Source: Flavobacterium psychrotrophum
GTDB taxonomy: Bacteria; Bacteroidota; Bacteroidia; Flavobacteriales; Flavobacteriaceae
Direction of reading: 5' to 3'
Length of the DNA: 64,000 bases
NCBI RefSeq assembly: GCF_003403075.1
Contig: NZ_CP031557.1
Location: 1,860,001-1,924,000 of the forward strand
Shown: in pieces, positions 1-64,000 of the stretch
How positions within the stretch are numbered: the first letter of the stretch is position 1
How the letters are laid out: every line of letters starts with the position of its first letter
Program-made: the position numbers and the translations under genes
Notes under the pieces: model-generated
Databases searched by the model: none
What the model saw: only the letters and a program-made list of their open reading frames with translations
What the model was told of the DNA's origin: nothing

Positions 1-614
1 CCATAGTAATCGTTTCAATGATGGCAAATGAGTATACTTACGGTACCCTGAAACAAAACCTTATAGACGGCCTTAGTAAAGAAGAATTTATAAAGAGTAA
101 GATCTTAACCGTACTTGCCTTTTCTGCTGCCTCTACCATTTTTATCTTTGTAATGAGCCTAATCTTAGGGTATAGTTTTTCATCATTTACAGAGCCATCT
201 ATAGTACTTACCGGCCTTGAGTATATACTGGGCTACTTTATAAACCTGGTAGCCTTCTTTTCATTCTGCTTGTTTTTAGGTATCCTTATAAAACGTTCGG
301 CTTTTGCCCTGGGGTTTATATTTGTATGGTTTATAATTGAAAAGATAGCTGAAGGCCTACTGTGGAGCAAAGTTTTTGAAACCAAAGAGGCACTTAATAG
401 CGTTACACAATTTTTCCCGTTAGAGTCTATGAGTAACCTGCTTATAGAGCCTGTAACCCGTTTTAAAGCTTATAAAGCTATAGAAGGGCAGGTATCTGGT
501 GCACATGCGGTTAAAGACTACGCAGTACATTGGTACACCATAGGTATTGTACTTTTCTGGACGGTGATATTCAACTTATCATCATACAAAATCCTGAAAA
601 GAAGAGATTTATAA
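1..614 (+). CDS. ABC-2 type transporter permease, C-terminal part (5' end outside window)
   Basis: This is the membrane subunit of an ABC-2 type exporter in the inner membrane. The reading frame is open back to the first bases of the window, with the codons before the ATG at 18 encoding a hydrophobic run (IVIVS), so position 18 is probably internal and the gene starts outside. The visible 198 residues begin with the cytoplasmic stretch NEYTYGTLKQNLIDGLSKEEF, typical of ABC-2 permeases. About five hydrophobic segments follow. The substrate cannot be told, and the ATPase partner should lie upstream. It ends at a strong convergent terminator. Confidence 0.8.
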   Translation, partial: IVIVSMMANEYTYGTLKQNLIDGLSKEEFIKSKILTVLAFSAASTIFIFVMSLILGYSFSSFTEPSIVLTGLEYILGYFINLVAFFSFCLFLGILIKRSAFALGFIFVWFIIEKIAEGLLWSKVFETKEALNSVTQFFPLESMSNLLIEPVTRFKAYKAIEGQVSGAHAVKDYAVHWYTIGIVLFWTVIFNLSSYKILKRRDL

Positions 615-621
615 TAACAAC

Positions 622-657
622 AAAAAGGGCAGTAAATTTAAACTTACTGCCCTTTTA
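622..657. terminator. Bidirectional Rho-independent terminator
   Basis: A 13-bp perfect stem (AAAAGGGCAGTAA at 623-635 with its complement at 644-656) and an 8-nt loop. A-runs and T-runs flank it on both strands, and it sits between the convergent permease and M48 peptidase genes. Confidence 0.85.
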
Positions 658-673
658 CTTTATACTTAGATAA

Positions 674-1489
674 TTAGTATTTTACACCCAGTTTGGTAGC
701 ATTAGCCTTGGCTGTAGGTATTTCTTTAGTAATGTTGCTTATACGAGTAGCATCGCTTGGGTGGGTACTTAAAAACTCAGGCGTGGCACTACCACCTGCC
801 TTAGCAGACATTCTTTGCCAAAATGCCAAAGCATTATCCGGGTTATATCCTGCTATTGCCATAAGCGTAAGACCTACTTTATCTGCCTCGCTTTCCTGGC
901 TACGGCCAAAAGGTAATATAGCACCATATTGCGCCCCTAAGCCATATGCCTGCTGAAATATTTGTTGTGTAGACTCTGTTTTACCAGATGTAGCTACTGC
1001 CACACCCTGAGCGCCTAGCTGCGCAAGCATATCAGTACTCATACGCTGTGCACCGTGGTTTAGCAATGCGTGTGCTACTTCATGGCCTAAAACTGTTGCA
1101 AGGCCAGATTCGTCTTTTGTTATTGGCAATATGCCACTATATACCACAATTTTACCGCCCGGCATACACCATGCGTTTACTTCATTGCTCTGTACCAAAT
1201 GGTATTCCCATGCGTAGCCATTCAGGTATTCTGATTGCCCTATAGAGGCAAGATATTTTTCGGCTGCAGCCTTTATCTTTTGACCTACGGCTGTTACCAT
1301 AGCAGCATCTTTAGTACCCGTAATAACTTTATTCTCTTTCAGGAATTGGTCATACTGGGCAAATGCTGTTGGGAAAATTTCACTATTAGAAACCAGGCTC
1401 AGGTTACTTTTTCCGGTAAACGGGTTTGTACTACAGGCTGCAAAAGTAAGTGCTACAGCAGCAGTAAGTGTTATTATTCTTTTGTTCAT
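674..1489 (-). CDS. M48 family metallopeptidase lipoprotein
   Basis: Zinc protease of the M48 (Oma1/LoiP/BepA-like) family, predicted to be anchored in the envelope. A signal peptide ends in a lipobox with Cys19 (TFAAC). The zinc motif HEVAH is at residues 136-140, and a third ligand is probable at Glu201 in SQESEADKVG. The C-terminal STHPSDATRI is typical of the family. Length (271) is normal for single-domain periplasmic members. Known relatives degrade misfolded outer-membrane proteins; that role is inferred here. It is transcribed alone, with a TAATTTTG -7 box just upstream. Confidence 0.92.
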   Translation of the reverse strand: MNKRIITLTAAVALTFAACSTNPFTGKSNLSLVSNSEIFPTAFAQYDQFLKENKVITGTKDAAMVTAVGQKIKAAAEKYLASIGQSEYLNGYAWEYHLVQSNEVNAWCMPGGKIVVYSGILPITKDESGLATVLGHEVAHALLNHGAQRMSTDMLAQLGAQGVAVATSGKTESTQQIFQQAYGLGAQYGAILPFGRSQESEADKVGLTLMAIAGYNPDNALAFWQRMSAKAGGSATPEFLSTHPSDATRISNITKEIPTAKANATKLGVKY

Positions 1490-1511
1490 GGTGCGTGTTT
1501 TATGTATTGAC

Positions 1512-1519
1512 CAAAATTA
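1512..1519 (-). promoter_or_regulatory. -7 promoter box of the M48 peptidase gene
   Basis: On the minus strand this reads TAATTTTG, an exact fit to the Bacteroidota TAnnTTTG -7 element, 23 nt before the start codon. No clear -33 TTG is seen. Confidence 0.5.
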
Positions 1520-1630
1520 TAAAAATTATGTGAGAATAATTTTCGAAATAACACCGCTTTAAGTTAAACTATTGTGAATATCACTAACATTAAAGTACTG
1601 AATAACAAGTAACTTAAGAAATCATTATGA

Positions 1631-1658
1631 TTGCATATTAAAATTAAGTGTAAATTTG
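1631..1658 (+). promoter_or_regulatory. Bacteroidota-type promoter (-33 TTG, -7 TAAATTTG)
   Basis: TTG at 1631-1633, 17-nt spacer, TAAATTTG at 1651-1658, an exact consensus match. It would start transcription near 1665, just upstream of the hydrolase-msrB genes. Confidence 0.7.
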
Positions 1659-1688
1659 ACTAACTTTTATTTGTAAGATAATCCTGTT

Positions 1689-2552
1689 ATGGACGATAAC
1701 GCCACTAAATATAACAGCTCTGTAAAAATGCCTAAAGGCATTATAGCAGCCATTAAGGTAATGGAAACGGTATCGCCTAAAGTAGCGGCTAAGTTTGCCA
1801 TTCGCCTGTTTACAACCCCCATGCGCTATACCCTGCCCAAACGGGAGGAAGTAATGGATAAAATGTCTGTTCAGACACTCGTAAATGTTCCTGCGCTAGG
1901 TAAAACCATACAGGTATATCAATTAGGAGACAATGCTAAGAAAGTACTGTTAGTACATGGCTGGAGTGGCCGTGGCACACAACTGTGCAGCATAGCCGAA
2001 AATCTGGTAGAAAAAGGCTATTCAACAATTAGCTTTGATGCTCCTGCCCACGGAAAATCGCCGGGTAAAACCAGTGATATGACCGAATTCATTGCAGCAA
2101 TATTACATCTGGAGAAAGAGTTTGGGCCGTTTGAGTTTGCCATTGGGCATTCGCTTGGTGCTATGGCCGTATTAAATGCTATCAAAAAAGGGCTAACCGT
2201 TCAGAAAGCCATTACCATAGGCAGTGGCGATATTGTTAAAGATATTATGGATAGCTTTTGGCAAAAATTAGGCATGGATATTGCCACAGGTACATTAATG
2301 ATAAACCTCTTTGAAAAAAAGTTTGGCGAAACTGTAAATAACTATTCTGCGTATGTTGCAGCAGCAGCGGTTACTATTCCTGTACTGGTAATACATGATG
2401 AAGAAGACGAAGACGTACCTGTAACAGCTGCACACCATATAACAGAATACCTTGCACAGGGCAGCCTTATAATTACCAAAGGTTTAGGACATCGAAAAAT
2501 TTTAGGCAATAAAACCGTAATTAAACAAATAACCGGATTTTTAGGAATATGA
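1689..2552 (+). CDS. Alpha/beta hydrolase
   Basis: Predicted cytoplasmic serine hydrolase of the alpha/beta fold, with no signal peptide. The oxyanion-hole motif HGWSGRG is at residues 90-96 and the nucleophile elbow GHSLG puts the catalytic Ser at 155. A probable acid (Asp242, in DEDVPV) and His268 (GLGHRK) complete the triad. The substrate is not predictable. Its stop overlaps the start of the downstream msrB lipoprotein (ATGA), so the two are probably co-translated. A consensus promoter lies 30 nt upstream of the ATG. Confidence 0.88.
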
Positions 2553-3067
2553 AAAATATAATAATGGTACTTGCGCTGGTTATAACGCTAACCTCCTGCC
2601 AGGGACAGGATAAGAAAAAAGAAACAAAGGCTACCGAGATAGCAACCTCAAAACAAAAAGGCAAATTTGAGGTGACCAAAACTGATGCCGAATGGAAAGC
2701 GCAACTCACACCGCATCAATATGAGGTGCTACGTGAAAAAGCTACAGAGAGGCCTTTTACAGGAGAATATGATGATTTTTTTGAGAAGGGTACTTATGTA
2801 TGTGCTGCTTGTGGAAATCCTTTATTTAAAAGCGATACAAAATTTAACTCACACTGCGGATGGCCATCTTTTGACCAGGCCATAAAAGGATCTGTTGTAT
2901 ATAACCATGATGTAAGCTTTGGTATGGATCGCACCGAAGTTATGTGTGCAAAATGTGGTGGACACCTGGGGCATGTTTTTGATGATGGCCCTAAACAAAC
3001 TACCGGAGAGCGTTATTGTACAAATTCAGTATCAATCAAATTTATACCAACAGCTAAAAAAGATTAA
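2549..3067 (+). CDS. msrB: Peptide-methionine (R)-S-oxide reductase MsrB, lipoprotein form
   Basis: Reduces methionine-R-sulfoxide in oxidised proteins. The signal peptide ends in a lipobox at Cys17 (LTSC), so this copy probably works in the periplasm or on a membrane surface. The zinc site is Cys85/Cys88 and Cys133/Cys136. The catalytic Cys157 lies in RYCTNS, and the likely resolving Cys103 lies in CGWPSF. The 54-residue spacing of these two matches known two-Cys MsrB enzymes. It overlaps the upstream hydrolase by 4 nt and is followed 51 bp later by a second, cytosolic msrB. Confidence 0.95.
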
Positions 3068-3118
3068 TTTTCAGGATAGAGAGCTCTAATTTTATGCTCT
3101 GCCCCCTACTATATATTT

Positions 3119-3511
3119 ATGAAAGACTATAATATAAAAAAGACCGAAGCCGAGTGGAAAGAACAACTCGGTTTTGAACGCTACAAAATATTACGCCAGG
3201 CCGGTACCGAATTTCCTAACAGCGGGCAATATAATCTGCATTTCGAAAAAGGAACCTATTGCTGTGGCGCCTGCGGCGAACCTCTTTTTGAAAGCGACTC
3301 AAAATTTAAATCGAGCTGTGGCTGGCCGTCTTTTGATGATGCCATACCCGGAAAAGTAGAATATATTAAAGACAACTCTTTTGGAATGCAGCGTGTTGAA
3401 ATATGCTGCGCCAACTGCGGTAGCCACCTGGGACACGTGTTTGATGACGGCCCTACCGAAACCGGACAGCGCTATTGTGTAAACAGCGCATCGGTCGATT
3501 TTAAAGAGTAA
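3119..3511 (+). CDS. msrB: Peptide-methionine (R)-S-oxide reductase MsrB, cytosolic form
   Basis: Second MsrB, 130 residues with no signal peptide, so predicted cytosolic. All key residues are present: zinc ligands Cys49/Cys52 and Cys97/Cys100, resolving Cys67 in CGWPSF and catalytic Cys120 in RYCVNS. It resembles the preceding gene closely over the catalytic domain, so the pair looks like a duplication split between two compartments. It is likely in the same transcript, since no terminator is seen in the 51-bp gap. Confidence 0.95.
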   Translation: MKDYNIKKTEAEWKEQLGFERYKILRQAGTEFPNSGQYNLHFEKGTYCCGACGEPLFESDSKFKSSCGWPSFDDAIPGKVEYIKDNSFGMQRVEICCANCGSHLGHVFDDGPTETGQRYCVNSASVDFKE

Positions 3512-3562
3512 AAACAATAACTAAATGTTATTTTACGTAAATTGCTTTTAAAATATTGTCTT

Positions 3563-3760
3563 ATGATTACTAAGGAAAAACTAAGAAGTTATATTAATGA
3601 TATGCCCGATGAAATTTCAATTGATGAATTAATTGATCGCCTGGTATTTATTGAGAAACTTGAAAACCGAATTTCAGAATCTGATAAAGAAAATGTTTTA
3701 GATGAATCTGAGATAAAATCTGAAATGATGAAATGGTACACCATGGAGCAAGGGACTTAA
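3563..3760 (+). CDS. Small acidic protein, antitoxin-like, unpaired
   Basis: A 65-residue acidic protein (MITKEKLRSYINDMPDEISI...) without signal or membrane segment. I take the ATG at 3563 rather than the in-frame TTG at 3542, because family-like proteins begin near MxTKEE. The pattern of a short helical N-terminus, ELIDRLVFIEKLE and a Trp-containing C-terminus resembles small antitoxin-like proteins paired with RelE/ParE toxins in Bacteroidota. That likeness is from memory and weak. No toxin gene follows: 40 bp downstream is a terminator. Function unknown. Confidence 0.6.
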   Translation: MITKEKLRSYINDMPDEISIDELIDRLVFIEKLENRISESDKENVLDESEIKSEMMKWYTMEQGT

Positions 3761-3800
3761 AAATCAAGATAAGAGAATAAAATATTTAGAACAACAATAA

Positions 3801-3834
3801 ACAGCTGTCCATACATAGGGCAGCTGTTTGTGTT
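3801..3834 (+). terminator. Rho-independent terminator
   Basis: Stem AACAGCTG (3801-3808) with CAGCTGTT (3822-3829), extended by a T-G and two C-G pairs, followed by a T-rich tail. It ends the msrB/small-protein region. Confidence 0.65.
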
Positions 3835-3858
3835 TTAAAAAAAGTTGTAATTTTAATT

Positions 3859-4497
3859 ATGGATTTATTCAAACAAACAGACTGGCCAAAGGCACTACGC
3901 CCACTTATTGAAAAATACAGGGACAAGCAGCACCCCCTGGATTATAAAAACATCTATCAATTAATGGTTATGGTGGTGCTCAGCGCGCAGGACAGTGATG
4001 CACACATCAACAAAATCGCACCTGCTTTCTTTGAAAAATATCCTGACATGAGAGCTTTGGCTAAAGCAAATACACAAGAACTTACTGATGCCCTTAGTGA
4101 TGTACGTTTTCATGGCAATAAGATAGCGTGGCTGCAGGATATTGCATCTGAAGTTAAGGAAGATAAGAATATTCCAACCACAATGAAAGAACTTACGGCA
4201 CTGAAAGGTGTGGGCAGAAAATCGGCTAATGTAATAAAACGCGAAGCCGGCACAGAACCTGAGGGGATAATGGTAGACCTGCATGTGTTGCGTGTAGCGC
4301 CACGACTGGGCATAGCCAAAGGTAAAAATGCCGATAAGGTAGAGAAAGAACTTATGGAAGCCCTTCCTAAAGATATGTGGGGCGAAATTGGTATGGCACT
4401 TTCTTTTCTTGGCAGGGAAACCTGCCGCCCTACCAACCCTAAACATAGCGAGTGTATTGTTAGCAGCGTATGCGATTATTGCCTTGCCCAAACATAA
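3859..4497 (+). CDS. nth: Endonuclease III-like DNA glycosylase with altered Fe-S ligand
   Basis: HhH-GPD base-excision repair enzyme acting on oxidised pyrimidines. The helix-hairpin-helix LKGVGRKSANV carries the catalytic Lys121, and Asp140 in MVDLHVLRV is the second catalytic residue, so glycosylase/AP-lyase chemistry is expected. The C-terminal iron-sulfur loop differs from the family rule C-x6-C-x2-C-x5-C. It reads Cys189-x6-His196-x2-Cys199-x5-Cys205, with an extra Cys208 in the closing CDYC. Length (212) is normal. It stands alone between two terminators. Confidence 0.88.
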   Translation: MDLFKQTDWPKALRPLIEKYRDKQHPLDYKNIYQLMVMVVLSAQDSDAHINKIAPAFFEKYPDMRALAKANTQELTDALSDVRFHGNKIAWLQDIASEVKEDKNIPTTMKELTALKGVGRKSANVIKREAGTEPEGIMVDLHVLRVAPRLGIAKGKNADKVEKELMEALPKDMWGEIGMALSFLGRETCRPTNPKHSECIVSSVCDYCLAQT

Positions 4498-4503
4498 AAA
4501 AAG

Positions 4504-4530
4504 AAGGCTGCCTAAATATAGACAGCCTTA
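4504..4530. terminator. Convergent terminator between nth and ankyrin gene
   Basis: Stem AAGGCTG (4504-4510) with CAGCCTT (4523-4529) and a 12-nt loop. It is preceded by an A-run and sits between two convergent genes. Confidence 0.6.
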
Positions 4531-4565
4531 CTTTACTAACTTTTTCCCAATAAAACTTTTTCTTT

Positions 4566-4952
4566 TTATGCCTCCAGTGCTTTTTTAAGTACTGTTACAG
4601 CATCTGTAGCGTTGCTTAATTGTGCATATTTAAGAGCCGTGTTGCCTTTATCGTCGGTTGCTTTTATTTGCGCACCTTTTTCTAAAAGCAGCCCTATAAT
4701 TGCTACCTGATTGTATCGGGCTGCAAGCATAAGAGGTGTAAGTCCATTCGATTTTTCATTGATATCGGCGCCATATTCTATGAATTTCTTTACCGTTTCA
4801 ATGTCTCCCTTCACAATAGCAACGGCCAGTGGCGTGGCATTCTTGTATTCTGTAACTAACCCAAAATTTAAAACTGTTGATGCGTTAGCCACTGCTGAGT
4901 TGCTAAATAGTGCCACAAGGGCAAAGCTCACATAAATGATCGTTTTTTTCAT
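4566..4952 (-). CDS. Secreted ankyrin-repeat protein
   Basis: A 128-residue protein with a cleavable signal peptide (MKKTIIYVSFALVALFSNSAVANAS), then about three ankyrin repeats. They are recognisable from TPLAVAIVKGDIETVKKFIEYGADIN (residues ~40-65), LTPLMLAARYNQVAIIGLLLEKGAQI and NTALKYAQLSNATDAVTVLKKA. Such small periplasmic ankyrin proteins bind partner proteins; in other bacteria some sit beside catalases, but here the catalase is 29 kb away. The partner is unknown. Confidence 0.85.
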   Translation of the reverse strand: MKKTIIYVSFALVALFSNSAVANASTVLNFGLVTEYKNATPLAVAIVKGDIETVKKFIEYGADINEKSNGLTPLMLAARYNQVAIIGLLLEKGAQIKATDDKGNTALKYAQLSNATDAVTVLKKALEA

Positions 4953-5177
4953 GATAATTGAATTTTTGATGATTGATTATAATTTTTGATTGTTTTCGTT
5001 ATACAGCGGTTGATTAGGCCGCTTTAAATAATAGACGATTACAAGAAGGAAAACGTTACTGCAAAAGAGATATTTAACATATTTTTAACATTTACTTTCT
5101 TACTATGCCTGCATACAAAAAGCATATAAAACTCAATAAAACCAAGGCATATGAGATGAAAATTCAGCCAAAAAAAA

Positions 5178-5927
5178 TTATTTAGTAGTCCGTTTTATTT
5201 TTGCTCCCTGACGTACAATGATCTCTGATCCTTCGGCAAGATAAACTGATAGTGGTGTTTCATCTTTAAGAAAAGCGAACTCAGCACCATATACACTTTT
5301 AAAGTCTACATCTATCTCATACTCTTTTACAGGATATAACTGCCAACGCGGATGCCCAACTTCATATTCGCTTGTTACCGCATTGCTTATTTTAGTATAA
5401 CCCCAAAAGTGCTCTGTAATAAACTCTTCTTCACTGCCAACTACAAGGTCTACAGGATTTTTATCTGCAATAACTTTAAGGTTATTCCAGTTGCCCTGTT
5501 TTTTCCATCCGTAAGAAACAGTTAGGTTATCTCCATCAGTTACCCAGATATGCCGTGTAGGCAGGGTTTCATAATTTTCGCGGTACAGCAGGTTTGCTAC
5601 CATTGTAAGCGCGGGCCTTGGCACAATTTCTTTAATAAAAACCACACCGCGTTTTTCGCCGGCAGTATGTTTATGCTTCACATAAAATCGCAGGTTAATC
5701 TCTTCAAAATTTATATGATAAGGTATTTTCATTTTTAGCACCTTGGTGTCTACAAACATAAACCCCACAAGGCTTACATAACACGTGCCATTCCACAGGT
5801 CCAGTTCAGTGTTGTAAGGCAGGTAAGGCTTAAGTATTTCTGGGTCTACAGCATAGTTTGTCATAACCAGCTTGCGCCATTGTGCATCTAAAAAAGTACG
5901 TTTTGTAATAACTTTCGCTTCTTTCAT
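5178..5927 (-). CDS. DUF2071 (YqjF-like) family protein
   Basis: A 249-residue protein of the YqjF/DUF2071 family, which is predicted to share the acetoacetate-decarboxylase-like beta fold. The usual opening is present (FLDAQWRKLVMTNYAVDPEILKPYLP), followed by DLWNGTCYVSLVGFMF and a central INLRFYVKH. No signal peptide, so predicted cytoplasmic. It follows the T9SS cargo gene by 26 bp on the same strand and may share its transcript. No reaction has been established for these proteins as far as I know. Confidence 0.85.
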   Translation of the reverse strand: MKEAKVITKRTFLDAQWRKLVMTNYAVDPEILKPYLPYNTELDLWNGTCYVSLVGFMFVDTKVLKMKIPYHINFEEINLRFYVKHKHTAGEKRGVVFIKEIVPRPALTMVANLLYRENYETLPTRHIWVTDGDNLTVSYGWKKQGNWNNLKVIADKNPVDLVVGSEEEFITEHFWGYTKISNAVTSEYEVGHPRWQLYPVKEYEIDVDFKSVYGAEFAFLKDETPLSVYLAEGSEIIVRQGAKIKRTTK

Positions 5928-5953
5928 ATAAAATTCATGCCCAAATATTCAGG

Positions 5954-7168
5954 CTATTGCTTAACAAGTTTAACAGACTGGCTCCCTTCAACTTCAACAT
6001 TATAAATACCTGCGGCAAACGTAGAAATATCCAGTGTATTGGTTTTGTTTGTAAGTGTACCATTGGCAACTATTTTACCCGCCATATCGCTAATAGTATA
6101 CTCCTTACCTACTGCTTGCGTGCTGAGATCAAGATTTACCGTACTGCCGGCAGGATTAGGATATAATGTTACAGCCTGCTCCAATACAGCATCAAACCTT
6201 GACAGATAACCATCGAGATATGAAGAAAGATTTACTGAAAAAAGCTTCTGGGTGGTATTAACAAGCGGGGCACGCTGAAAGTGTTCATTGCTCAGGTAGT
6301 AGTTTTTACCATCATTAGTCGTGATGGCTTCAACTTGTGTAAAAGATTCGGAAAAACCAATTTTACGCTTATTCCCTCCAAAAAAATCTTCTCCCGAAAA
6401 ATCATAAAGCAGGTATATAAACGGAGATAATATATTACTATAGCCACATAAAGCCACCATGTGGCGGTCTTCAAGCCAGGTTGCCCCGGTTATAAGTCCG
6501 TCTATATCATAACTACCCAATAACTCGGCAGTATGGGTACCGGGAGTTTTAGCCAGGCGGTATACACTAGTGCGCTCACTTACCCATTGTTTGGTAAAAA
6601 GGTAAATATAGTTATCGCCTACAACAAAGGCTTCACAATCAAAATCGGTATTGTTGTTTCCCGTTGGTGTAAAGTTTGTCTGGTTACTGTACGTAAAATT
6701 AATATTGTTTGGCGTAGGATTACCAGCCAGCAATCCTGCCTTATCTACCCGGATAATTCTCAGGTTAGAACGATTGCCATTAACATTGTTGCCAAAATCT
6801 CCTATATATACATAGGCGGCATCCTGGTCTATATCTTCCCAGTCCTGGTTTGCTGTACCTGCCACATTCAGGGTTTGGGTAATTTCGCCGTTTATTGTAC
6901 TTATGCGGTACAAATTCGTATCTGTATCATCATTATGGGTATAAACGCTTCCATTCCATAAAACCAGTCCGGAAGATTCATCTACCGTAGCAGGCATATT
7001 ATAAGACGACGTAGCCGAAACAGATGCTGATGCATACCTGCAGGAACCATCGTTAACAGTAGCATTAGGGTTGTAATTAGATGACAGCGGATCTGTACAT
7101 CCGGATACCTGTGCGCTTGCTTCAAAAGCCAGCAACAGGAGTACTGATAGTGTGTAATAGATCTTCAT
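5954..7168 (-). CDS. Secreted protein with T9SS type A sorting domain
   Basis: A 404-residue extracellular protein. A signal peptide (to about residue 20) is followed by the Cys-flanked segment GCTDPLSSNYNPNATVNDGS (residues 23-42), a motif common in surface proteins of Bacteroidota. A beta-propeller-like middle follows, and the C-terminus from about residue 325 (LYPNPAGSTVNL ... GIYNVEVEGSQSVKLVKQ) is a typical Por/type IX secretion sorting domain. The protein should be exported by T9SS and released or attached to the cell surface. The propeller's ligand is unknown. Confidence 0.9.
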   Translation of the reverse strand: MKIYYTLSVLLLLAFEASAQVSGCTDPLSSNYNPNATVNDGSCRYASASVSATSSYNMPATVDESSGLVLWNGSVYTHNDDTDTNLYRISTINGEITQTLNVAGTANQDWEDIDQDAAYVYIGDFGNNVNGNRSNLRIIRVDKAGLLAGNPTPNNINFTYSNQTNFTPTGNNNTDFDCEAFVVGDNYIYLFTKQWVSERTSVYRLAKTPGTHTAELLGSYDIDGLITGATWLEDRHMVALCGYSNILSPFIYLLYDFSGEDFFGGNKRKIGFSESFTQVEAITTNDGKNYYLSNEHFQRAPLVNTTQKLFSVNLSSYLDGYLSRFDAVLEQAVTLYPNPAGSTVNLDLSTQAVGKEYTISDMAGKIVANGTLTNKTNTLDISTFAAGIYNVEVEGSQSVKLVKQ

Positions 7169-7337
7169 AACGGTGTGGTTTAATGTGTTATATTAAAGTT
7201 ACCCATTATAAAAACGGCCTTTGCATTAATTAGCATAACTTTTACACTACAACATTTTAGCTCTCAGCATCTTATGTAAATTATAGATAACATATTTAAA
7301 TCCGATATGTTGCAACGGTCTAATATAGCTAAATTGT

Positions 7338-7355
7338 AATTTTTGTACAAAAATT
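7338..7355. repeat. 18-bp perfect palindrome
   Basis: AATTTTTGTACAAAAATT is its own reverse complement. It lies between the T9SS cargo gene (divergent) and the 40-residue miniprotein gene. It could be an operator for either; this is inference from symmetry only. Confidence 0.4.
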
Positions 7356-7431
7356 CTTTAGTAAAAGTTAAATGATTTCTGCACCACAAAAACGATAGAT
7401 ACCTTTAGATGAACATTAAAAACAAACAGTT

Positions 7432-7554
7432 ATGAATAATTTTTTCCGCGCACTAATAGCAGGCTGGGGCGCCAAGAAACTTGGCGGCGGGTGCATAGGC
7501 ACCATTGTAGTCTTTGTAATTATATATTATCTTTTAGGCCAATGTACAAGGTAG
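7432..7554 (+). CDS. 40-residue single-span membrane miniprotein
   Basis: An ATG frame of 40 codons ending in TAG, too short for usual gene callers. It begins MNNFFRALIAGWGAKKLGGG, then CIGTIVVFVIIYYLLGQCTR: an amphipathic N-terminus, a glycine-rich turn and one membrane helix (about residues 22-36) with two cysteines flanking it. I believe similar small proteins occur widely in Flavobacteria, but cannot check. A hairpin directly overlapping the stop codon supports a discrete unit. Function unknown. Confidence 0.65.
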   Translation: MNNFFRALIAGWGAKKLGGGCIGTIVVFVIIYYLLGQCTR

Positions 7555-7567
7555 CCTGCGGGCTACC
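7550..7567 (+). terminator. Hairpin at the end of the miniprotein gene
   Basis: GGTAGCC (7550-7556) pairs perfectly with GGCTACC (7561-7567) around a TGCG loop. It overlaps the TAG stop. There is no strong T-run, so it may be a processing or stability hairpin rather than a full terminator. Confidence 0.45.
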
Positions 7568-7591
7568 TAAATAGTAGTACAGTCTACAATT

Positions 7592-8095
7592 TTAACTTGT
7601 TGCAACCGCAACCGCTGCCCTTTGCATAGCACGGTAGTGCTGCACTAAAAGTAAGAGCAATAATTGTTCACGTTCTGTATTTCCAAAGTTTTCATTGCAG
7701 TTGAGATTATAAGTTGTTTCAAATCCCTTCCAGCTAAATTCAGATTTAATTACTGCCAGTTCTTCGCCTTTATAGCTTAGTAAGCTATAGCTGTTACTAA
7801 ACCAGCCACGGGCTTTGATAGTGTAAAAATGGTGTTCTTCCTTAAAAGGAATAAGGGTAGCACCACCACTAAAATTATTTTTTATCTCAAAAAGTTCCCT
7901 TTCACCTTCCAGCACCTGAGCGGTGGCTTTCCAAAAGCTTTTTATATTAAAAGTATAAACACCGCCACTGCCCATTTTTATGGTTGCTTTTTCAGAAGAC
8001 CATTTAATAAAATTAAGTGCCCCAACAAAACCATCATTTTCTGATAGTTCAAAATCACGGCTGTTGCTTTTGGCACTAATTTCAAACTGCTTCAT
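7592..8095 (-). CDS. Conserved hypothetical protein, 167 aa
   Basis: Not recognised with confidence. No signal peptide or membrane helix. The sequence is dominated by alternating beta-strand patterns (TIKMGSGGVYTFNIKSFW, HHFYTIKARGWFSNSYSLLSYKGEELAVIKSEF), a little like the LURP-one/Tubby-like barrel proteins. The C-terminus has a leucine run and helix (EREQLLLLLLVQHYRAMQRAA). It is followed 56 bp upstream on the same strand by the GH3 fusion gene and may be its distal cistron. Confidence 0.7.
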   Translation of the reverse strand: MKQFEISAKSNSRDFELSENDGFVGALNFIKWSSEKATIKMGSGGVYTFNIKSFWKATAQVLEGERELFEIKNNFSGGATLIPFKEEHHFYTIKARGWFSNSYSLLSYKGEELAVIKSEFSWKGFETTYNLNCNENFGNTEREQLLLLLLVQHYRAMQRAAVAVATS

Positions 8096-8151
8096 AACAA
8101 TATGTATTTATTCTCTCAAATATAGCTTATTTAGTGTAGTATCATATAGTG

Positions 8152-11058
8152 TTACTTGTCAATAATAGCGTCTTGTATAACCTTTTGTATATCCTCGCGA
8201 ATGTTTCCTTTAGAAAGGCGGTTCTCAGCCGAATCAGGATAAGTACGGTTGCTCAGGAAAATGTATACAATCTCAGTCTCAGGATCTGCCCATGCCATAG
8301 TTCCTGTAAAGCCCGTATGCCCAAAACTGCTTTTTGACACACAGCCACATGTAGGGCCCGAGGTGCCAAGCTGCGGTTTGTCAAAACCAAGCCCCCTGCG
8401 GTTACCTTCGTTACAGGAATAGCAGGTATTAAACGTATCAAATGTTTTTGCCGAAAAATAATGTTTACCACCATAGTTTCCTTTTTGCAAATACATCTGC
8501 ATGATCTTAGCTACATCAAGGCTGTTGCTAAAAAGTCCGGCATGGCCTGCTACCCCATCCATCATGGCGGCTGCCATATCGTGCACATAACCGTCTATCG
8601 TCTGGTAACGGAAATAAGTATCTACCTCTGTAGGCGGAATAACGCTCATATCAAACTTACGTAGCGGATTAAACGTGGTAGATGTAGCACCAAGTGGCTT
8701 GTAAAAATTATTATCTGCAAGTACATCTAACGACCTGCCTGTTTTAACCTCTAAAAATTCTTTAAGCAAAATAAAGTTGAAGTCGCTGTACTTGTACTCT
8801 TTTTTATCTGATAATTTACTCTGGGCAATTTTAGTTATTATTATCGAAGGATAATCTTCGCGCAGGTACAGGTTATCTGCTACCTGGTAAGGAAATTCAG
8901 CACTGTATGTTTTACGGTAATATTCTGCATCAGGGCGTTTTTGGGCATTTAAGGTTTCCTGATAAAAAGGCAGCCATGCTATAAAACGGCTTTGGTGCAA
9001 AAGCATATCCTTTACTGTAATATTCTTTTTGTCTGTGTTTTCAAATTCAGGCAATAAATGTCCCAGTTTATCATCCAGCTTCAGGTGGCCTTTGTCATAC
9101 TGCTGCATAACGTTAGGCAGTGTAGCCAGTATTTTTGTAAGTGATGCTACATCATAAATATCAGAGTTTTTTACAGCGATGTCTTTGTTATCATACGTAT
9201 GATAACCAAATGATTTTCGGTAAATAACCTTACCCTTACGCGCTACAAGTACCTGTATACCCGGTGTCATTTTATCTGCAATGGCACGCTTTGCTATAGC
9301 ATCTATACCTGCAAGCTTTACAGCACTCATGCCTACATTTTCGGGCGTAGTAAACCCAAGCCTGTTAATGGCTTTAGTATTGATACCCGTGCCCACTTTA
9401 AATCCACCCGCCGTTACCGGAAGTTTACCTTTAGACGGCAATGCACCAAAAATAATTTCGGCAGCAACCGTGTGCGCAAAAGTATTGTTTTGGTACCCCA
9501 TTACAAGGCCTTTGATATTGCTGAAATTTTTAATACTGTTCAGCACATAAGGCTTAGCAAATACATTAAGTATTACTTTTTTCTCTTTTGCAACAGCATC
9601 TATCAGCTCTAACTCTTTAGCAGAAAAATCATGTTTTTTCCATGCTCCGTCCGCCTTGTGGTAACCGATGATAACAGTAGTATAATTCTTTAGCTCTTTA
9701 ATTAAAGATGGAATGGTATCCTGTTTTATCTCAGTAACGGCGGCATAATCCTGTAAAGCAGATACAAATGACGCATTATCGTCATCGCCAATTTTTACAT
9801 ATGCAATGTTTTCTGCCTCAAGGCTCATTAACGGCAAAATTGAATCCTCGTTCTTAATTACCGTAACCGCTTCTTCATAAAGCTTATAATTAAGGTCGTC
9901 GTACTCTGAACCATTAAGATCGTTATATAGGTTTTTATATTCTAAAGGCTTGAATTTTTTAAGCCCGATACGAAACTTGTAAGCCAGTATTTTTTTTACC
10001 GAATACTCAAGCCTGGTTTCGCTAAGTACACTATCGGCATATGCCTGACGGAATTTTTCTATAGCAAGCGGCACATTCTCTGCAAAAAGCAAAATATCAT
10101 TACCTGCTAAAAACGCCTCAATATCAATATCACCCGGCTGCATATAACCACTGGCACCTTTCATGTTAAGCGCATCAGTAAAAATAAGGCCATCAAAGCC
10201 CATCTTATTTTGCACCAAACGGGTAATGGTATTGTATGATAAAGATGTAGGTAAACCAGGAGTAGGCTCTAATGCAGGTACCTGAAGGTGCGCCACCATG
10301 ATACTGGCCATACCCTCATTAAACAATCTTTTATACGGAAACAATTCGATATCGTCCAGCCTTGCACGGTCAAAATTTACCGCCGGTAAGCCATAATGTG
10401 AGTCGGTAGCGGTATCGCCATGACCGGGAAAGTGCTTGCCCGTTGCATAAATGCCGCCCTCCTGTATACCTTTAGAAAGTGCCGAAGCCCTGTTGGTTAC
10501 ATTATGTTTGTCTTCACCAAAAGAACGGTTACCTATAATAGGATTTGAAGGGTTTGTATTAATATCTACTACCGGGGCAAAATTAAAGTGAATGCCAAGG
10601 CGCTTCGCTTGCTTTGCCATTTGGTTACCCATTTTTTCTAACAGCGAAATATCCTGAACCGCACCCAGCGTCATATTCCACGGGTAGCGGTAGGTAGAGT
10701 CAAGGCGCATGCTCAGGCCCCACTCTGCATCTATACCCACAAAGAGGGGCAGTTTACTTTGCTTTTGGTAGCGGTTGGTAAGCTTAGCCTGTCTGTATGG
10801 CCCACCCTGCATAAAAATGAGGCCGCCTATTTTATAATCAACAATAAGCCTGTCAATACCCCTTACATGCGCAGAATCTTTATTAGAATAGGCTGCCACC
10901 ATAAAAAGTTGCCCCACACGCTCATCAAACGACATGGCGTTATAAACACTATCTGTCCACTTTTTTTCAGCAGGTGTACGGTAATTGCTAAACGCCTTTA
11001 GCTGTTGCGAAAATCCCGCCTGAGCGGCAAATAAAAAAATTATGATGAAAAGCCTCAT
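8152..11058 (-). CDS. GH3 beta-N-acetylhexosaminidase / serine hydrolase fusion
   Basis: An exported two-enzyme protein of 968 residues from the chosen start. I use the Met at 11058 (MRLFIIIFLFAAQAGFSQQ), which gives a clean signal peptide. The longer frame to 11097 runs into a hairpin. Numbering from that longer frame, the N-terminal half is a NagZ-like glycoside hydrolase family 3 domain with KHFPGHG (221-227), DSH (232-234) and probable nucleophile Asp308 in IFTDALNM. A GH3 C-terminal domain follows. From ~590 there is a beta-lactamase/PBP-type serine hydrolase with Ser652-x-x-Lys655 and Tyr770-Ser-Asp. Both halves keep their catalytic residues. Likely role: periplasmic processing of muropeptides or related glycans. 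Confidence 0.93.
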   Translation of the reverse strand: MRLFIIIFLFAAQAGFSQQLKAFSNYRTPAEKKWTDSVYNAMSFDERVGQLFMVAAYSNKDSAHVRGIDRLIVDYKIGGLIFMQGGPYRQAKLTNRYQKQSKLPLFVGIDAEWGLSMRLDSTYRYPWNMTLGAVQDISLLEKMGNQMAKQAKRLGIHFNFAPVVDINTNPSNPIIGNRSFGEDKHNVTNRASALSKGIQEGGIYATGKHFPGHGDTATDSHYGLPAVNFDRARLDDIELFPYKRLFNEGMASIMVAHLQVPALEPTPGLPTSLSYNTITRLVQNKMGFDGLIFTDALNMKGASGYMQPGDIDIEAFLAGNDILLFAENVPLAIEKFRQAYADSVLSETRLEYSVKKILAYKFRIGLKKFKPLEYKNLYNDLNGSEYDDLNYKLYEEAVTVIKNEDSILPLMSLEAENIAYVKIGDDDNASFVSALQDYAAVTEIKQDTIPSLIKELKNYTTVIIGYHKADGAWKKHDFSAKELELIDAVAKEKKVILNVFAKPYVLNSIKNFSNIKGLVMGYQNNTFAHTVAAEIIFGALPSKGKLPVTAGGFKVGTGINTKAINRLGFTTPENVGMSAVKLAGIDAIAKRAIADKMTPGIQVLVARKGKVIYRKSFGYHTYDNKDIAVKNSDIYDVASLTKILATLPNVMQQYDKGHLKLDDKLGHLLPEFENTDKKNITVKDMLLHQSRFIAWLPFYQETLNAQKRPDAEYYRKTYSAEFPYQVADNLYLREDYPSIIITKIAQSKLSDKKEYKYSDFNFILLKEFLEVKTGRSLDVLADNNFYKPLGATSTTFNPLRKFDMSVIPPTEVDTYFRYQTIDGYVHDMAAAMMDGVAGHAGLFSNSLDVAKIMQMYLQKGNYGGKHYFSAKTFDTFNTCYSCNEGNRRGLGFDKPQLGTSGPTCGCVSKSSFGHTGFTGTMAWADPETEIVYIFLSNRTYPDSAENRLSKGNIREDIQKVIQDAIIDK

Positions 11059-11089
11059 TAATAATTGTGCATATATTTTTAAATAACAA

Positions 11090-11115
11090 ATCATCATTAT
11101 AAAAATAATGATGAT
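11090..11115 (-). terminator. AT-rich hairpin before the GH3 fusion
   Basis: ATCATCATTAT (11090-11100) pairs with its complement at 11105-11115 around AAAA. On the minus strand it lies just after the 160-aa gene and before the GH3 start, and it marks the boundary between the two transcripts. Confidence 0.45.
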
Positions 11116-11143
11116 CCTTAAATTATCCTATGGAAAGCAACTG

Positions 11144-11626
11144 CTAAAAAAAGCGGCTATGCCAGCTTTCAGAAGCCGGAACCTCCCAGTAGTCCTTCCA
11201 CTCCCCTACGGTATTTACAAGGTTATTAAACACTACCGTATTAGCAGAAACCGACTTGTCTTTTGCCATTTTCTTGAAATCAGTAAGTGGCTTGTAGGTA
11301 ATAAACTCACCTTGTTTAAAGCTTACATTCATCCTGTCAAGCAGGTCTACATTATATTTCTTTTCAAGTTCCTGTATAAAGTGTACAGATGCGTCTATGC
11401 TGCATCCGGTAGCTCCCTGGGCTGCCTGGTTTACAGCCAGTATTATAAACCTGTTATATTGTACAAGGTAAGATGCCTCAAGATCTGCACCATGGGCAGT
11501 CCAGCTTTCTATAAAGCCATTAAGCGCATCCTCTATCTCTGCTACTTCTTCGTCGCTAAATTTCCTGTTGCTCTGGTACACCCATATACGGGCATCATCC
11601 GGAAGCGTTTCAAACAGCACATACAT
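11144..11626 (-). CDS. Conserved Bacteroidota protein, 160 aa, often mislabelled ABC ATPase
   Basis: A soluble protein beginning MYVLFETLPDDARIWVYQSNRKFSDEEVAEI. I recall close relatives being labelled 'ABC transporter ATPase' in Flavobacteria, but no Walker A, Walker B or ABC signature is visible, so that name is unsupported. It is the last gene of a tight minus-strand cluster, 13 bp after the CCG-domain Fe-S protein, so a role with that redox system is a reasonable guess. Function unknown. Confidence 0.75.
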   Translation of the reverse strand: MYVLFETLPDDARIWVYQSNRKFSDEEVAEIEDALNGFIESWTAHGADLEASYLVQYNRFIILAVNQAAQGATGCSIDASVHFIQELEKKYNVDLLDRMNVSFKQGEFITYKPLTDFKKMAKDKSVSANTVVFNNLVNTVGEWKDYWEVPASESWHSRFF

Positions 11627-11639
11627 AATTCAATCTTTT

Positions 11640-12434
11640 TTAGAGGTCGTTAGCATTCGCAATAAGCTCCGCCACATCCATTACTTTAATATCATGCTCA
11701 CGGTTTTTGGCTTTAACACCATCTGTAAGCATCGTGTTGCAAAACGGGCATCCCGCTGCTATAATTTCAGGTTGGGTTTCCAGGGCATCTTCTGTCCTTT
11801 CCACATTCACATCCTTATCCCCTTTTTCAGGTTCTTTAAACATCTGTGCGCCACCGGCGCCACAGCACAGGCCATTACGGCGGCTGCGTTTCATTTCTAC
11901 CAGTTCGGCATCAAGCTTTTCTATCAGCTCACGCGGAGCTTCATAGATATTATTGGCACGCCCCAGGTAGCAAGGATCATGAAATGTTATTTTCTTACCT
12001 TTAAACTGGCCACCTTCTATAGTAAGCCTGCCATCTGCAAGCAGCCCCTTTAAAAACTCGGTATGGTGCACTACTTCATAAGTACCGCCCAGGCCGGGAT
12101 ATTCGTTTTTAATGGTATTAAAACAGTGCGGGCACGCCGTTACTATTTTCTTTATATCATAAGCGTTAAGCACCTCAATATTGGCCATAGCCTGCATCTG
12201 GAACAAAAACTCATTACCGGCCCGCTTTGCAGGATCGCCGGTACAGCTTTCTTCGGTTCCTAATACGGCAAAAGAAACCCCCGCACTGTTAAGTAGCTTA
12301 ACAAATGCCTTGGTAATCTTTTTAGCCCGGTCATCAAAACTACCGGAGCACCCCACCCAGAATAAAACTTCCGGCTGTTGCCCGGCGGCCATCATATCGG
12401 CCATTGTAGGTACATTAATGCTTAGTTCGCTCAT
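11640..12434 (-). CDS. CCG-domain (Fe-S) protein, HdrB/LutA/GlcF-like
   Basis: A cytoplasmic redox subunit with two cysteine-rich CCG domains of the type found in heterodisulfide reductase HdrB, GlcF and LutA. Visible motifs are CPHC (101-104), Cys155 in DPCYLGR, CCGAGG (190-195) and CPFC (229-232). Such domains bind non-cubane or 4Fe-4S clusters. It lies 3 bp after the HAD-like gene, and a membrane 4Fe-4S protein is one gene further upstream. The pair probably forms a membrane-bound electron-transfer complex whose donor is unknown. Confidence 0.88.
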   Translation of the reverse strand: MSELSINVPTMADMMAAGQQPEVLFWVGCSGSFDDRAKKITKAFVKLLNSAGVSFAVLGTEESCTGDPAKRAGNEFLFQMQAMANIEVLNAYDIKKIVTACPHCFNTIKNEYPGLGGTYEVVHHTEFLKGLLADGRLTIEGGQFKGKKITFHDPCYLGRANNIYEAPRELIEKLDAELVEMKRSRRNGLCCGAGGAQMFKEPEKGDKDVNVERTEDALETQPEIIAAGCPFCNTMLTDGVKAKNREHDIKVMDVAELIANANDL

Positions 12435-12437
12435 AAT

Positions 12438-12890
12438 TTAGTCTTCATCATGCTTGCCGTCATCAAATACCTGTATGGTAACGGCTTTGTCTATAAGTTC
12501 TGTAAACTTGCCCCTGTAGCGTGTAGCTTTTACAAGGTGGTTATCTATCCAGTGGTAGTTGCCTCCGCGCGGCTTGCCCATGAGCATACCGTGGTATTTA
12601 AAGCCGTGCTCTTTAAGCCATGCCTCGGTAACCTCGCGGTGCGCCTCAGTACGTGAGGTAAAAAAGAATATTATATGCCCTTCCTCATACCAGCGGTTAA
12701 GGGTTTCCAGCGCGTCGGGGTAAACAGCGGCGGTAACCATCCTTTCAGGTTCTTCGTTAGGTATGTCATCACAAATTGTTCCGTCAATATCAATAAGATA
12801 ATTCTTAATGCCCTCAGGAAGTATGGGACTTATGTGCTCGCCATTCTCCGTTAGCGGCTGTAAATTCTTTTCGATTTCCTCGTTGTTCAT
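12438..12890 (-). CDS. HAD-like phosphatase family protein
   Basis: A 150-residue protein with HAD motif I (YLIDIDGTI, residues 31-39), a motif II region (FFFTSRTEAHREVTEAWL) and a terminal acidic segment (DNHLVKATRYRG...QVFDDGKHDED). A small phosphatase acting on a sugar or nucleotide phosphate is likely, but the substrate is not predictable. It is embedded between two Fe-S protein genes with gaps of 3 and 21 bp, which implies a shared transcript. I know of no published link between the two activities. Confidence 0.8.
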   Translation of the reverse strand: MNNEEIEKNLQPLTENGEHISPILPEGIKNYLIDIDGTICDDIPNEEPERMVTAAVYPDALETLNRWYEEGHIIFFFTSRTEAHREVTEAWLKEHGFKYHGMLMGKPRGGNYHWIDNHLVKATRYRGKFTELIDKAVTIQVFDDGKHDED

Positions 12891-12911
12891 TTTAAAGTGC
12901 AGGTTATAACA

Positions 12912-14243
12912 TTACAATTCTTCTTTCCAGTTCAGGCGGTCCATCTGGCTGTACTGCCAAGGTGCACCATTGTTTTCAATATTAGTCATCATGCCGTTAA
13001 GCTCTGTAGGAGCGGCACTCTGCTCCATTACCAGGTAGCGGCGCATATCCATAATTATAGAAAGGGGATCTATATTTACAGGACAGGCTTCTACACAGCC
13101 GTTGCACGTTGTACATGCCCAAAGTTCCTCTGGGGTAATGTAGTCATTAAGTAACGATTTTCCATCATCAACAAACGTGCCTTTATTTTTATCGATGTTA
13201 CGCCCCACCTCTTCCAGGCGGTCGCGGGTATCCATCATTATTTTTCGTGGAGAAAGTTTTTTACCTGTAAGGTTTGCAGGGCATGATGATGTGCATCTGC
13301 CACACTCTGTACAAGTATAAGCATTTAATAACTGTACCCAGTTAAGGTCGTGTACATCGCTGGCGCCAAATTTAGCCGGCAGTTCGCCTTCAGCCGCAGG
13401 AGGTGCAGCAGCAAATGGGTCGGCATTAGGATCCATCATAAGTTTAACCTCTGCAGTAACTGACTCCAGGTTTTCAAACTTACCTTTAGGTTCAAGCTTT
13501 GCAAAATATGTATTTGGGAATGCCAGTAAAATATGCAAATGTTTAGAAAAGTACAGATAATTCATAAACAGAAGGATACCTGTAATGTGCAGCCACCATG
13601 CAGCTCGCTCTATTATTATAGCTGTGCCTTCGCTCAAACCACTAAATAACGGAGATATAAATCCTGAAACAGGAAAAGCACCTGCCTGAATATAATGATG
13701 TGAACCAAGACCCTGTAAATAATGGTCTGTACCATTCATGGTAAGGAATAATACCATAAGTACCGTTTCAAAATACAGGATTATATTGGCATCGCTCTTT
13801 GGCCATCCCTTAAGATCTCCATGGGCAAAACGCCATAGTTTTATGACATTTCTGCGGATCCAGAAAGTAACCACCGATACGATAACACCCAGTGCAAGAA
13901 TTTCAAAAAAGCCTATTAGGAAACTGTAAAAACCTCCCATAAAGGAGAAGATTCTGTGTGTTCCAAAAACACCATCTATAATTATCTCAAGAAGTTCTAT
14001 ATTGATAATTACAAAACCTACATATACAATAATATGTAAAAAGCCTGCAACAGGACGGCGCACCATTTTACTTTGCCCTAAGGCAATCATGGCCATATTT
14101 CGCCAACGTGCCGGAGCATCGTCAAATCGGTTAACATCTCTGCCCAACTTAATGTTGCGCACCAGCTTTTTTACGTTTACTGCAAAGTAGCCAAAACCGG
14201 CTGCAAGCAGTAATACAAATAAAACATTATCTATATATGCCAT
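12912..14243 (-). CDS. Membrane-anchored 4Fe-4S dicluster protein (HdrC/NarI-like)
   Basis: A 443-residue inner-membrane redox protein. The N-terminal ~240 residues hold about five membrane segments with conserved-looking histidines (His70, His219, His235/237) that could bind haem, as in NarI/DsrM-type quinol-linked subunits. The C-terminal part carries two classical ferredoxin motifs: Cys311/314/317/321 (CTECGRCTSSCP) and Cys377/380/383/387 (CTTCNGCVEACP). With the CCG protein two genes on, it resembles an HdrCB- or LldEF-type quinone-linked module. The actual electron donor is not evident. Confidence 0.9.
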   Translation of the reverse strand: MAYIDNVLFVLLLAAGFGYFAVNVKKLVRNIKLGRDVNRFDDAPARWRNMAMIALGQSKMVRRPVAGFLHIIVYVGFVIINIELLEIIIDGVFGTHRIFSFMGGFYSFLIGFFEILALGVIVSVVTFWIRRNVIKLWRFAHGDLKGWPKSDANIILYFETVLMVLFLTMNGTDHYLQGLGSHHYIQAGAFPVSGFISPLFSGLSEGTAIIIERAAWWLHITGILLFMNYLYFSKHLHILLAFPNTYFAKLEPKGKFENLESVTAEVKLMMDPNADPFAAAPPAAEGELPAKFGASDVHDLNWVQLLNAYTCTECGRCTSSCPANLTGKKLSPRKIMMDTRDRLEEVGRNIDKNKGTFVDDGKSLLNDYITPEELWACTTCNGCVEACPVNIDPLSIIMDMRRYLVMEQSAAPTELNGMMTNIENNGAPWQYSQMDRLNWKEEL

Positions 14244-14269
14244 AGTAAAGGCGATTGGTACAAATGAAC

Positions 14270-15256
14270 TTATTCTGCTTTAGTTTCTGTAGTAACAGTG
14301 GTAGTCGTTTTCTTCTCTTCTTCTTTATAAGGTTTTTGCTTACCGCCAAATACCGAGAAGTGAACGTAACGCTTAGGATTTTTCTTAAGGTCAGCAAGCA
14401 GTTCCTTAAGTTCTAATGATGCCCCCGCAAGGTTGTTGTACATAGCATCATCTTTAAGAAGTTTACCTAAAGTACCTTTACCTGCATTAACATCATTCAT
14501 AATATCATCAACCTTAGCAAGCGAATTTTCAAGTTTCTTAACTGCCTGGCCTAAGTTAGCCGCGTTTATAGAATCTGATATTTTTGCAAAGTTAGCGCTC
14601 GTTTTATTCAGGTTTGCCATTGTAGCATCAATGTTGTTACGGTTGCCTGAGATAGTGCCATTAAGTGTATGTGCTGCTTTATTAAACTCAGCCATTGTAC
14701 CACTCATTTCGGCAATAGCTTTTTTAAGGTTTTGCTGCGTCTGTTTGTCAAAAACGTTACTCAGGTGGTTTAGCAGGCTATCGGCTGTTACAACTGTTGC
14801 TTCAACCTTAGTTTGAAGTGGAGAAAGTTTATCGCCAACTACAGAAAGCATACCTGGTTTAAGCTCCGGAGTTAAATATGCCCCGTCTTCGGCAGGTTGT
14901 GCATTTTTCATATCGGGCGTTATAGCTATCTGCTTACCCGAAAGTCCAAAGCCCGGCTCATATAATGTAGCTGAACTGGTTTTTGATATAGGAAAATCAG
15001 TCTTAACCTGTAGCTCTACTAAAAGAGTGCCTTGTACAGTATCTCTAAATTGTATAGAGTTTACTTTGCCTACAACAAGGCCGTTTAAGGTTACTGGCGC
15101 TGATGGCGAAAGGCCTTCTACATCGCTATATACAACATAATATGTTTTATAGGATTTAAAAAGATCCCTGCCCTTTAAAAAACTGTAACCCCATACAAAT
15201 ATTAATATGGAGCCTATAACTAAAATTGCGGTTTTTACTTCTCTTGATACTTTCAA
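14270..15256 (-). CDS. MCE/MlaD domain lipid-transport protein
   Basis: A 328-residue protein with one N-terminal membrane anchor (residues ~8-27, TAILVIGSILIFVWGYSFL) and an MCE domain (~35-115: YSDVEGLSPSAPVTLNGLVVGKV). A long helical tail carries repeated 'LxNL' coiled-coil stretches, and the end is charged. MlaD-type proteins form periplasmic rings that carry lipid between inner and outer membranes. No MlaE permease or MlaF ATPase gene adjoins it here. It is 53 bp after the second amidase gene and 26 bp before the Fe-S membrane gene. Confidence 0.9.
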   Translation of the reverse strand: MKVSREVKTAILVIGSILIFVWGYSFLKGRDLFKSYKTYYVVYSDVEGLSPSAPVTLNGLVVGKVNSIQFRDTVQGTLLVELQVKTDFPISKTSSATLYEPGFGLSGKQIAITPDMKNAQPAEDGAYLTPELKPGMLSVVGDKLSPLQTKVEATVVTADSLLNHLSNVFDKQTQQNLKKAIAEMSGTMAEFNKAAHTLNGTISGNRNNIDATMANLNKTSANFAKISDSINAANLGQAVKKLENSLAKVDDIMNDVNAGKGTLGKLLKDDAMYNNLAGASLELKELLADLKKNPKRYVHFSVFGGKQKPYKEEEKKTTTTVTTETKAE

Positions 15257-15309
15257 AACGGGTTATTTTTTAACAAATGTAGGATAAAAATTTTATGTAA
15301 GTGTGAATA

Positions 15310-16422
15310 TTATTTTAAAGCTTCTTTCATTGTGATAATTTTACCATCCTTAAATGGCACCACATATGCTGATGAAAAGCCTTTTGCCTTAGCTTCAGAA
15401 AGTAAGCCCGAAGTAGCATCATAATCTTCTGTTTCGCCATAAAAATATTTCACGAGTGAGCCATCCTTAACTTTAGAAACATTTTTTAATCCTTTAAAGT
15501 TAGCCGGCTTTGTAGACAGGTTATTTTTACTGGCTGATATTTGCACTTTAAACACTATACCATCTGTAGATACTGTTTTAGCATCTTCTTTTACCGTCTT
15601 TTTCACTACCGATGGTGTGTCTGTTTTGGTTTCGCGTTGTTTTTCGTATTCTGCACTGCTTACAGACTTACCACCCATAAGTTCTTTATAACTTATTATG
15701 GCATTTGCAATGGTACGCGCAAGTTCATCCTGACCGTCATCACTATTAAGGTAAGCACCTTCGGCCTTGTTAGATACAAATCCAAGTTCAATAAGTACTC
15801 CCGGCATAGTAGTAGCATCAAGCACCCAAAGAGGCTGCTGCTTAATACCGCGGTCATTCTTCTTCAGTTTCCTAAAGCCATCCCTTACTTTAGAGGCAAG
15901 CACCGCACTCTGGTTTAACGATTCCTCCTGCTGTAATGCAAGGCCTATTGAGGTGTCTGGCCTGCTGGGATCAAACCCTTTATATTTTATCTTATAGTCT
16001 TTCTCCTGATAGATAACACTGTTTTCCTGGCGTGCTACTTCAAGATTCATATCACTACGGCCAAGTCCCATTACAAAAGTTTCTGTACCACTGGCAGATG
16101 ACGCATTAACACCATTACAATGTATCGATACAAAAAGATCTGCCTTGGCGCGGTTTGCAATGTGCGCACGCTCTCTTAGCTCTATAAAAACATCGGTTTT
16201 ACGGGTATATACAACATCAAACCCATCTTCTTTCTCCAGCAACTTTCCTATTTTAAGCACCGTACTTAAAACAATTTCTTTTTCTCTGTAACCATTATGG
16301 TTAGTACCGGTATCTCCCCCACCGTGGCCGGCATCGAGCACTACCTTAAAACTTTGGGCAAAACCGGTACACGTACTTATTAGAAGCACAGCGCATAAAT
16401 ATTTTTTAAAAACGGTTATCAT
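15310..16422 (-). CDS. N-acetylmuramoyl-L-alanine amidase (Amidase_3), copy 2
   Basis: A periplasmic zinc amidase cutting the bond between N-acetylmuramic acid and the stem peptide. It has a signal peptide to ~22 and an Amidase_3 domain at 25-235. The zinc ligands are His33 (LDAGHGG), Glu48 and His101 (SIHCN), and the catalytic Glu212 lies in GVLIELGF. A C-terminal SPOR-like module (residues ~290-370, VFKVQISAS...AYVVPFKDGKI) may bind denuded glycan at the septum. It is directly preceded by a paralogue of the same architecture. Confidence 0.93.
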   Translation of the reverse strand: MITVFKKYLCAVLLISTCTGFAQSFKVVLDAGHGGGDTGTNHNGYREKEIVLSTVLKIGKLLEKEDGFDVVYTRKTDVFIELRERAHIANRAKADLFVSIHCNGVNASSASGTETFVMGLGRSDMNLEVARQENSVIYQEKDYKIKYKGFDPSRPDTSIGLALQQEESLNQSAVLASKVRDGFRKLKKNDRGIKQQPLWVLDATTMPGVLIELGFVSNKAEGAYLNSDDGQDELARTIANAIISYKELMGGKSVSSAEYEKQRETKTDTPSVVKKTVKEDAKTVSTDGIVFKVQISASKNNLSTKPANFKGLKNVSKVKDGSLVKYFYGETEDYDATSGLLSEAKAKGFSSAYVVPFKDGKIITMKEALK

Positions 16423-16455
16423 GTCCTGATTATTTATAGTAAGTAGTGAGTATGG

Positions 16456-17619
16456 TTATTTTTTAAGGGCATCCTGAACAGAAATTTTTTGTCCGTCTTT
16501 AAACGCTACAACAAAAGCAGATGTATATCCTTTTTCTTTTGCCTGCGCCAACAGCTCTTTTGCATCGGCATATTGTGCAGCCGATCCATAAAAATATTTT
16601 ATAACCGCTGCCGAATTGTCTTTTGTAATGTTACTCAATCCGTTAAAGTTAGCAGGAGTAAGTTCAAGATCCTTGCCACTGGCAGCAATTTGTATTTTAA
16701 ATACAATATTACCCGCACCCTGTTTTACAGTCGGCGCTGGTGCCGGTGCTTTTACAGGAGCAGCAGTATCTGCCGCTGTAGGCTTAGCAACCGCAGGTTT
16801 TACAGCTACAGGCTGCGATGGCTCAGCAACTACAGGAGCTGAAGTTGCAGTACCCGGAACAAAAAATTCTTTTTTATAAGCAATGATGGCTTTAGCAATG
16901 GCCTTAGCAAGTTCATCCTGACCGGAATCTGAATTTACATATACACCTTCATCCTGTGCAGAAAGAAACCCTAGCTCTATTAAAACCGCAGGCATGGCTG
17001 CTTTATTAAGCGTCCAGAACGGCCCTTGTTTTACACCACGGTTTTTTCTTTTGGCACTCACAAGGCTTTCCTGTATTTTACTTGCCAGGTCGATGCTTTT
17101 AGTTAATATGGTTTCCTGTAATGCAGACGATCCTGCTATAACTTCGGGAGCTGCCGGATTAAATCCTTCATATTTTGTTTTATCTTTTTCTAGAGATAAA
17201 ACAGCATTCTCTTTTTTGGCAACATCAAGGTTGCTGGCATTTTTTGTACTGCCTATAACATAGGTTTCTGTACCAAAAACTACTTTTTTAGATTCCGCGT
17301 TGCAATGCAGCGATACAAAAATATCTGCCGAAGCACGATTGGCTATCGCAGGCCTTTCTGCAAGATCTACAAAAGCATCGGTCTTACGGGTGTAAATAAC
17401 CTCTGTTCCCTGCTCTGCCTCCAGGATTTTACCTACCTTAAGGGCTACGTTTAGCGCAATGTTTTTTTCTACAAAGCCATTGTAAATGTTACCAAAGTCT
17501 TTTCCGCCATGGCCGGCATCCAGTACGACCTTAAATTTTGCATTGCCCTGTGCAAATGATGCACCGCAAAATATAATAAAAAGTAAAAAAGCCTGTTTTA
17601 GTTTTGTGTTCTCTTTCAT
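16456..17619 (-). CDS. N-acetylmuramoyl-L-alanine amidase (Amidase_3), copy 1
   Basis: Paralogue of the following gene with the same plan: signal peptide to ~24, Amidase_3 domain with zinc ligands His37, Glu51 and His105, and catalytic Glu in VLIELGFLSA. An Ala/Pro-rich linker (residues ~255-300) and a SPOR-like C-terminus (VFKIQIAASGKDL...AFVVAFKDGQKI) complete it. The linker is much longer and more proline-rich than in copy 2. It heads a long minus-strand cluster, and its promoter overlaps that of divergent lptD. Confidence 0.93.
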   Translation of the reverse strand: MKENTKLKQAFLLFIIFCGASFAQGNAKFKVVLDAGHGGKDFGNIYNGFVEKNIALNVALKVGKILEAEQGTEVIYTRKTDAFVDLAERPAIANRASADIFVSLHCNAESKKVVFGTETYVIGSTKNASNLDVAKKENAVLSLEKDKTKYEGFNPAAPEVIAGSSALQETILTKSIDLASKIQESLVSAKRKNRGVKQGPFWTLNKAAMPAVLIELGFLSAQDEGVYVNSDSGQDELAKAIAKAIIAYKKEFFVPGTATSAPVVAEPSQPVAVKPAVAKPTAADTAAPVKAPAPAPTVKQGAGNIVFKIQIAASGKDLELTPANFNGLSNITKDNSAAVIKYFYGSAAQYADAKELLAQAKEKGYTSAFVVAFKDGQKISVQDALKK

Positions 17620-17674
17620 TGCAATTTGGTTATTATGCTGCTATTCTTATACTTACATTTAATGGTAAGATTGC

Positions 17675-17682
17675 CAAAAATA
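17675..17682 (-). promoter_or_regulatory. -7 box of the amidase cluster promoter
   Basis: On the minus strand this reads TATTTTTG, an exact TAnnTTTG match, 55 nt before the amidase start. It is only 3 bp from the -7 box of lptD on the other strand. Confidence 0.55.
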
Positions 17683-17685
17683 TTG

Positions 17686-17693
17686 TATGTTTG
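17686..17693 (+). promoter_or_regulatory. -7 box of the lptD promoter
   Basis: TATGTTTG, an exact TAnnTTTG match, ends 12 nt before the ATG at 17706. It lies inside the longer upstream reading frame, so it supports the ATG at 17706 as the true start. Confidence 0.6.
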
Positions 17694-17705
17694 ACGTTCC
17701 AAAAA

Positions 17706-20453
17706 ATGAGCCATACTGTTACAAAATTAGTATTAAAACCTTTGCGCACAAACTTATTTAATATCGTTTTATCAGCAATTTTCCTAACAATTGGCCTAAC
17801 TGACTGCCATGCACAGGATATACGTAAAAAGAGCCGTGGCATTAAAGCTGAAGTTAAGCAGCCTGCTACTGCCCTAAATACCCCAATTGCTGATACTATT
17901 AAGATAGATACACTTGCTATTGCAGAAAAAAAAGCTGCAGAAAAACCTGCCGATACTGTTAAAAAACCTAAAAATGCCCTTGATGGCATTATTAAACGCC
18001 AGGCAGACGATTATGAAAAGCTTGATCAAAAGAAGAAAGAACTTACCCTGTATAACAACGCACATCTTGAATATAAAGATATAGAACTCAAAGCGGGCAT
18101 AATTCGTATGAAATACGAAACAAATGAGGTATTTGCAGGCCGATTTAAAGATTCTACCGGTTATTCTCAATATCCTTACTTTAAACAGGGTAGCAATGTT
18201 GTTGAGGCAGACTCCATACATTTTAACACCAAAACAAAAAAAGCCCGTGTCTGGAATTCCCGCAGCGACCAGGGAGAATTCAGGATTAAAGGTGAGGTAA
18301 CTAAAAAAGAAAACGACTCGGTTTACTTTATTAAAAATGCACGTTTTACTACTTCTAAAAACATAGACGATCCAGAATACTACTTTCTTGCTTACAGGGC
18401 AAAACTGGTACCGGGACAAAAAGTAATTGTAGGCCCTACAAATATGTGGATTGCTAATGTACCTACACCTTTAGGAATTCCGTTTGCATTTTTCCCTACT
18501 ACAAGTGAGGCCGAATCAGGTTTTATAGTACCCAGTTATGGCGACAGTAACAATCGTGGCTATTACCTGCAAAATGGTGGTTATTATTTTGCACTGGGTG
18601 ACTTTTATGACCTTGCACTTACAGGAGATTATTATACAAACGGCAGTTATGGCCTGCGTGCTGCCAGTAGCTACGCAAAACGTTACAAATTTACAGGTAA
18701 TGTAAACATTCGTTTTGAAAACCTTATAACCAGCGAACGCGGTTTTCCTGATTATCTCAGGGCAAAAAACTACAACATACAATGGTCGCACAGCCAGGAT
18801 AGTAAAGCAAATCCAACTTCCAGGTTTTCTGCCAGTGTAAACATGGGATCGAGTAAATATTACAGGCAGTCGCTCAATACTATAAATGTAGGTGCGTCTC
18901 TTGTAAACAACATGAACTCATCAGTATCGTATTCTAAAACATTCCAGACGGTACCACAGGTAAACTTCTCGCTAAGTGCTACACACAGCCAGAATACCAA
19001 CACCGAAGCTATAAATATGACCCTGCCTACCCTGCAAGCCAGTGTAGACAGGATTTACCCTTTTGCCAAAGCAGATGAAGCAAAAAAGGGCTTTATAAAA
19101 AACATCAACCTACAATATACCCTGAGAGGTGAAAACAGAATAAATACTTACGACTCGTTATTCTTTAAACCGGAAATGTTTCGCGATGCAAAAAGTGGCC
19201 TCCAACATACCATTCCGTTAAGTACAAACTTTAAAATATTTAAATATTTTAGCGTATCTGCAAGTACAAATTACCAGGAAACCTGGGTAATGAATACTAT
19301 TAAAAAAGGATATAATGAAGCGCAGGATGCTGTGGTTACTACCGATGCAAAAGGTTTTGATGCCTACCGTACATATAACTTTTCATCAAGCATAGGTACT
19401 ACCATATATGGTACTTTTGATTTTGGGACTGACAAAAAACTACAGGCTATACGCCACGTAATGCGCCCATCAGTTTCATATAGCTATACACCATCTTTTG
19501 ACCAGTATTTTGACCGTTACCAGCTAGATGCTTCAGGCACAAAGTATGCTGATTATACCCGTTTTGAAAGTGGCCTGTTTGGCGCTCCCGGAAAATCGTA
19601 CAGTAATAACGTGGGTATATCGGTTAACAATACCATAGAAGCTAAGGTTCGTGATGACGATGAAAAGGCTACCGAACCTAAAAAGATAATGCTTATAAAT
19701 AACCTTAACTTTAGCACCAGTTACAACATGGCGGCAGATTCTCTTGCATGGTCGCCACTAAGGGTTACAGCCGGTACTAACCTGCTAAAGAATAAGCTTA
19801 ACTTAAACTTTGGTACAACATTAGACCCTTATGCAATAAGCAATTCAGGGCAAAGAATCAATACGTTTAATATTGATAACGGAGGTTCGCTTTTCAGGAT
19901 GACAAGCGCTAACATTACCCTTAATTATTCCTTAGCCAGCAATGACGGTGATGCCGATAAAAAAGACGAGAACAGCCAGACAGCACGAAATGGTGGCCGT
20001 ACGGATGACCTCTTTGGATCAACAACCGATTCAGGCGACACACGCACGAGCATGTTTAAGGAAGAAGAAGACACTACTAAGAAGAAAAAAACAGGCAGCA
20101 AATTTTTTAATGCCGATCTTCCGTGGGATCTTAAAGTAGCCTACTCTTTAACCTACAGTAATAATGCCCGAGAAAAGAGAATATCAGGCAGCTCGCTTAT
20201 GATGTCAGGTAATCTGGACCTTACTCCACGCTGGAAAATGGGCTTCTCATCTGGTTATGACTTTGTACAAAAAGGTGTAACTTTTACCCAATTGCGTTTT
20301 GAGCGCGACCTTCTTAGCTGGCGCATGGACTTTAACTGGGTTCCTTTTGGCGACAATACCTATTGGGGTTTCTTTATCGGTATAAAATCTTCTGTGCTTA
20401 GCGATATTAAGTGGGATAAACGCCAGGTACCGGACAGACAGATTGGAAATTAA
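17706..20453 (+). CDS. lptD: LPS-assembly outer-membrane protein LptD
   Basis: An outer-membrane beta-barrel that inserts lipopolysaccharide into the outer leaflet, 915 residues from the chosen ATG. The frame is open to 17604, but that would cross its own promoter and the divergent amidase start. The N-terminus is an export signal (NLFNIVLSAIFLTIGLTDCHAQD). A jellyroll OstA/LptA-like region follows (GIIRMKYETNEVFAGRF...), with the LptD-typical TPLGIPFAFFP, then a long barrel of alternating strands. An acidic, low-complexity loop (residues ~770-815) precedes the final strands. No lptE-like gene adjoins. Confidence 0.93.
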   Translation: MSHTVTKLVLKPLRTNLFNIVLSAIFLTIGLTDCHAQDIRKKSRGIKAEVKQPATALNTPIADTIKIDTLAIAEKKAAEKPADTVKKPKNALDGIIKRQADDYEKLDQKKKELTLYNNAHLEYKDIELKAGIIRMKYETNEVFAGRFKDSTGYSQYPYFKQGSNVVEADSIHFNTKTKKARVWNSRSDQGEFRIKGEVTKKENDSVYFIKNARFTTSKNIDDPEYYFLAYRAKLVPGQKVIVGPTNMWIANVPTPLGIPFAFFPTTSEAESGFIVPSYGDSNNRGYYLQNGGYYFALGDFYDLALTGDYYTNGSYGLRAASSYAKRYKFTGNVNIRFENLITSERGFPDYLRAKNYNIQWSHSQDSKANPTSRFSASVNMGSSKYYRQSLNTINVGASLVNNMNSSVSYSKTFQTVPQVNFSLSATHSQNTNTEAINMTLPTLQASVDRIYPFAKADEAKKGFIKNINLQYTLRGENRINTYDSLFFKPEMFRDAKSGLQHTIPLSTNFKIFKYFSVSASTNYQETWVMNTIKKGYNEAQDAVVTTDAKGFDAYRTYNFSSSIGTTIYGTFDFGTDKKLQAIRHVMRPSVSYSYTPSFDQYFDRYQLDASGTKYADYTRFESGLFGAPGKSYSNNVGISVNNTIEAKVRDDDEKATEPKKIMLINNLNFSTSYNMAADSLAWSPLRVTAGTNLLKNKLNLNFGTTLDPYAISNSGQRINTFNIDNGGSLFRMTSANITLNYSLASNDGDADKKDENSQTARNGGRTDDLFGSTTDSGDTRTSMFKEEEDTTKKKKTGSKFFNADLPWDLKVAYSLTYSNNAREKRISGSSLMMSGNLDLTPRWKMGFSSGYDFVQKGVTFTQLRFERDLLSWRMDFNWVPFGDNTYWGFFIGIKSSVLSDIKWDKRQVPDRQIGN

Positions 20454-20455
20454 TC

Positions 20456-21370
20456 ATGGAAAGTGTTACGTCTAAAAGGAGTTTTTTTTATTATCGCTCC
20501 CTCGCTTTCTTTTCCCTATTGATCATTGTGGGTATAATTTTTGTTTTGATTTTTTTACGGGCATTAATAGCAGCTAAGCTTGAAAGTCATATTTTCGGTT
20601 TGATGTGTGCCAGTTTATTTATAATACCTTTTTCAATATATTGTGTCCACAAACAAATAACAAAAGTATATTCCTTTTCTATTACTAAAAATGCAATTAC
20701 AGTAAAGGGAAAAATATGCCCCATAACAGATATTGTAAATATTAATTTTACCGGTAAACAAGACTATCCAGGACTTAGTAACATGGATGGTATGAAAATA
20801 AAATTTAAAGGCAATAAAGTATTATATATTTATGACTGCTACTATAGCAATATTAGCCAAATAAAAAGTTATCTCAATAATGTTTGGCCCCAAACTGAAG
20901 AGATGAGCCAACAGCCAGTTATTATTACAACGCCACTAAATAATATACAGCCTTGGGAAGATCATTTTTATTTCCATAAGGGAAGAATATTTACCTATAT
21001 ATTACTATTAGCAATACTTTTTTTTGCATTAGCACTTTTCATACTTTGTAGTATGTCTTTTTACGAGGCAATGGCTATACTTATCCTACCTCTTTCGTTT
21101 ATAATTGCCCTATCAACAAATTTGTATTATTTCGGGATTGGAGGACATTTTATTATCGTAAAAAACTTTGCATATCCGTGGGTAAAAAAATCATATGCCA
21201 TCCAGCAGATTAGGGAAATTATTTTTGAAAAGAATGGAAATAACACTAATAGCATGACTGTCGTTACTAATGATTTTACCACTAAAAAGTATTATACTAT
21301 AACACTATACGGCAAGCACTGGGAAAAGCTTATAAGTGGCATGATTGCTAAGGGTATCAAGGTTAAATAA
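20456..21370 (+). CDS. Four-helix membrane protein with two possible PH-like units
   Basis: Not recognised. The 304 residues seem to repeat one plan twice: a pair of membrane helices (residues ~15-62 and ~177-228), each followed by a soluble beta-rich segment (~65-140, SFSITKNAITVKGKICPITDIVNI; and ~230-300, FIIVKNFAYPWVKKSYAIQQIREIIF). The soluble parts look like bacterial PH domains. The gene is richer in A and T than its neighbours. It starts 2 bp after lptD, so is probably co-transcribed with it, but a functional link is not shown. Confidence 0.75.
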   Translation: MESVTSKRSFFYYRSLAFFSLLIIVGIIFVLIFLRALIAAKLESHIFGLMCASLFIIPFSIYCVHKQITKVYSFSITKNAITVKGKICPITDIVNINFTGKQDYPGLSNMDGMKIKFKGNKVLYIYDCYYSNISQIKSYLNNVWPQTEEMSQQPVIITTPLNNIQPWEDHFYFHKGRIFTYILLLAILFFALALFILCSMSFYEAMAILILPLSFIIALSTNLYYFGIGGHFIIVKNFAYPWVKKSYAIQQIREIIFEKNGNNTNSMTVVTNDFTTKKYYTITLYGKHWEKLISGMIAKGIKVK

Positions 21371-21400
21371 ATTAAATTTAGGATAAAATAAATAACTCAT

Positions 21401-21778
21401 ATGAAAAAAATAATTTTTACGGACAAAGCCCCTGCGCCTATTGGCCCATACAGCCAAGCAATACTTACAGGCAACACTATTTACACATCCGGACAAATAC
21501 CCCTGACAGCTACAGGCGAGCTTATAAACAGCGATATTGAAGCCGAAACTACCCAGGTTATGGAAAACCTTAAAGCCGTTTTAGAGGCCGGTGGTGCTAC
21601 TTTTGAGCACGTAGTAAAAACTACGATCTTTATCAGTAATATGGACGATTTTGGAAAGATAAATACGGTATATGGTAGGTATATAAATGAAGATACTGCA
21701 CCGGCACGTGAAACTGTTCAGGTAGCCAGGCTTCCTAAAGATGTAAACGTAGAAATATCTATGATTGCAGTACTATAA
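21401..21778 (+). CDS. ridA: RidA family enamine/imine deaminase
   Basis: A 125-residue cytosolic protein that hydrolyses reactive enamines and imines (2-aminoacrylate and relatives) made by PLP enzymes. The family signature PIGPYSQAI is near the N-terminus, and the substrate-binding Arg is in PARETVQVARLPKDVNVEISMIAV at the end. Length and motifs are canonical. It lies 30 bp downstream of the membrane protein gene and ends at a strong long-stem terminator. Confidence 0.96.
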   Translation: MKKIIFTDKAPAPIGPYSQAILTGNTIYTSGQIPLTATGELINSDIEAETTQVMENLKAVLEAGGATFEHVVKTTIFISNMDDFGKINTVYGRYINEDTAPARETVQVARLPKDVNVEISMIAVL

Positions 21779-21800
21779 GTAACAGGCAATTTGTAGAAAT

Positions 21801-21866
21801 AAAAAATCTTCAATATACATTAGCTTTGGTATCCTTAGCGAAAATGTAAATTGAAGATTTTTTTTA
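21801..21866. terminator. Long-stem bidirectional terminator after ridA
   Basis: About 21 bp of stem (AAAAAATCTTCAAT...TACATT at 21801-21821 with its complement at 21842-21864, one mismatch) and a ~20-nt loop, ending in eight T residues. It separates convergent ridA and mgsA. Confidence 0.8.
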
Positions 21867-21882
21867 TGTAAACTGTAATCTT

Positions 21883-22251
21883 TTAAAGTGCTACAGCCTG
21901 CATAAATAATTCTGCTGAAGCAGGGTTTGTAGCTATAGGCACATTGTGCACGTCACAAACCCTTATCAGCATATTGATATCAGCATCATGGGCGTGGCTG
22001 GAAAGCGGATCTTTAAAAAACAGCACCATGGCAGTTTTTCCTTCTGCTACCCTGCCGGCAATCTGCGCATCTCCACCCAGCGGACCCGAAAGCATTTTTC
22101 TTACGGTAAAACCGGCTTCTTCTGCCCTGCCACCGGTAGTACCGGTTGCAATAAGTTTTACCTGCTCTTTTATGAGTATGTCTTTATGAGCAGCAAGAAA
22201 TGTTACCATCTTGTCTTTCATTCCGTCGTGGGCTATGATAGCAATCTCCAT
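21883..22251 (-). CDS. mgsA: Methylglyoxal synthase
   Basis: Converts dihydroxyacetone phosphate to methylglyoxal and phosphate, a bypass used when sugar phosphates build up. I start at the ATG at 22251 (MEIAIIAHDG), giving 122 residues. The longer frame overlaps the upstream kinase gene and is hydrophobic in an unrelated way. The phosphate-binding GTTGGRAEEAG, the catalytic-Asp motif GPLGGDAQIAG and DPLSSHAHDADI...PIATNPASAE are all present. It follows the kinase gene by 28 bp and probably shares its transcript. Confidence 0.94.
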   Translation of the reverse strand: MEIAIIAHDGMKDKMVTFLAAHKDILIKEQVKLIATGTTGGRAEEAGFTVRKMLSGPLGGDAQIAGRVAEGKTAMVLFFKDPLSSHAHDADINMLIRVCDVHNVPIATNPASAELFMQAVAL

Positions 22252-22279
22252 GAAGTATATTGTTTTTTCTAAAAATATA

Positions 22280-23128
22280 TTAGTTAAGTTCGTGGTACTC
22301 AATAAGGCCATCAATAGGCCTTCTAAGTACATTACCCAGTTTAAGGCCGTTTGCACCCAAAACTTCGGCAAGTTCTGCCTTAAGGTAAAATGCAATAGAA
22401 CCTACAAAATGTACAGGTATTTCGCGTGCATCGTCAAATTGTAGTATATAGTTATCTACAAACGACTGCATCTGGCTTACGATAATTTTTTTGATAAATT
22501 CTTCTTCCTTATTCTGGATAAGAAATTTAGCAAACGTAGCAAGGTAAGCATTTGGGTTAGGCTCCTTGTACAGGTTGTGTTTGATAACATCCGGCTCAAG
22601 GTTATACTCACCGGCAAATTTATCATGAAGGTGTTTTGGCATTTTGTTAAAGTAGTAAGCCCTTACAAGCTCACGGCCAAAACGGTTACCGCTACAGTCG
22701 TCCATGGCAATGTAGCCAAGCGATTGTACCTTCTGGATAAGTTCTTCGCCATCAAAATAGCTACAGTTAGATCCTGTACCAAGTATACAGATAATTGCTT
22801 TTTCGTTCTTTGGGTTAGTAGCGTAAGCAGCTGCATAAGTATCTTCCTTAACACTAACATCGGCGTTAGGAAAAAATTCTTTAAATACGTTAGACATGTA
22901 CGTCTTCATCCTGTCGGTACCGCAGCCGGCGCCATAAAAATAAAGATTGGTAACGTCTTTACGGTTATTGTAAATATCAAAACGGGCTTCCAGCCTTTCA
23001 AGGGCTTCTTCCTTATTGATAACCTCGGGGCTAAGGCCAAGGGTTTGGGTGGTAAAAAGCCTGTTTCCCTCATCATCAAGCGCAATCCAATCGGCTTTGG
23101 TAGCACCACTGTCAACTAATAACTTCAT
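22280..23128 (-). CDS. BadF/BadG-type ATPase, N-acetylglucosamine kinase-like
   Basis: A 282-residue ASKHA-fold kinase. The phosphate-1 loop LLVDSGATKADWIALD is at the N-terminus, phosphate-2 is CILGTGSNCSYFDGE (~residues 112-126), and a DDCSGNRFGRELVRAYY segment follows. It matches the BadF/BadG/BcrA family, whose sugar-kinase members phosphorylate N-acetylglucosamine or glucosamine. With the GH3 hexosaminidase and amidases nearby, a role in salvaging wall amino sugars is plausible but not proven. Its leader holds five 11-bp tandem repeats right before the ATG. Confidence 0.85.
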   Translation of the reverse strand: MKLLVDSGATKADWIALDDEGNRLFTTQTLGLSPEVINKEEALERLEARFDIYNNRKDVTNLYFYGAGCGTDRMKTYMSNVFKEFFPNADVSVKEDTYAAAYATNPKNEKAIICILGTGSNCSYFDGEELIQKVQSLGYIAMDDCSGNRFGRELVRAYYFNKMPKHLHDKFAGEYNLEPDVIKHNLYKEPNPNAYLATFAKFLIQNKEEEFIKKIIVSQMQSFVDNYILQFDDAREIPVHFVGSIAFYLKAELAEVLGANGLKLGNVLRRPIDGLIEYHELN

Positions 23129-23133
23129 AATAG

Positions 23134-23188
23134 TTTGGGTTAGTTATGGGTTAAGTTTGGGTTTTATAAGTTTTAAGTTTGGGTTAAA
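23134..23188. repeat. Five tandem 11-bp repeats in the nagK-like leader
   Basis: Consecutive 11-bp units on the plus strand: TTTGGGTTAGT, TATGGGTTAAG, TTTGGGTTTTA, TAAGTTTTAAG and TTTGGGTTAAA. The array ends 5 bp from the kinase start codon on the minus strand, so the mRNA leader would carry a series of AACCCA motifs one helical turn apart. Confidence 0.8.
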
Positions 23189-23209
23189 TTCTACTTATAA
23201 AAAAATAAT

Positions 23210-23237
23210 GTCCCGCCTTTTGTTTAAAAGACGGGAC
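23210..23237 (-). terminator. Terminator downstream of gap
   Basis: GTCCCG (23210-23215) pairs with CGGGAC (23232-23237), with an inner CTTTT/AAAAG stem. On the minus strand a T-rich run follows. It separates gap from the kinase-mgsA pair. Confidence 0.75.
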
Positions 23238-23252
23238 AAGGTATTAAATTAT

Positions 23253-25282
<2,030 letters not shown>

Positions 25283-25416
25283 TTTTCAGTATTTGATTGT
25301 AAAATTAATAATTTAATATAATTTATGCAGTTGGTTTTCAGTTATATTATTAATTCTGTAGATTTTCAATCGTTTTCGTTAATAAGTTTTTCTGAAACAG
25401 TTGTTAAATAATATAC

Positions 25417-25455
25417 AAAAAGCAGATAATTCCTCAAAAAATTGCCTGCTTTTTT
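25417..25455 (-). terminator. Terminator downstream of tamB
   Basis: AAAAAGCAG (25417-25425) pairs with CTGCTTTTT (25446-25454) plus an inner AATT/AATT stem. T-runs lie on both sides. It lies between the tamB stop and the pfkA start. Confidence 0.7.
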
Positions 25456-25490
25456 TTACATAATAAAATTATTGATATAGCACACAGGAA

Positions 25491-28400
25491 TTATTCACTA
25501 TCCGGAACCCTGTTTGTATTATTTTTATTTACAGGCTTTTTCTTGTCTTCAAACTTAATATATTCCGGAGCCAGCTCACTATCGGGTATGTCTGTTGAAT
25601 TATTAGAATTAGCATCCTGAATTTTTACATTTTTAAATACTTTATTTATCAACTCTTTAAAAGTATCAAAATCCACTTCATACGTTAGCCCTACCCCTTG
25701 TGTATAACCTATTCCCTCTCCTAAAAAGTTGATGTCATTTTCTCGGTTAAATACCCTGGCATTAAGTGTACCGTCTTCGTTAATACGCAGCTTTACCTCT
25801 ATATTACCTACAATAGCACTTTCATTAACACCGCCTACCGGTACCCCCAGCTGCCCGTTAATGGTAACCCTGTCATTAATTTGAGATGAGAGCGTAAGCC
25901 CAAACTGCGAATTTGTATCTACATAAGGGTTCTTATTAGCCTGTACATAATTAACGCTAATGTTTACGTTGCCCTTACCATCTGACAGTAAATCGTTAAA
26001 CAAACTTCCTGCACGCTCAAAGAGGCTTCCGTAAACAGCTGTATTAGCATTAGTAGGACTTATAAAGCTACCCGTAGCGAGAAGCGAAAGCGCCTGGGTT
26101 TGTCGGGTATCCATATCGCTCAGCCTGTAATCAAGATCACTCTTCATAACAGAGCTTATACCCGGAAAGTTAATACTAAAATCAGGTTCCGGATTTAACA
26201 GGCTACCTTGTAACGATATTATAACTTCGGTTTGTATGTTACGACTAAAAGTAGGTGTTTCTAATAGTACCGATGGATTTGCCTGTGTGCGGTACACCGC
26301 TTCGAGGTTTAATCTTGCACGGGTAGGGTCGCCATCCCATGTTATTGATCCTCCCTGCTTAACGCCAAATTTTTTATCGATTATACCTCCGTACCTAAAA
26401 AAGTACTCTCCTTTTTGCACCTGGTAGTCTCCCGTCATATTAAACTTACCAAGCGTGTTTATATTAAGTAACATAGTACCATATCCTGTTGATGAAAGAC
26501 TATGGCCTGTGTTTTTATCAATAATAACTTCTATCCTGGCATTAGGATTTATTTCAAGGTCAAAGTCCATCTCAAGCCCTTTGTAAGACTTACCCGTTAT
26601 AGCAGGAATACCTTTGCCTTTATTTTCTTTTTCTTTTGGCGTAAGAAAATGTATGTATCCTGCCGTATTTACATTTGTAGCACCTACATTACTAATAGGT
26701 ATCTTAATGTCAGTTCCCGGCATCGACTCTGCTTTTGCCTTAATATAAAGCTCTTTGGTAAGCCCCGTAATACTGGCATCACCTTTTATAAAAGCACGGC
26801 CGTAATACAGCGCATCATCCGTTTCTTCGGTATCCAGCACCAACAGGTTTTGAGATTCCAGCGCAAGGCCAAGCTCCCAGTCCCTGAAAAGGTTGTGTTT
26901 TACCGTTCCTTTAAGTAATCCTTTTGTCTTGAACTTAGTATCCATAATCCAGATGTTACCAAAGATGATCTGGTCTTCGGTAAGGTTTACGGTAGCATTT
27001 TCTTCAAAGTTATAATCAGTATTAAGATAGCCTACTTTTACACCACCTCCTTTAATATACAGAATACCATCTATCTCGGGCCTTTTCACATTACCCACAA
27101 TAGCAGCACGGCCGGATGCCTTACCCCGTATTTCAGGAAAAATACTTTTTAGGAATACAGTAAGCGGGCTGATATCAAAATTTCTGAATACCGCATCCAT
27201 AGACATTACCGTTTGATGATCTACAATCTCTATGTTTCCATAGGTATTAAAGGTTTCGTCACCATCATGTACTATAGATGTATTTACATTAAACTTACGG
27301 AACGATTTATCTCCCGTTACCTGCAGGTTCATATCACCAAGCGTATATTTATTAATACGCAGGGTGTCTATGGTAAGTGCAGCCGCTGGTTCAAACTCGT
27401 TTCCGGTTTGTTTAAGGCTTACATCGCCGTTAAGCCTTCCGCCAAAGCTTATACTATCCAGCGATGGTGTTACCTTATGCAGGTCTACATCATCAAAAGA
27501 TAGCCGCAGGTCTTTATAGTTTTTGCCTTTAAGCGCCCCGTTAAGTTCTACCCGCTGGTCATTATGCGACATAGAGATGTTATCTACCTTAAAATCGGTC
27601 AGCTTCTTATTAAAGACGATCTTATTGTCGCGCTCGTCTTCCTCATTAATATACCAAAGGAATTTTTTAAAGTTTACCTCCGATTTTTTAAAACCTACTA
27701 CCGAGTTACCTTCCTTATCAATAGTGTGGTAAAGGTTTAACTTATAAGAATCATTATCCTTATTACCGCCTTTAAATTCGGTACGCACATATAAGGTATC
27801 ATTTTCGGTAACGTTTAGCAGGCTAAAGTCAGATACTTTATAATTTTTAACCCGCATGCTATCTACACTTACATAAGCATTGTACAGCGGATTCTTATTA
27901 TTTACATCAATTTTGATGTTGTTGAATGTATTGTTGTATGCTTCTATGTTGGGCGAATTAAAGCCTAGTACAAATTCGCCCTTATCAGGATTTACACGTC
28001 CCCGCAATCGGGTATCCTTACTAACCGATATATCCGGAAATACAATACCTACTATTTTATTATAAATGGTAAAATCATAATCAAGGTATTGCCCCTTTTT
28101 AACCTTATGTGGCGAATAGTTAGTATACAGGCTACCTAAGCCATTCTCAAAGATCTTCTGCACCTGGTTTACGTCAAACTTACCCGTAACACGACCTTCT
28201 ATAATATCCTGGGAGTTTACGCTAATGGTACGCACATTACCTTCATCAAAAGACGAGGCTACAAAAAGATCTTCAAAGTAATAATTGTCGCGGCTGTTTT
28301 GATAAGACAGTCTTGATATTTGCAGTGTACCAGCCATATCATTCAGGTTATTACCTGATGCCTCAAAAAGCATATCTCCCTTAAAGATAGAGAGCGTATC

Positions 28401-30008
28401 TTTTTTCATTATTTTAAGCAGGGCAAGGTCGGCATAATCTATCTGCGCATGGAAATCATAATTATTTACACGCTTACTCATATCTACCAAGCCTTCAAAG
28501 CTCATAAGCAGGTTAGGGTCGTTACTGTCTACACTCCCTTTAAAATAAGGCCATTTAAAACGCCCGTCTACCGTAATGTTTTTGTAGTTATAACCATTAA
28601 AAACAAAACCGGCTACTTTACCTTTAATGGTAGTGTTAAGCGACTCTTTTCGCATGCCCTTACCATCTACATCAAGGTGCAGGGTAGCAAGGCCAATGGT
28701 TTTTACGTTGCTTATGGCGCCTATATTAAACTGTTCCAGATCGATAGTACCTTTGTAAACAGCATCGTTTGGCTTGTTATAGTCTTTAATGTTAAGATTG
28801 GCTGTAGCTTCGCCCAGCTCGCTCATAACATACATGTTTGTTTTCAGGTCTTTCTTGGTAAGCACTACATGGCCTACAAGGTCTACACGACCAAATTTCT
28901 CCAACACTTCCGGCAGGCTCTTACCCAGTATGCGCGGCATAATACTGCGCAGATTGTTATACTGGGATGACACACGTGTAAAGTTACCATCCATATAAAA
29001 ACCCGGCCCTTTTTTATCAAACAGGTGCTGAAAGTTTATAGTACCGGTAATTTCGCTTTGCTTATCATCGAGTAATTTAAGGTCGTGCAATACAAAATTA
29101 TTCAGTGGCCCTTTAAGCGTAGCAGACAGGTAATATTTTTGGTCTTTGCCAAACTCATTATAAAAAAGGTTAAGCTCATTACTGCTTACTGTGGCACGCT
29201 CTACTTTAAAATCGAACGGAACACGGTTTACAAAATCCTTCATCCCCTCGCGGGTATAAGTAAGCTTTATATCGCCTTTAAGTTCAGATTCTTTTGTTTT
29301 AAGCTCTGCATTTTTAAGGATGATATTTGTTTTGGTATACGAAAAACCGGCAGTAAGGTTCTCAACCAAAAGCCCGCGGTGATCCAGTAATGAAAGTTTT
29401 TTGATACTTGCCGTAATTACCGGGCCTTTAATATAGAAGTCTTTAACGTGTCCTCCCAGTTTTTTAAAATCCAGCACGCGGTGTGTTACTGCATTTTCAT
29501 TGGTCAGGCGAAAGCGTCCGTTGCTTACAAACAGGTCACGCGAGTGAAGACGAAACTTTCCTTTTCCGGGTTTACCATCATCAAATGCTTTTATAAAAAG
29601 ATCAAGGTTGCTTACATTCTCACCTTTGTAGGTTTTCATGTGTACATCAAAATGCTCTGCCCTTATAGTACCAAAGTACAGTTTACTGTTACCTAAAGAT
29701 TTAAAACTTAAAATATTAGTTTGCAGGCGGTCTGCGTGTGCAAGGGTATCGTTATGATGGTCAAGGATAAGTACATCCTTCATCTTAACGCCGCCAAAAA
29801 CAGTTATGGCAACTTTATCTATAGAAATATGTGTACCAAATTGTTTGTTTAACTCATCTGTAGCATAATGTGCTAGCCAGGTTTGCACAAACGGAAGCTG
29901 TAAGGCTATGGCAAGCGTAAGTATAAATACCACCAGCCCCAATAAGGTGCGCAGTAGTATTTTTTTAAATTTTTTGAAACCGCTATTTGTCTTAACTTTG
30001 TCTTCCAA
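25491..30008 (-). CDS. tamB: TamB-like translocation and assembly protein (DUF490)
   Basis: A very large (1505-residue) inner-membrane-anchored periplasmic protein that bridges to the outer membrane. One N-terminal membrane helix (~residues 12-35, KKILLRTLLGLVVFILTLAIAL) is followed by an AsmA-like start (FVQTWLAHYATDELNKQFGTHISIDKVAI). Over 1000 residues of repeating beta-strand groove lead to a C-terminal DUF490/TamB domain (~1050-1460, with QKGEYFFRYGGIIDKKFGVKQGG). Family members form lipid-conducting grooves and help outer-membrane assembly. Divergent from tsaD; a TACTTTTG -7 box is 24 nt upstream. Confidence 0.93.
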   Translation of the reverse strand: MEDKVKTNSGFKKFKKILLRTLLGLVVFILTLAIALQLPFVQTWLAHYATDELNKQFGTHISIDKVAITVFGGVKMKDVLILDHHNDTLAHADRLQTNILSFKSLGNSKLYFGTIRAEHFDVHMKTYKGENVSNLDLFIKAFDDGKPGKGKFRLHSRDLFVSNGRFRLTNENAVTHRVLDFKKLGGHVKDFYIKGPVITASIKKLSLLDHRGLLVENLTAGFSYTKTNIILKNAELKTKESELKGDIKLTYTREGMKDFVNRVPFDFKVERATVSSNELNLFYNEFGKDQKYYLSATLKGPLNNFVLHDLKLLDDKQSEITGTINFQHLFDKKGPGFYMDGNFTRVSSQYNNLRSIMPRILGKSLPEVLEKFGRVDLVGHVVLTKKDLKTNMYVMSELGEATANLNIKDYNKPNDAVYKGTIDLEQFNIGAISNVKTIGLATLHLDVDGKGMRKESLNTTIKGKVAGFVFNGYNYKNITVDGRFKWPYFKGSVDSNDPNLLMSFEGLVDMSKRVNNYDFHAQIDYADLALLKIMKKDTLSIFKGDMLFEASGNNLNDMAGTLQISRLSYQNSRDNYYFEDLFVASSFDEGNVRTISVNSQDIIEGRVTGKFDVNQVQKIFENGLGSLYTNYSPHKVKKGQYLDYDFTIYNKIVGIVFPDISVSKDTRLRGRVNPDKGEFVLGFNSPNIEAYNNTFNNIKIDVNNKNPLYNAYVSVDSMRVKNYKVSDFSLLNVTENDTLYVRTEFKGGNKDNDSYKLNLYHTIDKEGNSVVGFKKSEVNFKKFLWYINEEDERDNKIVFNKKLTDFKVDNISMSHNDQRVELNGALKGKNYKDLRLSFDDVDLHKVTPSLDSISFGGRLNGDVSLKQTGNEFEPAAALTIDTLRINKYTLGDMNLQVTGDKSFRKFNVNTSIVHDGDETFNTYGNIEIVDHQTVMSMDAVFRNFDISPLTVFLKSIFPEIRGKASGRAAIVGNVKRPEIDGILYIKGGGVKVGYLNTDYNFEENATVNLTEDQIIFGNIWIMDTKFKTKGLLKGTVKHNLFRDWELGLALESQNLLVLDTEETDDALYYGRAFIKGDASITGLTKELYIKAKAESMPGTDIKIPISNVGATNVNTAGYIHFLTPKEKENKGKGIPAITGKSYKGLEMDFDLEINPNARIEVIIDKNTGHSLSSTGYGTMLLNINTLGKFNMTGDYQVQKGEYFFRYGGIIDKKFGVKQGGSITWDGDPTRARLNLEAVYRTQANPSVLLETPTFSRNIQTEVIISLQGSLLNPEPDFSINFPGISSVMKSDLDYRLSDMDTRQTQALSLLATGSFISPTNANTAVYGSLFERAGSLFNDLLSDGKGNVNISVNYVQANKNPYVDTNSQFGLTLSSQINDRVTINGQLGVPVGGVNESAIVGNIEVKLRINEDGTLNARVFNRENDINFLGEGIGYTQGVGLTYEVDFDTFKELINKVFKNVKIQDANSNNSTDIPDSELAPEYIKFEDKKKPVNKNNTNRVPDSE

Positions 30009-30031
30009 AATGATGATGTGCCCGTTAGTGG

Positions 30032-30039
30032 CAAAAGTA
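30032..30039 (-). promoter_or_regulatory. -7 box of the tamB promoter
   Basis: On the minus strand this reads TACTTTTG, an exact TAnnTTTG match, 24 nt upstream of the tamB start. Confidence 0.55.
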
Positions 30040-30104
30040 GGAATTTTTACAGTGTATTAACTTCCTTTAACCCTTTTTTATAACTCAAAATCCGTGCCTT
30101 AATT

Positions 30105-31127
30105 ATGGCTGAAAAGCCCACATACATACTGGCAATAGAAAGCTCCTGCGATGATACCGCGGCAGCTGTATTAATAAACGATAAAGTGCTTAGCAATGTT
30201 GTGGCCCGCCAGGACGTGCATGAGCAATATGGTGGTGTAGTACCAGAGCTTGCAAGCCGTGCGCACCAGCAAAATATAGTACCCGTGGTAGATGTGGCGC
30301 TTGCCAAGGCAGGCATACAAAAAAGCCAGCTTTGTGCCGTAGCTTTTACACAGGGGCCGGGGCTTATGGGCAGCCTGCTGGTAGGCAGTTCGTTTGCCAA
30401 GTCGCTGGCGCTGGCGCTTAATGTACCGCTTATAGCCGTAAACCATATGCAGGCACACATACTGGCACATTTCATTGATGAAGAAGGTTTTGATAAGCCA
30501 TCATTCCCGTTCCTGGCCATGACCATAAGCGGTGGGCATACACAAATTATTCGTGTAGACAGTTATTTTGAAATGACCGTTATAGGCGAAACTACCGATG
30601 ATGCCGTGGGCGAAGCCTTTGATAAAAGCGCAAAAATACTGGGGCTGCCTTATCCCGGCGGGCCACTGGTAGACAAATATGCACAAACAGGTAACCCGAA
30701 AGCTTACCCTTTTACCAAGCCACAGGTGCCGGGGCTTAACTTTAGCTTTAGCGGCTTAAAGACACAGATATTATATTTTGTTCAAAAACAGGTAGCCGCA
30801 AATCCTGATTTTATAAAGAATAACATAGAAGATGTTTGCGCATCCATACAGCATACTATTATAAATATACTTATGGATAAACTGAAGATGGCGGTTAAAG
30901 AAACCGGCATTAAGCAGGTTGCTATAGGTGGTGGCGTATCGGCTAACAGCGGTATACGCAATGCCCTTAAAGAAGCTGAGAAAAAATATGGCTGGAAAAC
31001 TTTTGTACCTAAATTTGAATATACGACTGATAATGCCGCAATGATAGGCATTGTGGGTTATCGTAAATATCTTGAAGAGCAATTTAACGATGCCAGCGTA
31101 ACCAGCAAAGCCAGAATAGAATTATGA
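30105..31127 (+). CDS. tsaD: tRNA N6-adenosine threonylcarbamoyltransferase TsaD
   Basis: Transfers threonylcarbamoyl to A37 of ANN-decoding tRNAs, together with TsaB, TsaC and TsaE (none in this window). The N-terminal ILAIESSCDDTAAAVL, VVPELASRAHQQNI and the metal-binding HMQAH (His114, His118) are canonical, as are GPGLMGSLLVG and the later AIGGGVSANSGIR. Length (340) is normal. It overlaps the next hydrolase gene by 4 nt (ATGA) and is divergent from tamB. Confidence 0.97.
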   Translation: MAEKPTYILAIESSCDDTAAAVLINDKVLSNVVARQDVHEQYGGVVPELASRAHQQNIVPVVDVALAKAGIQKSQLCAVAFTQGPGLMGSLLVGSSFAKSLALALNVPLIAVNHMQAHILAHFIDEEGFDKPSFPFLAMTISGGHTQIIRVDSYFEMTVIGETTDDAVGEAFDKSAKILGLPYPGGPLVDKYAQTGNPKAYPFTKPQVPGLNFSFSGLKTQILYFVQKQVAANPDFIKNNIEDVCASIQHTIINILMDKLKMAVKETGIKQVAIGGGVSANSGIRNALKEAEKKYGWKTFVPKFEYTTDNAAMIGIVGYRKYLEEQFNDASVTSKARIEL

Positions 31128-32104
31128 GGATATTCAGTATAATTATACTGCTTGTTTACAGCATGGGCTGCATTGCACAAAAAACACCTGAAGATTTTGG
31201 CTTCAGGGAGTTAAAGTATAATTATAAGGGTACCGATGTAACTATTTTGATCAGTTCAAAAAAAGGTGAAGAAGACATCAAAAAGCCAATAATGCTGTAT
31301 TGCCAGGGCAGTCTGCCGCAACCCGTGCTTAAATATGACCACAGGGGGCTTTATGGTGTATTCCCTTTTGGCGAAAATACATTTCAGGACAGCTATCATG
31401 TGGTGGTTATAGGCAAGCCCGGTGTACCTGTAATAGCCGATGTAAAAGAACTCGACAGTAACAATTATGCTTTCTATAAGAATGGCACTGCTACTAACGA
31501 TTACAAGAGTAATAATAACCTTGAATACTACCTTGGGCGAAATAACTTTGTAATTGAAAAATTGCTTAAAGAACCCTGGGCTGCTAAAAAAGGGCTGGTT
31601 GTTGTGAGTCATTCAGAAGGTACTTATGTGGCCGCTAAAATGGCTTCAACCAATAAAAAGGTAACCAAAATAATACTTTCTTCGGCTAACCCTTATGGCC
31701 GTATCCTGAGTATATTGGCACAGGACCGTTTTACCGGTAACGATGAAACAACGCTCGATTACTGGAAAGATATAGTAGCTGACAAGGAGAATACAGGAAC
31801 AAATGGTAAAAGCGATAGCTACAAAACAACCTACAGTTTTTCTGAACCAATTGCCGAAGACCTGCTAAACCTGAAAATTCCTGTGTTGTTTTGCTACGGT
31901 ACTAAAGATTGGTCTGCACCTTACAATGACCTTTTACAAACAGAAGCCATAAGGCGTGGCAACCGTTATATTACTTTTTTGGCGTATCGCGGACTGGAGC
32001 ACAACTACTTTCCGGTAGATGAAAAAATGAATGCCGATCTCAATATTTATAACTGGACAAAAACAGGAGCTGACTGGAAAACCTGGCTCGAAAAAACGAA
32101 ATAA
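31124..32104 (+). CDS. Exported alpha/beta hydrolase-like protein
   Basis: A 326-residue protein with a signal peptide (MRIFSIIILLVYSMGCIAQ), so predicted periplasmic; Cys16 is in a poor lipobox context. The nucleophile elbow VVSHSEGTYVAAKMA supplies a serine in the alpha/beta-hydrolase manner. A likely acid (CYGTKDWSAP) and His (RGLEHNYFPVDE) follow. The substrate is unknown. It is translationally coupled to tsaD and followed after 1 bp by rsmE, so all three are probably one operon, though the hydrolase has no evident link to RNA modification. Confidence 0.85.
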   Translation: MRIFSIIILLVYSMGCIAQKTPEDFGFRELKYNYKGTDVTILISSKKGEEDIKKPIMLYCQGSLPQPVLKYDHRGLYGVFPFGENTFQDSYHVVVIGKPGVPVIADVKELDSNNYAFYKNGTATNDYKSNNNLEYYLGRNNFVIEKLLKEPWAAKKGLVVVSHSEGTYVAAKMASTNKKVTKIILSSANPYGRILSILAQDRFTGNDETTLDYWKDIVADKENTGTNGKSDSYKTTYSFSEPIAEDLLNLKIPVLFCYGTKDWSAPYNDLLQTEAIRRGNRYITFLAYRGLEHNYFPVDEKMNADLNIYNWTKTGADWKTWLEKTK

Positions 32105-32105
32105 A

Positions 32106-32810
32106 ATGCAATTATTTTACAACCCCGACATAACCCCTGATGCCACTACCTTTACTTTTGATAAGGAAGAAAGCCGACACATAGTTAAAGTATTACGCAA
32201 GAAAGAAGGCGATACCATACACATTACCAATGGAAAAGGCTACCTGATTACATGCGAAGTTATTTTTGCCAATGAAAAAAAATGCGAGGTAAAAATTACC
32301 GGTCAGCAATTTCATGCACCTATGCCCTACCGCCTGCACCTGGCCGTAGCCCCTACCAAGATGAACGACCGCTATGAGTGGTTTCTTGAAAAAGCTGTAG
32401 AAATAGGCATTACAGAAATTACACCGCTTATTTGCGAACATAGCGAACGCGTTAATTTTAAGGCAGACCGCTTTGAAAAGATTTTACAAAGCGCCATGAA
32501 ACAGTCGTTGCAATACTATATGCCTGTTTTAAACGAGCCTGTGCCGTTTAATACGCTTGTAAAAGAAGAACGTGACGGCTTGCTATTTATAGCGCACTGT
32601 GAGGAAACAGACAAAAAACTACTTAAAACAGAGCTTAAACCTACCGAAGCTGTTACCATACTTATAGGCCCTGAAGGAGATTTTAACACTAAAGAAATTA
32701 ATCTGGCACTGAGCCAAAACTATGTTCCGGTATCTTTGGGTAATACCCGTCTGCGTACTGAAACTGCTGCTGTTGTAGCTGCCCACAGTGTAGCTTTTGT
32801 AAATGAGTAA
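32106..32810 (+). CDS. rsmE: 16S rRNA (uracil-1498-N3)-methyltransferase
   Basis: Methylates U1498 in the 30S subunit using S-adenosylmethionine. I start at the ATG at 32106 (MQLFYNPDITPD), 1 bp after the hydrolase stop. The longer frame reads through that gene. An N-terminal PUA-like domain (EESRHIVKVLRKKEGDTIHI) precedes the SPOUT-type trefoil-knot domain with LIGPEGDFNTKEINLA and VSLGNTRLRTETAAVVA, the SAM-binding knot. The 234-residue length fits the family. Confidence 0.95.
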   Translation: MQLFYNPDITPDATTFTFDKEESRHIVKVLRKKEGDTIHITNGKGYLITCEVIFANEKKCEVKITGQQFHAPMPYRLHLAVAPTKMNDRYEWFLEKAVEIGITEITPLICEHSERVNFKADRFEKILQSAMKQSLQYYMPVLNEPVPFNTLVKEERDGLLFIAHCEETDKKLLKTELKPTEAVTILIGPEGDFNTKEINLALSQNYVPVSLGNTRLRTETAAVVAAHSVAFVNE

Positions 32811-32894
32811 TAAACTTTTTTATTAAGCATCAGATTATTTCACAACAAGACATATTAAAATACATTTTTTTCTGTCAGACGATTACGAAACCAA

Positions 32895-32902
32895 TACCTT
32901 TG
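32895..32902 (+). promoter_or_regulatory. -7 box of the rarD-like gene
   Basis: TACCTTTG, an exact TAnnTTTG match, predicts a transcript starting near 32909. It favours the ATG at 32931 as the start. Confidence 0.5.
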
Positions 32903-32930
32903 TGGCATCAATTATTTGTCAGAAAAAACA

Positions 32931-33818
32931 ATGCGTTCTAAATATTACCTTGCTGCCATAACAGCATTTGCAATTTGGGGGATGTTCAGCTTTGTGCTGC
33001 GTCCGTTACATGACTATCCCGCACCCGAAATTTTATTCTACCGCATTTTTACCTGTGTACCGTTTATGGTACTGGGCAATGTATTATTTCGTCGTAAGGC
33101 CATAACCGAAACAAAATTATTTGTCGCAGGCCTTACCCCTACACGCCGCCGTAATCTGGGTTTATTATTGGTTTTAAGCTCTTTGATGCTATCGGCAAAC
33201 TGGTTCTTTTTTATTTATGTAATGAACTACATTAGTGTAAAGGCTGCATCCTTCTCTTATTTGGTATGCCCGCTGCTTACTACAGTATTTGCATTTTTTA
33301 TTTTAAAAGAGCGGCTTACAACAATACAATGGGTATCAATAGGCATTAGCGTGCTAAGCTGTGTACTATTATCATTAAACGGTAGTGCCGATCTTTTTTA
33401 CAGCCTGCTCGTAGCCGGAAGCTATGCACTGTACCTTGTAATACAAAAAAAATTCAGCGAGGTAGATAAGTTCATCCTCTTATCGCTACAGATACTTATT
33501 ACCGCTTTAATGCTACTGCCTTTTTATATAAAATACAGCGGCCCCTTACCGAAAGACACTGTATTTTATACTTACATAGCCATTATAGCCGTAGGTTTTA
33601 CAATCATCCCTATGCTACTAAATTTGTTTGCTATTAAAGTTATAGCATCGTCTACACAGGGTATATTGATGTATATTAACCCTATTATTGGCTTTTTACT
33701 GGCGGCATTTTACTATAAAGAAGAAATAGCCCCTATACAGATTGTAGCTTATTCGCTAATTGCGGTAGCAATTATTGTTTTTAATATAGGAAGCTATTTT
33801 AAGAGTCGAAAGATTTAA
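32931..33818 (+). CDS. rarD: EamA/DMT family transporter, RarD-like
   Basis: A 295-residue inner-membrane protein with about ten membrane helices in two EamA repeats. The opening YYLAAITAFAIWGMFSFVLRPLHDYPAPEILFYRIF is the characteristic RarD start (TYxxWG...PxE...R), and the second repeat holds VGFTIIPMLLNLFAI. RarD proteins are drug/metabolite transporters with uncertain substrates. An in-frame TTG at 32916 exists, but the ATG at 32931 fits the promoter and family start better. Transcribed alone. Confidence 0.9.
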   Translation: MRSKYYLAAITAFAIWGMFSFVLRPLHDYPAPEILFYRIFTCVPFMVLGNVLFRRKAITETKLFVAGLTPTRRRNLGLLLVLSSLMLSANWFFFIYVMNYISVKAASFSYLVCPLLTTVFAFFILKERLTTIQWVSIGISVLSCVLLSLNGSADLFYSLLVAGSYALYLVIQKKFSEVDKFILLSLQILITALMLLPFYIKYSGPLPKDTVFYTYIAIIAVGFTIIPMLLNLFAIKVIASSTQGILMYINPIIGFLLAAFYYKEEIAPIQIVAYSLIAVAIIVFNIGSYFKSRKI

Positions 33819-33903
33819 AGTCAAAAGGCTCCGGACTGGATATAACTTCTATAATATATTCCTCTATAAAGCTTTGTAAAACTGGGCGAAATAGTTAAAA
33901 ACA

Positions 33904-33971
33904 GAAATGCCCCACTTTCGCAGGGCATTTCAAACCAACCAACCAATAAATTATCCAAGTAAGGATAATTT
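33904..33971 (-). terminator. Catalase 3' region: two hairpins joined by GGTT repeats
   Basis: Reading from the catalase stop on the minus strand: a hairpin AAATTATCC/GGATAATTT (33948-33956 with 33963-33971), a single-stranded linker ATTGGTTGGTTGGTTTG, then a terminator stem GAAATGCCC/GGGCATTTC (33904-33912 with 33923-33931) followed by a T-run. Confidence 0.7.
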
Positions 33972-33975
33972 GTTT

Positions 33976-35460
33976 TTAGTGTTTTGCCATCATGGCAGGA
34001 TCTATGTTTATTTGCAGCCCCTGTGCTACACCAAGGCCAAGGCTTATATCTGCCCTAAACCAGTGGCACAACTGACGGTTTATAATTTCTTCGCGCTTAG
34101 GGCCGGCAATGCCGCTCATAGCACCTACAATATTGCTTATCGTATTCTTTTTAGCCTCTGCATCCATCAGTCGGAAAAGGTTGCCCGGCTGTGTATAGTG
34201 GTCATTCTCTCCTTCAGCATTTCGGTCGTACCAGTTTGCTGTAAGGCTTTCCAGTTCCCATGCAGGCTCTTTATAACTTTGATCTTCTACAATAGTATCA
34301 AAACTGTTAGGGTAATAATTCGGCTTGCTGCCACCATTACCATCTACACGCATTTGTCCGTCGCGCTGGTAATTATTTACAGCAAACGGGCAACGGTTTA
34401 CCGGGAGCTGCTCATAGTTTGCACCAAGGCGGTAGCGGTGCGCATCAGGATAGCTCAGTAACCTGCCCTGTAGCATCTTGTCGGGGCTATAGCCTATACC
34501 GTCTACAATATGCGCAGGTGCAAAGGCAGCCTGTTCTACCTCGGCAAAATAATTATCCGGGTTACGGTTCAGCTCAAAAGTCCCCACATCAATAAGCGGA
34601 TAATCTGCATGTGTCCAAACCTTAGTAAGGTCAAACGGGTTAATGTGATATGTTTTAGATTCTGCTTCAGGCATTACCTGTATCTTCATTTCCCATTTAG
34701 GGAAGTTACCATTATCTATATTTTCAAAAAGGTCGCGCTGCGCAAAATCAAGATCTTTACTTTTCATCTCAGCAGCTTCGGCATCGGTAAAATTTTTGAT
34801 GCCCTGCGATGTAATGAAATGGAATTTCACATAAAACCTCTCATTCTGTGCATTAATAAAACTAAACGTGTGGCTGCCAAAACCGTGCATATGGCGGTAT
34901 CCGTATGGTGTACCCCTGTCGCTCATTAATATCAGTACCTGGTGCAGGCTTTCAGGGCTTAGCGACCAAAAGTCCCACATCATGGTAGGCGACTTCAGGT
35001 TAGTCTGCGGATCACGCTTTTGCGTATGTATAAAATCACTGAATTTTTTAGGATCTTTTATAAAGAACACCGGTGTATTGTTACCCACCAGGTCCCAGTT
35101 ACCATCTTCGGTATAAAACTTTAAGGCAAAACCACGAGGGTCACGTTCGGTATCGGCAGAACCTTTTTCGCCACCTACAGTACTAAAGCGTAACAGCATT
35201 CCGGTTTGTTTCCCCATCTCGCTAAATATTTTTGCTTTTGTATATTTTGTAATGTCGTGCGTTACGGTAAAAGTCCCAAAAGCCGCAGAGCCCTTTGCAT
35301 GCACTACCCTTTCTGGTATGCGCTCGCGGTTAAAGTGTGCCATTTTTTCGTGCAGGATATAATCCTGCAACAATATTGGGCCACGGGGACCTACAGTTTG
35401 AGAGTTTTCATGTTCTGCATAAGGGCGGCCTGATGCTGTAGTTAGTTTTTGCTGTTCCAT
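33976..35460 (-). CDS. katA: Haem catalase
   Basis: Breaks down hydrogen peroxide in the cytoplasm, 494 residues from the ATG at 35460 ([20 protein letters not shown]). A longer frame to 35496 would contain the promoter box. It is a small-subunit monofunctional catalase. The active-site His54 is in [12 protein letters not shown], the distal Asn in [13 protein letters not shown], and the haem-ligand Tyr in [17 protein letters not shown]. No CXXC or C-terminal flavodoxin-like extension. The 302-bp upstream region presumably holds peroxide-responsive control, but no known site is recognisable. Confidence 0.97.
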
Positions 35461-35762
35461 TATGATAGTAATTAGGTATTGAATTAATCTACACAAAAAT
35501 AAAAATCAATAGATTTTAATTATTCATATTGACATTGATTTTGCTTATTGTGTCATTAGCAAATCCCAAGCCTTATCATTAAAAATTTGTCTATCAGAAA
35601 ATTACAAAATATTATTCACATAAGATTAACGATATACCGTAAATTTACTAAAAACTATAAAACCATCGATAAACGGCAATATGCGGCATACAGCTTAATG
35701 ATAGCGGTAAACAGATAAAATAGGGAACGCTTTTTGCCTTACTTTTGAAAAAACTATCAATA
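35461..35762. promoter_or_regulatory. Divergent regulatory region between katA and DUF4197 gene
   Basis: AT-rich 302-bp gap. It carries a katA -7 box on the minus strand (TATTTTTG, plus-strand 35494-35501) and a -7 box TACTTTTG at 35740-35747 for the DUF4197 gene, which supports the ATG at 35763 over the TTG at 35745. No coding capacity or clear operator is seen between. Confidence 0.5.
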
Positions 35763-36494
35763 ATGAAAAAAGTACTCTTAACAGCACTGGCCATTAGTGC
35801 TGTTTCTTTCACTTCGCAGGCACAACTAAAAGGGCTTGTAAGTAAAGCAAAAGATAAAGTAACCGCTGCTACCGGTAAATCAACACTTAGTAATACTGAC
35901 ATAGCATCGGCACTTAAAGAAGCCCTTAATAAAGGGGTGACCGAACAGGTTACAAAACTTACTGCTGAAGATGGCTTTTATAAAAATGAAGCTGTAAAAA
36001 TATTGCTGCCGCAAGAACTGCAAAAAGTTGATAAAAAACTGCGCCAGATAGGCATGGGCAAACTTGCAGATGAGGGTATTAAAGTACTGAACCGTGCTGC
36101 CGAAGATGCCGTTAAAGGGGCTACACCCATTTTTGTGAACGCCATTACATCTATGTCGTTTACAGATGCCAAAAATATACTTATGGGCGCTGATAACTCT
36201 GCGACAGCTTATCTTGAAAAGACAACTACAACACCTCTTTATGGAAAGTTTAGCCCCGTAGTAAAAACATCGCTAAGCAACGTGGGGGCCGATACCGTTT
36301 GGGAAAAGATCATAACAAAATATAATGGCCTGCCACTGGTAACAAAAGTTAACCCGGACCTTACAGATTATACTACAAATAAAGCTTTAGAAGGTGTATT
36401 TAAAATGATAGCGGTTGAGGAGAAAAGCATCCGTACAGATCTTGCCTCAAGAACATCAGACCTGCTGAAGAAAGTTTTTGCGCTACAGGACTAA
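35763..36494 (+). CDS. DUF4197 protein, copy 1
   Basis: A 243-residue exported protein: signal peptide MKKVLLTALAISAVSFTSQAQ, then a helical DUF4197 domain (ALKEALNKGVTEQVTKL...ILLPQELQKVDKKLRQIGMGKLADE...LNRAAEDAVKGATPIFVNAI). The family is widespread in Gram-negatives and has no known function. It resembles the lipoprotein copy at 37607 along its whole length, with the PAP2 gene inserted between them on the other strand. A promoter box ends 15 nt before the ATG. Confidence 0.88.
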   Translation: MKKVLLTALAISAVSFTSQAQLKGLVSKAKDKVTAATGKSTLSNTDIASALKEALNKGVTEQVTKLTAEDGFYKNEAVKILLPQELQKVDKKLRQIGMGKLADEGIKVLNRAAEDAVKGATPIFVNAITSMSFTDAKNILMGADNSATAYLEKTTTTPLYGKFSPVVKTSLSNVGADTVWEKIITKYNGLPLVTKVNPDLTDYTTNKALEGVFKMIAVEEKSIRTDLASRTSDLLKKVFALQD

Positions 36495-36512
36495 TATTAA
36501 TAAACAAGGCAT

Positions 36513-36550
36513 AAAAAATCCCGTATCAAAAATTTGGTACGGGATTTTTT
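36513..36550. terminator. Bidirectional terminator between DUF4197 and PAP2 genes
   Basis: A 13-bp stem AAAAAATCCCGTA (36513-36525) with its complement at 36538-36550, with T-runs on both strands. It serves convergent genes. Confidence 0.85.
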
Positions 36551-36555
36551 ATCCT

Positions 36556-37467
36556 TTAAAATACGCCTACAATACCGGCCTGGTTATATCCTGCCCTAAA
36601 GTTCCAGCTTATCCTATGGCGCTTAGGGTCTTTTATTTTCTCCAATTCGTATTTTTCGTTTTTCTTTAAAAAATGATCTACTGCCTCTACAGTTAATACG
36701 CTAATGCCTATACCTAATCCTACATCGCTAATCCAGTGGGCACTGTCCCACAGGCGTGATACAGGTGTAAGCAACCCGACAGACAAGATACCTGCCTTAG
36801 CCCAGGGATTGCTAAACTGTTTTGAAATAGCGTAAATTGCTGTTGTAGATAAAATGGTATGACCTGAGGGGAATGAGTGATATTTGGCTTCACTGGCAAA
36901 TGGCTTAAAATGCATATTACCATAATCCGCATTAGGCCTTGCCCTGCCTGCTATTGATTTTGATACTGTTTGTATAAGCCCTCCTGCCGTAGCCGACGAT
37001 ATTATGAGCACACCGGCATGCCTTAGTTTCTCACTTTTTGTAATAAGGCCTGTCAGATAAATACCCGCAGTAACCGAATAGTTATATTGAGGCTTGCCCA
37101 TATACCAGCCGGCATGATGAAAACCTATAGGTATGCCATCTCCCTGTTTTTTAAAATATGGCGCAGCACCTTCATCCATAAACAATAATGCTGTTGTACC
37201 TGCAACAAAAGCTCCTATAGCAGGCAGATTTTCTTTTTTCCAGTGCAAAGGTGCGGCATAAGTATAAACCACGCCTCCAAAAATATTTTTAAGGTCGTAG
37301 CTAAGCCTGCGCCCAAATGTAGTATCTGTACGTACACTTGCTGTTCTTACCTCCGGATTAAGCAGTATACTGTCATTTTGAGCAAACAATTTAGAAGGCA
37401 GTAAAATGCCGAAGGTAAGAAACAATACCAGTATAATTGTAAAAGCTTCATTGTAAACGTATTTCAT
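36556..37467 (-). CDS. PAP2-superfamily membrane phosphatase
   Basis: A lipid or isoprenoid phosphatase with the full three-part active site: K170-x6-R177-P178 (KSIAGRARP), PSGH at 200-203, and S237-R238-x5-H244-x3-D248 (SRLWDSAHWISD). An N-terminal signal or membrane segment (residues ~9-29) is followed by several membrane helices around the motifs. Family members act on phosphatidic acid, PGP, undecaprenyl pyrophosphate or lipid A; the sequence does not decide which. It has a consensus promoter and lies between two DUF4197 paralogues. Confidence 0.92.
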   Translation of the reverse strand: MKYVYNEAFTIILVLFLTFGILLPSKLFAQNDSILLNPEVRTASVRTDTTFGRRLSYDLKNIFGGVVYTYAAPLHWKKENLPAIGAFVAGTTALLFMDEGAAPYFKKQGDGIPIGFHHAGWYMGKPQYNYSVTAGIYLTGLITKSEKLRHAGVLIISSATAGGLIQTVSKSIAGRARPNADYGNMHFKPFASEAKYHSFPSGHTILSTTAIYAISKQFSNPWAKAGILSVGLLTPVSRLWDSAHWISDVGLGIGISVLTVEAVDHFLKKNEKYELEKIKDPKRHRISWNFRAGYNQAGIVGVF

Positions 37468-37506
37468 TTCCCGTAGCTATATATAAATTGATCAATGAGT
37501 ATGCGG

Positions 37507-37534
37507 CAAAAGTACTACAAAAATTTTAGCACAA
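37507..37534 (-). promoter_or_regulatory. Consensus promoter of the PAP2 gene
   Basis: On the minus strand: TTG (plus 37532-37534), 17-nt spacer, TACTTTTG (plus 37507-37514). An exact fit to the Bacteroidota pattern, ~40 nt upstream of the start codon. Confidence 0.7.
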
Positions 37535-37606
37535 CATTAGCGGTTTCGGGTTTTATAATACGGAAAAAAATATGTTGCTTTATACCACATAAAACTGAAC
37601 CTATTT

Positions 37607-38323
37607 ATGAGAAGACTCATTTTACCCCTATTCTCTGCCTGCATATTACTTTCGGGCTGTGCTGAACTGCAACAAGCTGCCACTAACTTTCCACAAAGTG
37701 GCATACTTACTAATGCTGACATTGCTGCCGGCCTTAAGGAAGCTCTTGATAAAGGTATTGATAAGGAAGTTACCAAACTTACCGCCACCGATGGTTTCTA
37801 TAAAAATGAGCTGGTTAAGATATTACTCCCGCCCGAACTCCAAAAGGTAGACAAAGGCCTTCGCAATATTGGCCTGGGCAGCCTTGCCGACGAGGGGCTT
37901 AAAATGATGAATCGTGCCGCCGAAGATGCCGTTAAAGAAGCTACTCCTATTTTTGTAAGTGCTGTTAAGAACATGACCTTTACAGATGCGCGCAACATAC
38001 TACTTGGTAATAATACCTCAGCTACCACCTATCTGCAAAGTACCACTACTACACAATTGTATGCTAAGTTTAACCCGGTTATAAAATCGTCGTTTAATAA
38101 AGTAGGTGCAGATGCCGTATGGAGCAACATTATTACTAAGTACAACACTATACCACTCGTTACAAAAGTGAACCCAGACCTTACTGATTATGTTACAAAC
38201 AAAGCGTTGGAAGGGGTTTATAGAATGATAGCCGTAGAAGAAAAAGAAATACGCACTAACCTTTCTGAACGTACAAGCAGCCTGCTTCAAAGGGTATTTG
38301 CTTTACAGGATAAGAAAAGCTAA
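37607..38323 (+). CDS. DUF4197 lipoprotein, copy 2
   Basis: A 238-residue paralogue of the gene at 35763. The N-terminus is a lipoprotein signal (LLSGC, Cys18) instead of a cleaved signal peptide, so the two copies probably sit in different envelope positions. The DUF4197 body is near-collinear: AGLKEALDKGIDKEVTKL, ILLPPELQKVDKGLRNIGLGSLADE, NRAAEDAVKEATPIFVSAVKNMTFTDA and TTTTQLYAKFNPVI. Function unknown. Confidence 0.88.
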   Translation: MRRLILPLFSACILLSGCAELQQAATNFPQSGILTNADIAAGLKEALDKGIDKEVTKLTATDGFYKNELVKILLPPELQKVDKGLRNIGLGSLADEGLKMMNRAAEDAVKEATPIFVSAVKNMTFTDARNILLGNNTSATTYLQSTTTTQLYAKFNPVIKSSFNKVGADAVWSNIITKYNTIPLVTKVNPDLTDYVTNKALEGVYRMIAVEEKEIRTNLSERTSSLLQRVFALQDKKS

Positions 38324-38397
38324 CAAATTTGTTTACAGACAGATACATATAACATAATCTTAACATTTAGGGTAGATATTTTTTGGTAATTTGCATA

Positions 38398-38474
38398 TCA
38401 AATAAATGGTTTTCTCACATTTGGTTAGGGTTAGTTAGAAAAATGCCGGTGCCGTTTGGTGTCGGCATTTTTAG
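38398..38474 (+). ncRNA. Candidate short RNA with G/U-rich arm and terminator
   Basis: In the 339-bp gap after the second DUF4197 gene. A weak -7-like TAATTTG (38387-38393) precedes ~40 nt of unstructured sequence with TTTGGTTAGGGTTAGTTAG (38420-38438) and then a perfect 10-bp terminator stem (AAAAATGCCG/CGGCATTTTT, 38439-38448 with 38463-38472). The terminator is 115 bp from the nearest stop codon, too far to be an obvious 3' end of that gene. Could simply be a long 3' UTR. Confidence 0.3.
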
Positions 38475-38616
38475 TGTAAGTAAAATTTTACAGAGAAATT
38501 TTAATGTAAAACATATTTTTAATTAATGCAACCCAGCAATTTTTTCAGATAATGCAACAGCATTAACACACGTAAAAATTGTAGATTTTTTTCTTATAAT
38601 TTCCCGTTAAAACATT

Positions 38617-38645
38617 TTGAAAATTGCTGTACTTTGTTACATTTG
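38617..38645 (+). promoter_or_regulatory. Consensus promoter of the thioredoxin-like gene
   Basis: TTG (38617-38619), 18-nt spacer, TACATTTG (38638-38645). Transcription would start near 38652, which makes the ATG at 38663 the start and rules out the TTG at 38654. A direct repeat TAATGCAAC occurs at 38524 and 38550 upstream. Confidence 0.7.
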
Positions 38646-38662
38646 CTTAAAAATTGCGCTGT

Positions 38663-39100
38663 ATGAAAAAGTCATTTATTGCCCTGTGCCTGCTGACTTA
38701 TGCCGTAGGATTCAGCCAGGAATGGTATACCGAATTTGATGTCGCTAAACGAAAAGCTGCTGCATCGGGCAAGCAGATACTACTCGTTTTTAACGGGCCG
38801 GAATGGTGTGGCAACTGCACAAAACTTGATGACCTTGTTTGGGACAGCCCCGAGTTTAAGGCTGAAGCCGAAAAACGCTGGGTACTGCTACGCGCTGACT
38901 TTAAACAAAAGAAAGGCATGCCCGAACCTTTTAATGTAAACGACGAAAAAATTATCCTTGCAGAAAAGTACAACCGCGATGGTTTTTTCCCGTTTGTGGT
39001 ACTGCTCGACCCTACCGGCCGCAAGCTAGGCAAGACCGGCTATGAAAACCTTGCAACGGCTAATGATTATGTAGCACAGTACGTAAGTATGGGGAGGTAA
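38663..39100 (+). CDS. Exported thioredoxin-fold protein
   Basis: A 145-residue periplasmic thiol-disulfide protein. A signal peptide (MKKSFIALCLLTYAVGFSQ) is followed by a thioredoxin_7-like domain with the active site WCGNC (Cys49, Cys52) after LLVFNGPE, and a GFFPFVVLLDPTGRKLGKTGY strand with the cis-Pro equivalent (FP). It probably reduces or oxidises exported protein thiols. Its stop codon abuts the stop of the convergent BtuF-like gene with no spacer. Confidence 0.88.
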   Translation: MKKSFIALCLLTYAVGFSQEWYTEFDVAKRKAAASGKQILLVFNGPEWCGNCTKLDDLVWDSPEFKAEAEKRWVLLRADFKQKKGMPEPFNVNDEKIILAEKYNRDGFFPFVVLLDPTGRKLGKTGYENLATANDYVAQYVSMGR

Positions 39101-39910
39101 TTACACAGGCTCCTGTGCGCGTTCCTGCAATTGTTTAAAATAAGCAAATGCTTTTACAATACGGCTGCCATACCAGCTAAACATTTCGCCATCTACAAAA
39201 ATAGTTTTGGCATGGTGGGTATGCCTGCCCAACTCAAAAGCATCTTCATCTTTAAATGGGTAAGGCTCTGAAGGCAGAAAGACAATATGCGGATCGCCCT
39301 GTATGCGCATTTTTTGCACAATAACTTCAGGGTAACGCCCTTCGCGCTCTTCATAAATATTTTTAAAGCGGTTTAGCTTAAGCATTTCGTTTATAAATGT
39401 ACCGTTACCGGCCACCATATACGGATCTTTCCAGATAAAATAGGCACAACGCTCCCAGGGTTTATCTTTTATATACGTTTCAAAATCCTGAAGCCCAAAA
39501 CTTATTTTATCATTCCATTGGCGTGCAGACGTACGTACACTAAATATCTTACCAAATTCGGCTATCATATGCAGCGTATCGGCAATACTATTAATGTCCG
39601 TTACATAAACCGGCGCTATGGCCTGCATGGCAGCTACAATTTCGGGTGTATTCTCTTCTTTATTGGCAATAATAATATCGGGCTGTAACCCGGCTACTTT
39701 TTCGGCATTTACCTTTTTTGTGCCCCCTGTTATCGTTTTGGTCGACTTTATATGATACGGGTGTACGCAAAATTTGGTTATGCCCACCAAACGGTCTTCA
39801 AGGCCCAGGTCAAAAAGCAATTCCGTAAGTGATGGCACCAGCGATACAATGCGCATCGGTAGTTTTTCTAAAGTGATGGAATTACCCAACTGGTCAACGT
39901 ATGTTTTCAT
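39101..39910 (-). CDS. BtuF-like helical-backbone substrate-binding protein
   Basis: A 269-residue periplasmic-binding-protein fold of the BtuF/FhuD class (RIVSLVPSLTELLFDLGLEDRLVGITKFCVHP...AEKVAGLQPDIIIANKEENTPEIVAAM). Unlike classical BtuF, no signal peptide is visible with the ATG at 39910, so it may be cytoplasmic or depend on a missed start. No permease or ATPase gene adjoins. It probably binds a cobalamin- or haem-like ligand, if binding is retained. The window encodes a B12-dependent mutase (icmF) 4 kb away, but in a separate transcript. Confidence 0.85.
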   Translation of the reverse strand: MKTYVDQLGNSITLEKLPMRIVSLVPSLTELLFDLGLEDRLVGITKFCVHPYHIKSTKTITGGTKKVNAEKVAGLQPDIIIANKEENTPEIVAAMQAIAPVYVTDINSIADTLHMIAEFGKIFSVRTSARQWNDKISFGLQDFETYIKDKPWERCAYFIWKDPYMVAGNGTFINEMLKLNRFKNIYEEREGRYPEVIVQKMRIQGDPHIVFLPSEPYPFKDEDAFELGRHTHHAKTIFVDGEMFSWYGSRIVKAFAYFKQLQERAQEPV

Positions 39911-39940
39911 TACCAATAACTATAAACTATGAACAATAAA

Positions 39941-40786
39941 CTACAAACCGTATTTAAGCGCTTTTAATCTTGACGCTACGAGTATCTCTTCCATTTCCTG
40001 CTGCATTTTCAGGGCTTCTTCGCGGGCTTTCTCAGCAAAGTCTTCTCCTTTAGAAGCATATATAATACCACGCGAAGAGTTAACCAGCAAACCTACTTTA
40101 TCATTCATTCCGTATTTGCATACGTCCTGAAGGCTGCCTCCCTGCGCACCTACACCGGGTACAAGAATAAAACTATCAGGTATAATGTTACGTATTTCAG
40201 TAAAAAACTCCGCTTTAGTAGCCCCTACCACATACATAAGGTTATGGCTGTTAGTCCAGGTTTTACTGGTTTCTAAAACAGTTTTATATAACTCTTTGCC
40301 TCCTGCATCTTTCGTCTGAAAATCAAAAGCACCTTCATTACTGGTAAGCGCCAGCAGTATGGTAAACTTGCCGTCTAACGCCAGGAACGGCTCTACACTA
40401 TCCTTTCCCATATAGGGCGCTACGGTAATAGAATCAAAATCCATATCCTGCAAAAATGCCTTTGCATACATAGCACTGGTGTTACCTATGTCGCCACGTT
40501 TAGCATCGGCTATTGTAAAAATATCAGGATAATTTTTATTGATATATGCAATGGTCTTTTCCATCGCATTCCAACCCTTTAGTCCGTATGCCTCAAAGAA
40601 AGCCATATTAGGCTTATAGGCCACACAAAGATCGTGCGTAGCATCAATAATTGCTTTGTTAAATTCAAAGATAGGATCTTCAGTTTCCAGCAGGTGTTGC
40701 GGAATCTTGGTAAGGTCTACATCGAGCCCTACGCTCAGGAACGATTTCTTTTCGAGTATCTGCTGGTACAGTTGTTCAGTAGTCAT
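39941..40786 (-). CDS. pyrF: Orotidine 5'-phosphate decarboxylase (type 2)
   Basis: Last step of UMP synthesis: decarboxylates orotidine monophosphate. I start at the ATG at 40786 ([24 protein letters not shown]), giving 281 residues, typical of the type-2 (PyrF_2) branch. The catalytic Asp-Lys-Asp signature [13 protein letters not shown] is at residues ~91-103, and VPGVGAQGG closes the phosphate site. The frame extending to 40852 would begin inside a palindromic repeat and is rejected. It follows the BtuF-like gene's start by 30 bp on the same strand. Confidence 0.95.
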
Positions 40787-40821
40787 TTTTTGTTGTGTTG
40801 TAGTTGTGGGTGCAAAAGTAC

Positions 40822-40860
40822 TTTTTAAATTGAAAGATTTAAAATCTTTCAATTTAAAAA
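40822..40860. repeat. 19-bp perfect inverted repeat before pyrF
   Basis: TTTTTAAATTGAAAGATTT (40822-40840) and its exact complement (40842-40860) around one A. It is followed by GATTCCTC...CGGAATG, a sequence type I recall as a scattered intergenic repeat in Bacteroidota. It lies between the LytTR stop and the pyrF start and may terminate the LytTR transcript. Confidence 0.7.
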
Positions 40861-40938
40861 TAGAGATTCCTCAACTTCGTTGCACTGCGTTCGGAATGGA
40901 ACATCACTCATACCGAATCACCAAATCGACAAATTACC

Positions 40939-41697
40939 TTACCCCAGCCATTCCCTAAAATCATTAACCCTTTCGCGGCTAACAATAACCTCGTCTTCTT
41001 TATAGGTAGGCAGTATAACCTTAAGGCGGCTGTTAGTGTATACCACAATATCTTTAATATTAGTTACCGATACTATAAACTTGCGGCTTACGCGATAAAA
41101 CTGCTTTGGGTCGAGTTCGGTTTCCAGTTGCTCCAGGGTGCTTTCCAGCAGGTAATCACGGTTATCTGTTGTATGAATGTACGTACCTTTATTCTCGCTG
41201 TAAAAACACTCAGCATCTTCAACATTTATCATTTTAAGGTGCTGCCCCATTTTTATGGTAAAGCGTTTTTTATAGGCTTTCTCAGCAGTATTACCTGCAA
41301 TCATACGCTTTATCTGATCAAAATCCAGCGATACAGGCTCCGGTTTGGGCAAACGCTGCTTAAACTTGTTCACAGCTGATTCCAAGTCATCTTCATCTAT
41401 AGGCTTTAGTAAATAATCAATACTGTTAAGCTTAAAGGCGCGCAGAGCATACTCATCATAAGCAGTAGTAAAAATTACCGCACTGGTTATGGGCATAGCT
41501 TCAAATATTTCAAACGAAAGCCCATCGCTCAGCTGTATATCCAGAAAAATCAGGTCGGGTTGCGGGTTATTGGCAAACCATTGCAGCGACTCTTCTACCG
41601 AATGCAACATTATAGTGGCATCAAGCCCCAGTTTTTGCAGCTTGCGTTGCAGCATACGCGCTGCGGGTTTTTCATCTTCTATAATGATTACATTCAT
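40939..41697 (-). CDS. LytTR-family response regulator
   Basis: A 252-residue two-component regulator. The receiver domain (1-120) has the acidic pair IIEDEKP and phosphoacceptor Asp53 (LIFLDIQL), with Thr and Lys in FTTAYDEYA and LLKPI. The C-terminal LytTR DNA-binding domain (~145-250) holds YSENKGTYIHTTDNRDYL and FYRVSRKFIVSVTNI. No histidine kinase adjoins: upstream is the pirin gene on the other strand. Its partner kinase must be encoded elsewhere. Target unknown. Confidence 0.93.
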   Translation of the reverse strand: MNVIIIEDEKPAARMLQRKLQKLGLDATIMLHSVEESLQWFANNPQPDLIFLDIQLSDGLSFEIFEAMPITSAVIFTTAYDEYALRAFKLNSIDYLLKPIDEDDLESAVNKFKQRLPKPEPVSLDFDQIKRMIAGNTAEKAYKKRFTIKMGQHLKMINVEDAECFYSENKGTYIHTTDNRDYLLESTLEQLETELDPKQFYRVSRKFIVSVTNIKDIVVYTNSRLKVILPTYKEDEVIVSRERVNDFREWLG

Positions 41698-41820
41698 GGC
41701 TTGGTAATTTTGTTTGGATGGTGCAAGCTAAAATATTTTTTTTGATTTATTGAAGAGCTATTTCGCAAAGATTTTCAAAGTAGCGCAAAGAAACACAAAG
41801 TGAATGTTCCTAATCCATTC

Positions 41821-41942
41821 GAGTGAAGCTATTCCCCTCCTTCCGGAGGGGTGGCTGAAAGCCGGGGTGGGCTAATTAATAATTATCACTTATTATTTTC
41901 CCCACCCTGCGCGCGCATCTCCAGAGGGGAATAGCTTCACTC
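41821..41942. repeat. 122-bp palindromic intergenic element
   Basis: Outer 19-bp perfect arms GAGTGAAGCTATTCCCCTC (41821-41839) and complement (41924-41942), a local CCCCTCC..GGAGGGG hairpin, and inner arms GGGTGGG (41865-41871) with CCCACCC (41901-41907). No ORF inside. It resembles the scattered 'cccctcc-ttcgg-aggggtgg' repeats I recall from Bacteroidota genomes, and could be a MITE-like or REP-like unit. Confidence 0.75.
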
Positions 41943-41953
41943 AAACAAAATAC

Positions 41954-42001
41954 TTTCTTGTCTTAGTTCAATGCACACAACTTCAACATATCGCAACTTT
42001 G
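41954..42001 (+). promoter_or_regulatory. Shared upstream element and promoter of the pirin gene
   Basis: TTTCTTGTCTTAGTTCAATG (from 41954) then, 19 nt after the motif's final C (41974), CAACTTTG (41994-42001) in the -7 position. The same element (one base changed) with the same 19-nt spacing precedes yceI at 42926. Confidence 0.65.
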
Positions 42002-42030
42002 CATTGTAATCAACTGAAATACTAACGATC

Positions 42031-42906
42031 ATGGACAAGAGAGATTTTATAAAAAAAGGCCTTATGGGTACCGGAATGTTTATTACATCTGCTGCCTTAG
42101 GCGATGCGCTTAAAAACGAGATTGACGAAATACAGCCTCTAGAAACTATGGGCTATAACCACCTGCCAAACCCGGATTCTAAAATACTGGAAAATACCGT
42201 GCTGCATAAAGCCGGAACCCGTGGACATGCTAACCATGGCTGGTTAGACAGCCATCACACCTTTAGCTTTGCTAACTATAATAATCCTGATCGCATGCAC
42301 TTTGGCGTACTGCGTGTGCTTAACGACGACCGTGTAGATGCCGGCAAAGGCTTTGGCACACACCCGCACGATAACATGGAAATCATCTCTATTCCGCTGG
42401 AAGGAGATTTAGAACATAAAGACAGTATGGGCAATACCGCCGTTATTAAAAGGGGCGATATACAGGTAATGAGCGCCGGTACGGGCATACAACATAGCGA
42501 ATATAACCGCAATGCGGACAGGCTCACCAAGTTCCTGCAAATATGGGTATTCCCTAATAAACGTAACGTTACCCCACGCTACGACCAGATAACACTTAAA
42601 GAGGCCGACAGGCAAAATAAGCTACAACAAATACTTTCGCCCAATGCTGATGATGCAGGCGTATGGATACATCAGGATGCGTGGTTTAATCTGGGTACGT
42701 TTGATAAAGATTTTACAACCACGTATAATATTAACCAAAAAGGAAACGGCGTATACGTCTTTGTAATAAAAGGTGATGTAACTGTAGGCGGAATTGCGTT
42801 AAACGAACGCGATGGACTGGGTGTATGGGATGTAGACACTTTTAGCCTGCAGGCAAATTCTCAGGATGCCGAGGTGTTACTGATGGAAGTACCCATGACC
42901 TTATAA
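42031..42906 (+). CDS. Pirin-family protein with Tat-like leader
   Basis: A bicupin of the pirin/quercetinase family, 291 residues. The N-terminus MDKRDFIKKGLMGTGMFITSAAL looks like a Tat-type leader (KRDFIKK; the usual twin Arg is Lys-Arg), so export is possible but uncertain. The metal-binding cupin residues are visible in GWLDSHHTFSFANY, GFGTHPHDNMEIISIPLEG and GIQHSEYN. Known pirins act as quercetin dioxygenases or redox sensors; the substrate here is unknown. Its promoter shares an element with yceI downstream. Confidence 0.93.
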   Translation: MDKRDFIKKGLMGTGMFITSAALGDALKNEIDEIQPLETMGYNHLPNPDSKILENTVLHKAGTRGHANHGWLDSHHTFSFANYNNPDRMHFGVLRVLNDDRVDAGKGFGTHPHDNMEIISIPLEGDLEHKDSMGNTAVIKRGDIQVMSAGTGIQHSEYNRNADRLTKFLQIWVFPNKRNVTPRYDQITLKEADRQNKLQQILSPNADDAGVWIHQDAWFNLGTFDKDFTTTYNINQKGNGVYVFVIKGDVTVGGIALNERDGLGVWDVDTFSLQANSQDAEVLLMEVPMTL

Positions 42907-42925
42907 TTTTTTAAGAGTAAGTGGT

Positions 42926-42973
42926 TTTCTTGTCCTAGTTCAATGCCGGGGCAGTTTCCCTCCCCTACCTTTG
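42926..42973 (+). promoter_or_regulatory. Shared upstream element and promoter of yceI
   Basis: TTTCTTGTCCTAGTTCAATG (from 42926), then 19 nt after the motif's final C (42946) the -7 box TACCTTTG (42966-42973). 20 of 21 bases match the element before the pirin gene. Confidence 0.65.
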
Positions 42974-43027
42974 CTTCATCAAAATTGATAAAATAATTAA
43001 AAATAATAACCATAACATTTTATAATC

Positions 43028-43558
43028 ATGGCAACAACAAAATGGGTATTAGACCCAACACACTCAGAAGTTACTTTTAAAGTAAAACACTTAATGTTTA
43101 CAAACGTATCTGGTAACTTCACAAAATTTGAAGCTACAGCTGAGTCTGACGACGAAAATTTTGACAATGCTTCTTTCGCATTTAGTGCAGAAGTAGACTC
43201 TATCAACACTAACAATGCAGACCGCGACGGACACCTTAAGAGCGCTGACTTTTTTGATGCTGCCCAGTTTCCAACAATCACTTTCAAATCTACTAACGTA
43301 GTTAAAGCTGAGGAAGGCGAATATGTTGTTACGGGTGACCTTTCTGTTCACGGCGAAACTAAAGAAGTTACCCTTGCAGTAGAATATGGCGGTATCCAGA
43401 AAGATCCTTGGGGTAATATTAAATCAGGCTTCTCTGTAGTAGGTAAAATTAACCGTAAAGATTTTGGCCTTAGCTGGAACGCTGCCCTTGAAACCGGTGG
43501 TGTTATGCTTGGCGAAGAAGTAAAACTGGCGCTTGAGCTTCAGTTTGTAAAACAATAA
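43028..43558 (+). CDS. yceI: YceI-family lipocalin-like protein
   Basis: A 176-residue beta-barrel of the YceI family, which binds long isoprenoid-type lipids. It opens directly with TKWVLDPTHSEVTFKVKHLMFTNVSGNFTKF and has no signal peptide, so is predicted cytoplasmic, unlike E. coli YceI. The FDAAQFPTITFKST and LSVHGETKEVTLAVEY motifs are typical. In flavobacteria YceI and pirin genes often co-occur; here they share an upstream regulatory element. A strong terminator follows. Confidence 0.93.
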   Translation: MATTKWVLDPTHSEVTFKVKHLMFTNVSGNFTKFEATAESDDENFDNASFAFSAEVDSINTNNADRDGHLKSADFFDAAQFPTITFKSTNVVKAEEGEYVVTGDLSVHGETKEVTLAVEYGGIQKDPWGNIKSGFSVVGKINRKDFGLSWNAALETGGVMLGEEVKLALELQFVKQ

Positions 43559-43600
43559 TTTTTCTCTCCCGAAAAACTATCTTTATATATATATTTCCTT

Positions 43601-43632
43601 AATCCCTGCTATGGTAAACATAGCAGGGATTT
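43601..43632 (+). terminator. Terminator after yceI
   Basis: AATCCCTGCTATG (43601-43613) pairs with its complement (43619-43631) and is followed by six T residues. Confidence 0.85.
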
Positions 43633-43667
43633 TTTACTTTAGTTTATGTCATTTGCAGGCACAAAAA

Positions 43668-43687
43668 AGTCCCGCAAAAACGGGACT
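43668..43687 (-). terminator. Terminator after icmF
   Basis: AGTCCCG (43668-43674) pairs with CGGGACT (43681-43687). On the minus strand a TTTTTT run follows immediately. Confidence 0.8.
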
Positions 43688-43736
43688 GATTATTATGTTC
43701 TGATTTCAAAATAGCGAATAAATAAATTAGCCTAAA

Positions 43737-46700
43737 CTACATATTCCTCCTGTACTGACCTCCTACTTCAAATAAGGCTGAAGTAATCTGGCCAAGTGAA
43801 CAGAATTTAGTTGCTTCCATAAGCTGTTCAAAAATATTTTTATTCTGTATTGCAGCCTCCTGAACAATTGCCAATTGCTCATTAACCTGTTCTTCATAAA
43901 CTTTATGCAAACTTTCAAGCGTTTGTATCTGAAACTGTTTCTCATCCTCTGTTGCGCGGATAACCTCAGCAGGAACTACTGTAGGCGAACCTTTAGAACT
44001 TAGAAACGTATTTACACCAATGATAGGAAACTCACCTGTATGCTTAAGAGTCTCATAATAAAGGCTTTCTTCTTGTATTTTAGAACGTTGATACATGGTT
44101 TCCATAGCACCAAGAACACCACCACGCTCTGTAATACGGTCAAATTCAGCCAGTACAGCATCCTCTACTAAATCAGTTAGCTCCTCAATAATGAACGATC
44201 CCTGAATAGGGTTCTCATTTTTAGCAAGCCCAAGTTCTTTATTAATAATAAGTTGTATAGCCATAGCACGACGTACGCTTTCTTCTGTAGGTGTAGTTAT
44301 GGCCTCATCATAAGCATTGGTATGCAGCGAATTACAGTTATCGTAGATAGCATAAAGTGCTTGTAATGTGGTACGTATATCGTTAAAATCAATCTCCTGC
44401 GCGTGTAGCGATCTACCCGATGTTTGTATGTGGTATTTAAGCATTTGTGCACGCTCGTTAGCGCCATATTTGTTCTTTAAGGCTTTAGCCCAAATTTTAC
44501 GTGCTACACGGCCTATCACGGCATATTCTGGGTCTACACCATTACTAAAAAAGAACGAAAGGTTTGGCCCAAAATCGTTGATGTTCATGCCACGGCTCAG
44601 GTAGTACTCTACATACGTAAATCCGTTAGCTAATGTAAAGGCTAATTGCGTAATAGGGTTAGCCCCCGCCTCTGCAATATGATACCCCGATATAGAAACT
44701 GAGTAGAAATTCCTGACATTTTTTTCGATAAAATACTCCTGCACGTCTCCCATAAGACGTAGTGCAAATTCAGTACTAAAAATACAGGTATTCTGCGCCT
44801 GGTCTTCTTTTAAAATATCTGCCTGAACGGTACCGCGAACCTGGCTTAACGTACTTGTCTTTATTTGGTTATAAACATCTAAAGGCAATACCTGGTCGCC
44901 GGTTACGCCCAGCAGCATCAGTCCAAGTCCATCATTCCCCTGTGGCAGGTCGCCGTTATAACGCGGACGCTCAAGACCTTTAGCCTTGTATATCTCATTA
45001 ATCTTATTATCAACCTCATCTTCAAGGCCATTAGCCTTAATATACAGCTCACACTGCTGATCTATGGCAGCATTCATAAAGAAGCCCAGCAGCATAGGTG
45101 CAGGCCCGTTTATGGTCATACTTACAGATGTAAGCGCATGAGCAAGATTAAAGCCTGAATATAGTTTCTTAGCATCATCAAGACAACAGATGGATACACC
45201 TGCATTACCTATCTTACCATAGATATCCGGACGTAGATGCGGGTCATTTCCATAAAGCGTAACACTATCAAATGCTGTAGATAAGCGCTTTGCAGGCAGT
45301 CCGGCACTTACATAATGAAAACGCTTGTTAGTACGCTCAGGGCCGCCCTCTCCGGCAAACATACGCGATGGGTCTTCTCCCTCACGTTTAAACGGATATA
45401 AGCCTGATGCAAACGGGAACTCTCCCGGTACATTCTCCTGAAGGCACCAGCGTAATATATCGCCCCATGCCTGATATTTAGGCAGCGAAACCTTTGGTAT
45501 CTGGCTGTGTGATAACGATTCTGTATGGGTTTGAATTTTAATTTCTTTATCCCTTACCTTAAAGCTATAAACCGGATTTTTATATTTGTTTACTTTATCA
45601 TCCCACGTAAAAATAACCTCCCAGTTATAAGGGTCTAGGTTCATTTTAACACGGTCAAATTCTGCCAGTAGTAATCGTAAGAAATCTTTGTCGCATTGGG
45701 CATCAGTAAGGCCATCTGTATCAATACCAAATTTTGATAAACTTAGTTTAATACCCGTAACAGATTCTATGGTCTTATAAATACCATACAGCTTTTGGGC
45801 TACCTCCTGCTGGCTTGCAGCCGTTGCATCATACTTACGGTTGTTCTCAGCTATTTCGCTCAGGTAGCGTGTTCTGTGCGGCGGTATCACAAAGATCTTT
45901 TCGCTCATTTCGCGGGTAATGGCAAAAGTAGATTGCAGGTTAACACCCGTTTTATCTACTATTTTATCCATTATCTTTTTGTAGAGCGTGTTCATGCCCG
46001 GGTCGTTAAACTGGCTGGCAATCGTACCAAAAACAGGCAGGCTGTCAGGGCTGGCATCCCACAGGTTGTGGTTGCGCTGGTACTGTTTTTTAACATCACG
46101 CAGGGCATCTAAGGAGCCGCGTTTATCAAACTTATTTATGGCTACCAGGTCGGCAAAATCAAGCATATCGATCTTCTCCAGCTGGGTAGCGGCACCAAAC
46201 TCAGGTGTCATAACATATAAAGACACATCGCTGTGCTCCAGTATTTCAGTATCACTCTGGCCAATACCCGATGTTTCTAATATAATAAGGTCGTACTGTG
46301 CTGCCTTAAGTACCTGTATGGCCTCAGCAACATATTTAGAAAGCGCAAGGTTACTCTGGCGTGTAGCCAGCGAACGCATATATACCCTAGGGTTATTAAT
46401 GGCATTCATCCTGATACGGTCGCCCAGTAAAGCGCCGCCTGTCTTGCGTTTAGAAGGGTCTACAGATATAAGGCCGATGGTTTTTTCAGGAAAATCAATA
46501 AGGAAACGACGTACAAGTTCATCTACTAAAGATGATTTACCCGCACCACCCGTACCGGTAATACCCAGCACTGGTATGGTTGTATCTTCATTTTGTTTAT
46601 GAATGGCATCCAGCGTGGGCTTAGCCACTTCCGGATAATTCTCGGCAGCTGAAATTACTCTTGCAATTGCCGTAGGGTTTTTATCTGCAAGATGCTTCAC

Positions 46701-47162
46701 TTCGCCGTTAAGGCTGTCGCCAATAGGATAATCTGCGCGCTGTACAAGGTCGTTGATCATGCCCTGTAATCCCAGCTCACGACCATCATCCGGCGAATAG
46801 ATACGCGTAATGCCATATTCATGCAGGTCGCTTATCTCTTCCGGCAGTATAACGCCGCCACCTCCGCCAAATATTTTGATATGCCCCGCACCTTTTTCTT
46901 TAAGCAGGTCGTACATATATTTAAAGTACTCATTATGACCACCCTGGTATGATGTCATTGCAATAGCATTGGCATCTTCCTGTATGGCGGTGTTTACCAC
47001 TTCTTCCACACTACGGTCGTGCCCCAGGTGAATTACTTCTACACCCGTAGACTGGATGATGCGGCGCATAATGTTAATGGCGGCATCGTGACCGTCAAAC
47101 AACGAAGCGGCTGTTACAATACGTACTTTATTTTTTGGAATATAAGGCGTTACTGGTTCCAT
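43737..47162 (-). CDS. icmF: Fused B12-dependent isobutyryl-CoA mutase IcmF
   Basis: An 1141-residue fusion that interconverts isobutyryl-CoA and n-butyryl-CoA with its own G-protein chaperone. The order is: B12-binding domain (~12-140, Asp23-x-His25 in FDGHDAAIN), MeaI/ArgK-type GTPase (~195-410, Walker [10 protein letters not shown] at 203-211, [13 protein letters not shown]), linker, mutase barrel (~560-1090). Two substrate-deciding residues match butyryl-type rather than methylmalonyl-CoA mutases: Phe602 (RMFAGEGG) where MCM has Tyr, and Gln790 (DQAQNTCIF) where MCM has Arg. Active His828 is kept. It is often misnamed methylmalonyl-CoA mutase. Confidence 0.92.
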
Positions 47163-47328
47163 GTTGAAATATCTTCAATTTTAAGTGTGCAATTTAGCAA
47201 ATTATTAAGAATACTAAACTTTTCAAAACTTATTTAATTCACAAAGAAAACGTAATAGTACTTTTAGCTCCGTTTTGTTTGATTAAACAGAGTCATCATT
47301 AAAATCACACTTAATAAAAGCCACACTA

Positions 47329-47382
47329 TGTATTATGTTATTCAATAAAATTAGAAGTAATTTTATTGAATAACATAATACA
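47329..47382. repeat. 25-bp perfect AT-rich inverted repeat
   Basis: The arm TGTATTATGTTATTCAATAA... (47329-47353) is exactly complementary to 47358-47382 with a GAAG loop. It lies 14 bp after the VOC gene stop on the minus strand. It may be that gene's terminator, but its stem has almost no G or C. Confidence 0.75.
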
Positions 47383-47396
47383 AATCATAAATATAA

Positions 47397-48047
47397 TTAT
47401 CTCGCTATATGCCCCACATTTCCGTCCTGCATAAACATAACCCGTACCGGGAAACGCTGTGCGGCTATACTTGTAGGATACCAGTTACGGCCACGCTCAG
47501 ATAATAATATAAGCCCTTCATCATTACCAAGTGCCACAAAATCATCGCGGCGTGGTTGCCTTTTAAAAATAGGCACCCCCTCCTCTTTCATTAGCGTATC
47601 TGCCAGTACAGCGACTTCGCCGGTTACAAGCCCTATTTCGCTGATGCTGATGTAGGTCTTGTTGTTAAATGGTTCGGGATCATAATTACGGGTAGGATAC
47701 CGGGTTATCACTTCGGCAATGTTGCCGTTGTTATCGTAAAAGTAAAATGATTTAGCATCCCAGTTGGCAAAATTCACAATTTCATCATCGCCTGCCATAA
47801 TTATTTTTGTACGCTGCTTTATATAATTGTGCGCATCAAAAAAACGGTTATTGGGCACTTCAATTGCAAAATGATAAACAGGTTTTACATTGTCAGATTT
47901 TTTAAAGATAAGTTCTGTTCCGCCAATCTTAAAGAACAAAAAGGCAGTATCATCTTTATAATATGGAGCCAGGCCTAACACATTACGATAAAATTTTTCG
48001 GTTTCGGCTAAGTTGTCGCTAAGCAGTTCTACTTCAATAATGTCCAT
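47397..48047 (-). CDS. VOC (glyoxalase/bleomycin resistance fold) protein
   Basis: A 216-residue cytosolic protein with a vicinal-oxygen-chelate N-terminal half (VELLSDNLAETEKFYRNVLGLAPYYKD...YHFAIEVPNNRFFDAHNYI...KSFYFYDNNGNIAEVITRY) and a second, less regular half (ISEIGLVTGEVAVLADTLMKEEGVPIF...). Metal-dependent lyase, isomerase or dioxygenase chemistry is usual in the superfamily. The substrate is not predictable. Transcribed alone. Confidence 0.85.
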   Translation of the reverse strand: MDIIEVELLSDNLAETEKFYRNVLGLAPYYKDDTAFLFFKIGGTELIFKKSDNVKPVYHFAIEVPNNRFFDAHNYIKQRTKIIMAGDDEIVNFANWDAKSFYFYDNNGNIAEVITRYPTRNYDPEPFNNKTYISISEIGLVTGEVAVLADTLMKEEGVPIFKRQPRRDDFVALGNDEGLILLSERGRNWYPTSIAAQRFPVRVMFMQDGNVGHIAR

Positions 48048-48152
48048 ATGCAGCAGGGATGATTTCGTACTAAGGTAATCATTATTTTTACCCCGAAATA
48101 CATAAACCTAACAAATTAAATTTGTAGAAGCTAGCGTAGTAAAAATATCCTT

Positions 48153-49325
48153 TTAGGCCTTGCTGCACAGCACTACCACTTTTTCATCATTAGCTGTGGT
48201 GATAAAAAAAGCATACACATCTCCACCATCTTTAATCTTCCATTTTTTAAGGATGTCTGCCACCTGTAACGGAAAGTTACGGGCACTTACATTCATCTTG
48301 CTGCCTTCAAGCTGCTTCATTTCTGCTTTCTGGTAAGGCAAAACGCTTTCAATTTTAAACCTGCGACCCGGAAAGTCAATCAGCGTATCAGACGTATACA
48401 AATGCGTATGCCTGTGTAGTTTAAACACGTCATAATGTGTCGCTACAGCATCAAAAGCCCCAGATTTCATAATGGCGCTATTGGGTTCATAAAGGTATTT
48501 AAGGGGTTTGCTGTAATCAGGATAGGCTTCATCACCATAGGGCGTTTCAAAAACCTCTTCCCCATCTTTTGTAATGCAAACGGCAGTAAGCGTGGGTGCG
48601 CCTTTATAACCTTTTTCAAGTATCCAAAGTAACTCTTTAACTTCGTTATGTACTGCCAAGACCTGTACAGCCTTAACCGAATGCAGTTCGCCCAGCGCAG
48701 CGCTTATGTCCAGCAACGGAGCAGTTTTTATCAGTACATTATCGGTATATTTAAAATAGGTATCCAGTAGCTGCGGCACATTGGGCAGGCAGTCGTTTAG
48801 CATAAAAACTTTGCCTTTAGCATCATTGCGGCGGCTGGGGTCTATATATATCCAGTCCCAACGCCTTTCGGTAAGCGTCAGTACATCAAGGCTGTCGCCC
48901 GGCAGACACTCAATATTATCGGCACCAAGCACTTCAAAATTATGCTTTGCAATGGCAGATAACTCCAGGTTTAGTTCGCAGTGGGTAACGTGCTGTACTT
49001 TTTTAGAAAAGTAATAATCGTCTATACCAAACCCTCCGGTAAGATCAATAAGGCTTTCGCCCGAAACCAATGAAGCCTTATAAGCCGCTGCCTTTTCTGA
49101 CGATGTTTGCTCTATCGAAACTTTTGACGGATACAGGATGTTTTCAGCCGCATACCAGGTAGGTAATTTTTCTTTTGCCTTTTGGCGTGCTGCCACCTGG
49201 TTGAGTACTTCTGTAAACTGTACCTCAGGGAACGGGTTCTTTTGCAGGGCAAGCTTTGTTACATTATCATCGGTATGCTTGCGGATGTATTCTTGTATTT
49301 CCGGCTGTAATAAAACGTTTAGCAA
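48153..49325 (-). CDS. SAM-dependent methyltransferase with THUMP-like C-terminus
   Basis: A 390-residue class I methyltransferase. The SAM-binding region is SLIDLTGGFGIDDYYFSKKVQHVTHCELN (motif I, ~residues 92-120), with WIYIDPSRRNDAKGKVF as motif IV (D-P-S-R). The C-terminus (FKIESVLPYQKAEMKQLEGSKMNVSARNFPL...) matches the THUMP-like domain of a Bacteroidota family, which suggests an RNA substrate. No in-frame ATG is near the conserved start; the frame begins with a TTG at 49325, 2 bp after the AI-2E gene stop, so initiation is probably coupled. Confidence 0.85.
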   Translation of the reverse strand: MLNVLLQPEIQEYIRKHTDDNVTKLALQKNPFPEVQFTEVLNQVAARQKAKEKLPTWYAAENILYPSKVSIEQTSSEKAAAYKASLVSGESLIDLTGGFGIDDYYFSKKVQHVTHCELNLELSAIAKHNFEVLGADNIECLPGDSLDVLTLTERRWDWIYIDPSRRNDAKGKVFMLNDCLPNVPQLLDTYFKYTDNVLIKTAPLLDISAALGELHSVKAVQVLAVHNEVKELLWILEKGYKGAPTLTAVCITKDGEEVFETPYGDEAYPDYSKPLKYLYEPNSAIMKSGAFDAVATHYDVFKLHRHTHLYTSDTLIDFPGRRFKIESVLPYQKAEMKQLEGSKMNVSARNFPLQVADILKKWKIKDGGDVYAFFITTANDEKVVVLCSKA

Positions 49326-49327
49326 GG

Positions 49328-50410
49328 CTATAAATCTTTAGTTAAGGCTTTAACAACGGGGTTTTCAGGGAAAAATTCCTTAGCAATAACCTTTAATGCC
49401 GTATACATAGGTATGGCAATGATCATTCCCAGGATCCCAAAACTAAAACCACTAATCAAAACTACAATAAATATTTCAAGCGGATGCGAATTTAAGCTGC
49501 TGCTGAATATAAGTGGCGAACTAAAATTATTGTCTATAAACTGTGCAACGCAATAACCTATAAGTACATACAGCGTTGTAGAAAACATATCGCCCTGAGC
49601 CTCAGGCCCAATATGCCCCAGTAAGGTAAGTATTACCACCAGTATGGTACTGATTATGGGCCCTATGTAAGGTATAATATTAAGAAACGCAGTAATAAGC
49701 GCTATTACAAAGGCATTTTGTACGCCAAAAATAAGCAACACTGTAAGGTATAGTACAAACAGCACCGCCATTTGTATAATAAGCCCTATAAAGTAGCGGC
49801 TTAGCATAAAGTTTACCTTTCGCAGTGAGTTAAGTATTTTATCTTCATGGGCATCTGGCAATAGTTTTTTAGCGCCAATGGTAAACAGTTTCCTGTCTTT
49901 AAGAAAGAAAAAGGTAATAAACATTACCGATGCCAGCCCCATACCAAAACCACTCAGCACACCTAATATACCGTTAAGAAATGCAGGAATAATATTAAAA
50001 TCTATTTTAGAAGTAAGCTTAGATTCTTTTATCATCTTGGCAGTATCTATACCAAAATAGTTGTTTACCTGTGCTATAAGGTCGTTTACATCCTGCTCCA
50101 GCTTGGCTGTATCCAGTAACGATAAGTTTTCGCTTTGCGATACAATTAGCGGAACAAACATCATTATAAAACCTGCCAGTAAGGCAATAAAAAATATAAG
50201 TGTTACCACTACGGCAAGTATATGCGGAAATTTAAGCTTTCGCTTTAAAAAGTAAACTACCGGGCTGGCTACCATACTAAACAGTAGTGATATAAAGAGG
50301 TAAACAAGCACTGTTTTTATACTGTATAAAAATAACAGGAGTATGTATACGCCCGCAAGTACTGCTACCGTGCGCAGTAAGCCATTTGAGATAGTTTTAG
50401 AGGTGACCAT
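49328..50410 (-). CDS. AI-2E family transporter
   Basis: A 360-residue inner-membrane protein with about eight helices, two near the N-terminus (VAVLAGVYILLLFLYSIKTVLVYLFISLLFSMV) and a final cluster with FLNIIPYIGPIISTILVVIL and GFSFGILGMIIAIPMYTALKVI, typical of the family (PxxxP and late GxxG motifs). Members export autoinducer-2 or act as Na/H antiporters; which applies cannot be said. Co-directional with, and 2 bp before, the methyltransferase gene. Confidence 0.9.
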   Translation of the reverse strand: MVTSKTISNGLLRTVAVLAGVYILLLFLYSIKTVLVYLFISLLFSMVASPVVYFLKRKLKFPHILAVVVTLIFFIALLAGFIMMFVPLIVSQSENLSLLDTAKLEQDVNDLIAQVNNYFGIDTAKMIKESKLTSKIDFNIIPAFLNGILGVLSGFGMGLASVMFITFFFLKDRKLFTIGAKKLLPDAHEDKILNSLRKVNFMLSRYFIGLIIQMAVLFVLYLTVLLIFGVQNAFVIALITAFLNIIPYIGPIISTILVVILTLLGHIGPEAQGDMFSTTLYVLIGYCVAQFIDNNFSSPLIFSSSLNSHPLEIFIVVLISGFSFGILGMIIAIPMYTALKVIAKEFFPENPVVKALTKDL

Positions 50411-50605
50411 GATATAAATGTGTATTGTTTTGGTGTATCGAAAGTAGTAAAAATTTTACGAAAGCATTTCTGTTTAATATAACATTAAGAATTTAAGAAA
50501 TCTTCTTCATCTTTTATAATCCGTACGATTATTTATCTTAAAATTTTAAACAAAACCAAATGTTAGAGTCGCGTTAATTGTTCAGAATAAGCCGAGACAG
50601 AGGCG

Positions 50606-50613
50606 TAAATTTG
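50606..50613 (+). promoter_or_regulatory. -7 box of the poxB promoter
   Basis: TAAATTTG, an exact TAnnTTTG match, 41 nt upstream of the poxB ATG. The nearest TTG (50578-50580) is 25 nt upstream, longer than usual. Confidence 0.5.
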
Positions 50614-50654
50614 AGAGGCTTGCTAAATATTATTATCAAATTAAAACAAATACC

Positions 50655-52397
50655 ATGGCTAAGAAAGTTGCTGACCAGATCGTGGAAATGCTTATTGAAA
50701 ACAACGTAAAACGTATATATGCCGTAACCGGCGACAGCCTTAATGAACTAAATGACGCGGTGCACCGCAGCGGAAAAATTAAATGGATACACGTGCGCCA
50801 TGAAGAAGTGGGTGCTTATGCCGCTGCCGCAGAAGCTGAGCTTAATGATGACGGGCTTGCCTGCTGTGCCGGAAGCTGCGGCCCCGGTCACGTACACCTT
50901 ATAAATGGCCTATATGATGCGCACCGCAGTGGTGTACCACTACTGGCGATTGCCTCTACGATTAATACGCCGGAGTTTGGTGTAGATTACTTTCAGGGTA
51001 CCAATACCATTAAACTTTTTGACGATTGCAGCTGCTATAATGAGGTAGCCTCTACCCCTGCCCAGGCACCGCGTATGCTTCAGGCTGCCATTCAGCATGC
51101 TATTCATTTAAAAGGTGTAGCCGTTTTTGGGATGCCCGGCGATGTATCAGGCATGCCGGCTGTAGAGAGTGCTACCGCAATGCACAATTACCGTAATAAG
51201 CCTGTTATTCGCCCTGCTGATGACGAACTGCAACAACTTGCCGATATACTTAATAAAGGCAAGAAAGTAACCATTTTTTGCGGTACTGGAGCTGATAAGG
51301 CACATGACGAAGTGGTAGCCCTTGCCGGAAAACTAAAATCGCCGGTGGGTTATTCGTTCCGGGCAAAGATGGGCATACAGTATGATAACCCGTATGAAGT
51401 AGGTATGACCGGCCTATTGGGTCTTCCCTCTGCGTTTCATGCAATGCACGAGGCTGATACGTTACTGTTACTGGGAACCGACTTTCCATATGCTAACTTT
51501 ATACCTACCGATAAAAAGATCATACAGATAGATACCCGCCCCGAAAAACTGGGACGCCGTGCAAAACTTGCGCTTGGCCTTTGTGGCGACATTAAACCCA
51601 CAATTGAAGCGTTACTGCCATTACTCGAAGAAAAAACAGATGATACATTCCTGTTCGCGCAGCTTGGCTTATATGAGCAGGTTAAAAAACACCTCAACGT
51701 TTTTGTAGAAGACCGCGGTACCGACCACAAAATATCGCCTGAATATGTGGCAGCTACCATAAACCGTATTGCGGCTAACGATGCTATTTTTACCGTAGAT
51801 ACAGGTATGTGTTGTGTATGGGGCGCACGTTACCTTAAGGGTACGGGAGAACGTAAATTATTAGGATCTTTTAATCACGGGTCTATGGCTAATGCAATGC
51901 CCATGGCTATAGGTGCCGCATTAAGCCATCCGGATAAACAGGTTGTGGCCTTTTGTGGCGATGGCGGCCTGAGTATGCTACTGGGCGACCTCGCTACAAT
52001 ACACCAATATAAGCTGCCGATAAAAATTGTTGTATTTAACAACAGGTCACTGGGTATGGTAAAACTTGAAATGGAAGTTGCGGGCCTGCCGGATAATGAA
52101 ACCGATATGGTAAACCCTGACTTTGCTCTGGTAGCCACTGCCATGGGCTTTAGGGGCATAAATGTTACTGATCCGGATAAGGTAGAAGAAGCATTAAGGG
52201 ATGCTTTTGCTATAAATGGCCCGGTACTGGTTAATGTATTTACCAACCCAGCATCACTTGCTATGCCTCCTGAAATAGAATGGAAACAGGTTAAAGGCTA
52301 TGCGCTAAGCATGACAAAACTTGTACTTGGCGGCCGTATGGATGAAGTAATAGAAACTGTAAAAGCAAATTATAAGCATTTGCCGGAAGTGCTTTAG
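50655..52397 (+). CDS. poxB: Thiamine-dependent pyruvate dehydrogenase (quinone), PoxB-like
   Basis: Oxidises pyruvate to acetate and CO2, passing electrons through FAD to quinone. It matches E. coli PoxB almost end to end: VKRIYAVTGDSLNELNDAVHRSG, RHEEVGAYAAAAEAEL with catalytic Glu50, CAGSCGPGHVHLINGLYDAHR, LGSFNHGSMANAMPMAIGA and the thiamine-diphosphate motif GDGGLSMLLGD...VVFNN. The C-terminal KGYALSMTKLVLGGRMDEVIE aligns with the lipid-activation region of PoxB, so membrane recruitment is likely. Length 580 versus 572 in E. coli. Transcribed alone. Confidence 0.94.
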   Translation: MAKKVADQIVEMLIENNVKRIYAVTGDSLNELNDAVHRSGKIKWIHVRHEEVGAYAAAAEAELNDDGLACCAGSCGPGHVHLINGLYDAHRSGVPLLAIASTINTPEFGVDYFQGTNTIKLFDDCSCYNEVASTPAQAPRMLQAAIQHAIHLKGVAVFGMPGDVSGMPAVESATAMHNYRNKPVIRPADDELQQLADILNKGKKVTIFCGTGADKAHDEVVALAGKLKSPVGYSFRAKMGIQYDNPYEVGMTGLLGLPSAFHAMHEADTLLLLGTDFPYANFIPTDKKIIQIDTRPEKLGRRAKLALGLCGDIKPTIEALLPLLEEKTDDTFLFAQLGLYEQVKKHLNVFVEDRGTDHKISPEYVAATINRIAANDAIFTVDTGMCCVWGARYLKGTGERKLLGSFNHGSMANAMPMAIGAALSHPDKQVVAFCGDGGLSMLLGDLATIHQYKLPIKIVVFNNRSLGMVKLEMEVAGLPDNETDMVNPDFALVATAMGFRGINVTDPDKVEEALRDAFAINGPVLVNVFTNPASLAMPPEIEWKQVKGYALSMTKLVLGGRMDEVIETVKANYKHLPEVL

Positions 52398-52400
52398 GTA

Positions 52401-52477
52401 TTTAAAAATTAAAAGATTTGAAAATCTGAAGACTCTGTAAGAACATTTTCAAATTTTCAAATCTTTATAATTTTAAA
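52401..52477. terminator. AT-rich convergent inverted repeat after poxB
   Basis: TTTAAAAATTAAAAGATTTG (from 52401) and its near-complement (52453-52477) form a ~24-bp stem with one indel. It lies between convergent poxB and the DUF4159 gene. The core GAAAATC-type sequence resembles the palindrome before pyrF. Confidence 0.55.
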
Positions 52478-52482
52478 TTCAA

Positions 52483-53121
52483 TCAGTTTTTAAAAGCGTA
52501 GTTCAGGAGGTTAGCCCCCATTTTAAGGGCTTTAGCACGTACTTCGGGTGGGTCGTTGTGCACTTCAGGGTCTTCCCAGCCGTCGCCTAAGTCGGTTTCA
52601 TGAGAGTAGAACAGTACGAGTCTTCCGTCTACAAAAATTCCCCAGCCATCCGGCGCTTTCCCATCGTGTTCGTGTATCTTAGGTAATCCCTGCGGAAACA
52701 CAAATGGCCCTTTAAATATCTCGTGTCCTGCCGGTACGCGTACCAGTTCTTTATCAGGGAATATCCTTTTTATTTCGCGACGAATGTACTGATCCATGCC
52801 ATAGTTATCATCTATATGCAAAAAACCTCCGGAAGTAAGGTAGTTACGCAGGTTTATAAGATCTGTATCGCTAAATACTACATTACCGTGCCCCGTCATG
52901 TGTACAAAAGGGTACGAAAAAAGATCCGGGCTGCCCGCCTCTACTACAGCAGTACGGGTATTTAGTTTTGTGTTAATATTCTGGTTACAGAATTTTGCGA
53001 GGTTAGGTAACGCTGTTGGGTTACCATACCAGTCGCCCCCACCAGGATACTTAAGTACTGCTATCTCCTGTGCCTGTACCAGCAAGGGTGCAAATAAAAA
53101 TATATATAAAAACTTCTTCAT
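52483..53121 (-). CDS. DUF4159 exported protein
   Basis: A 212-residue protein with a signal peptide (MKKFLYIFLFAPLLVQAQE), then a DUF4159 domain: LKYPGGGDWYGNPTALPNLAKFCN, LFSYPFVHMTGHGNVVFSD, LRNYLTSGGFLHIDDNYGMDQYIRREIKRIFPD and a late LVLFYSHETDLGDGWED. The fold resembles glutamine-amidotransferase-like flavodoxin folds, but no catalytic role is established. Found widely in Bacteroidota, often near ATPase/VWA operons, which are not present here. Confidence 0.88.
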   Translation of the reverse strand: MKKFLYIFLFAPLLVQAQEIAVLKYPGGGDWYGNPTALPNLAKFCNQNINTKLNTRTAVVEAGSPDLFSYPFVHMTGHGNVVFSDTDLINLRNYLTSGGFLHIDDNYGMDQYIRREIKRIFPDKELVRVPAGHEIFKGPFVFPQGLPKIHEHDGKAPDGWGIFVDGRLVLFYSHETDLGDGWEDPEVHNDPPEVRAKALKMGANLLNYAFKN

Positions 53122-53222
53122 TAGCTGAATGGCGAATTATAAAGCGTAAATATATAAATAAAGCACCATTTGGCTAATGGCCTTTTCTGTTAATTGCCTA
53201 AAGTGGTGTCCTGAAATATAAA

Positions 53223-53248
53223 CTCCCGCTAAGCATAAGCCGCGGGAG
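53223..53248 (-). terminator. Terminator after gapN
   Basis: CTCCCGC (53223-53229) pairs with GCGGGAG (53242-53248). On the minus strand the tail is T-rich (AGTTTATATTTC). Confidence 0.55.
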
Positions 53249-53275
53249 CAGTATAAAACGATAAAAATTAATTGT

Positions 53276-54910
53276 TTAGAAAATATAGTCGGTACTCAGG
53301 AAGTTAGAATCGTGGTCGCGCACTATGGTGTTGAATAGTTCTTTATTAGCATCTGTAACTTTAGCAGCAACTAACGACCTGATTGAGAATGATCTTAGTG
53401 CATCAAATACTGATAGTGTACCTTCGGCACTGTCTTTTCTTCCTGTAAAAGGAAAAACGTCAGGGCCGCGCTGTGCCTGGCAATTGATATTTACACGACT
53501 TACCAGGTTTACAAACGGGTCTATAAGGCTTGCAACCTCTTTAGGGTCTGTACTAAATATACTTACCTGCATACCGTGCGATGCATTAATCTGGTATTCA
53601 ATAGGCTCATCAATGGTATCAAATGGCACTACTGGAATTATTGGCCCAAACTGCTCTTCGTGGTACAATTTCATATCGCTGTTTACAGGATATACCACCG
53701 CAGGAAACACAAACGAAGCCTCGTTAAAGCCACCGTTTTCATTAATCACTTTAGCACCTTTAGCCACCGCATCTTCAATGCACTCTTTTAAATAAGCAGG
53801 CTTATCAGCTTCCGGCAGCGGGGTAATTTTTACATCCTTTTCCCATGGAAGTCCCGGCTTAAGGGCAGATACTGCTGCGCTTAATTTTTCAGTAAACTCA
53901 GCCGCTACTTCTTTCTGCACAAAAATAAGTTTAAGGGCGGTACAGCGCTGTCCGTTAAAAGACAATGCACCTAATATACATTCGCTAACAGCCACATCAA
54001 GGTCGGCATTTTTTGTAACTATGGCGGCATTTTTAGCATCTAAGCTTAGTATAGCACGAAGTCTGTTTACCTTAGGATGTTGTTTTTTAAGCCCGTTAGC
54101 CACTTTACTTGAACCAATGAATGCAAGCACATTTACCTTTCCGCTTTCCATGATAGGCGAAATAATTTCAGATCCTTTACCATAAAGTGTGTTTACAGTA
54201 CCTTTAGGAAAGGCTTCTTTAAAGGCATTAAGCAACGGATAATGCGCCAGGACACCATGCTTAGGCAACTTGAATAAAATGGTATTACCCATAATAAGTG
54301 CCGGTATAAGTGTTGTAAAAATTTCGTTTAACGGATAGTTAAACGGCCCCATGCTAAGCACTACCCCCAGTGGTGCACGCCTTATCTGGGCAATGGTACC
54401 TTCTGCTTCCTGAAAACGCGACGATTCCCTGTCGAGGTCTTTAAGTGCATCAATAGTTGCGTTAATGTACTCTACTGTACGGTCAAACTCTTTAGTAGCA
54501 TCACCCAGCGTTTTTCCTATCTCCCACATCAGCAGTTTTATAACCAGGTCACGCTGCTGTATCATCAGGTACACAAATTTTTGCATGCACTTAATGCGGC
54601 CTTCAACAGTCATGGTTGGCCATTCTCCCTGCCCATTATTATAAGCTGCTACAGCGGCATCGAGCGCTTCCATAGCCTCTTTTGGCGATGTTTTAGGAAT
54701 ACTGCCCACTACTTTGCGCTCCAGTCCGTTAGGTCCCGGTATGCAAACGGGCGAATAAATAGTATCTGTAGTACCCTCCCAGGTTACACATTCGCCGTTA
54801 AGCAGGTACACACGCTGGTGTATTTCCGGTATCCTGTATTGTTCGGGTATAGAATTTTCGTCTTTAAATATGCCATGCAGGCCATTTGCCTGTGTGCTTG
54901 TTTCGCTCAT
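53276..54910 (-). CDS. gapN: GapN-like NADP aldehyde dehydrogenase, non-phosphorylating
   Basis: Aldehyde dehydrogenase of the type named NADP-dependent glyceraldehyde-3-phosphate dehydrogenase in Bacteroidota (544 residues, longer than streptococcal GapN at ~475). It would oxidise glyceraldehyde 3-phosphate straight to 3-phosphoglycerate, giving NADPH but no ATP. The catalytic Cys323 is in SFNGQRCTALK and the oxyanion Asn191 in GPFNYP. The family motif that carries the general-base Glu (ELGGK in classic ALDHs) reads SLDAKN, with Ser289 at the Glu position and Asp291 two residues on. Transcribed alone. Confidence 0.88.
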   Translation of the reverse strand: MSETSTQANGLHGIFKDENSIPEQYRIPEIHQRVYLLNGECVTWEGTTDTIYSPVCIPGPNGLERKVVGSIPKTSPKEAMEALDAAVAAYNNGQGEWPTMTVEGRIKCMQKFVYLMIQQRDLVIKLLMWEIGKTLGDATKEFDRTVEYINATIDALKDLDRESSRFQEAEGTIAQIRRAPLGVVLSMGPFNYPLNEIFTTLIPALIMGNTILFKLPKHGVLAHYPLLNAFKEAFPKGTVNTLYGKGSEIISPIMESGKVNVLAFIGSSKVANGLKKQHPKVNRLRAILSLDAKNAAIVTKNADLDVAVSECILGALSFNGQRCTALKLIFVQKEVAAEFTEKLSAAVSALKPGLPWEKDVKITPLPEADKPAYLKECIEDAVAKGAKVINENGGFNEASFVFPAVVYPVNSDMKLYHEEQFGPIIPVVPFDTIDEPIEYQINASHGMQVSIFSTDPKEVASLIDPFVNLVSRVNINCQAQRGPDVFPFTGRKDSAEGTLSVFDALRSFSIRSLVAAKVTDANKELFNTIVRDHDSNFLSTDYIF

Positions 54911-55048
54911 AATTTTTGAAGTTGATTTTTGTGTGTTATTTGTACTATTAAAATTAAGGAACTTAATGTAATGTTGGTGCTTACAAATTGTAATTTTTAT
55001 GTAAATCGTATAAATCGTTATAGCAATAAGGTATTAAAAATGTTTAGT

Positions 55049-55056
55049 TATATTTG
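55049..55056 (+). promoter_or_regulatory. -7 box of the TauE/SafE gene
   Basis: TATATTTG, an exact TAnnTTTG match, 52 nt before the ATG. No -33 TTG is apparent. Confidence 0.45.
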
Positions 55057-55107
55057 CATTTCTATTACCCTATAGAACTAATAGGATAAAATAAGACGCT
55101 TATCATA

Positions 55108-55998
55108 ATGACTAGGATTATACTGCAATTAGAACGCGCTACAGATAACATCAGCTTTAGGCACATAGCCATAACTATGCTAATACTAAAGATGCTTATA
55201 ATTAGCTATTTTGGTTACCTCATAGCCACTGAGATTTATAATGGTACGCTTCTTTTTGATTCTATGTTCTTTGTTTTTATGGGTGTAGGCTTTGTAGCAC
55301 AAATAGTAGATGGCGCCCTGGGCATGGCTTATGGTGTTAGTTGCACTACATTGCTCATGAACTTTGGTATACCTGCAAGCCTGGCTACTGCAAGTGTGCA
55401 TACCTCTGAAATTTTTACCACGGGAATATCAGGACTGTCGCATATCAAATTTAAAAATATTGACAAGAAACTGTTTTTCAAAATAGTAATTACAGGTACA
55501 TTAGGCGCTGTTGCCGGAGCATATCTGATAAGCGACTTTTTTGATGCAAAAGTAATCAAGCCATATATTTCAGGTTATTTGGTACTATTGGGTGCTTATA
55601 TAATATATAAAGGTATTCGTAATAAAAAAACTGTAAATCAAAAGGTTAAAAGAGCACCTTTACTTGCATTGATAGGTGGTTTTCTTGATACTACAGGTGG
55701 TGGTGGCTGGGGACCTATTGTAACAAGTAACCTTATAAGCCAGGGAAAAGACCCACGCGAAGTAATAGGAACTGTAAATACTGCAGAGTTTTTTATTACT
55801 TATGCAGCTACTGTAATTTTTACCATTATATTGGGCGTAAAGCACTGGCAAATAATTCTTGGCCTTATAACCGGCGGGGCACTTGCAGCTCCTTTTGGAG
55901 CTTATTTAGCATCTAAAATCAATAAAAGGCTGCTGTTTTTTATGGTAGGTACATTAATTATTATTATTTCGTCGTATTCGTTATTGCAGTTGCTGTAA
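55108..55998 (+). CDS. TauE/SafE-family sulfite/anion exporter
   Basis: A 296-residue inner-membrane protein with about eight helices in two repeats. The family hallmarks are VDGALGMAYGVSCTTLLMNFGI in the first repeat and GGFLDTTGGGGWGPIVTSNLISQG in the second. Members move sulfite, sulfoacetate or related small organic anions, usually outward. Nothing nearby identifies the substrate. The first ~30 residues are unusually hydrophilic for the family and may be a cytoplasmic extension. Confidence 0.9.
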   Translation: MTRIILQLERATDNISFRHIAITMLILKMLIISYFGYLIATEIYNGTLLFDSMFFVFMGVGFVAQIVDGALGMAYGVSCTTLLMNFGIPASLATASVHTSEIFTTGISGLSHIKFKNIDKKLFFKIVITGTLGAVAGAYLISDFFDAKVIKPYISGYLVLLGAYIIYKGIRNKKTVNQKVKRAPLLALIGGFLDTTGGGGWGPIVTSNLISQGKDPREVIGTVNTAEFFITYAATVIFTIILGVKHWQIILGLITGGALAAPFGAYLASKINKRLLFFMVGTLIIIISSYSLLQLL

Positions 55999-56097
55999 AT
56001 CGAAGAAAATATGTTAAAAATAAAATCTGAAAGGATTTTTAAAAAAAGTTTGCTTTAGTAGTAGCATTTGGTAATTTAGCCTTGCTAAACAAATACC

Positions 56098-56946
56098 ATG
56101 GACATCCAAATTTCTAACGGCACACTTACGGCTACCATTAATCCAAAAGGGGCAGAACTAAATTCCTTAAAAAAAGATAACACCGAATATATTTGGGAAG
56201 GTAATCCTGAATTTTGGGGCAAGCATTCGCCGGTACTTTTCCCAATTGTGGGTACTTTAAAAAACAACTCTTATCTGTATAATGGTACTGAGTACACACT
56301 TAGCAGGCATGGTTTTGCGCGTGATAATATTTTCACGGTAAAAGAACAACAGCAAAATCGTGTAGTATTTTCTTTGGTTGCTAATGATTCCACCCGTGCC
56401 GTTTACCCTTTTGATTTTGAACTGGAACTTATTTATACGTTAGACGGCGATACTTTAAGCCTTGAGTATATTGTAACAAATAAAAGCGACAATGATATGC
56501 CGTTTTCAATAGGTGCACATCCTGCCTTTGCCCTGCCGGGAAATTTTGAAGATTACAGCCTGCAATTTGAAAAAGATGAACAAATAGAAAGTGTACAGCT
56601 TGAAGATGACCTGATATCTGATAAAACAGAACTATTAGACTTAGAGCATGGCAATTTACCTTTAACTTACAAATTATTTGAAAATGATGCCTTGATAATC
56701 AAATCGGCTCAAAGCAGAGAAATTACCATAAAAAAGGGAACTTCAGATTATATTAAGGTAACTTACCCCGCATTTCCACATTTAGGGCTATGGACAAAAG
56801 TAGGCGCCCCATTTTTATGCATAGAGCCATGGCAAGGTTATAGCGATAGTAATAATGCCAGCGGAAATTTATTAGAAAAAGAAGGTATTGTTATATTGAA
56901 AACACAAAGTAAATTTACAGCCGGATTTAAAGCCAAAATTTTCTAA
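56098..56946 (+). CDS. Aldose 1-epimerase family protein (LacX-like)
   Basis: A 282-residue cytosolic protein of the galactose-mutarotase fold, LacX/YeaD-like branch. Visible are NPKGAELNSLKKDNTEYIWEG, HSPVLFPIVGTLKNNSYLYNG, the RHGFARDNIF segment, a central His (GAHPAFALPG) and the C-terminal CIEPWQGYSDS, where the Glu would be the general base. It interconverts anomers of an aldose or a sugar phosphate; the substrate is unknown. Confidence 0.9.
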   Translation: MDIQISNGTLTATINPKGAELNSLKKDNTEYIWEGNPEFWGKHSPVLFPIVGTLKNNSYLYNGTEYTLSRHGFARDNIFTVKEQQQNRVVFSLVANDSTRAVYPFDFELELIYTLDGDTLSLEYIVTNKSDNDMPFSIGAHPAFALPGNFEDYSLQFEKDEQIESVQLEDDLISDKTELLDLEHGNLPLTYKLFENDALIIKSAQSREITIKKGTSDYIKVTYPAFPHLGLWTKVGAPFLCIEPWQGYSDSNNASGNLLEKEGIVILKTQSKFTAGFKAKIF

Positions 56947-57012
56947 AAAAATACATTTTATAACGCAACCTTTTACAAAAAACGTATCTAAAGCTAAACA
57001 ACAATTATAAAC

Positions 57013-57414
57013 ATGAAACTTAAACTTCTATCTCTATTACTTCTTATTGTCGTTATTACAGCATGCAGCATTGACGGTAATGAAAATAAATACTGTACTT
57101 TTCAGGGTCAAATGGCTACCACAGCTGTAACCGGAGCAGATTCAACTAAAGTTAACGTTCCTGTTAACCTGAATGTTACTTTTGTAATTGGTAACAATTG
57201 TGGTCAATTCAACCAGTTTCTTTCTACAGCAGCATATCCTAAAAGTATTGTAGCGCTTGTAGATTACACCGGATGTGAGTGTGATGATAAATCGTACACA
57301 CAAACAAAACCTTATACTTTTGCAGCTACAGCAGCAGGTACTTATGTGTTAAAGTTTCTTACTGAAAATGAACTATCACCAATAACTAAAACTATAGTAG
57401 TTACTGCTGAGTAA
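57013..57414 (+). CDS. Small hypothetical lipoprotein
   Basis: A 133-residue lipoprotein (ITAC, Cys18) with five further cysteines (CTFQ, NNCGQF, GCEC) that suggest disulfides. The mature part is short beta-strands ending in TAAGTYVLKFLTENELSPITKTIVVT, like a small Ig-type or carbohydrate-binding-type sandwich. Not recognised. It precedes a strong bidirectional terminator. Confidence 0.75.
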   Translation: MKLKLLSLLLLIVVITACSIDGNENKYCTFQGQMATTAVTGADSTKVNVPVNLNVTFVIGNNCGQFNQFLSTAAYPKSIVALVDYTGCECDDKSYTQTKPYTFAATAAGTYVLKFLTENELSPITKTIVVTAE

Positions 57415-57471
57415 TATATTATACATATATCAAGACAAATAAATACCAAAACATTTTCGATATTTATTTGA

Positions 57472-57510
57472 ATGAAAAAAGCCATACTTAGTAAGTATGG
57501 CTTTTTTCAT
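57472..57510. terminator. 19-bp perfect bidirectional terminator
   Basis: ATGAAAAAAGCCATACTTA (57472-57490), one G, then its exact complement (57492-57510). T-runs on both strands; it separates convergent genes. Confidence 0.85.
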
Positions 57511-57527
57511 GTTTTACTATCGGTAGT

Positions 57528-59399
57528 TTAGTTTTGCACTTTATGCTGATTATCATTCGGTGTAAAATCCATAAAAATACCACCATCCAGCAATACAGAA
57601 GTTATCTTTTTGTTGGCAGAAATAGTCACAGTAGCTTTTACAGCTCCGGATTCCCATACGGATGGCGTAAAATGTGTTTTCTGGATAGTTCCGTCTTCCA
57701 GTGTTGCAACAACATCAAACGGAACTGCAAACCCTCCTACATTATTAATATTAATGCTTAACCTGCCACTTTTGTATTCTGTTTTGGTAACCCTAAGGTC
57801 AATATAATTATTGCTGAAAAACCAATTGTTCCAAAACCAGTTAAGCGACTTACCTGCACCGGTATTCATAGAATAAAAGAAATCCCACGGCATAGGGTGC
57901 TTATCATTCCAGTTAGTCATATACAGGTGTAATGCCTTTTTAAATGTGGCATCGCCCAAATAATCTTTTAACGCCAGATAGGCTAATGATGGTTTTACAT
58001 AAGAGTTATTACCATAGCCCGGGCCGCTAAGCTGGCTGCTCATGGTTATAATGGGCTGGTCCTGCTCTGTAGCTATACTGTTTATCCAGTGCTTTACCCT
58101 GAATTCCTGATAGAATTTTTTGGCAGCTTCTTCCCCATTCTCATCAATGCCAATCAAGTACTCAAGCGTTGTAGCCCAGCCCTCGTCCATAAAAGCGTAG
58201 CGCGTTTCGTTAATGCCCATATAAAACGGAAAATAGGTATGCGCAATTTCATGGTCTGCCGTAAGGCGTGCATCTTCTAAGTTATCCGGTATACTACTAT
58301 CGTTAATCATCATAGGATATTCCATATCCGCAAAGCCCTGTATGGCCGTCATTGCCGGAAACGGATATTCTATACCTGGCCACTTATCGCTGTACCATTT
58401 AAGGCTATAACGCATCCATTCGGTATAGCGCTCAAAATCTTTTGCTCCTGCTTTGTAGGCCGCCTGTACACTTGCCCTTTTGGTTTTAAGCTTTACGCTA
58501 GACGCATCCCATACATAATGATTACTAAGCGCAAAACAAAAATCGGTTATATGTGAAGCCTTAAATTTCCATACGTTCCATTCGGCCTGTTTTGTAACCT
58601 TACCGGCTTTCATTTCATCTTTAGTGGCTACATGAACAATGCCGTCTTCTTTAAGCGATTTTTTAAAGCGTTTTAAGTACTCAGGCTGTAATACTTCTTC
58701 AGGATTCTGGAAATCACCGGTAGACCATACCACAAAGTTTTTACGGGCTGATATTTCAAACTTATAGTCATTAAAATCGTTATAAAATTCTCCGCCATCT
58801 GTGTGTGGCAGGTAATCCCAGCCGTTGTAATCGTCATAAACAGAAACACGTGGAAAAGAATAAGCTACATAAAAAGTTTCCGGGTCTATCTGCCCTTCCC
58901 TGCCGCTTTCTTTAGATAACGGGTACTCCCATTCAATCTTAAGTTCTGCAACAGCTTTTGATGCTAATGGCTTATTAAGTTTCAGGCCACCAACAGTACC
59001 CCAGCCCTCTGTATTTATATCGTATTTTTCTCCATTTATTAAAAGTGATTTTATGACTAATCCTGTAGTAAGAAAATCGCTGCCTACATAGCCACTCCTG
59101 GGCGCATTTGGCTTATGGATATTATTGACAAAACGTATCATTATACCCCTTAAATCGTCAGGACTATTATTTGTGTAAGTAATTACCTCTGAGCCCGAAA
59201 CAATTTTAGTCTGGTCATCTACCTTTACCTTAACATCATAAATACCTTTATTTTGCCAGTAGTTTTTTCCTGGCTCGCCTGTAAGGCTACGGGTTTCGTT
59301 TTCGTATGCTTTTTGAATATTACGTGGTATGTACAGGTCTTGTGCATAGCCCTGAAAAGCTAATCCGGATAATAAGAGACTGAAAAGTATTTTTTTCAT
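57528..59399 (-). CDS. M1 family zinc aminopeptidase, exported
   Basis: A 623-residue periplasmic or surface peptidase. I start at the ATG at 59399, which gives a clean signal peptide (MKKILFSLLLSGLAFQGYAQ). The frame to 59498 has no such structure. The gluzincin site is His383-Glu384-x-x-His387 (HEIAH) with third ligand Glu406 (MDEGWA). The substrate-binding GxMEN motif of M1 enzymes is altered to FADMEYPM. A C-terminal beta domain follows. It probably removes N-terminal residues from peptides for nutrition. Confidence 0.92.
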   Translation of the reverse strand: MKKILFSLLLSGLAFQGYAQDLYIPRNIQKAYENETRSLTGEPGKNYWQNKGIYDVKVKVDDQTKIVSGSEVITYTNNSPDDLRGIMIRFVNNIHKPNAPRSGYVGSDFLTTGLVIKSLLINGEKYDINTEGWGTVGGLKLNKPLASKAVAELKIEWEYPLSKESGREGQIDPETFYVAYSFPRVSVYDDYNGWDYLPHTDGGEFYNDFNDYKFEISARKNFVVWSTGDFQNPEEVLQPEYLKRFKKSLKEDGIVHVATKDEMKAGKVTKQAEWNVWKFKASHITDFCFALSNHYVWDASSVKLKTKRASVQAAYKAGAKDFERYTEWMRYSLKWYSDKWPGIEYPFPAMTAIQGFADMEYPMMINDSSIPDNLEDARLTADHEIAHTYFPFYMGINETRYAFMDEGWATTLEYLIGIDENGEEAAKKFYQEFRVKHWINSIATEQDQPIITMSSQLSGPGYGNNSYVKPSLAYLALKDYLGDATFKKALHLYMTNWNDKHPMPWDFFYSMNTGAGKSLNWFWNNWFFSNNYIDLRVTKTEYKSGRLSININNVGGFAVPFDVVATLEDGTIQKTHFTPSVWESGAVKATVTISANKKITSVLLDGGIFMDFTPNDNQHKVQN

Positions 59400-59552
59400 A
59401 ATGAGATAAATGGTTTGGGTAAAAATAGAATAAAAAACGAAAAGACTTATGTAGAATTTAAACATATTTTTCTTTAGAAAATGCGCGACACACCTCAAAA
59501 TCGTCTTGTTTATTTTGACGAAAAACGTGTAAGATATCCTAAAACAAGATTA

Positions 59553-59584
59553 TAAAAAAACCGCCTAAAATTGCTTTTAGGCGG
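59553..59584 (-). terminator. Terminator after rho
   Basis: CCGCCTAAAA (59561-59570) pairs with TTTTAGGCGG (59575-59584); on the minus strand a T-run (59553-59560) follows. Confidence 0.85.
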
Positions 59585-59609
59585 CTCATATCTTAAAGGT
59601 TAAAATTAA

Positions 59610-61511
59610 TTAACCGTTCATACTCATTAAAAACTCATCGTTATTACGGGTCTTTTTAAAGCGATCGTTAATAAAGTCCATAGCCTCTACAGGATTCATA
59701 TCTGCAAGGTATTTACGCATTATCCACATACGCTGTATTGTTTTTTCGTCCAGTAACAGGTCATCGCGGCGCGTGCTTGATGAAGTAAGGTCAATAGCAG
59801 GGAAAATACGCCTGTTAGCAATCTTACGATCCAGCTGAAGTTCCATGTTACCTGTACCTTTAAATTCTTCAAAGATAACCTCATCCATTTTAGAACCGGT
59901 TTCAGTAAGCGCTGTAGCAATAATACTAAGCGATCCGCCTCCTTCAATATTACGTGCCGCACCAAAAAAGCGTTTTGGTTTTTGCAGTGCGTTAGCATCT
60001 ACACCACCACTAAGTACTTTACCAGATGCAGGCTGCACCGTGTTGTATGCCCTTGCAAGACGTGTAATAGAGTCTAACAAAATAACCACATCATGGCCAC
60101 ACTCTACAAGGCGCTTGGCTTTTTCAAGTACTATGTTAGCTACTTTTACATGGCGCTCTGCAGGTTCGTCAAAGGTAGAGGCGATAACCTCTCCCCTTAC
60201 ACTGCGCTGCATATCTGTTACCTCTTCCGGGCGTTCGTCTATAAGTAGTACAATAAGATAAACTTCAGGATGGTTTGCAGCAATAGAGTTAGCAATGTCC
60301 TTAAGCAACATTGTCTTACCTGTCTTAGGCTGTGCCACAATCATACCCCTCTGGCCTTTACCTATTGGCGAAAACAAATCTATAATACGGGTAGATATTG
60401 TACTATGCTTATCGGCAAGATTAAACTTTTCTTCAGGAAAAAGCGGTGTAAGGTGTTCAAAAGAAACCCTATCCCTTACTACCTGAGGGTCATGCCCGTT
60501 GATTTTAAGGACACGTACAAGAGGAAAATATTTTTCGCCCTCTTTTGGCGGACGTACCACACCTTTTACAGTATCTCCGGTTTTAAGGCCAAAAAGGCGA
60601 ACCTGCGAGTTAGATAGGTAAATATCATCTGGAGATGCAAGGTAATTATAGTCAGACGAGCGCAGGAAACCATAGCCATCAGGCATCATTTCGAGCACAC
60701 CTTCGCTTTCTATAATACCATCAAATTCATAATCTGCCTCACGGTAGTTTGGCTCTTTATGTTCTTTATGCTCTCGTTCTCTTTGGGGTTGTGCAGCTTT
60801 TGGTGCAGGGGCACTACTTGTTATTGCAGGTGCCGGGCCTGGAGCCGTACCCTGTTCTTCTGCTATTCGTTTTTTATAACTTGGGTGGTTTGGATTATTA
60901 GCATTGGCACGTTCTATCTGAGCACGACGCTCTTCATCTGTCAGTACAGGACGCTTTGCTTTACCGTCTTTATCTTTATCCTTAACGGGAAGAGGCTTTT
61001 TATTTTCTTTAGAAAAAACTTTATCGGCAGCGGGCTGTATTGCAGGGCCATCAGTAGCTACTAGTTTAGGCTCTGCAGTTGCTTCTTCTTTAGGCACCAC
61101 CGTTTCTTCTGTATCTTCTTGTTGCTCAGTTACCGTCTCTTCAGATGCTTTAACAACAGGTGTTTTCTTCTTAATTATTTTTTCTCCGGCGGGTGCAGCA
61201 GTAACAGGCACTTCTTCAAACGGAGTTTCGACAGGTGCGTTATCAGTATCCGCCACAGGAGCATTTTCTGGCTCAGTATCTTTACTTATGCGTGCTCTTT
61301 TAGGTTTAGATGCCGTATTTGCTTCAGGGGCTGCTTCTGCAGTTTCTTCAAAAAGCGGTTGTATCTCTGCCGGATTAGCCGCCTGATGGTCGAGTATCTG
61401 ATAGATAAGCTCGTCTTTTTTTAGCCCCCTGAATTTATTGATTTTCGCCTTCTTGGCGATCTCTTGAAGCTCAGGAAGCTTCATTTCTTTTAATTCAGAA
61501 ATATCAAACAT
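59610..61511 (-). CDS. rho: Transcription termination factor Rho with large insertion
   Basis: Hexameric RNA helicase that ends transcription. At 633 residues it is ~210 longer than E. coli Rho. The order is: Rho N-terminal helix bundle (1-45), a low-complexity acidic/Pro-Ala-Lys insertion (~50-260) ending in a charged [22 protein letters not shown], the cold-shock-like RNA-binding domain (~262-345, [22 protein letters not shown]) and the ATPase core with Walker A PKTGKT (395-400), [11 protein letters not shown] and the Q/R-loop region. Such insertions are known from Bacteroidota. Monocistronic. Confidence 0.96.
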
Positions 61512-61674
61512 GTATAGTTAATAGTTAATTTAGGCAATTTCAAAAATTGAAGTAAAGGGTAAGTGGAAATTTTCTGGGTAACGATTTCAACGCAGTATGA
61601 AGTACTTGCGGTTTTGTAATGCAATAATACAAATTATTTTTTACCTTACAATAGTATTTATAAAAAAGAAAACA

Positions 61675-61682
61675 TATTTTTG
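61675..61682 (+). promoter_or_regulatory. -7 box of the DUF4293 gene
   Basis: TATTTTTG, an exact TAnnTTTG match, inside the longer upstream frame. It supports the ATG at 61705 as the start. Confidence 0.5.
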
Positions 61683-61704
61683 TGCTGAAATTAGTACAAA
61701 GGCA

Positions 61705-62118
61705 ATGATACAACGCATACAAAGCGTATACTTAGCAATAGCATTTACAGCAAGCGGCCTGTTGCCGTTTTTGTTTCCGCTATATACTTTAAGCAATCAA
61801 AATGAGCCAACGTTTTTTATAAACAACCTGGCATATATTATATTGTTTGTTTTTAGTGCAACGCTTTCTGTTGTAAGCCTTTTTAGCTTTAAGAAAAGAA
61901 AAAAACAGTTTGTAATAAACAGGCTGAACATAATATTAAATTTTATTTTACTGGGTTTATTTATATACCTGTCGCTTAATCTATCCGGAGACGCTACGGT
62001 GTCTGAGAAGGGTATTGGGATGATTCTTCCTCTTGTTTCTATCGTTTTTTTAAGCCTTGCAAACAGGGCCATCAAGAAGGACGAAGATCTCGTAAAATCT
62101 GCCGACAGATTGAGGTAA
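61705..62118 (+). CDS. DUF4293 four-helix membrane protein
   Basis: A 137-residue integral membrane protein (MIQRIQSVYLAIAFTASGLLPFLFPLY, then helices at ~40-60, ~75-92 and ~103-122). It matches DUF4293, a Bacteroidota family often found beside rho, as here (divergent). The C-terminal LANRAIKKDEDLVKSADRLR is the conserved family end. Function unknown. The upstream in-frame extension to 61597 is rejected because the promoter box lies in it. Confidence 0.85.
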   Translation: MIQRIQSVYLAIAFTASGLLPFLFPLYTLSNQNEPTFFINNLAYIILFVFSATLSVVSLFSFKKRKKQFVINRLNIILNFILLGLFIYLSLNLSGDATVSEKGIGMILPLVSIVFLSLANRAIKKDEDLVKSADRLR

Positions 62119-62145
62119 ACCTTTTAACTTAGTTTATTAGTGCGT

Positions 62146-62175
62146 AAAAAATCCGGGTTGCCACCCGGATTTTTT
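62146..62175 (+). terminator. Terminator after DUF4293 gene
   Basis: AAAAAATCCGGGT (62146-62158) with ACCCGGATTTTTT (62163-62175) around a 4-nt loop, followed by more T residues. Confidence 0.88.
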
Positions 62176-62194
62176 TTGTTATATACTCAAAATA

Positions 62195-62318
62195 TTATAA
62201 AAAAACGCTCCGGAAAATTCTTTGAATTTGCGCAGAGCGTTTTAAACCAATCAAAACCAATTATGAAAAATCTTATATTCTTTTTTATTACAGTATTAGG
62301 GGGCTAACCTGTTTTGTT
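62195..62318 (-). ncRNA. Predicted small RNA, copy 1 of a twin pair
   Basis: On the minus strand: -7 box TACATTTG (plus 62323-62330), predicted start near 62318, then AACAAAACAGGTTAGCCCCC with a small hairpin presenting a CCCC loop. A spacer and TTTTTCATAATTGGTTTTGA follow, then a terminator (stem AAAACGCTC/GAGCGTTTT, 62202-62210 with 62235-62243) with a T7 tail. The first 38 nt and ~22 nt of the 3' arm are identical to copy 2. A 14-codon ORF exists on the plus strand in the same place (ATG at 62263), so coding on the other strand is the main alternative. Confidence 0.55.
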
Positions 62319-62322
62319 GAGA

Positions 62323-62330
62323 CAAATGTA
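62323..62330 (-). promoter_or_regulatory. -7 box of predicted small RNA copy 1
   Basis: Minus-strand TACATTTG. Further upstream, TTTTTG and GTCTAAAAAT are shared with copy 2 at similar positions, which suggests a conserved promoter footprint. Confidence 0.5.
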
Positions 62331-62649
62331 TGGCGCAAAAATGTGTTTTAATATATTTTTAGACCGATGCTATAGTTGATATCGGCGAACGGTTGTTATC
62401 TTTAGATGATTGAATTTCAACACAAAAGCTTATTGATTATACACTGCTAAAAAATAAGTTATATGGCAGCCTCAACCAGCCACCAAAATAGATAATTTTA
62501 ATCTTCATTATGCCCGGAATTAAAACCCTGATAATGTTTTTGTATGCGAATACATAAATCTTAAACGCTAAATAACTTTATTAAAGGCAATATAAATCGT
62601 TAACCTTAAATTAAAACATTATTAATCAATAAGTTTAAAATTAAAATAT
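62331..62649. other. Non-coding gap before the cold-shock gene
   Basis: AT-rich sequence with no ORF, hairpin or repeat that I can support, apart from the conserved upstream block of small RNA copy 1 (to ~62375). Confidence 0.5.
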
Positions 62650-62657
62650 TACTTTTG
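62650..62657 (+). promoter_or_regulatory. -7 box of the cold-shock gene
   Basis: TACTTTTG, an exact TAnnTTTG match, 19 nt before the ATG. The mRNA leader would be only ~13 nt, unlike the long thermosensing leader of E. coli cspA. Confidence 0.55.
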
Positions 62658-62676
62658 CGCAAATTATTTATACAAA

Positions 62677-62868
62677 ATGCAAGAAGGTACAGTAAAATTC
62701 TTCAATGAAGAAAAAGGTTTTGGATTTATTACTCCAAGCAATGGTGGTAAAGAAATCTTCGTTCACGTTTCTGGTCTAAAAGAAAGCATTCGCGAGAATG
62801 ACGAAGTTCGTTTTGACGTAGAAGAAGGCCGTAGAGGTCCAAACGCAATAAATGTTGTTATAGCTTAA
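62677..62868 (+). CDS. cspA: Cold-shock domain protein
   Basis: A 63-residue single cold-shock domain that binds single-stranded RNA and melts secondary structure. RNP1 (KGFGFI) and RNP2 (IFVHVS) are both intact, and the opening MQEGTVKFFNEEKGFGFITP is canonical. It has its own short-leader promoter and a strong terminator. Two paralogous predicted small RNAs flank it on the opposite strand. Confidence 0.97.
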   Translation: MQEGTVKFFNEEKGFGFITPSNGGKEIFVHVSGLKESIRENDEVRFDVEEGRRGPNAINVVIA

Positions 62869-62891
62869 TACGCGCTAATAAAATTTACAGT

Positions 62892-62917
62892 AAAGCCCTT
62901 GCTAATGCAAGGGCTTT
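62892..62917 (+). terminator. Terminator after the cold-shock gene
   Basis: AAAGCCCTTGC (62892-62902) pairs with GCAAGGGCTTT (62907-62917) around TAAT, followed by a T-run. Confidence 0.88.
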
Positions 62918-62990
62918 TTGTTTATACAGTATTCAGCACTTACGTGAAAGAATTGCTTATGTTAAGAAATTGCAATAAGCAGCCAAATAC

Positions 62991-63118
62991 TTTTAAAATA
63001 AAAACGCCCTGGGAAAACCACTAACCCGGGCGTTTTATAAAACCAAATCAAAACCAATTATGAAAAAAAAACTCTTATTCTATGTTATTACAGTATTAGG
63101 GGGCTAACCTGTTTTGTT
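62991..63118 (-). ncRNA. Predicted small RNA, copy 2 of a twin pair
   Basis: Minus strand: -7 box TATATTTG (plus 63123-63130), start near 63118, the same AACAAAACAGGTTAGCCCCC head, spacer, TTTTTCATAATTGGTTTTGA, then a terminator with a different stem (AAAACGCCC-T-GGG/CCC-GGGCGTTTT, 63001-63013 with 63025-63036) and a T-rich tail. Conserved head and arm with a rewritten terminator stem is the pattern of a duplicated regulatory RNA. A 15-codon plus-strand ORF (ATG at 63060) is the alternative. Confidence 0.55.
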
Positions 63119-63122
63119 GAGA

Positions 63123-63130
63123 CAAATATA
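63123..63130 (-). promoter_or_regulatory. -7 box of predicted small RNA copy 2
   Basis: Minus-strand TATATTTG, preceded by TTG 15 nt further upstream and by the TTTTTG / GTCTAAAAAT blocks also seen before copy 1. Confidence 0.5.
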
Positions 63131-63209
63131 TGGCAACAAAAACACCAATACATTCATTTTTAGACGAATGTAAATTAAGTATCGATAAGCAGTAATTATG
63201 TTTCGATAT

Positions 63210-64000
63210 CTATACTAATATAACCTCAGGAGATGGTTCACTGCCTTCTGCAAAAGCAGCAATACTGCCAAGGGTTACTTTTGCTATTTGCGAAAGCGCC
63301 TCATCTGTAAAAAATGCCTGGTGTGCAGTTACCAGCACATTTGGGAAACTCATAAGCCGTTGTATGGTATCGTCTTCAATTATATTTTCTGACAGGTCGC
63401 GAAAGAAAAGTTTTTCCTCCTGCTCATAAACATCAATACCCAACGCTCCCACCTTTTTACTCTTTAGAGCTTCAATCATATCTGCTGTAGATATAAGCCC
63501 TCCCCTGCTGGTGTTTAAAACAATCACACCATCCTTCATTTGCGCAAGCGTATCACTGTTGATAAGATAATGGTTTTCTGCGGTAAGTGGGCAGTGCAGA
63601 GAGAGTATGTCGGCTGTTGCCAAAACCTCGCCCTGTGATTTATAAGCTACGCCCAGTTCTTTAAGGCCGGCATCTTCATAAACATCATAAGCAACAACCG
63701 TACAGCCAAAACCCAGCATTATTTTACAAAAAGCTTTACCTATTTTACCTGTACCTATAACCCCTATTGTTTTACCAGACAGGTTAAAGCCCAGTAAACC
63801 ATCAAGCGAAAAATTTTGCTCACGCACGCGGTTGTAGGCTTTGTGGGTTTTACGGTTTAGTGTAAGCAGCATGGCTATGGTATGTTCTGCAACTGCCTCG
63901 GGAGAATAAGCAGGAACACGGCATACCCTAAGCCCCAACCGTTTTGCGGCATCAAGGTCTAGATTATTAAAACCGGCGCACCGCAGTGCAATTACTTTTA
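63210..64000 (-). CDS. ldhA: D-lactate dehydrogenase (fermentative), N-terminus outside window
   Basis: Reduces pyruvate to D-lactate with NADH in the cytoplasm. The frame stays open to the window edge (VIALRCAGFNNLDLDAAKRLG), so the first ~70 residues are missing. The part present aligns closely with E. coli LdhA: RVPAYSPEAVAEHTIAMLLT, NAD motif GVIGTGKIG, NTSRGGLIS with the substrate Arg, DVYEQEEKLFF and the catalytic His in TAHQAFFTDEAL. Methylglyoxal and pyruvate enzymes elsewhere in the window fit the same metabolic area. Confidence 0.93.
   Translation of the reverse strand, partial: KVIALRCAGFNNLDLDAAKRLGLRVCRVPAYSPEAVAEHTIAMLLTLNRKTHKAYNRVREQNFSLDGLLGFNLSGKTIGVIGTGKIGKAFCKIMLGFGCTVVAYDVYEDAGLKELGVAYKSQGEVLATADILSLHCPLTAENHYLINSDTLAQMKDGVIVLNTSRGGLISTADMIEALKSKKVGALGIDVYEQEEKLFFRDLSENIIEDDTIQRLMSFPNVLVTAHQAFFTDEALSQIAKVTLGSIAAFAEGSEPSPEVILV

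Follow-up and report, generated by a model that had tools for sequence, protein, structure and literature searches.

Two intergenic elements that flank a cold-shock gene on the opposite strand in Flavobacterium psychrotrophum raise the question of whether they are genes for small RNAs (sRNAs) and, if so, what such RNAs would act upon. Both lie within the window, the whole stretch of 64,000 nucleotides that was analysed (contig NZ_CP031557.1, positions 1,860,001 to 1,924,000), and an earlier note on this DNA had described them as a sibling pair of sRNA genes. sRNA control in the Flavobacteriia has been little explored, and the elements belong to a four-copy family in which conserved and freely varying blocks are sharply divided. 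As judged from the sequence, the two elements, c1 and c2, very probably belong to a set of four paralogous sRNA genes, and both would be read from the minus strand into an RNA of ~120 nt. The reading favoured here joins such genes to a mechanism of pairing with the start regions of messages, and the two taken jointly are given a probability of roughly 0.6.

Copy number and anatomy of the family

Both minus-strand elements lie where the earlier note had placed them, and the two stretches of identity that it reported are present. In minus-strand reading, c1 (62322-62285) and c2 (63122-63085) share all of the 38 nt that follow the TAnnTTTG box, and a second block of 22 nt, TTTTTCATAATTGGTTTTGATT, is likewise identical (62270-62249; 63067-63046). 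A 26-nt head pattern, allowed up to three mismatches, matches the 4.84-Mb genome three times and a 22-nt tail pattern does so four times, with no match for the reversed controls of either, so that the likeness of c1 and c2 is not due to chance; no further genome site passes the head or tail pattern at three mismatches. The whole genome, a single contig, holds four related copies, c1 and c2 in the window and c3 and c4 at distant loci, and a sequence-only model built from the same four copies that it scores gives them 91.5, 85.5, 85.4 and 80.5 bits, respectively. The idea of paralogous, independently transcribed minus-strand sRNA genes is supported, and that of twins is not, c3 and c4 having been missed. 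The features are as follows (window coordinates unless marked as genome coordinates).

62323..62330, minus strand: c1 -7 promoter box, TACATTTG, an exact TAnnTTTG
62199..62318, minus strand: c1 predicted sRNA, ~120 nt, from the predicted +1 A to the end of the T-run (box-to-start distance from PMC9723704, and terminator)
62288..62318, minus strand: c1 conserved head with a C5 run (block conservation)
62247..62270, minus strand: c1 conserved tail, complementary to start regions (pattern search, block conservation, duplex statistics)
62199..62243, minus strand: c1 terminator, 9-bp stem and run of 7 T (stem comparison)
62357..62408, minus strand: c1 upstream shared region with candidate activator sites, the repeats weak (alignment; putative function)
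63123..63130, minus strand: c2 -7 promoter box, TATATTTG, an exact TAnnTTTG
63000..63118, minus strand: c2 predicted sRNA, ~119 nt (box and terminator, from sequence)
63088..63118, minus strand: c2 conserved head (block conservation)
63044..63067, minus strand: c2 conserved tail, 22 of 24 nt being the identical block, plus two (pattern search, block conservation)
63000..63036, minus strand: c2 terminator, 9-bp stem and run of 5 T (stem comparison)
63158..63207, minus strand: c2 upstream shared region, ATCGAAAC / ATCGATAC / GTCTAAAA at 21-nt spacing (alignment; putative function)
62677..62868, plus strand: cold-shock protein gene (cspA) between c1 and c2, a 63-aa ORF named from its sequence
genome 3290420-3290503, plus strand: c3, a match to the sequence-only model
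genome 4346770-4346850, plus strand: c4, a match to the sequence-only model

Every copy has the same layout, namely the box, a conserved head of ~31 nt, a hypervariable linker, a conserved tail of 24 nt and a terminator. In an alignment anchored at the box, the variable columns number 7 of 44 for box and head together, 17 of 19 for the linker and 3 of 25 for the tail, the block limits having been drawn by eye afterwards and gaps scored as variable. This unevenness argues that selection keeps two blocks, head and tail, an argument made from four paralogues because no homologues were found outside the genome. The head consensus is AACAAAACAGG-UUAG-CCCCC-U(G)AAUAYUGUAA and that of the tail UUUUUCAUARUUGGUUUUGAUUGG. 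Pairwise homology among the copies begins at most 75 nt ahead of the box and ceases near the end of the terminator. Folding z-scores for the RNA strand are weak to moderate (c1 -1.84, c2 -0.57, c3 -2.97, c4 -2.24).

It is very unlikely that the family is instead a functionless dispersed non-coding repeat, a small mobile or recombined element recently copied within the genome. All four copies are intergenic and, among the genomes sampled, only one carries them, as such an element might; however, changes have saturated the linker, whereas box, head and tail have been kept, the terminators change with compensation, and plasmid and phage searches gave no match to the family.

Predicted transcription and the opposite strand

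The minus-strand box is exact in all four copies (TACATTTG, TATATTTG, TATCTTTG and TATCTTTG), with variation confined to the nn positions, against a frequency of exact TAnnTTTG in the window of ~0.93 per kb per strand. Since the Flavobacterium box is placed at -12 to -5 relative to the start (PMC9723704), the predicted +1, 12 nt on from the box, is an A in 4/4 copies and falls at 62318 in c1 and 63118 in c2, the very positions that had been estimated earlier. On inspection of the sequences, no conserved -33 TTG is common to the four copies. Each copy is thus predicted to be transcribed alone from a sigma-A-type promoter that has TAnnTTTG without a conserved -33 TTG.

The terminator stems are unbroken in all four copies (9, 9, 10 and 10 bp, four outer A-T pairs included) and are followed by T-runs of 7, 5, 5 and 5 in c1 to c4, of which the first four T belong to the stem. 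As had been observed before, the stems of c1 and c2 are unlike in sequence yet intact in both. Two stem positions vary among the copies, both with compensation, and RNAalifold also finds two two-sided pairs, in an alignment in which the 3' arm of c4 is misaligned. Because the terminator hairpin carries four T on the plus strand too, termination may work both ways. An own promoter, a discrete length and an intrinsic terminator, which mark bacterial intergenic sRNA genes, are all predicted from the sequence here.

Upstream of the box, ATCGAAAC-like repeats stand 21 nt apart in c2 and c3, the repeats in c1 and c4 being weak, and a CTAAAA element is present in 4/4 copies. This shared region with its ~21-nt-spaced repeats suggests a common activator, and the spacing would fit, we presume, a candidate of LytTR type. 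As a marker of a wider regulon the repeat was rejected, for it has 25 matches, far fewer than the reversed control (114); three non-self sites were inspected, of which two fall within ORFs or at their ends and one apparently at a gene end.

On the plus strand, every copy contains an ATG-AAA mini-ORF, of 14, 15, 22 and 13 codons in c1 to c4, with the frame changed in c3; the products include MKNLIFFFITVLGG (c1), MKKKLLFYVITVLGG (c2) and the hardly hydrophobic MKKYYFSLQYSGG (c4). Multicopy RNAs antisense to a tiny ORF are known from the Ibs/Sib type I toxin-antitoxin systems, and the four-copy family, whose layout seems similar, could be read as a set of antitoxins to a tiny hydrophobic peptide such as MKNLIFFFITVLGG or MKKKLLFYVITVLGG, particularly as the mini-ORF opposite each RNA has a typical Flavobacterium start region. 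This is quite unlikely. The frame, length and hydrophobicity of the mini-ORF differ in c3 (22 codons) and c4, so that, in contrast to Ibs/Sib, the frame is not conserved, and no shared toxin promoter was found: within 250 nt upstream of the mini-ORF ATG no copy has an exact TAnnTTTG, the one box type sought, and boxes with one mismatch occur at unshared places (three in c1, one in c2, one in c3 and none in c4). Homology among the copies, moreover, ends at the terminator, short of the expected toxin promoter site. The changes of frame and the lack of an exact plus-strand box make a peptide gene unlikely, and on the RNA strand inspection found no ORF common to the four copies. The earlier note had held that its reading would fail if homologues kept a plus-strand frame and lost the minus-strand box and terminator; among the four paralogues, used because homologues in other genomes were not found, the box is kept in 4/4 and the plus-strand frame is not, an outcome in favour of the RNA.

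Candidate modes of action

The earlier note had proposed that a hairpin in the head displays a C-rich loop to G-rich ribosome-binding regions. The CAG-g-TTAG head hairpin is indeed the best fold of c1 and c2, which are identical there, so that it has no covariation between them; as read from the sequence, it needs wobbles in c4 and is broken in c3. Folded without the terminator, c3 and c4 form CAGG/CCUG, and c2 prefers a head-tail stem. A head-tail switch was set aside, since the pairing is no better than in shuffles (15%), although RNAalifold draws a head-tail stem. The proposed targets are scarce as well: of the 344 start regions sampled, 7 contain a Shine-Dalgarno (SD)-like motif and 9 contain GGGG, in a phylum naturally without SD sites (PMC6847099). 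Given this scarcity and the loss of the hairpin in c3, the model of a C-rich loop acting on SD sites is rejected. Adenines at the upstream positions -3, -6, -12 and -13, together with the absence of structure, tune initiation in Flavobacterium johnsoniae (PMC6847099). A seed spanning these adenine positions and the AUG is a logical site of attack there, and a C-rich anti-SD loop is not.

The tail is a candidate for such a seed. Its opposite strand reads CCAATCAAAACCAATTATGAAAAA, a start region rich in A that contains AUG and Lys codons. Its duplexes were assessed against 344 genes (ORFs of at least 120 aa with an ATG start) from 464 kb of this genome. Among their start regions the real tail forms 11 duplexes below -16 kcal/mol, against 2.2 +/- 1.8 for full shuffles, of which 0/60 reach 11; in controls that shuffle the remaining 16 tail bases around a fixed UUUUUCAU, 5.4 +/- 3.4 strong duplexes form and 10% of 60 reach 11. 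At -14 kcal/mol the real tail has no excess (15 vs 18.1 +/- 8.2 in UUUUUCAU-keeping controls), and its mean duplex, at -8.85 kcal/mol, is weaker than that of the same controls (-9.35). Signal-peptide-like starts, called by a home-made rule, are found in 17 of the 34 top genes vs 86 of the 310 others (Fisher p = 0.008); the UUUUUCAU-keeping controls have 14.5 +/- 2.9 exported genes, and 22% of them reach 17. Because these controls come near the real tail, most of the signal lies in the start-codon core. Opposite the pre-AUG region, the 16 tail bases match start regions no better than shuffles do (17% reach the real value), and any gene-specific addressing is putative.

Genome-wide, 20 sites lie within two mismatches of AAACCAATTATGAAAAA, four of them self and 16 non-self, compared with 11 for the reversed 17-mer. 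At ten of the 16 non-self sites the match is in register with a start codon, and by eye seven of these ten genes look exported, among them those for GH31, GH5, an MsrA lipoprotein and a protein with a Por secretion tail. A wobble-tolerant search for tail targets was discarded, having given five matches, four of them self, against two for the reversed control.

That the tail statistics are weak beyond the AUG core, and that conservation of the head matches that of the tail (7/44 columns vary, box included), would also suit independent sRNA genes whose products use the C-rich head hairpin to bind a protein instead of pairing with messages. This alternative is unlikely, as the hairpin has no single form kept across the copies and the conservation of the tail would be left unexplained. 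Pairing of the tail across AUG-AAA start regions, often those of exported proteins, would block initiation as FopS does, and is more likely than action through the C-rich loop, on statistics that are modest.

According to the start-region pairing mechanism, a common activator would fire all four promoters via the shared upstream region, and each copy would give an RNA of ~120 nt ended by its intrinsic terminator. The conserved 3' tail, UUUUUCAUAAUUGGUUUUGAUUGG, would pair with target messages, many of which probably encode exported proteins, over their A-rich start region and opening codons (AUG-AAA-AAA) and would thereby block ribosome loading in a bacterium without SD sites; the head may bind a protein, stabilise the RNA or act as a second seed. 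The copies, the box, the block conservation and the terminators are features of the DNA itself, and the transcripts, the pairing and the repression are predictions. A doubtful extension is a class-wide brake at start sites, with a seed antisense to a common Flavobacterium start region together with the AUG and the Lys-Lys codons at the beginning of signal peptides. If it were true, one seed without a gene-specific address could lower the export load across many secreted and lipoprotein genes whenever the common activator turned on the four promoters. The family is a test case for how sRNAs choose targets where messages are without SD sites, and for whether AUG-Lys-Lys pairing might tune exported proteins as a class.

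Known systems, relatives and genomic surroundings

The four-copy family would probably work most like FopS of Bacteroides. The FopS RNAs of Bacteroides thetaiotaomicron are likewise multicopy paralogous Bacteroidota sRNAs with a canonical promoter, and they pair at start codons without an SD site, as is predicted here (PMC11697453). There are 14 FopS copies of about 65-70 nt, conserved across the Bacteroidaceae and bound by RbpB, which antagonises them, and their predicted targets are enriched for outer-membrane proteins (PMC11697453). However, the FopS seed is in the 5' end (nt 1-21) (PMC11697453), whereas the start-complementary block here is in the 3' half (nt 49-72 of c1), and the present family has four copies, with predicted lengths of 119-120 nt in c1 and c2, in one genome. 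Judged by length and seed position, which differ, the family is not filed as FopS. GibS, also a Bacteroidota sRNA, represses messages at the translation initiation region but has two seeds and a non-canonical promoter (PMC11697453). Rfp18 and the other Rfp RNAs of Flavobacterium psychrophilum are independent sRNAs from a genus in which TAnnTTTG promoters prevail; Rfp18 affects secreted metalloproteases and, by its description, is set apart by wide conservation in the genus (PMC9723704), whereas the four-copy family was not found in ~500 other genus genomes. Further sibling sets, i.e., Qrr, the Cia-dependent sRNAs and LhrC, resemble the family in having several similar sRNA genes that are probably driven together (PMC11697453). 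They belong, however, to other phyla. Their seeds are C-rich or SD-directed and do not fit a bacterium without SD sites.

As the earlier note had expected, no Rfam 15 family matches the copies at gathering score, the best match over a copy being His_leader (30 bits vs 49) at c3 and c4. Among the top matches listed from the open literature, there is no earlier description of a multicopy start-region sRNA in Flavobacterium.

The homologues that the earlier note had hoped to find in family genomes did not appear. True copies were found only in the family's own genome among 398 genus genomes, 397 genus genomes of at least 99% completeness and 299 family genomes, all samples of larger groups searched with the stricter Infernal filters, the two genus draws jointly covering probably ~500 genomes. 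The four-copy model has weak matches (21-30 bits, E up to 0.001) in 27 of the 398 genus genomes besides its own. Two of these loci, cut by contig ends, were left out of inspection; of the 25 inspected by eye, 21 are the start regions of other genes, many signal-peptide-like, four (L055, L056, L061 and L070) are not, and none was accepted as a second member. Nothing new came from the other two draws, of 397 genus and 299 family genomes. A genus-wide pattern scan at one mismatch was also rejected, with matches in eight other genomes vs 12 for the reversed control, seven of the eight being CCCCCTAACCCC-type repeats and one another sequence. Several genus genomes (L037, L038, L039, L041, L042, L043 and L044) carry GTTAGCCCCCTAACCCCnnAAGGGGG-type repeats, a separate dispersed palindrome that is head-like by chance.

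Exact TTTGTNTCAACAAAACAGG has 21 matches among genome contigs of 84,980 species, a set that may omit near records of the family's own genome; none is titled Flavobacteriaceae and two are titled only Bacteroidetes bacterium. On these loci, pre-selected for the 18-mer, the four-copy profile scores at best 22.2 bits (E 8e-6), at a Dyadobacter gene start (L095), and no profile match reaches the tail. In this Dyadobacter luticola locus (near 7468-7486), TTTGTTTCAACAAAACAGG stands immediately before the gene start, so that the sRNA head resembles an ordinary leader.

The tie to the cold-shock gene that the earlier note had drawn is incidental. cspA is not a constant neighbour, since c3 lies between a 171-aa ORF and an opposite-strand 546-aa ORF, and c4 between 174-aa and 91-aa ORFs. 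We take the ORFs flanking c3 to be an L,D-transpeptidase and an acyl-CoA ligase, and those flanking c4 a TPM-domain protein and a lipoprotein. The neighbour at window 61705-62115, presumably DUF4293-like, has a best listed identity in the genus of 73%, so that close relatives are probably absent from the sample. In 9/9 same-oriented loci of relatives, no cspA-like start lies in the 1.5 kb downstream of the DUF4293-like gene; 16 loci were viewed (L104-L119), seven of which, of the other orientation and viewed on the wrong side, were uninformative. What we take to be a metallophosphoesterase-like gene directly follows the DUF4293-like gene in five of the nine (L107, L108, L110, L112 and L114). 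Here, c1, cspA, c2 and a 2-hydroxyacid-dehydrogenase-like gene separate the two (window 62119-64000; L036 to 5833). A strong plus-strand terminator-like hairpin, AAAATCCGGGTTGCCACCCGGATTTTTTTT, follows the DUF4293-like gene before c1 (window 62148-62175). The cspA terminator region (window 62847-62925) has sub-threshold Rfam matches to STnc240, Leu_leader and Thr_leader, which indicates that such models match plain terminators.
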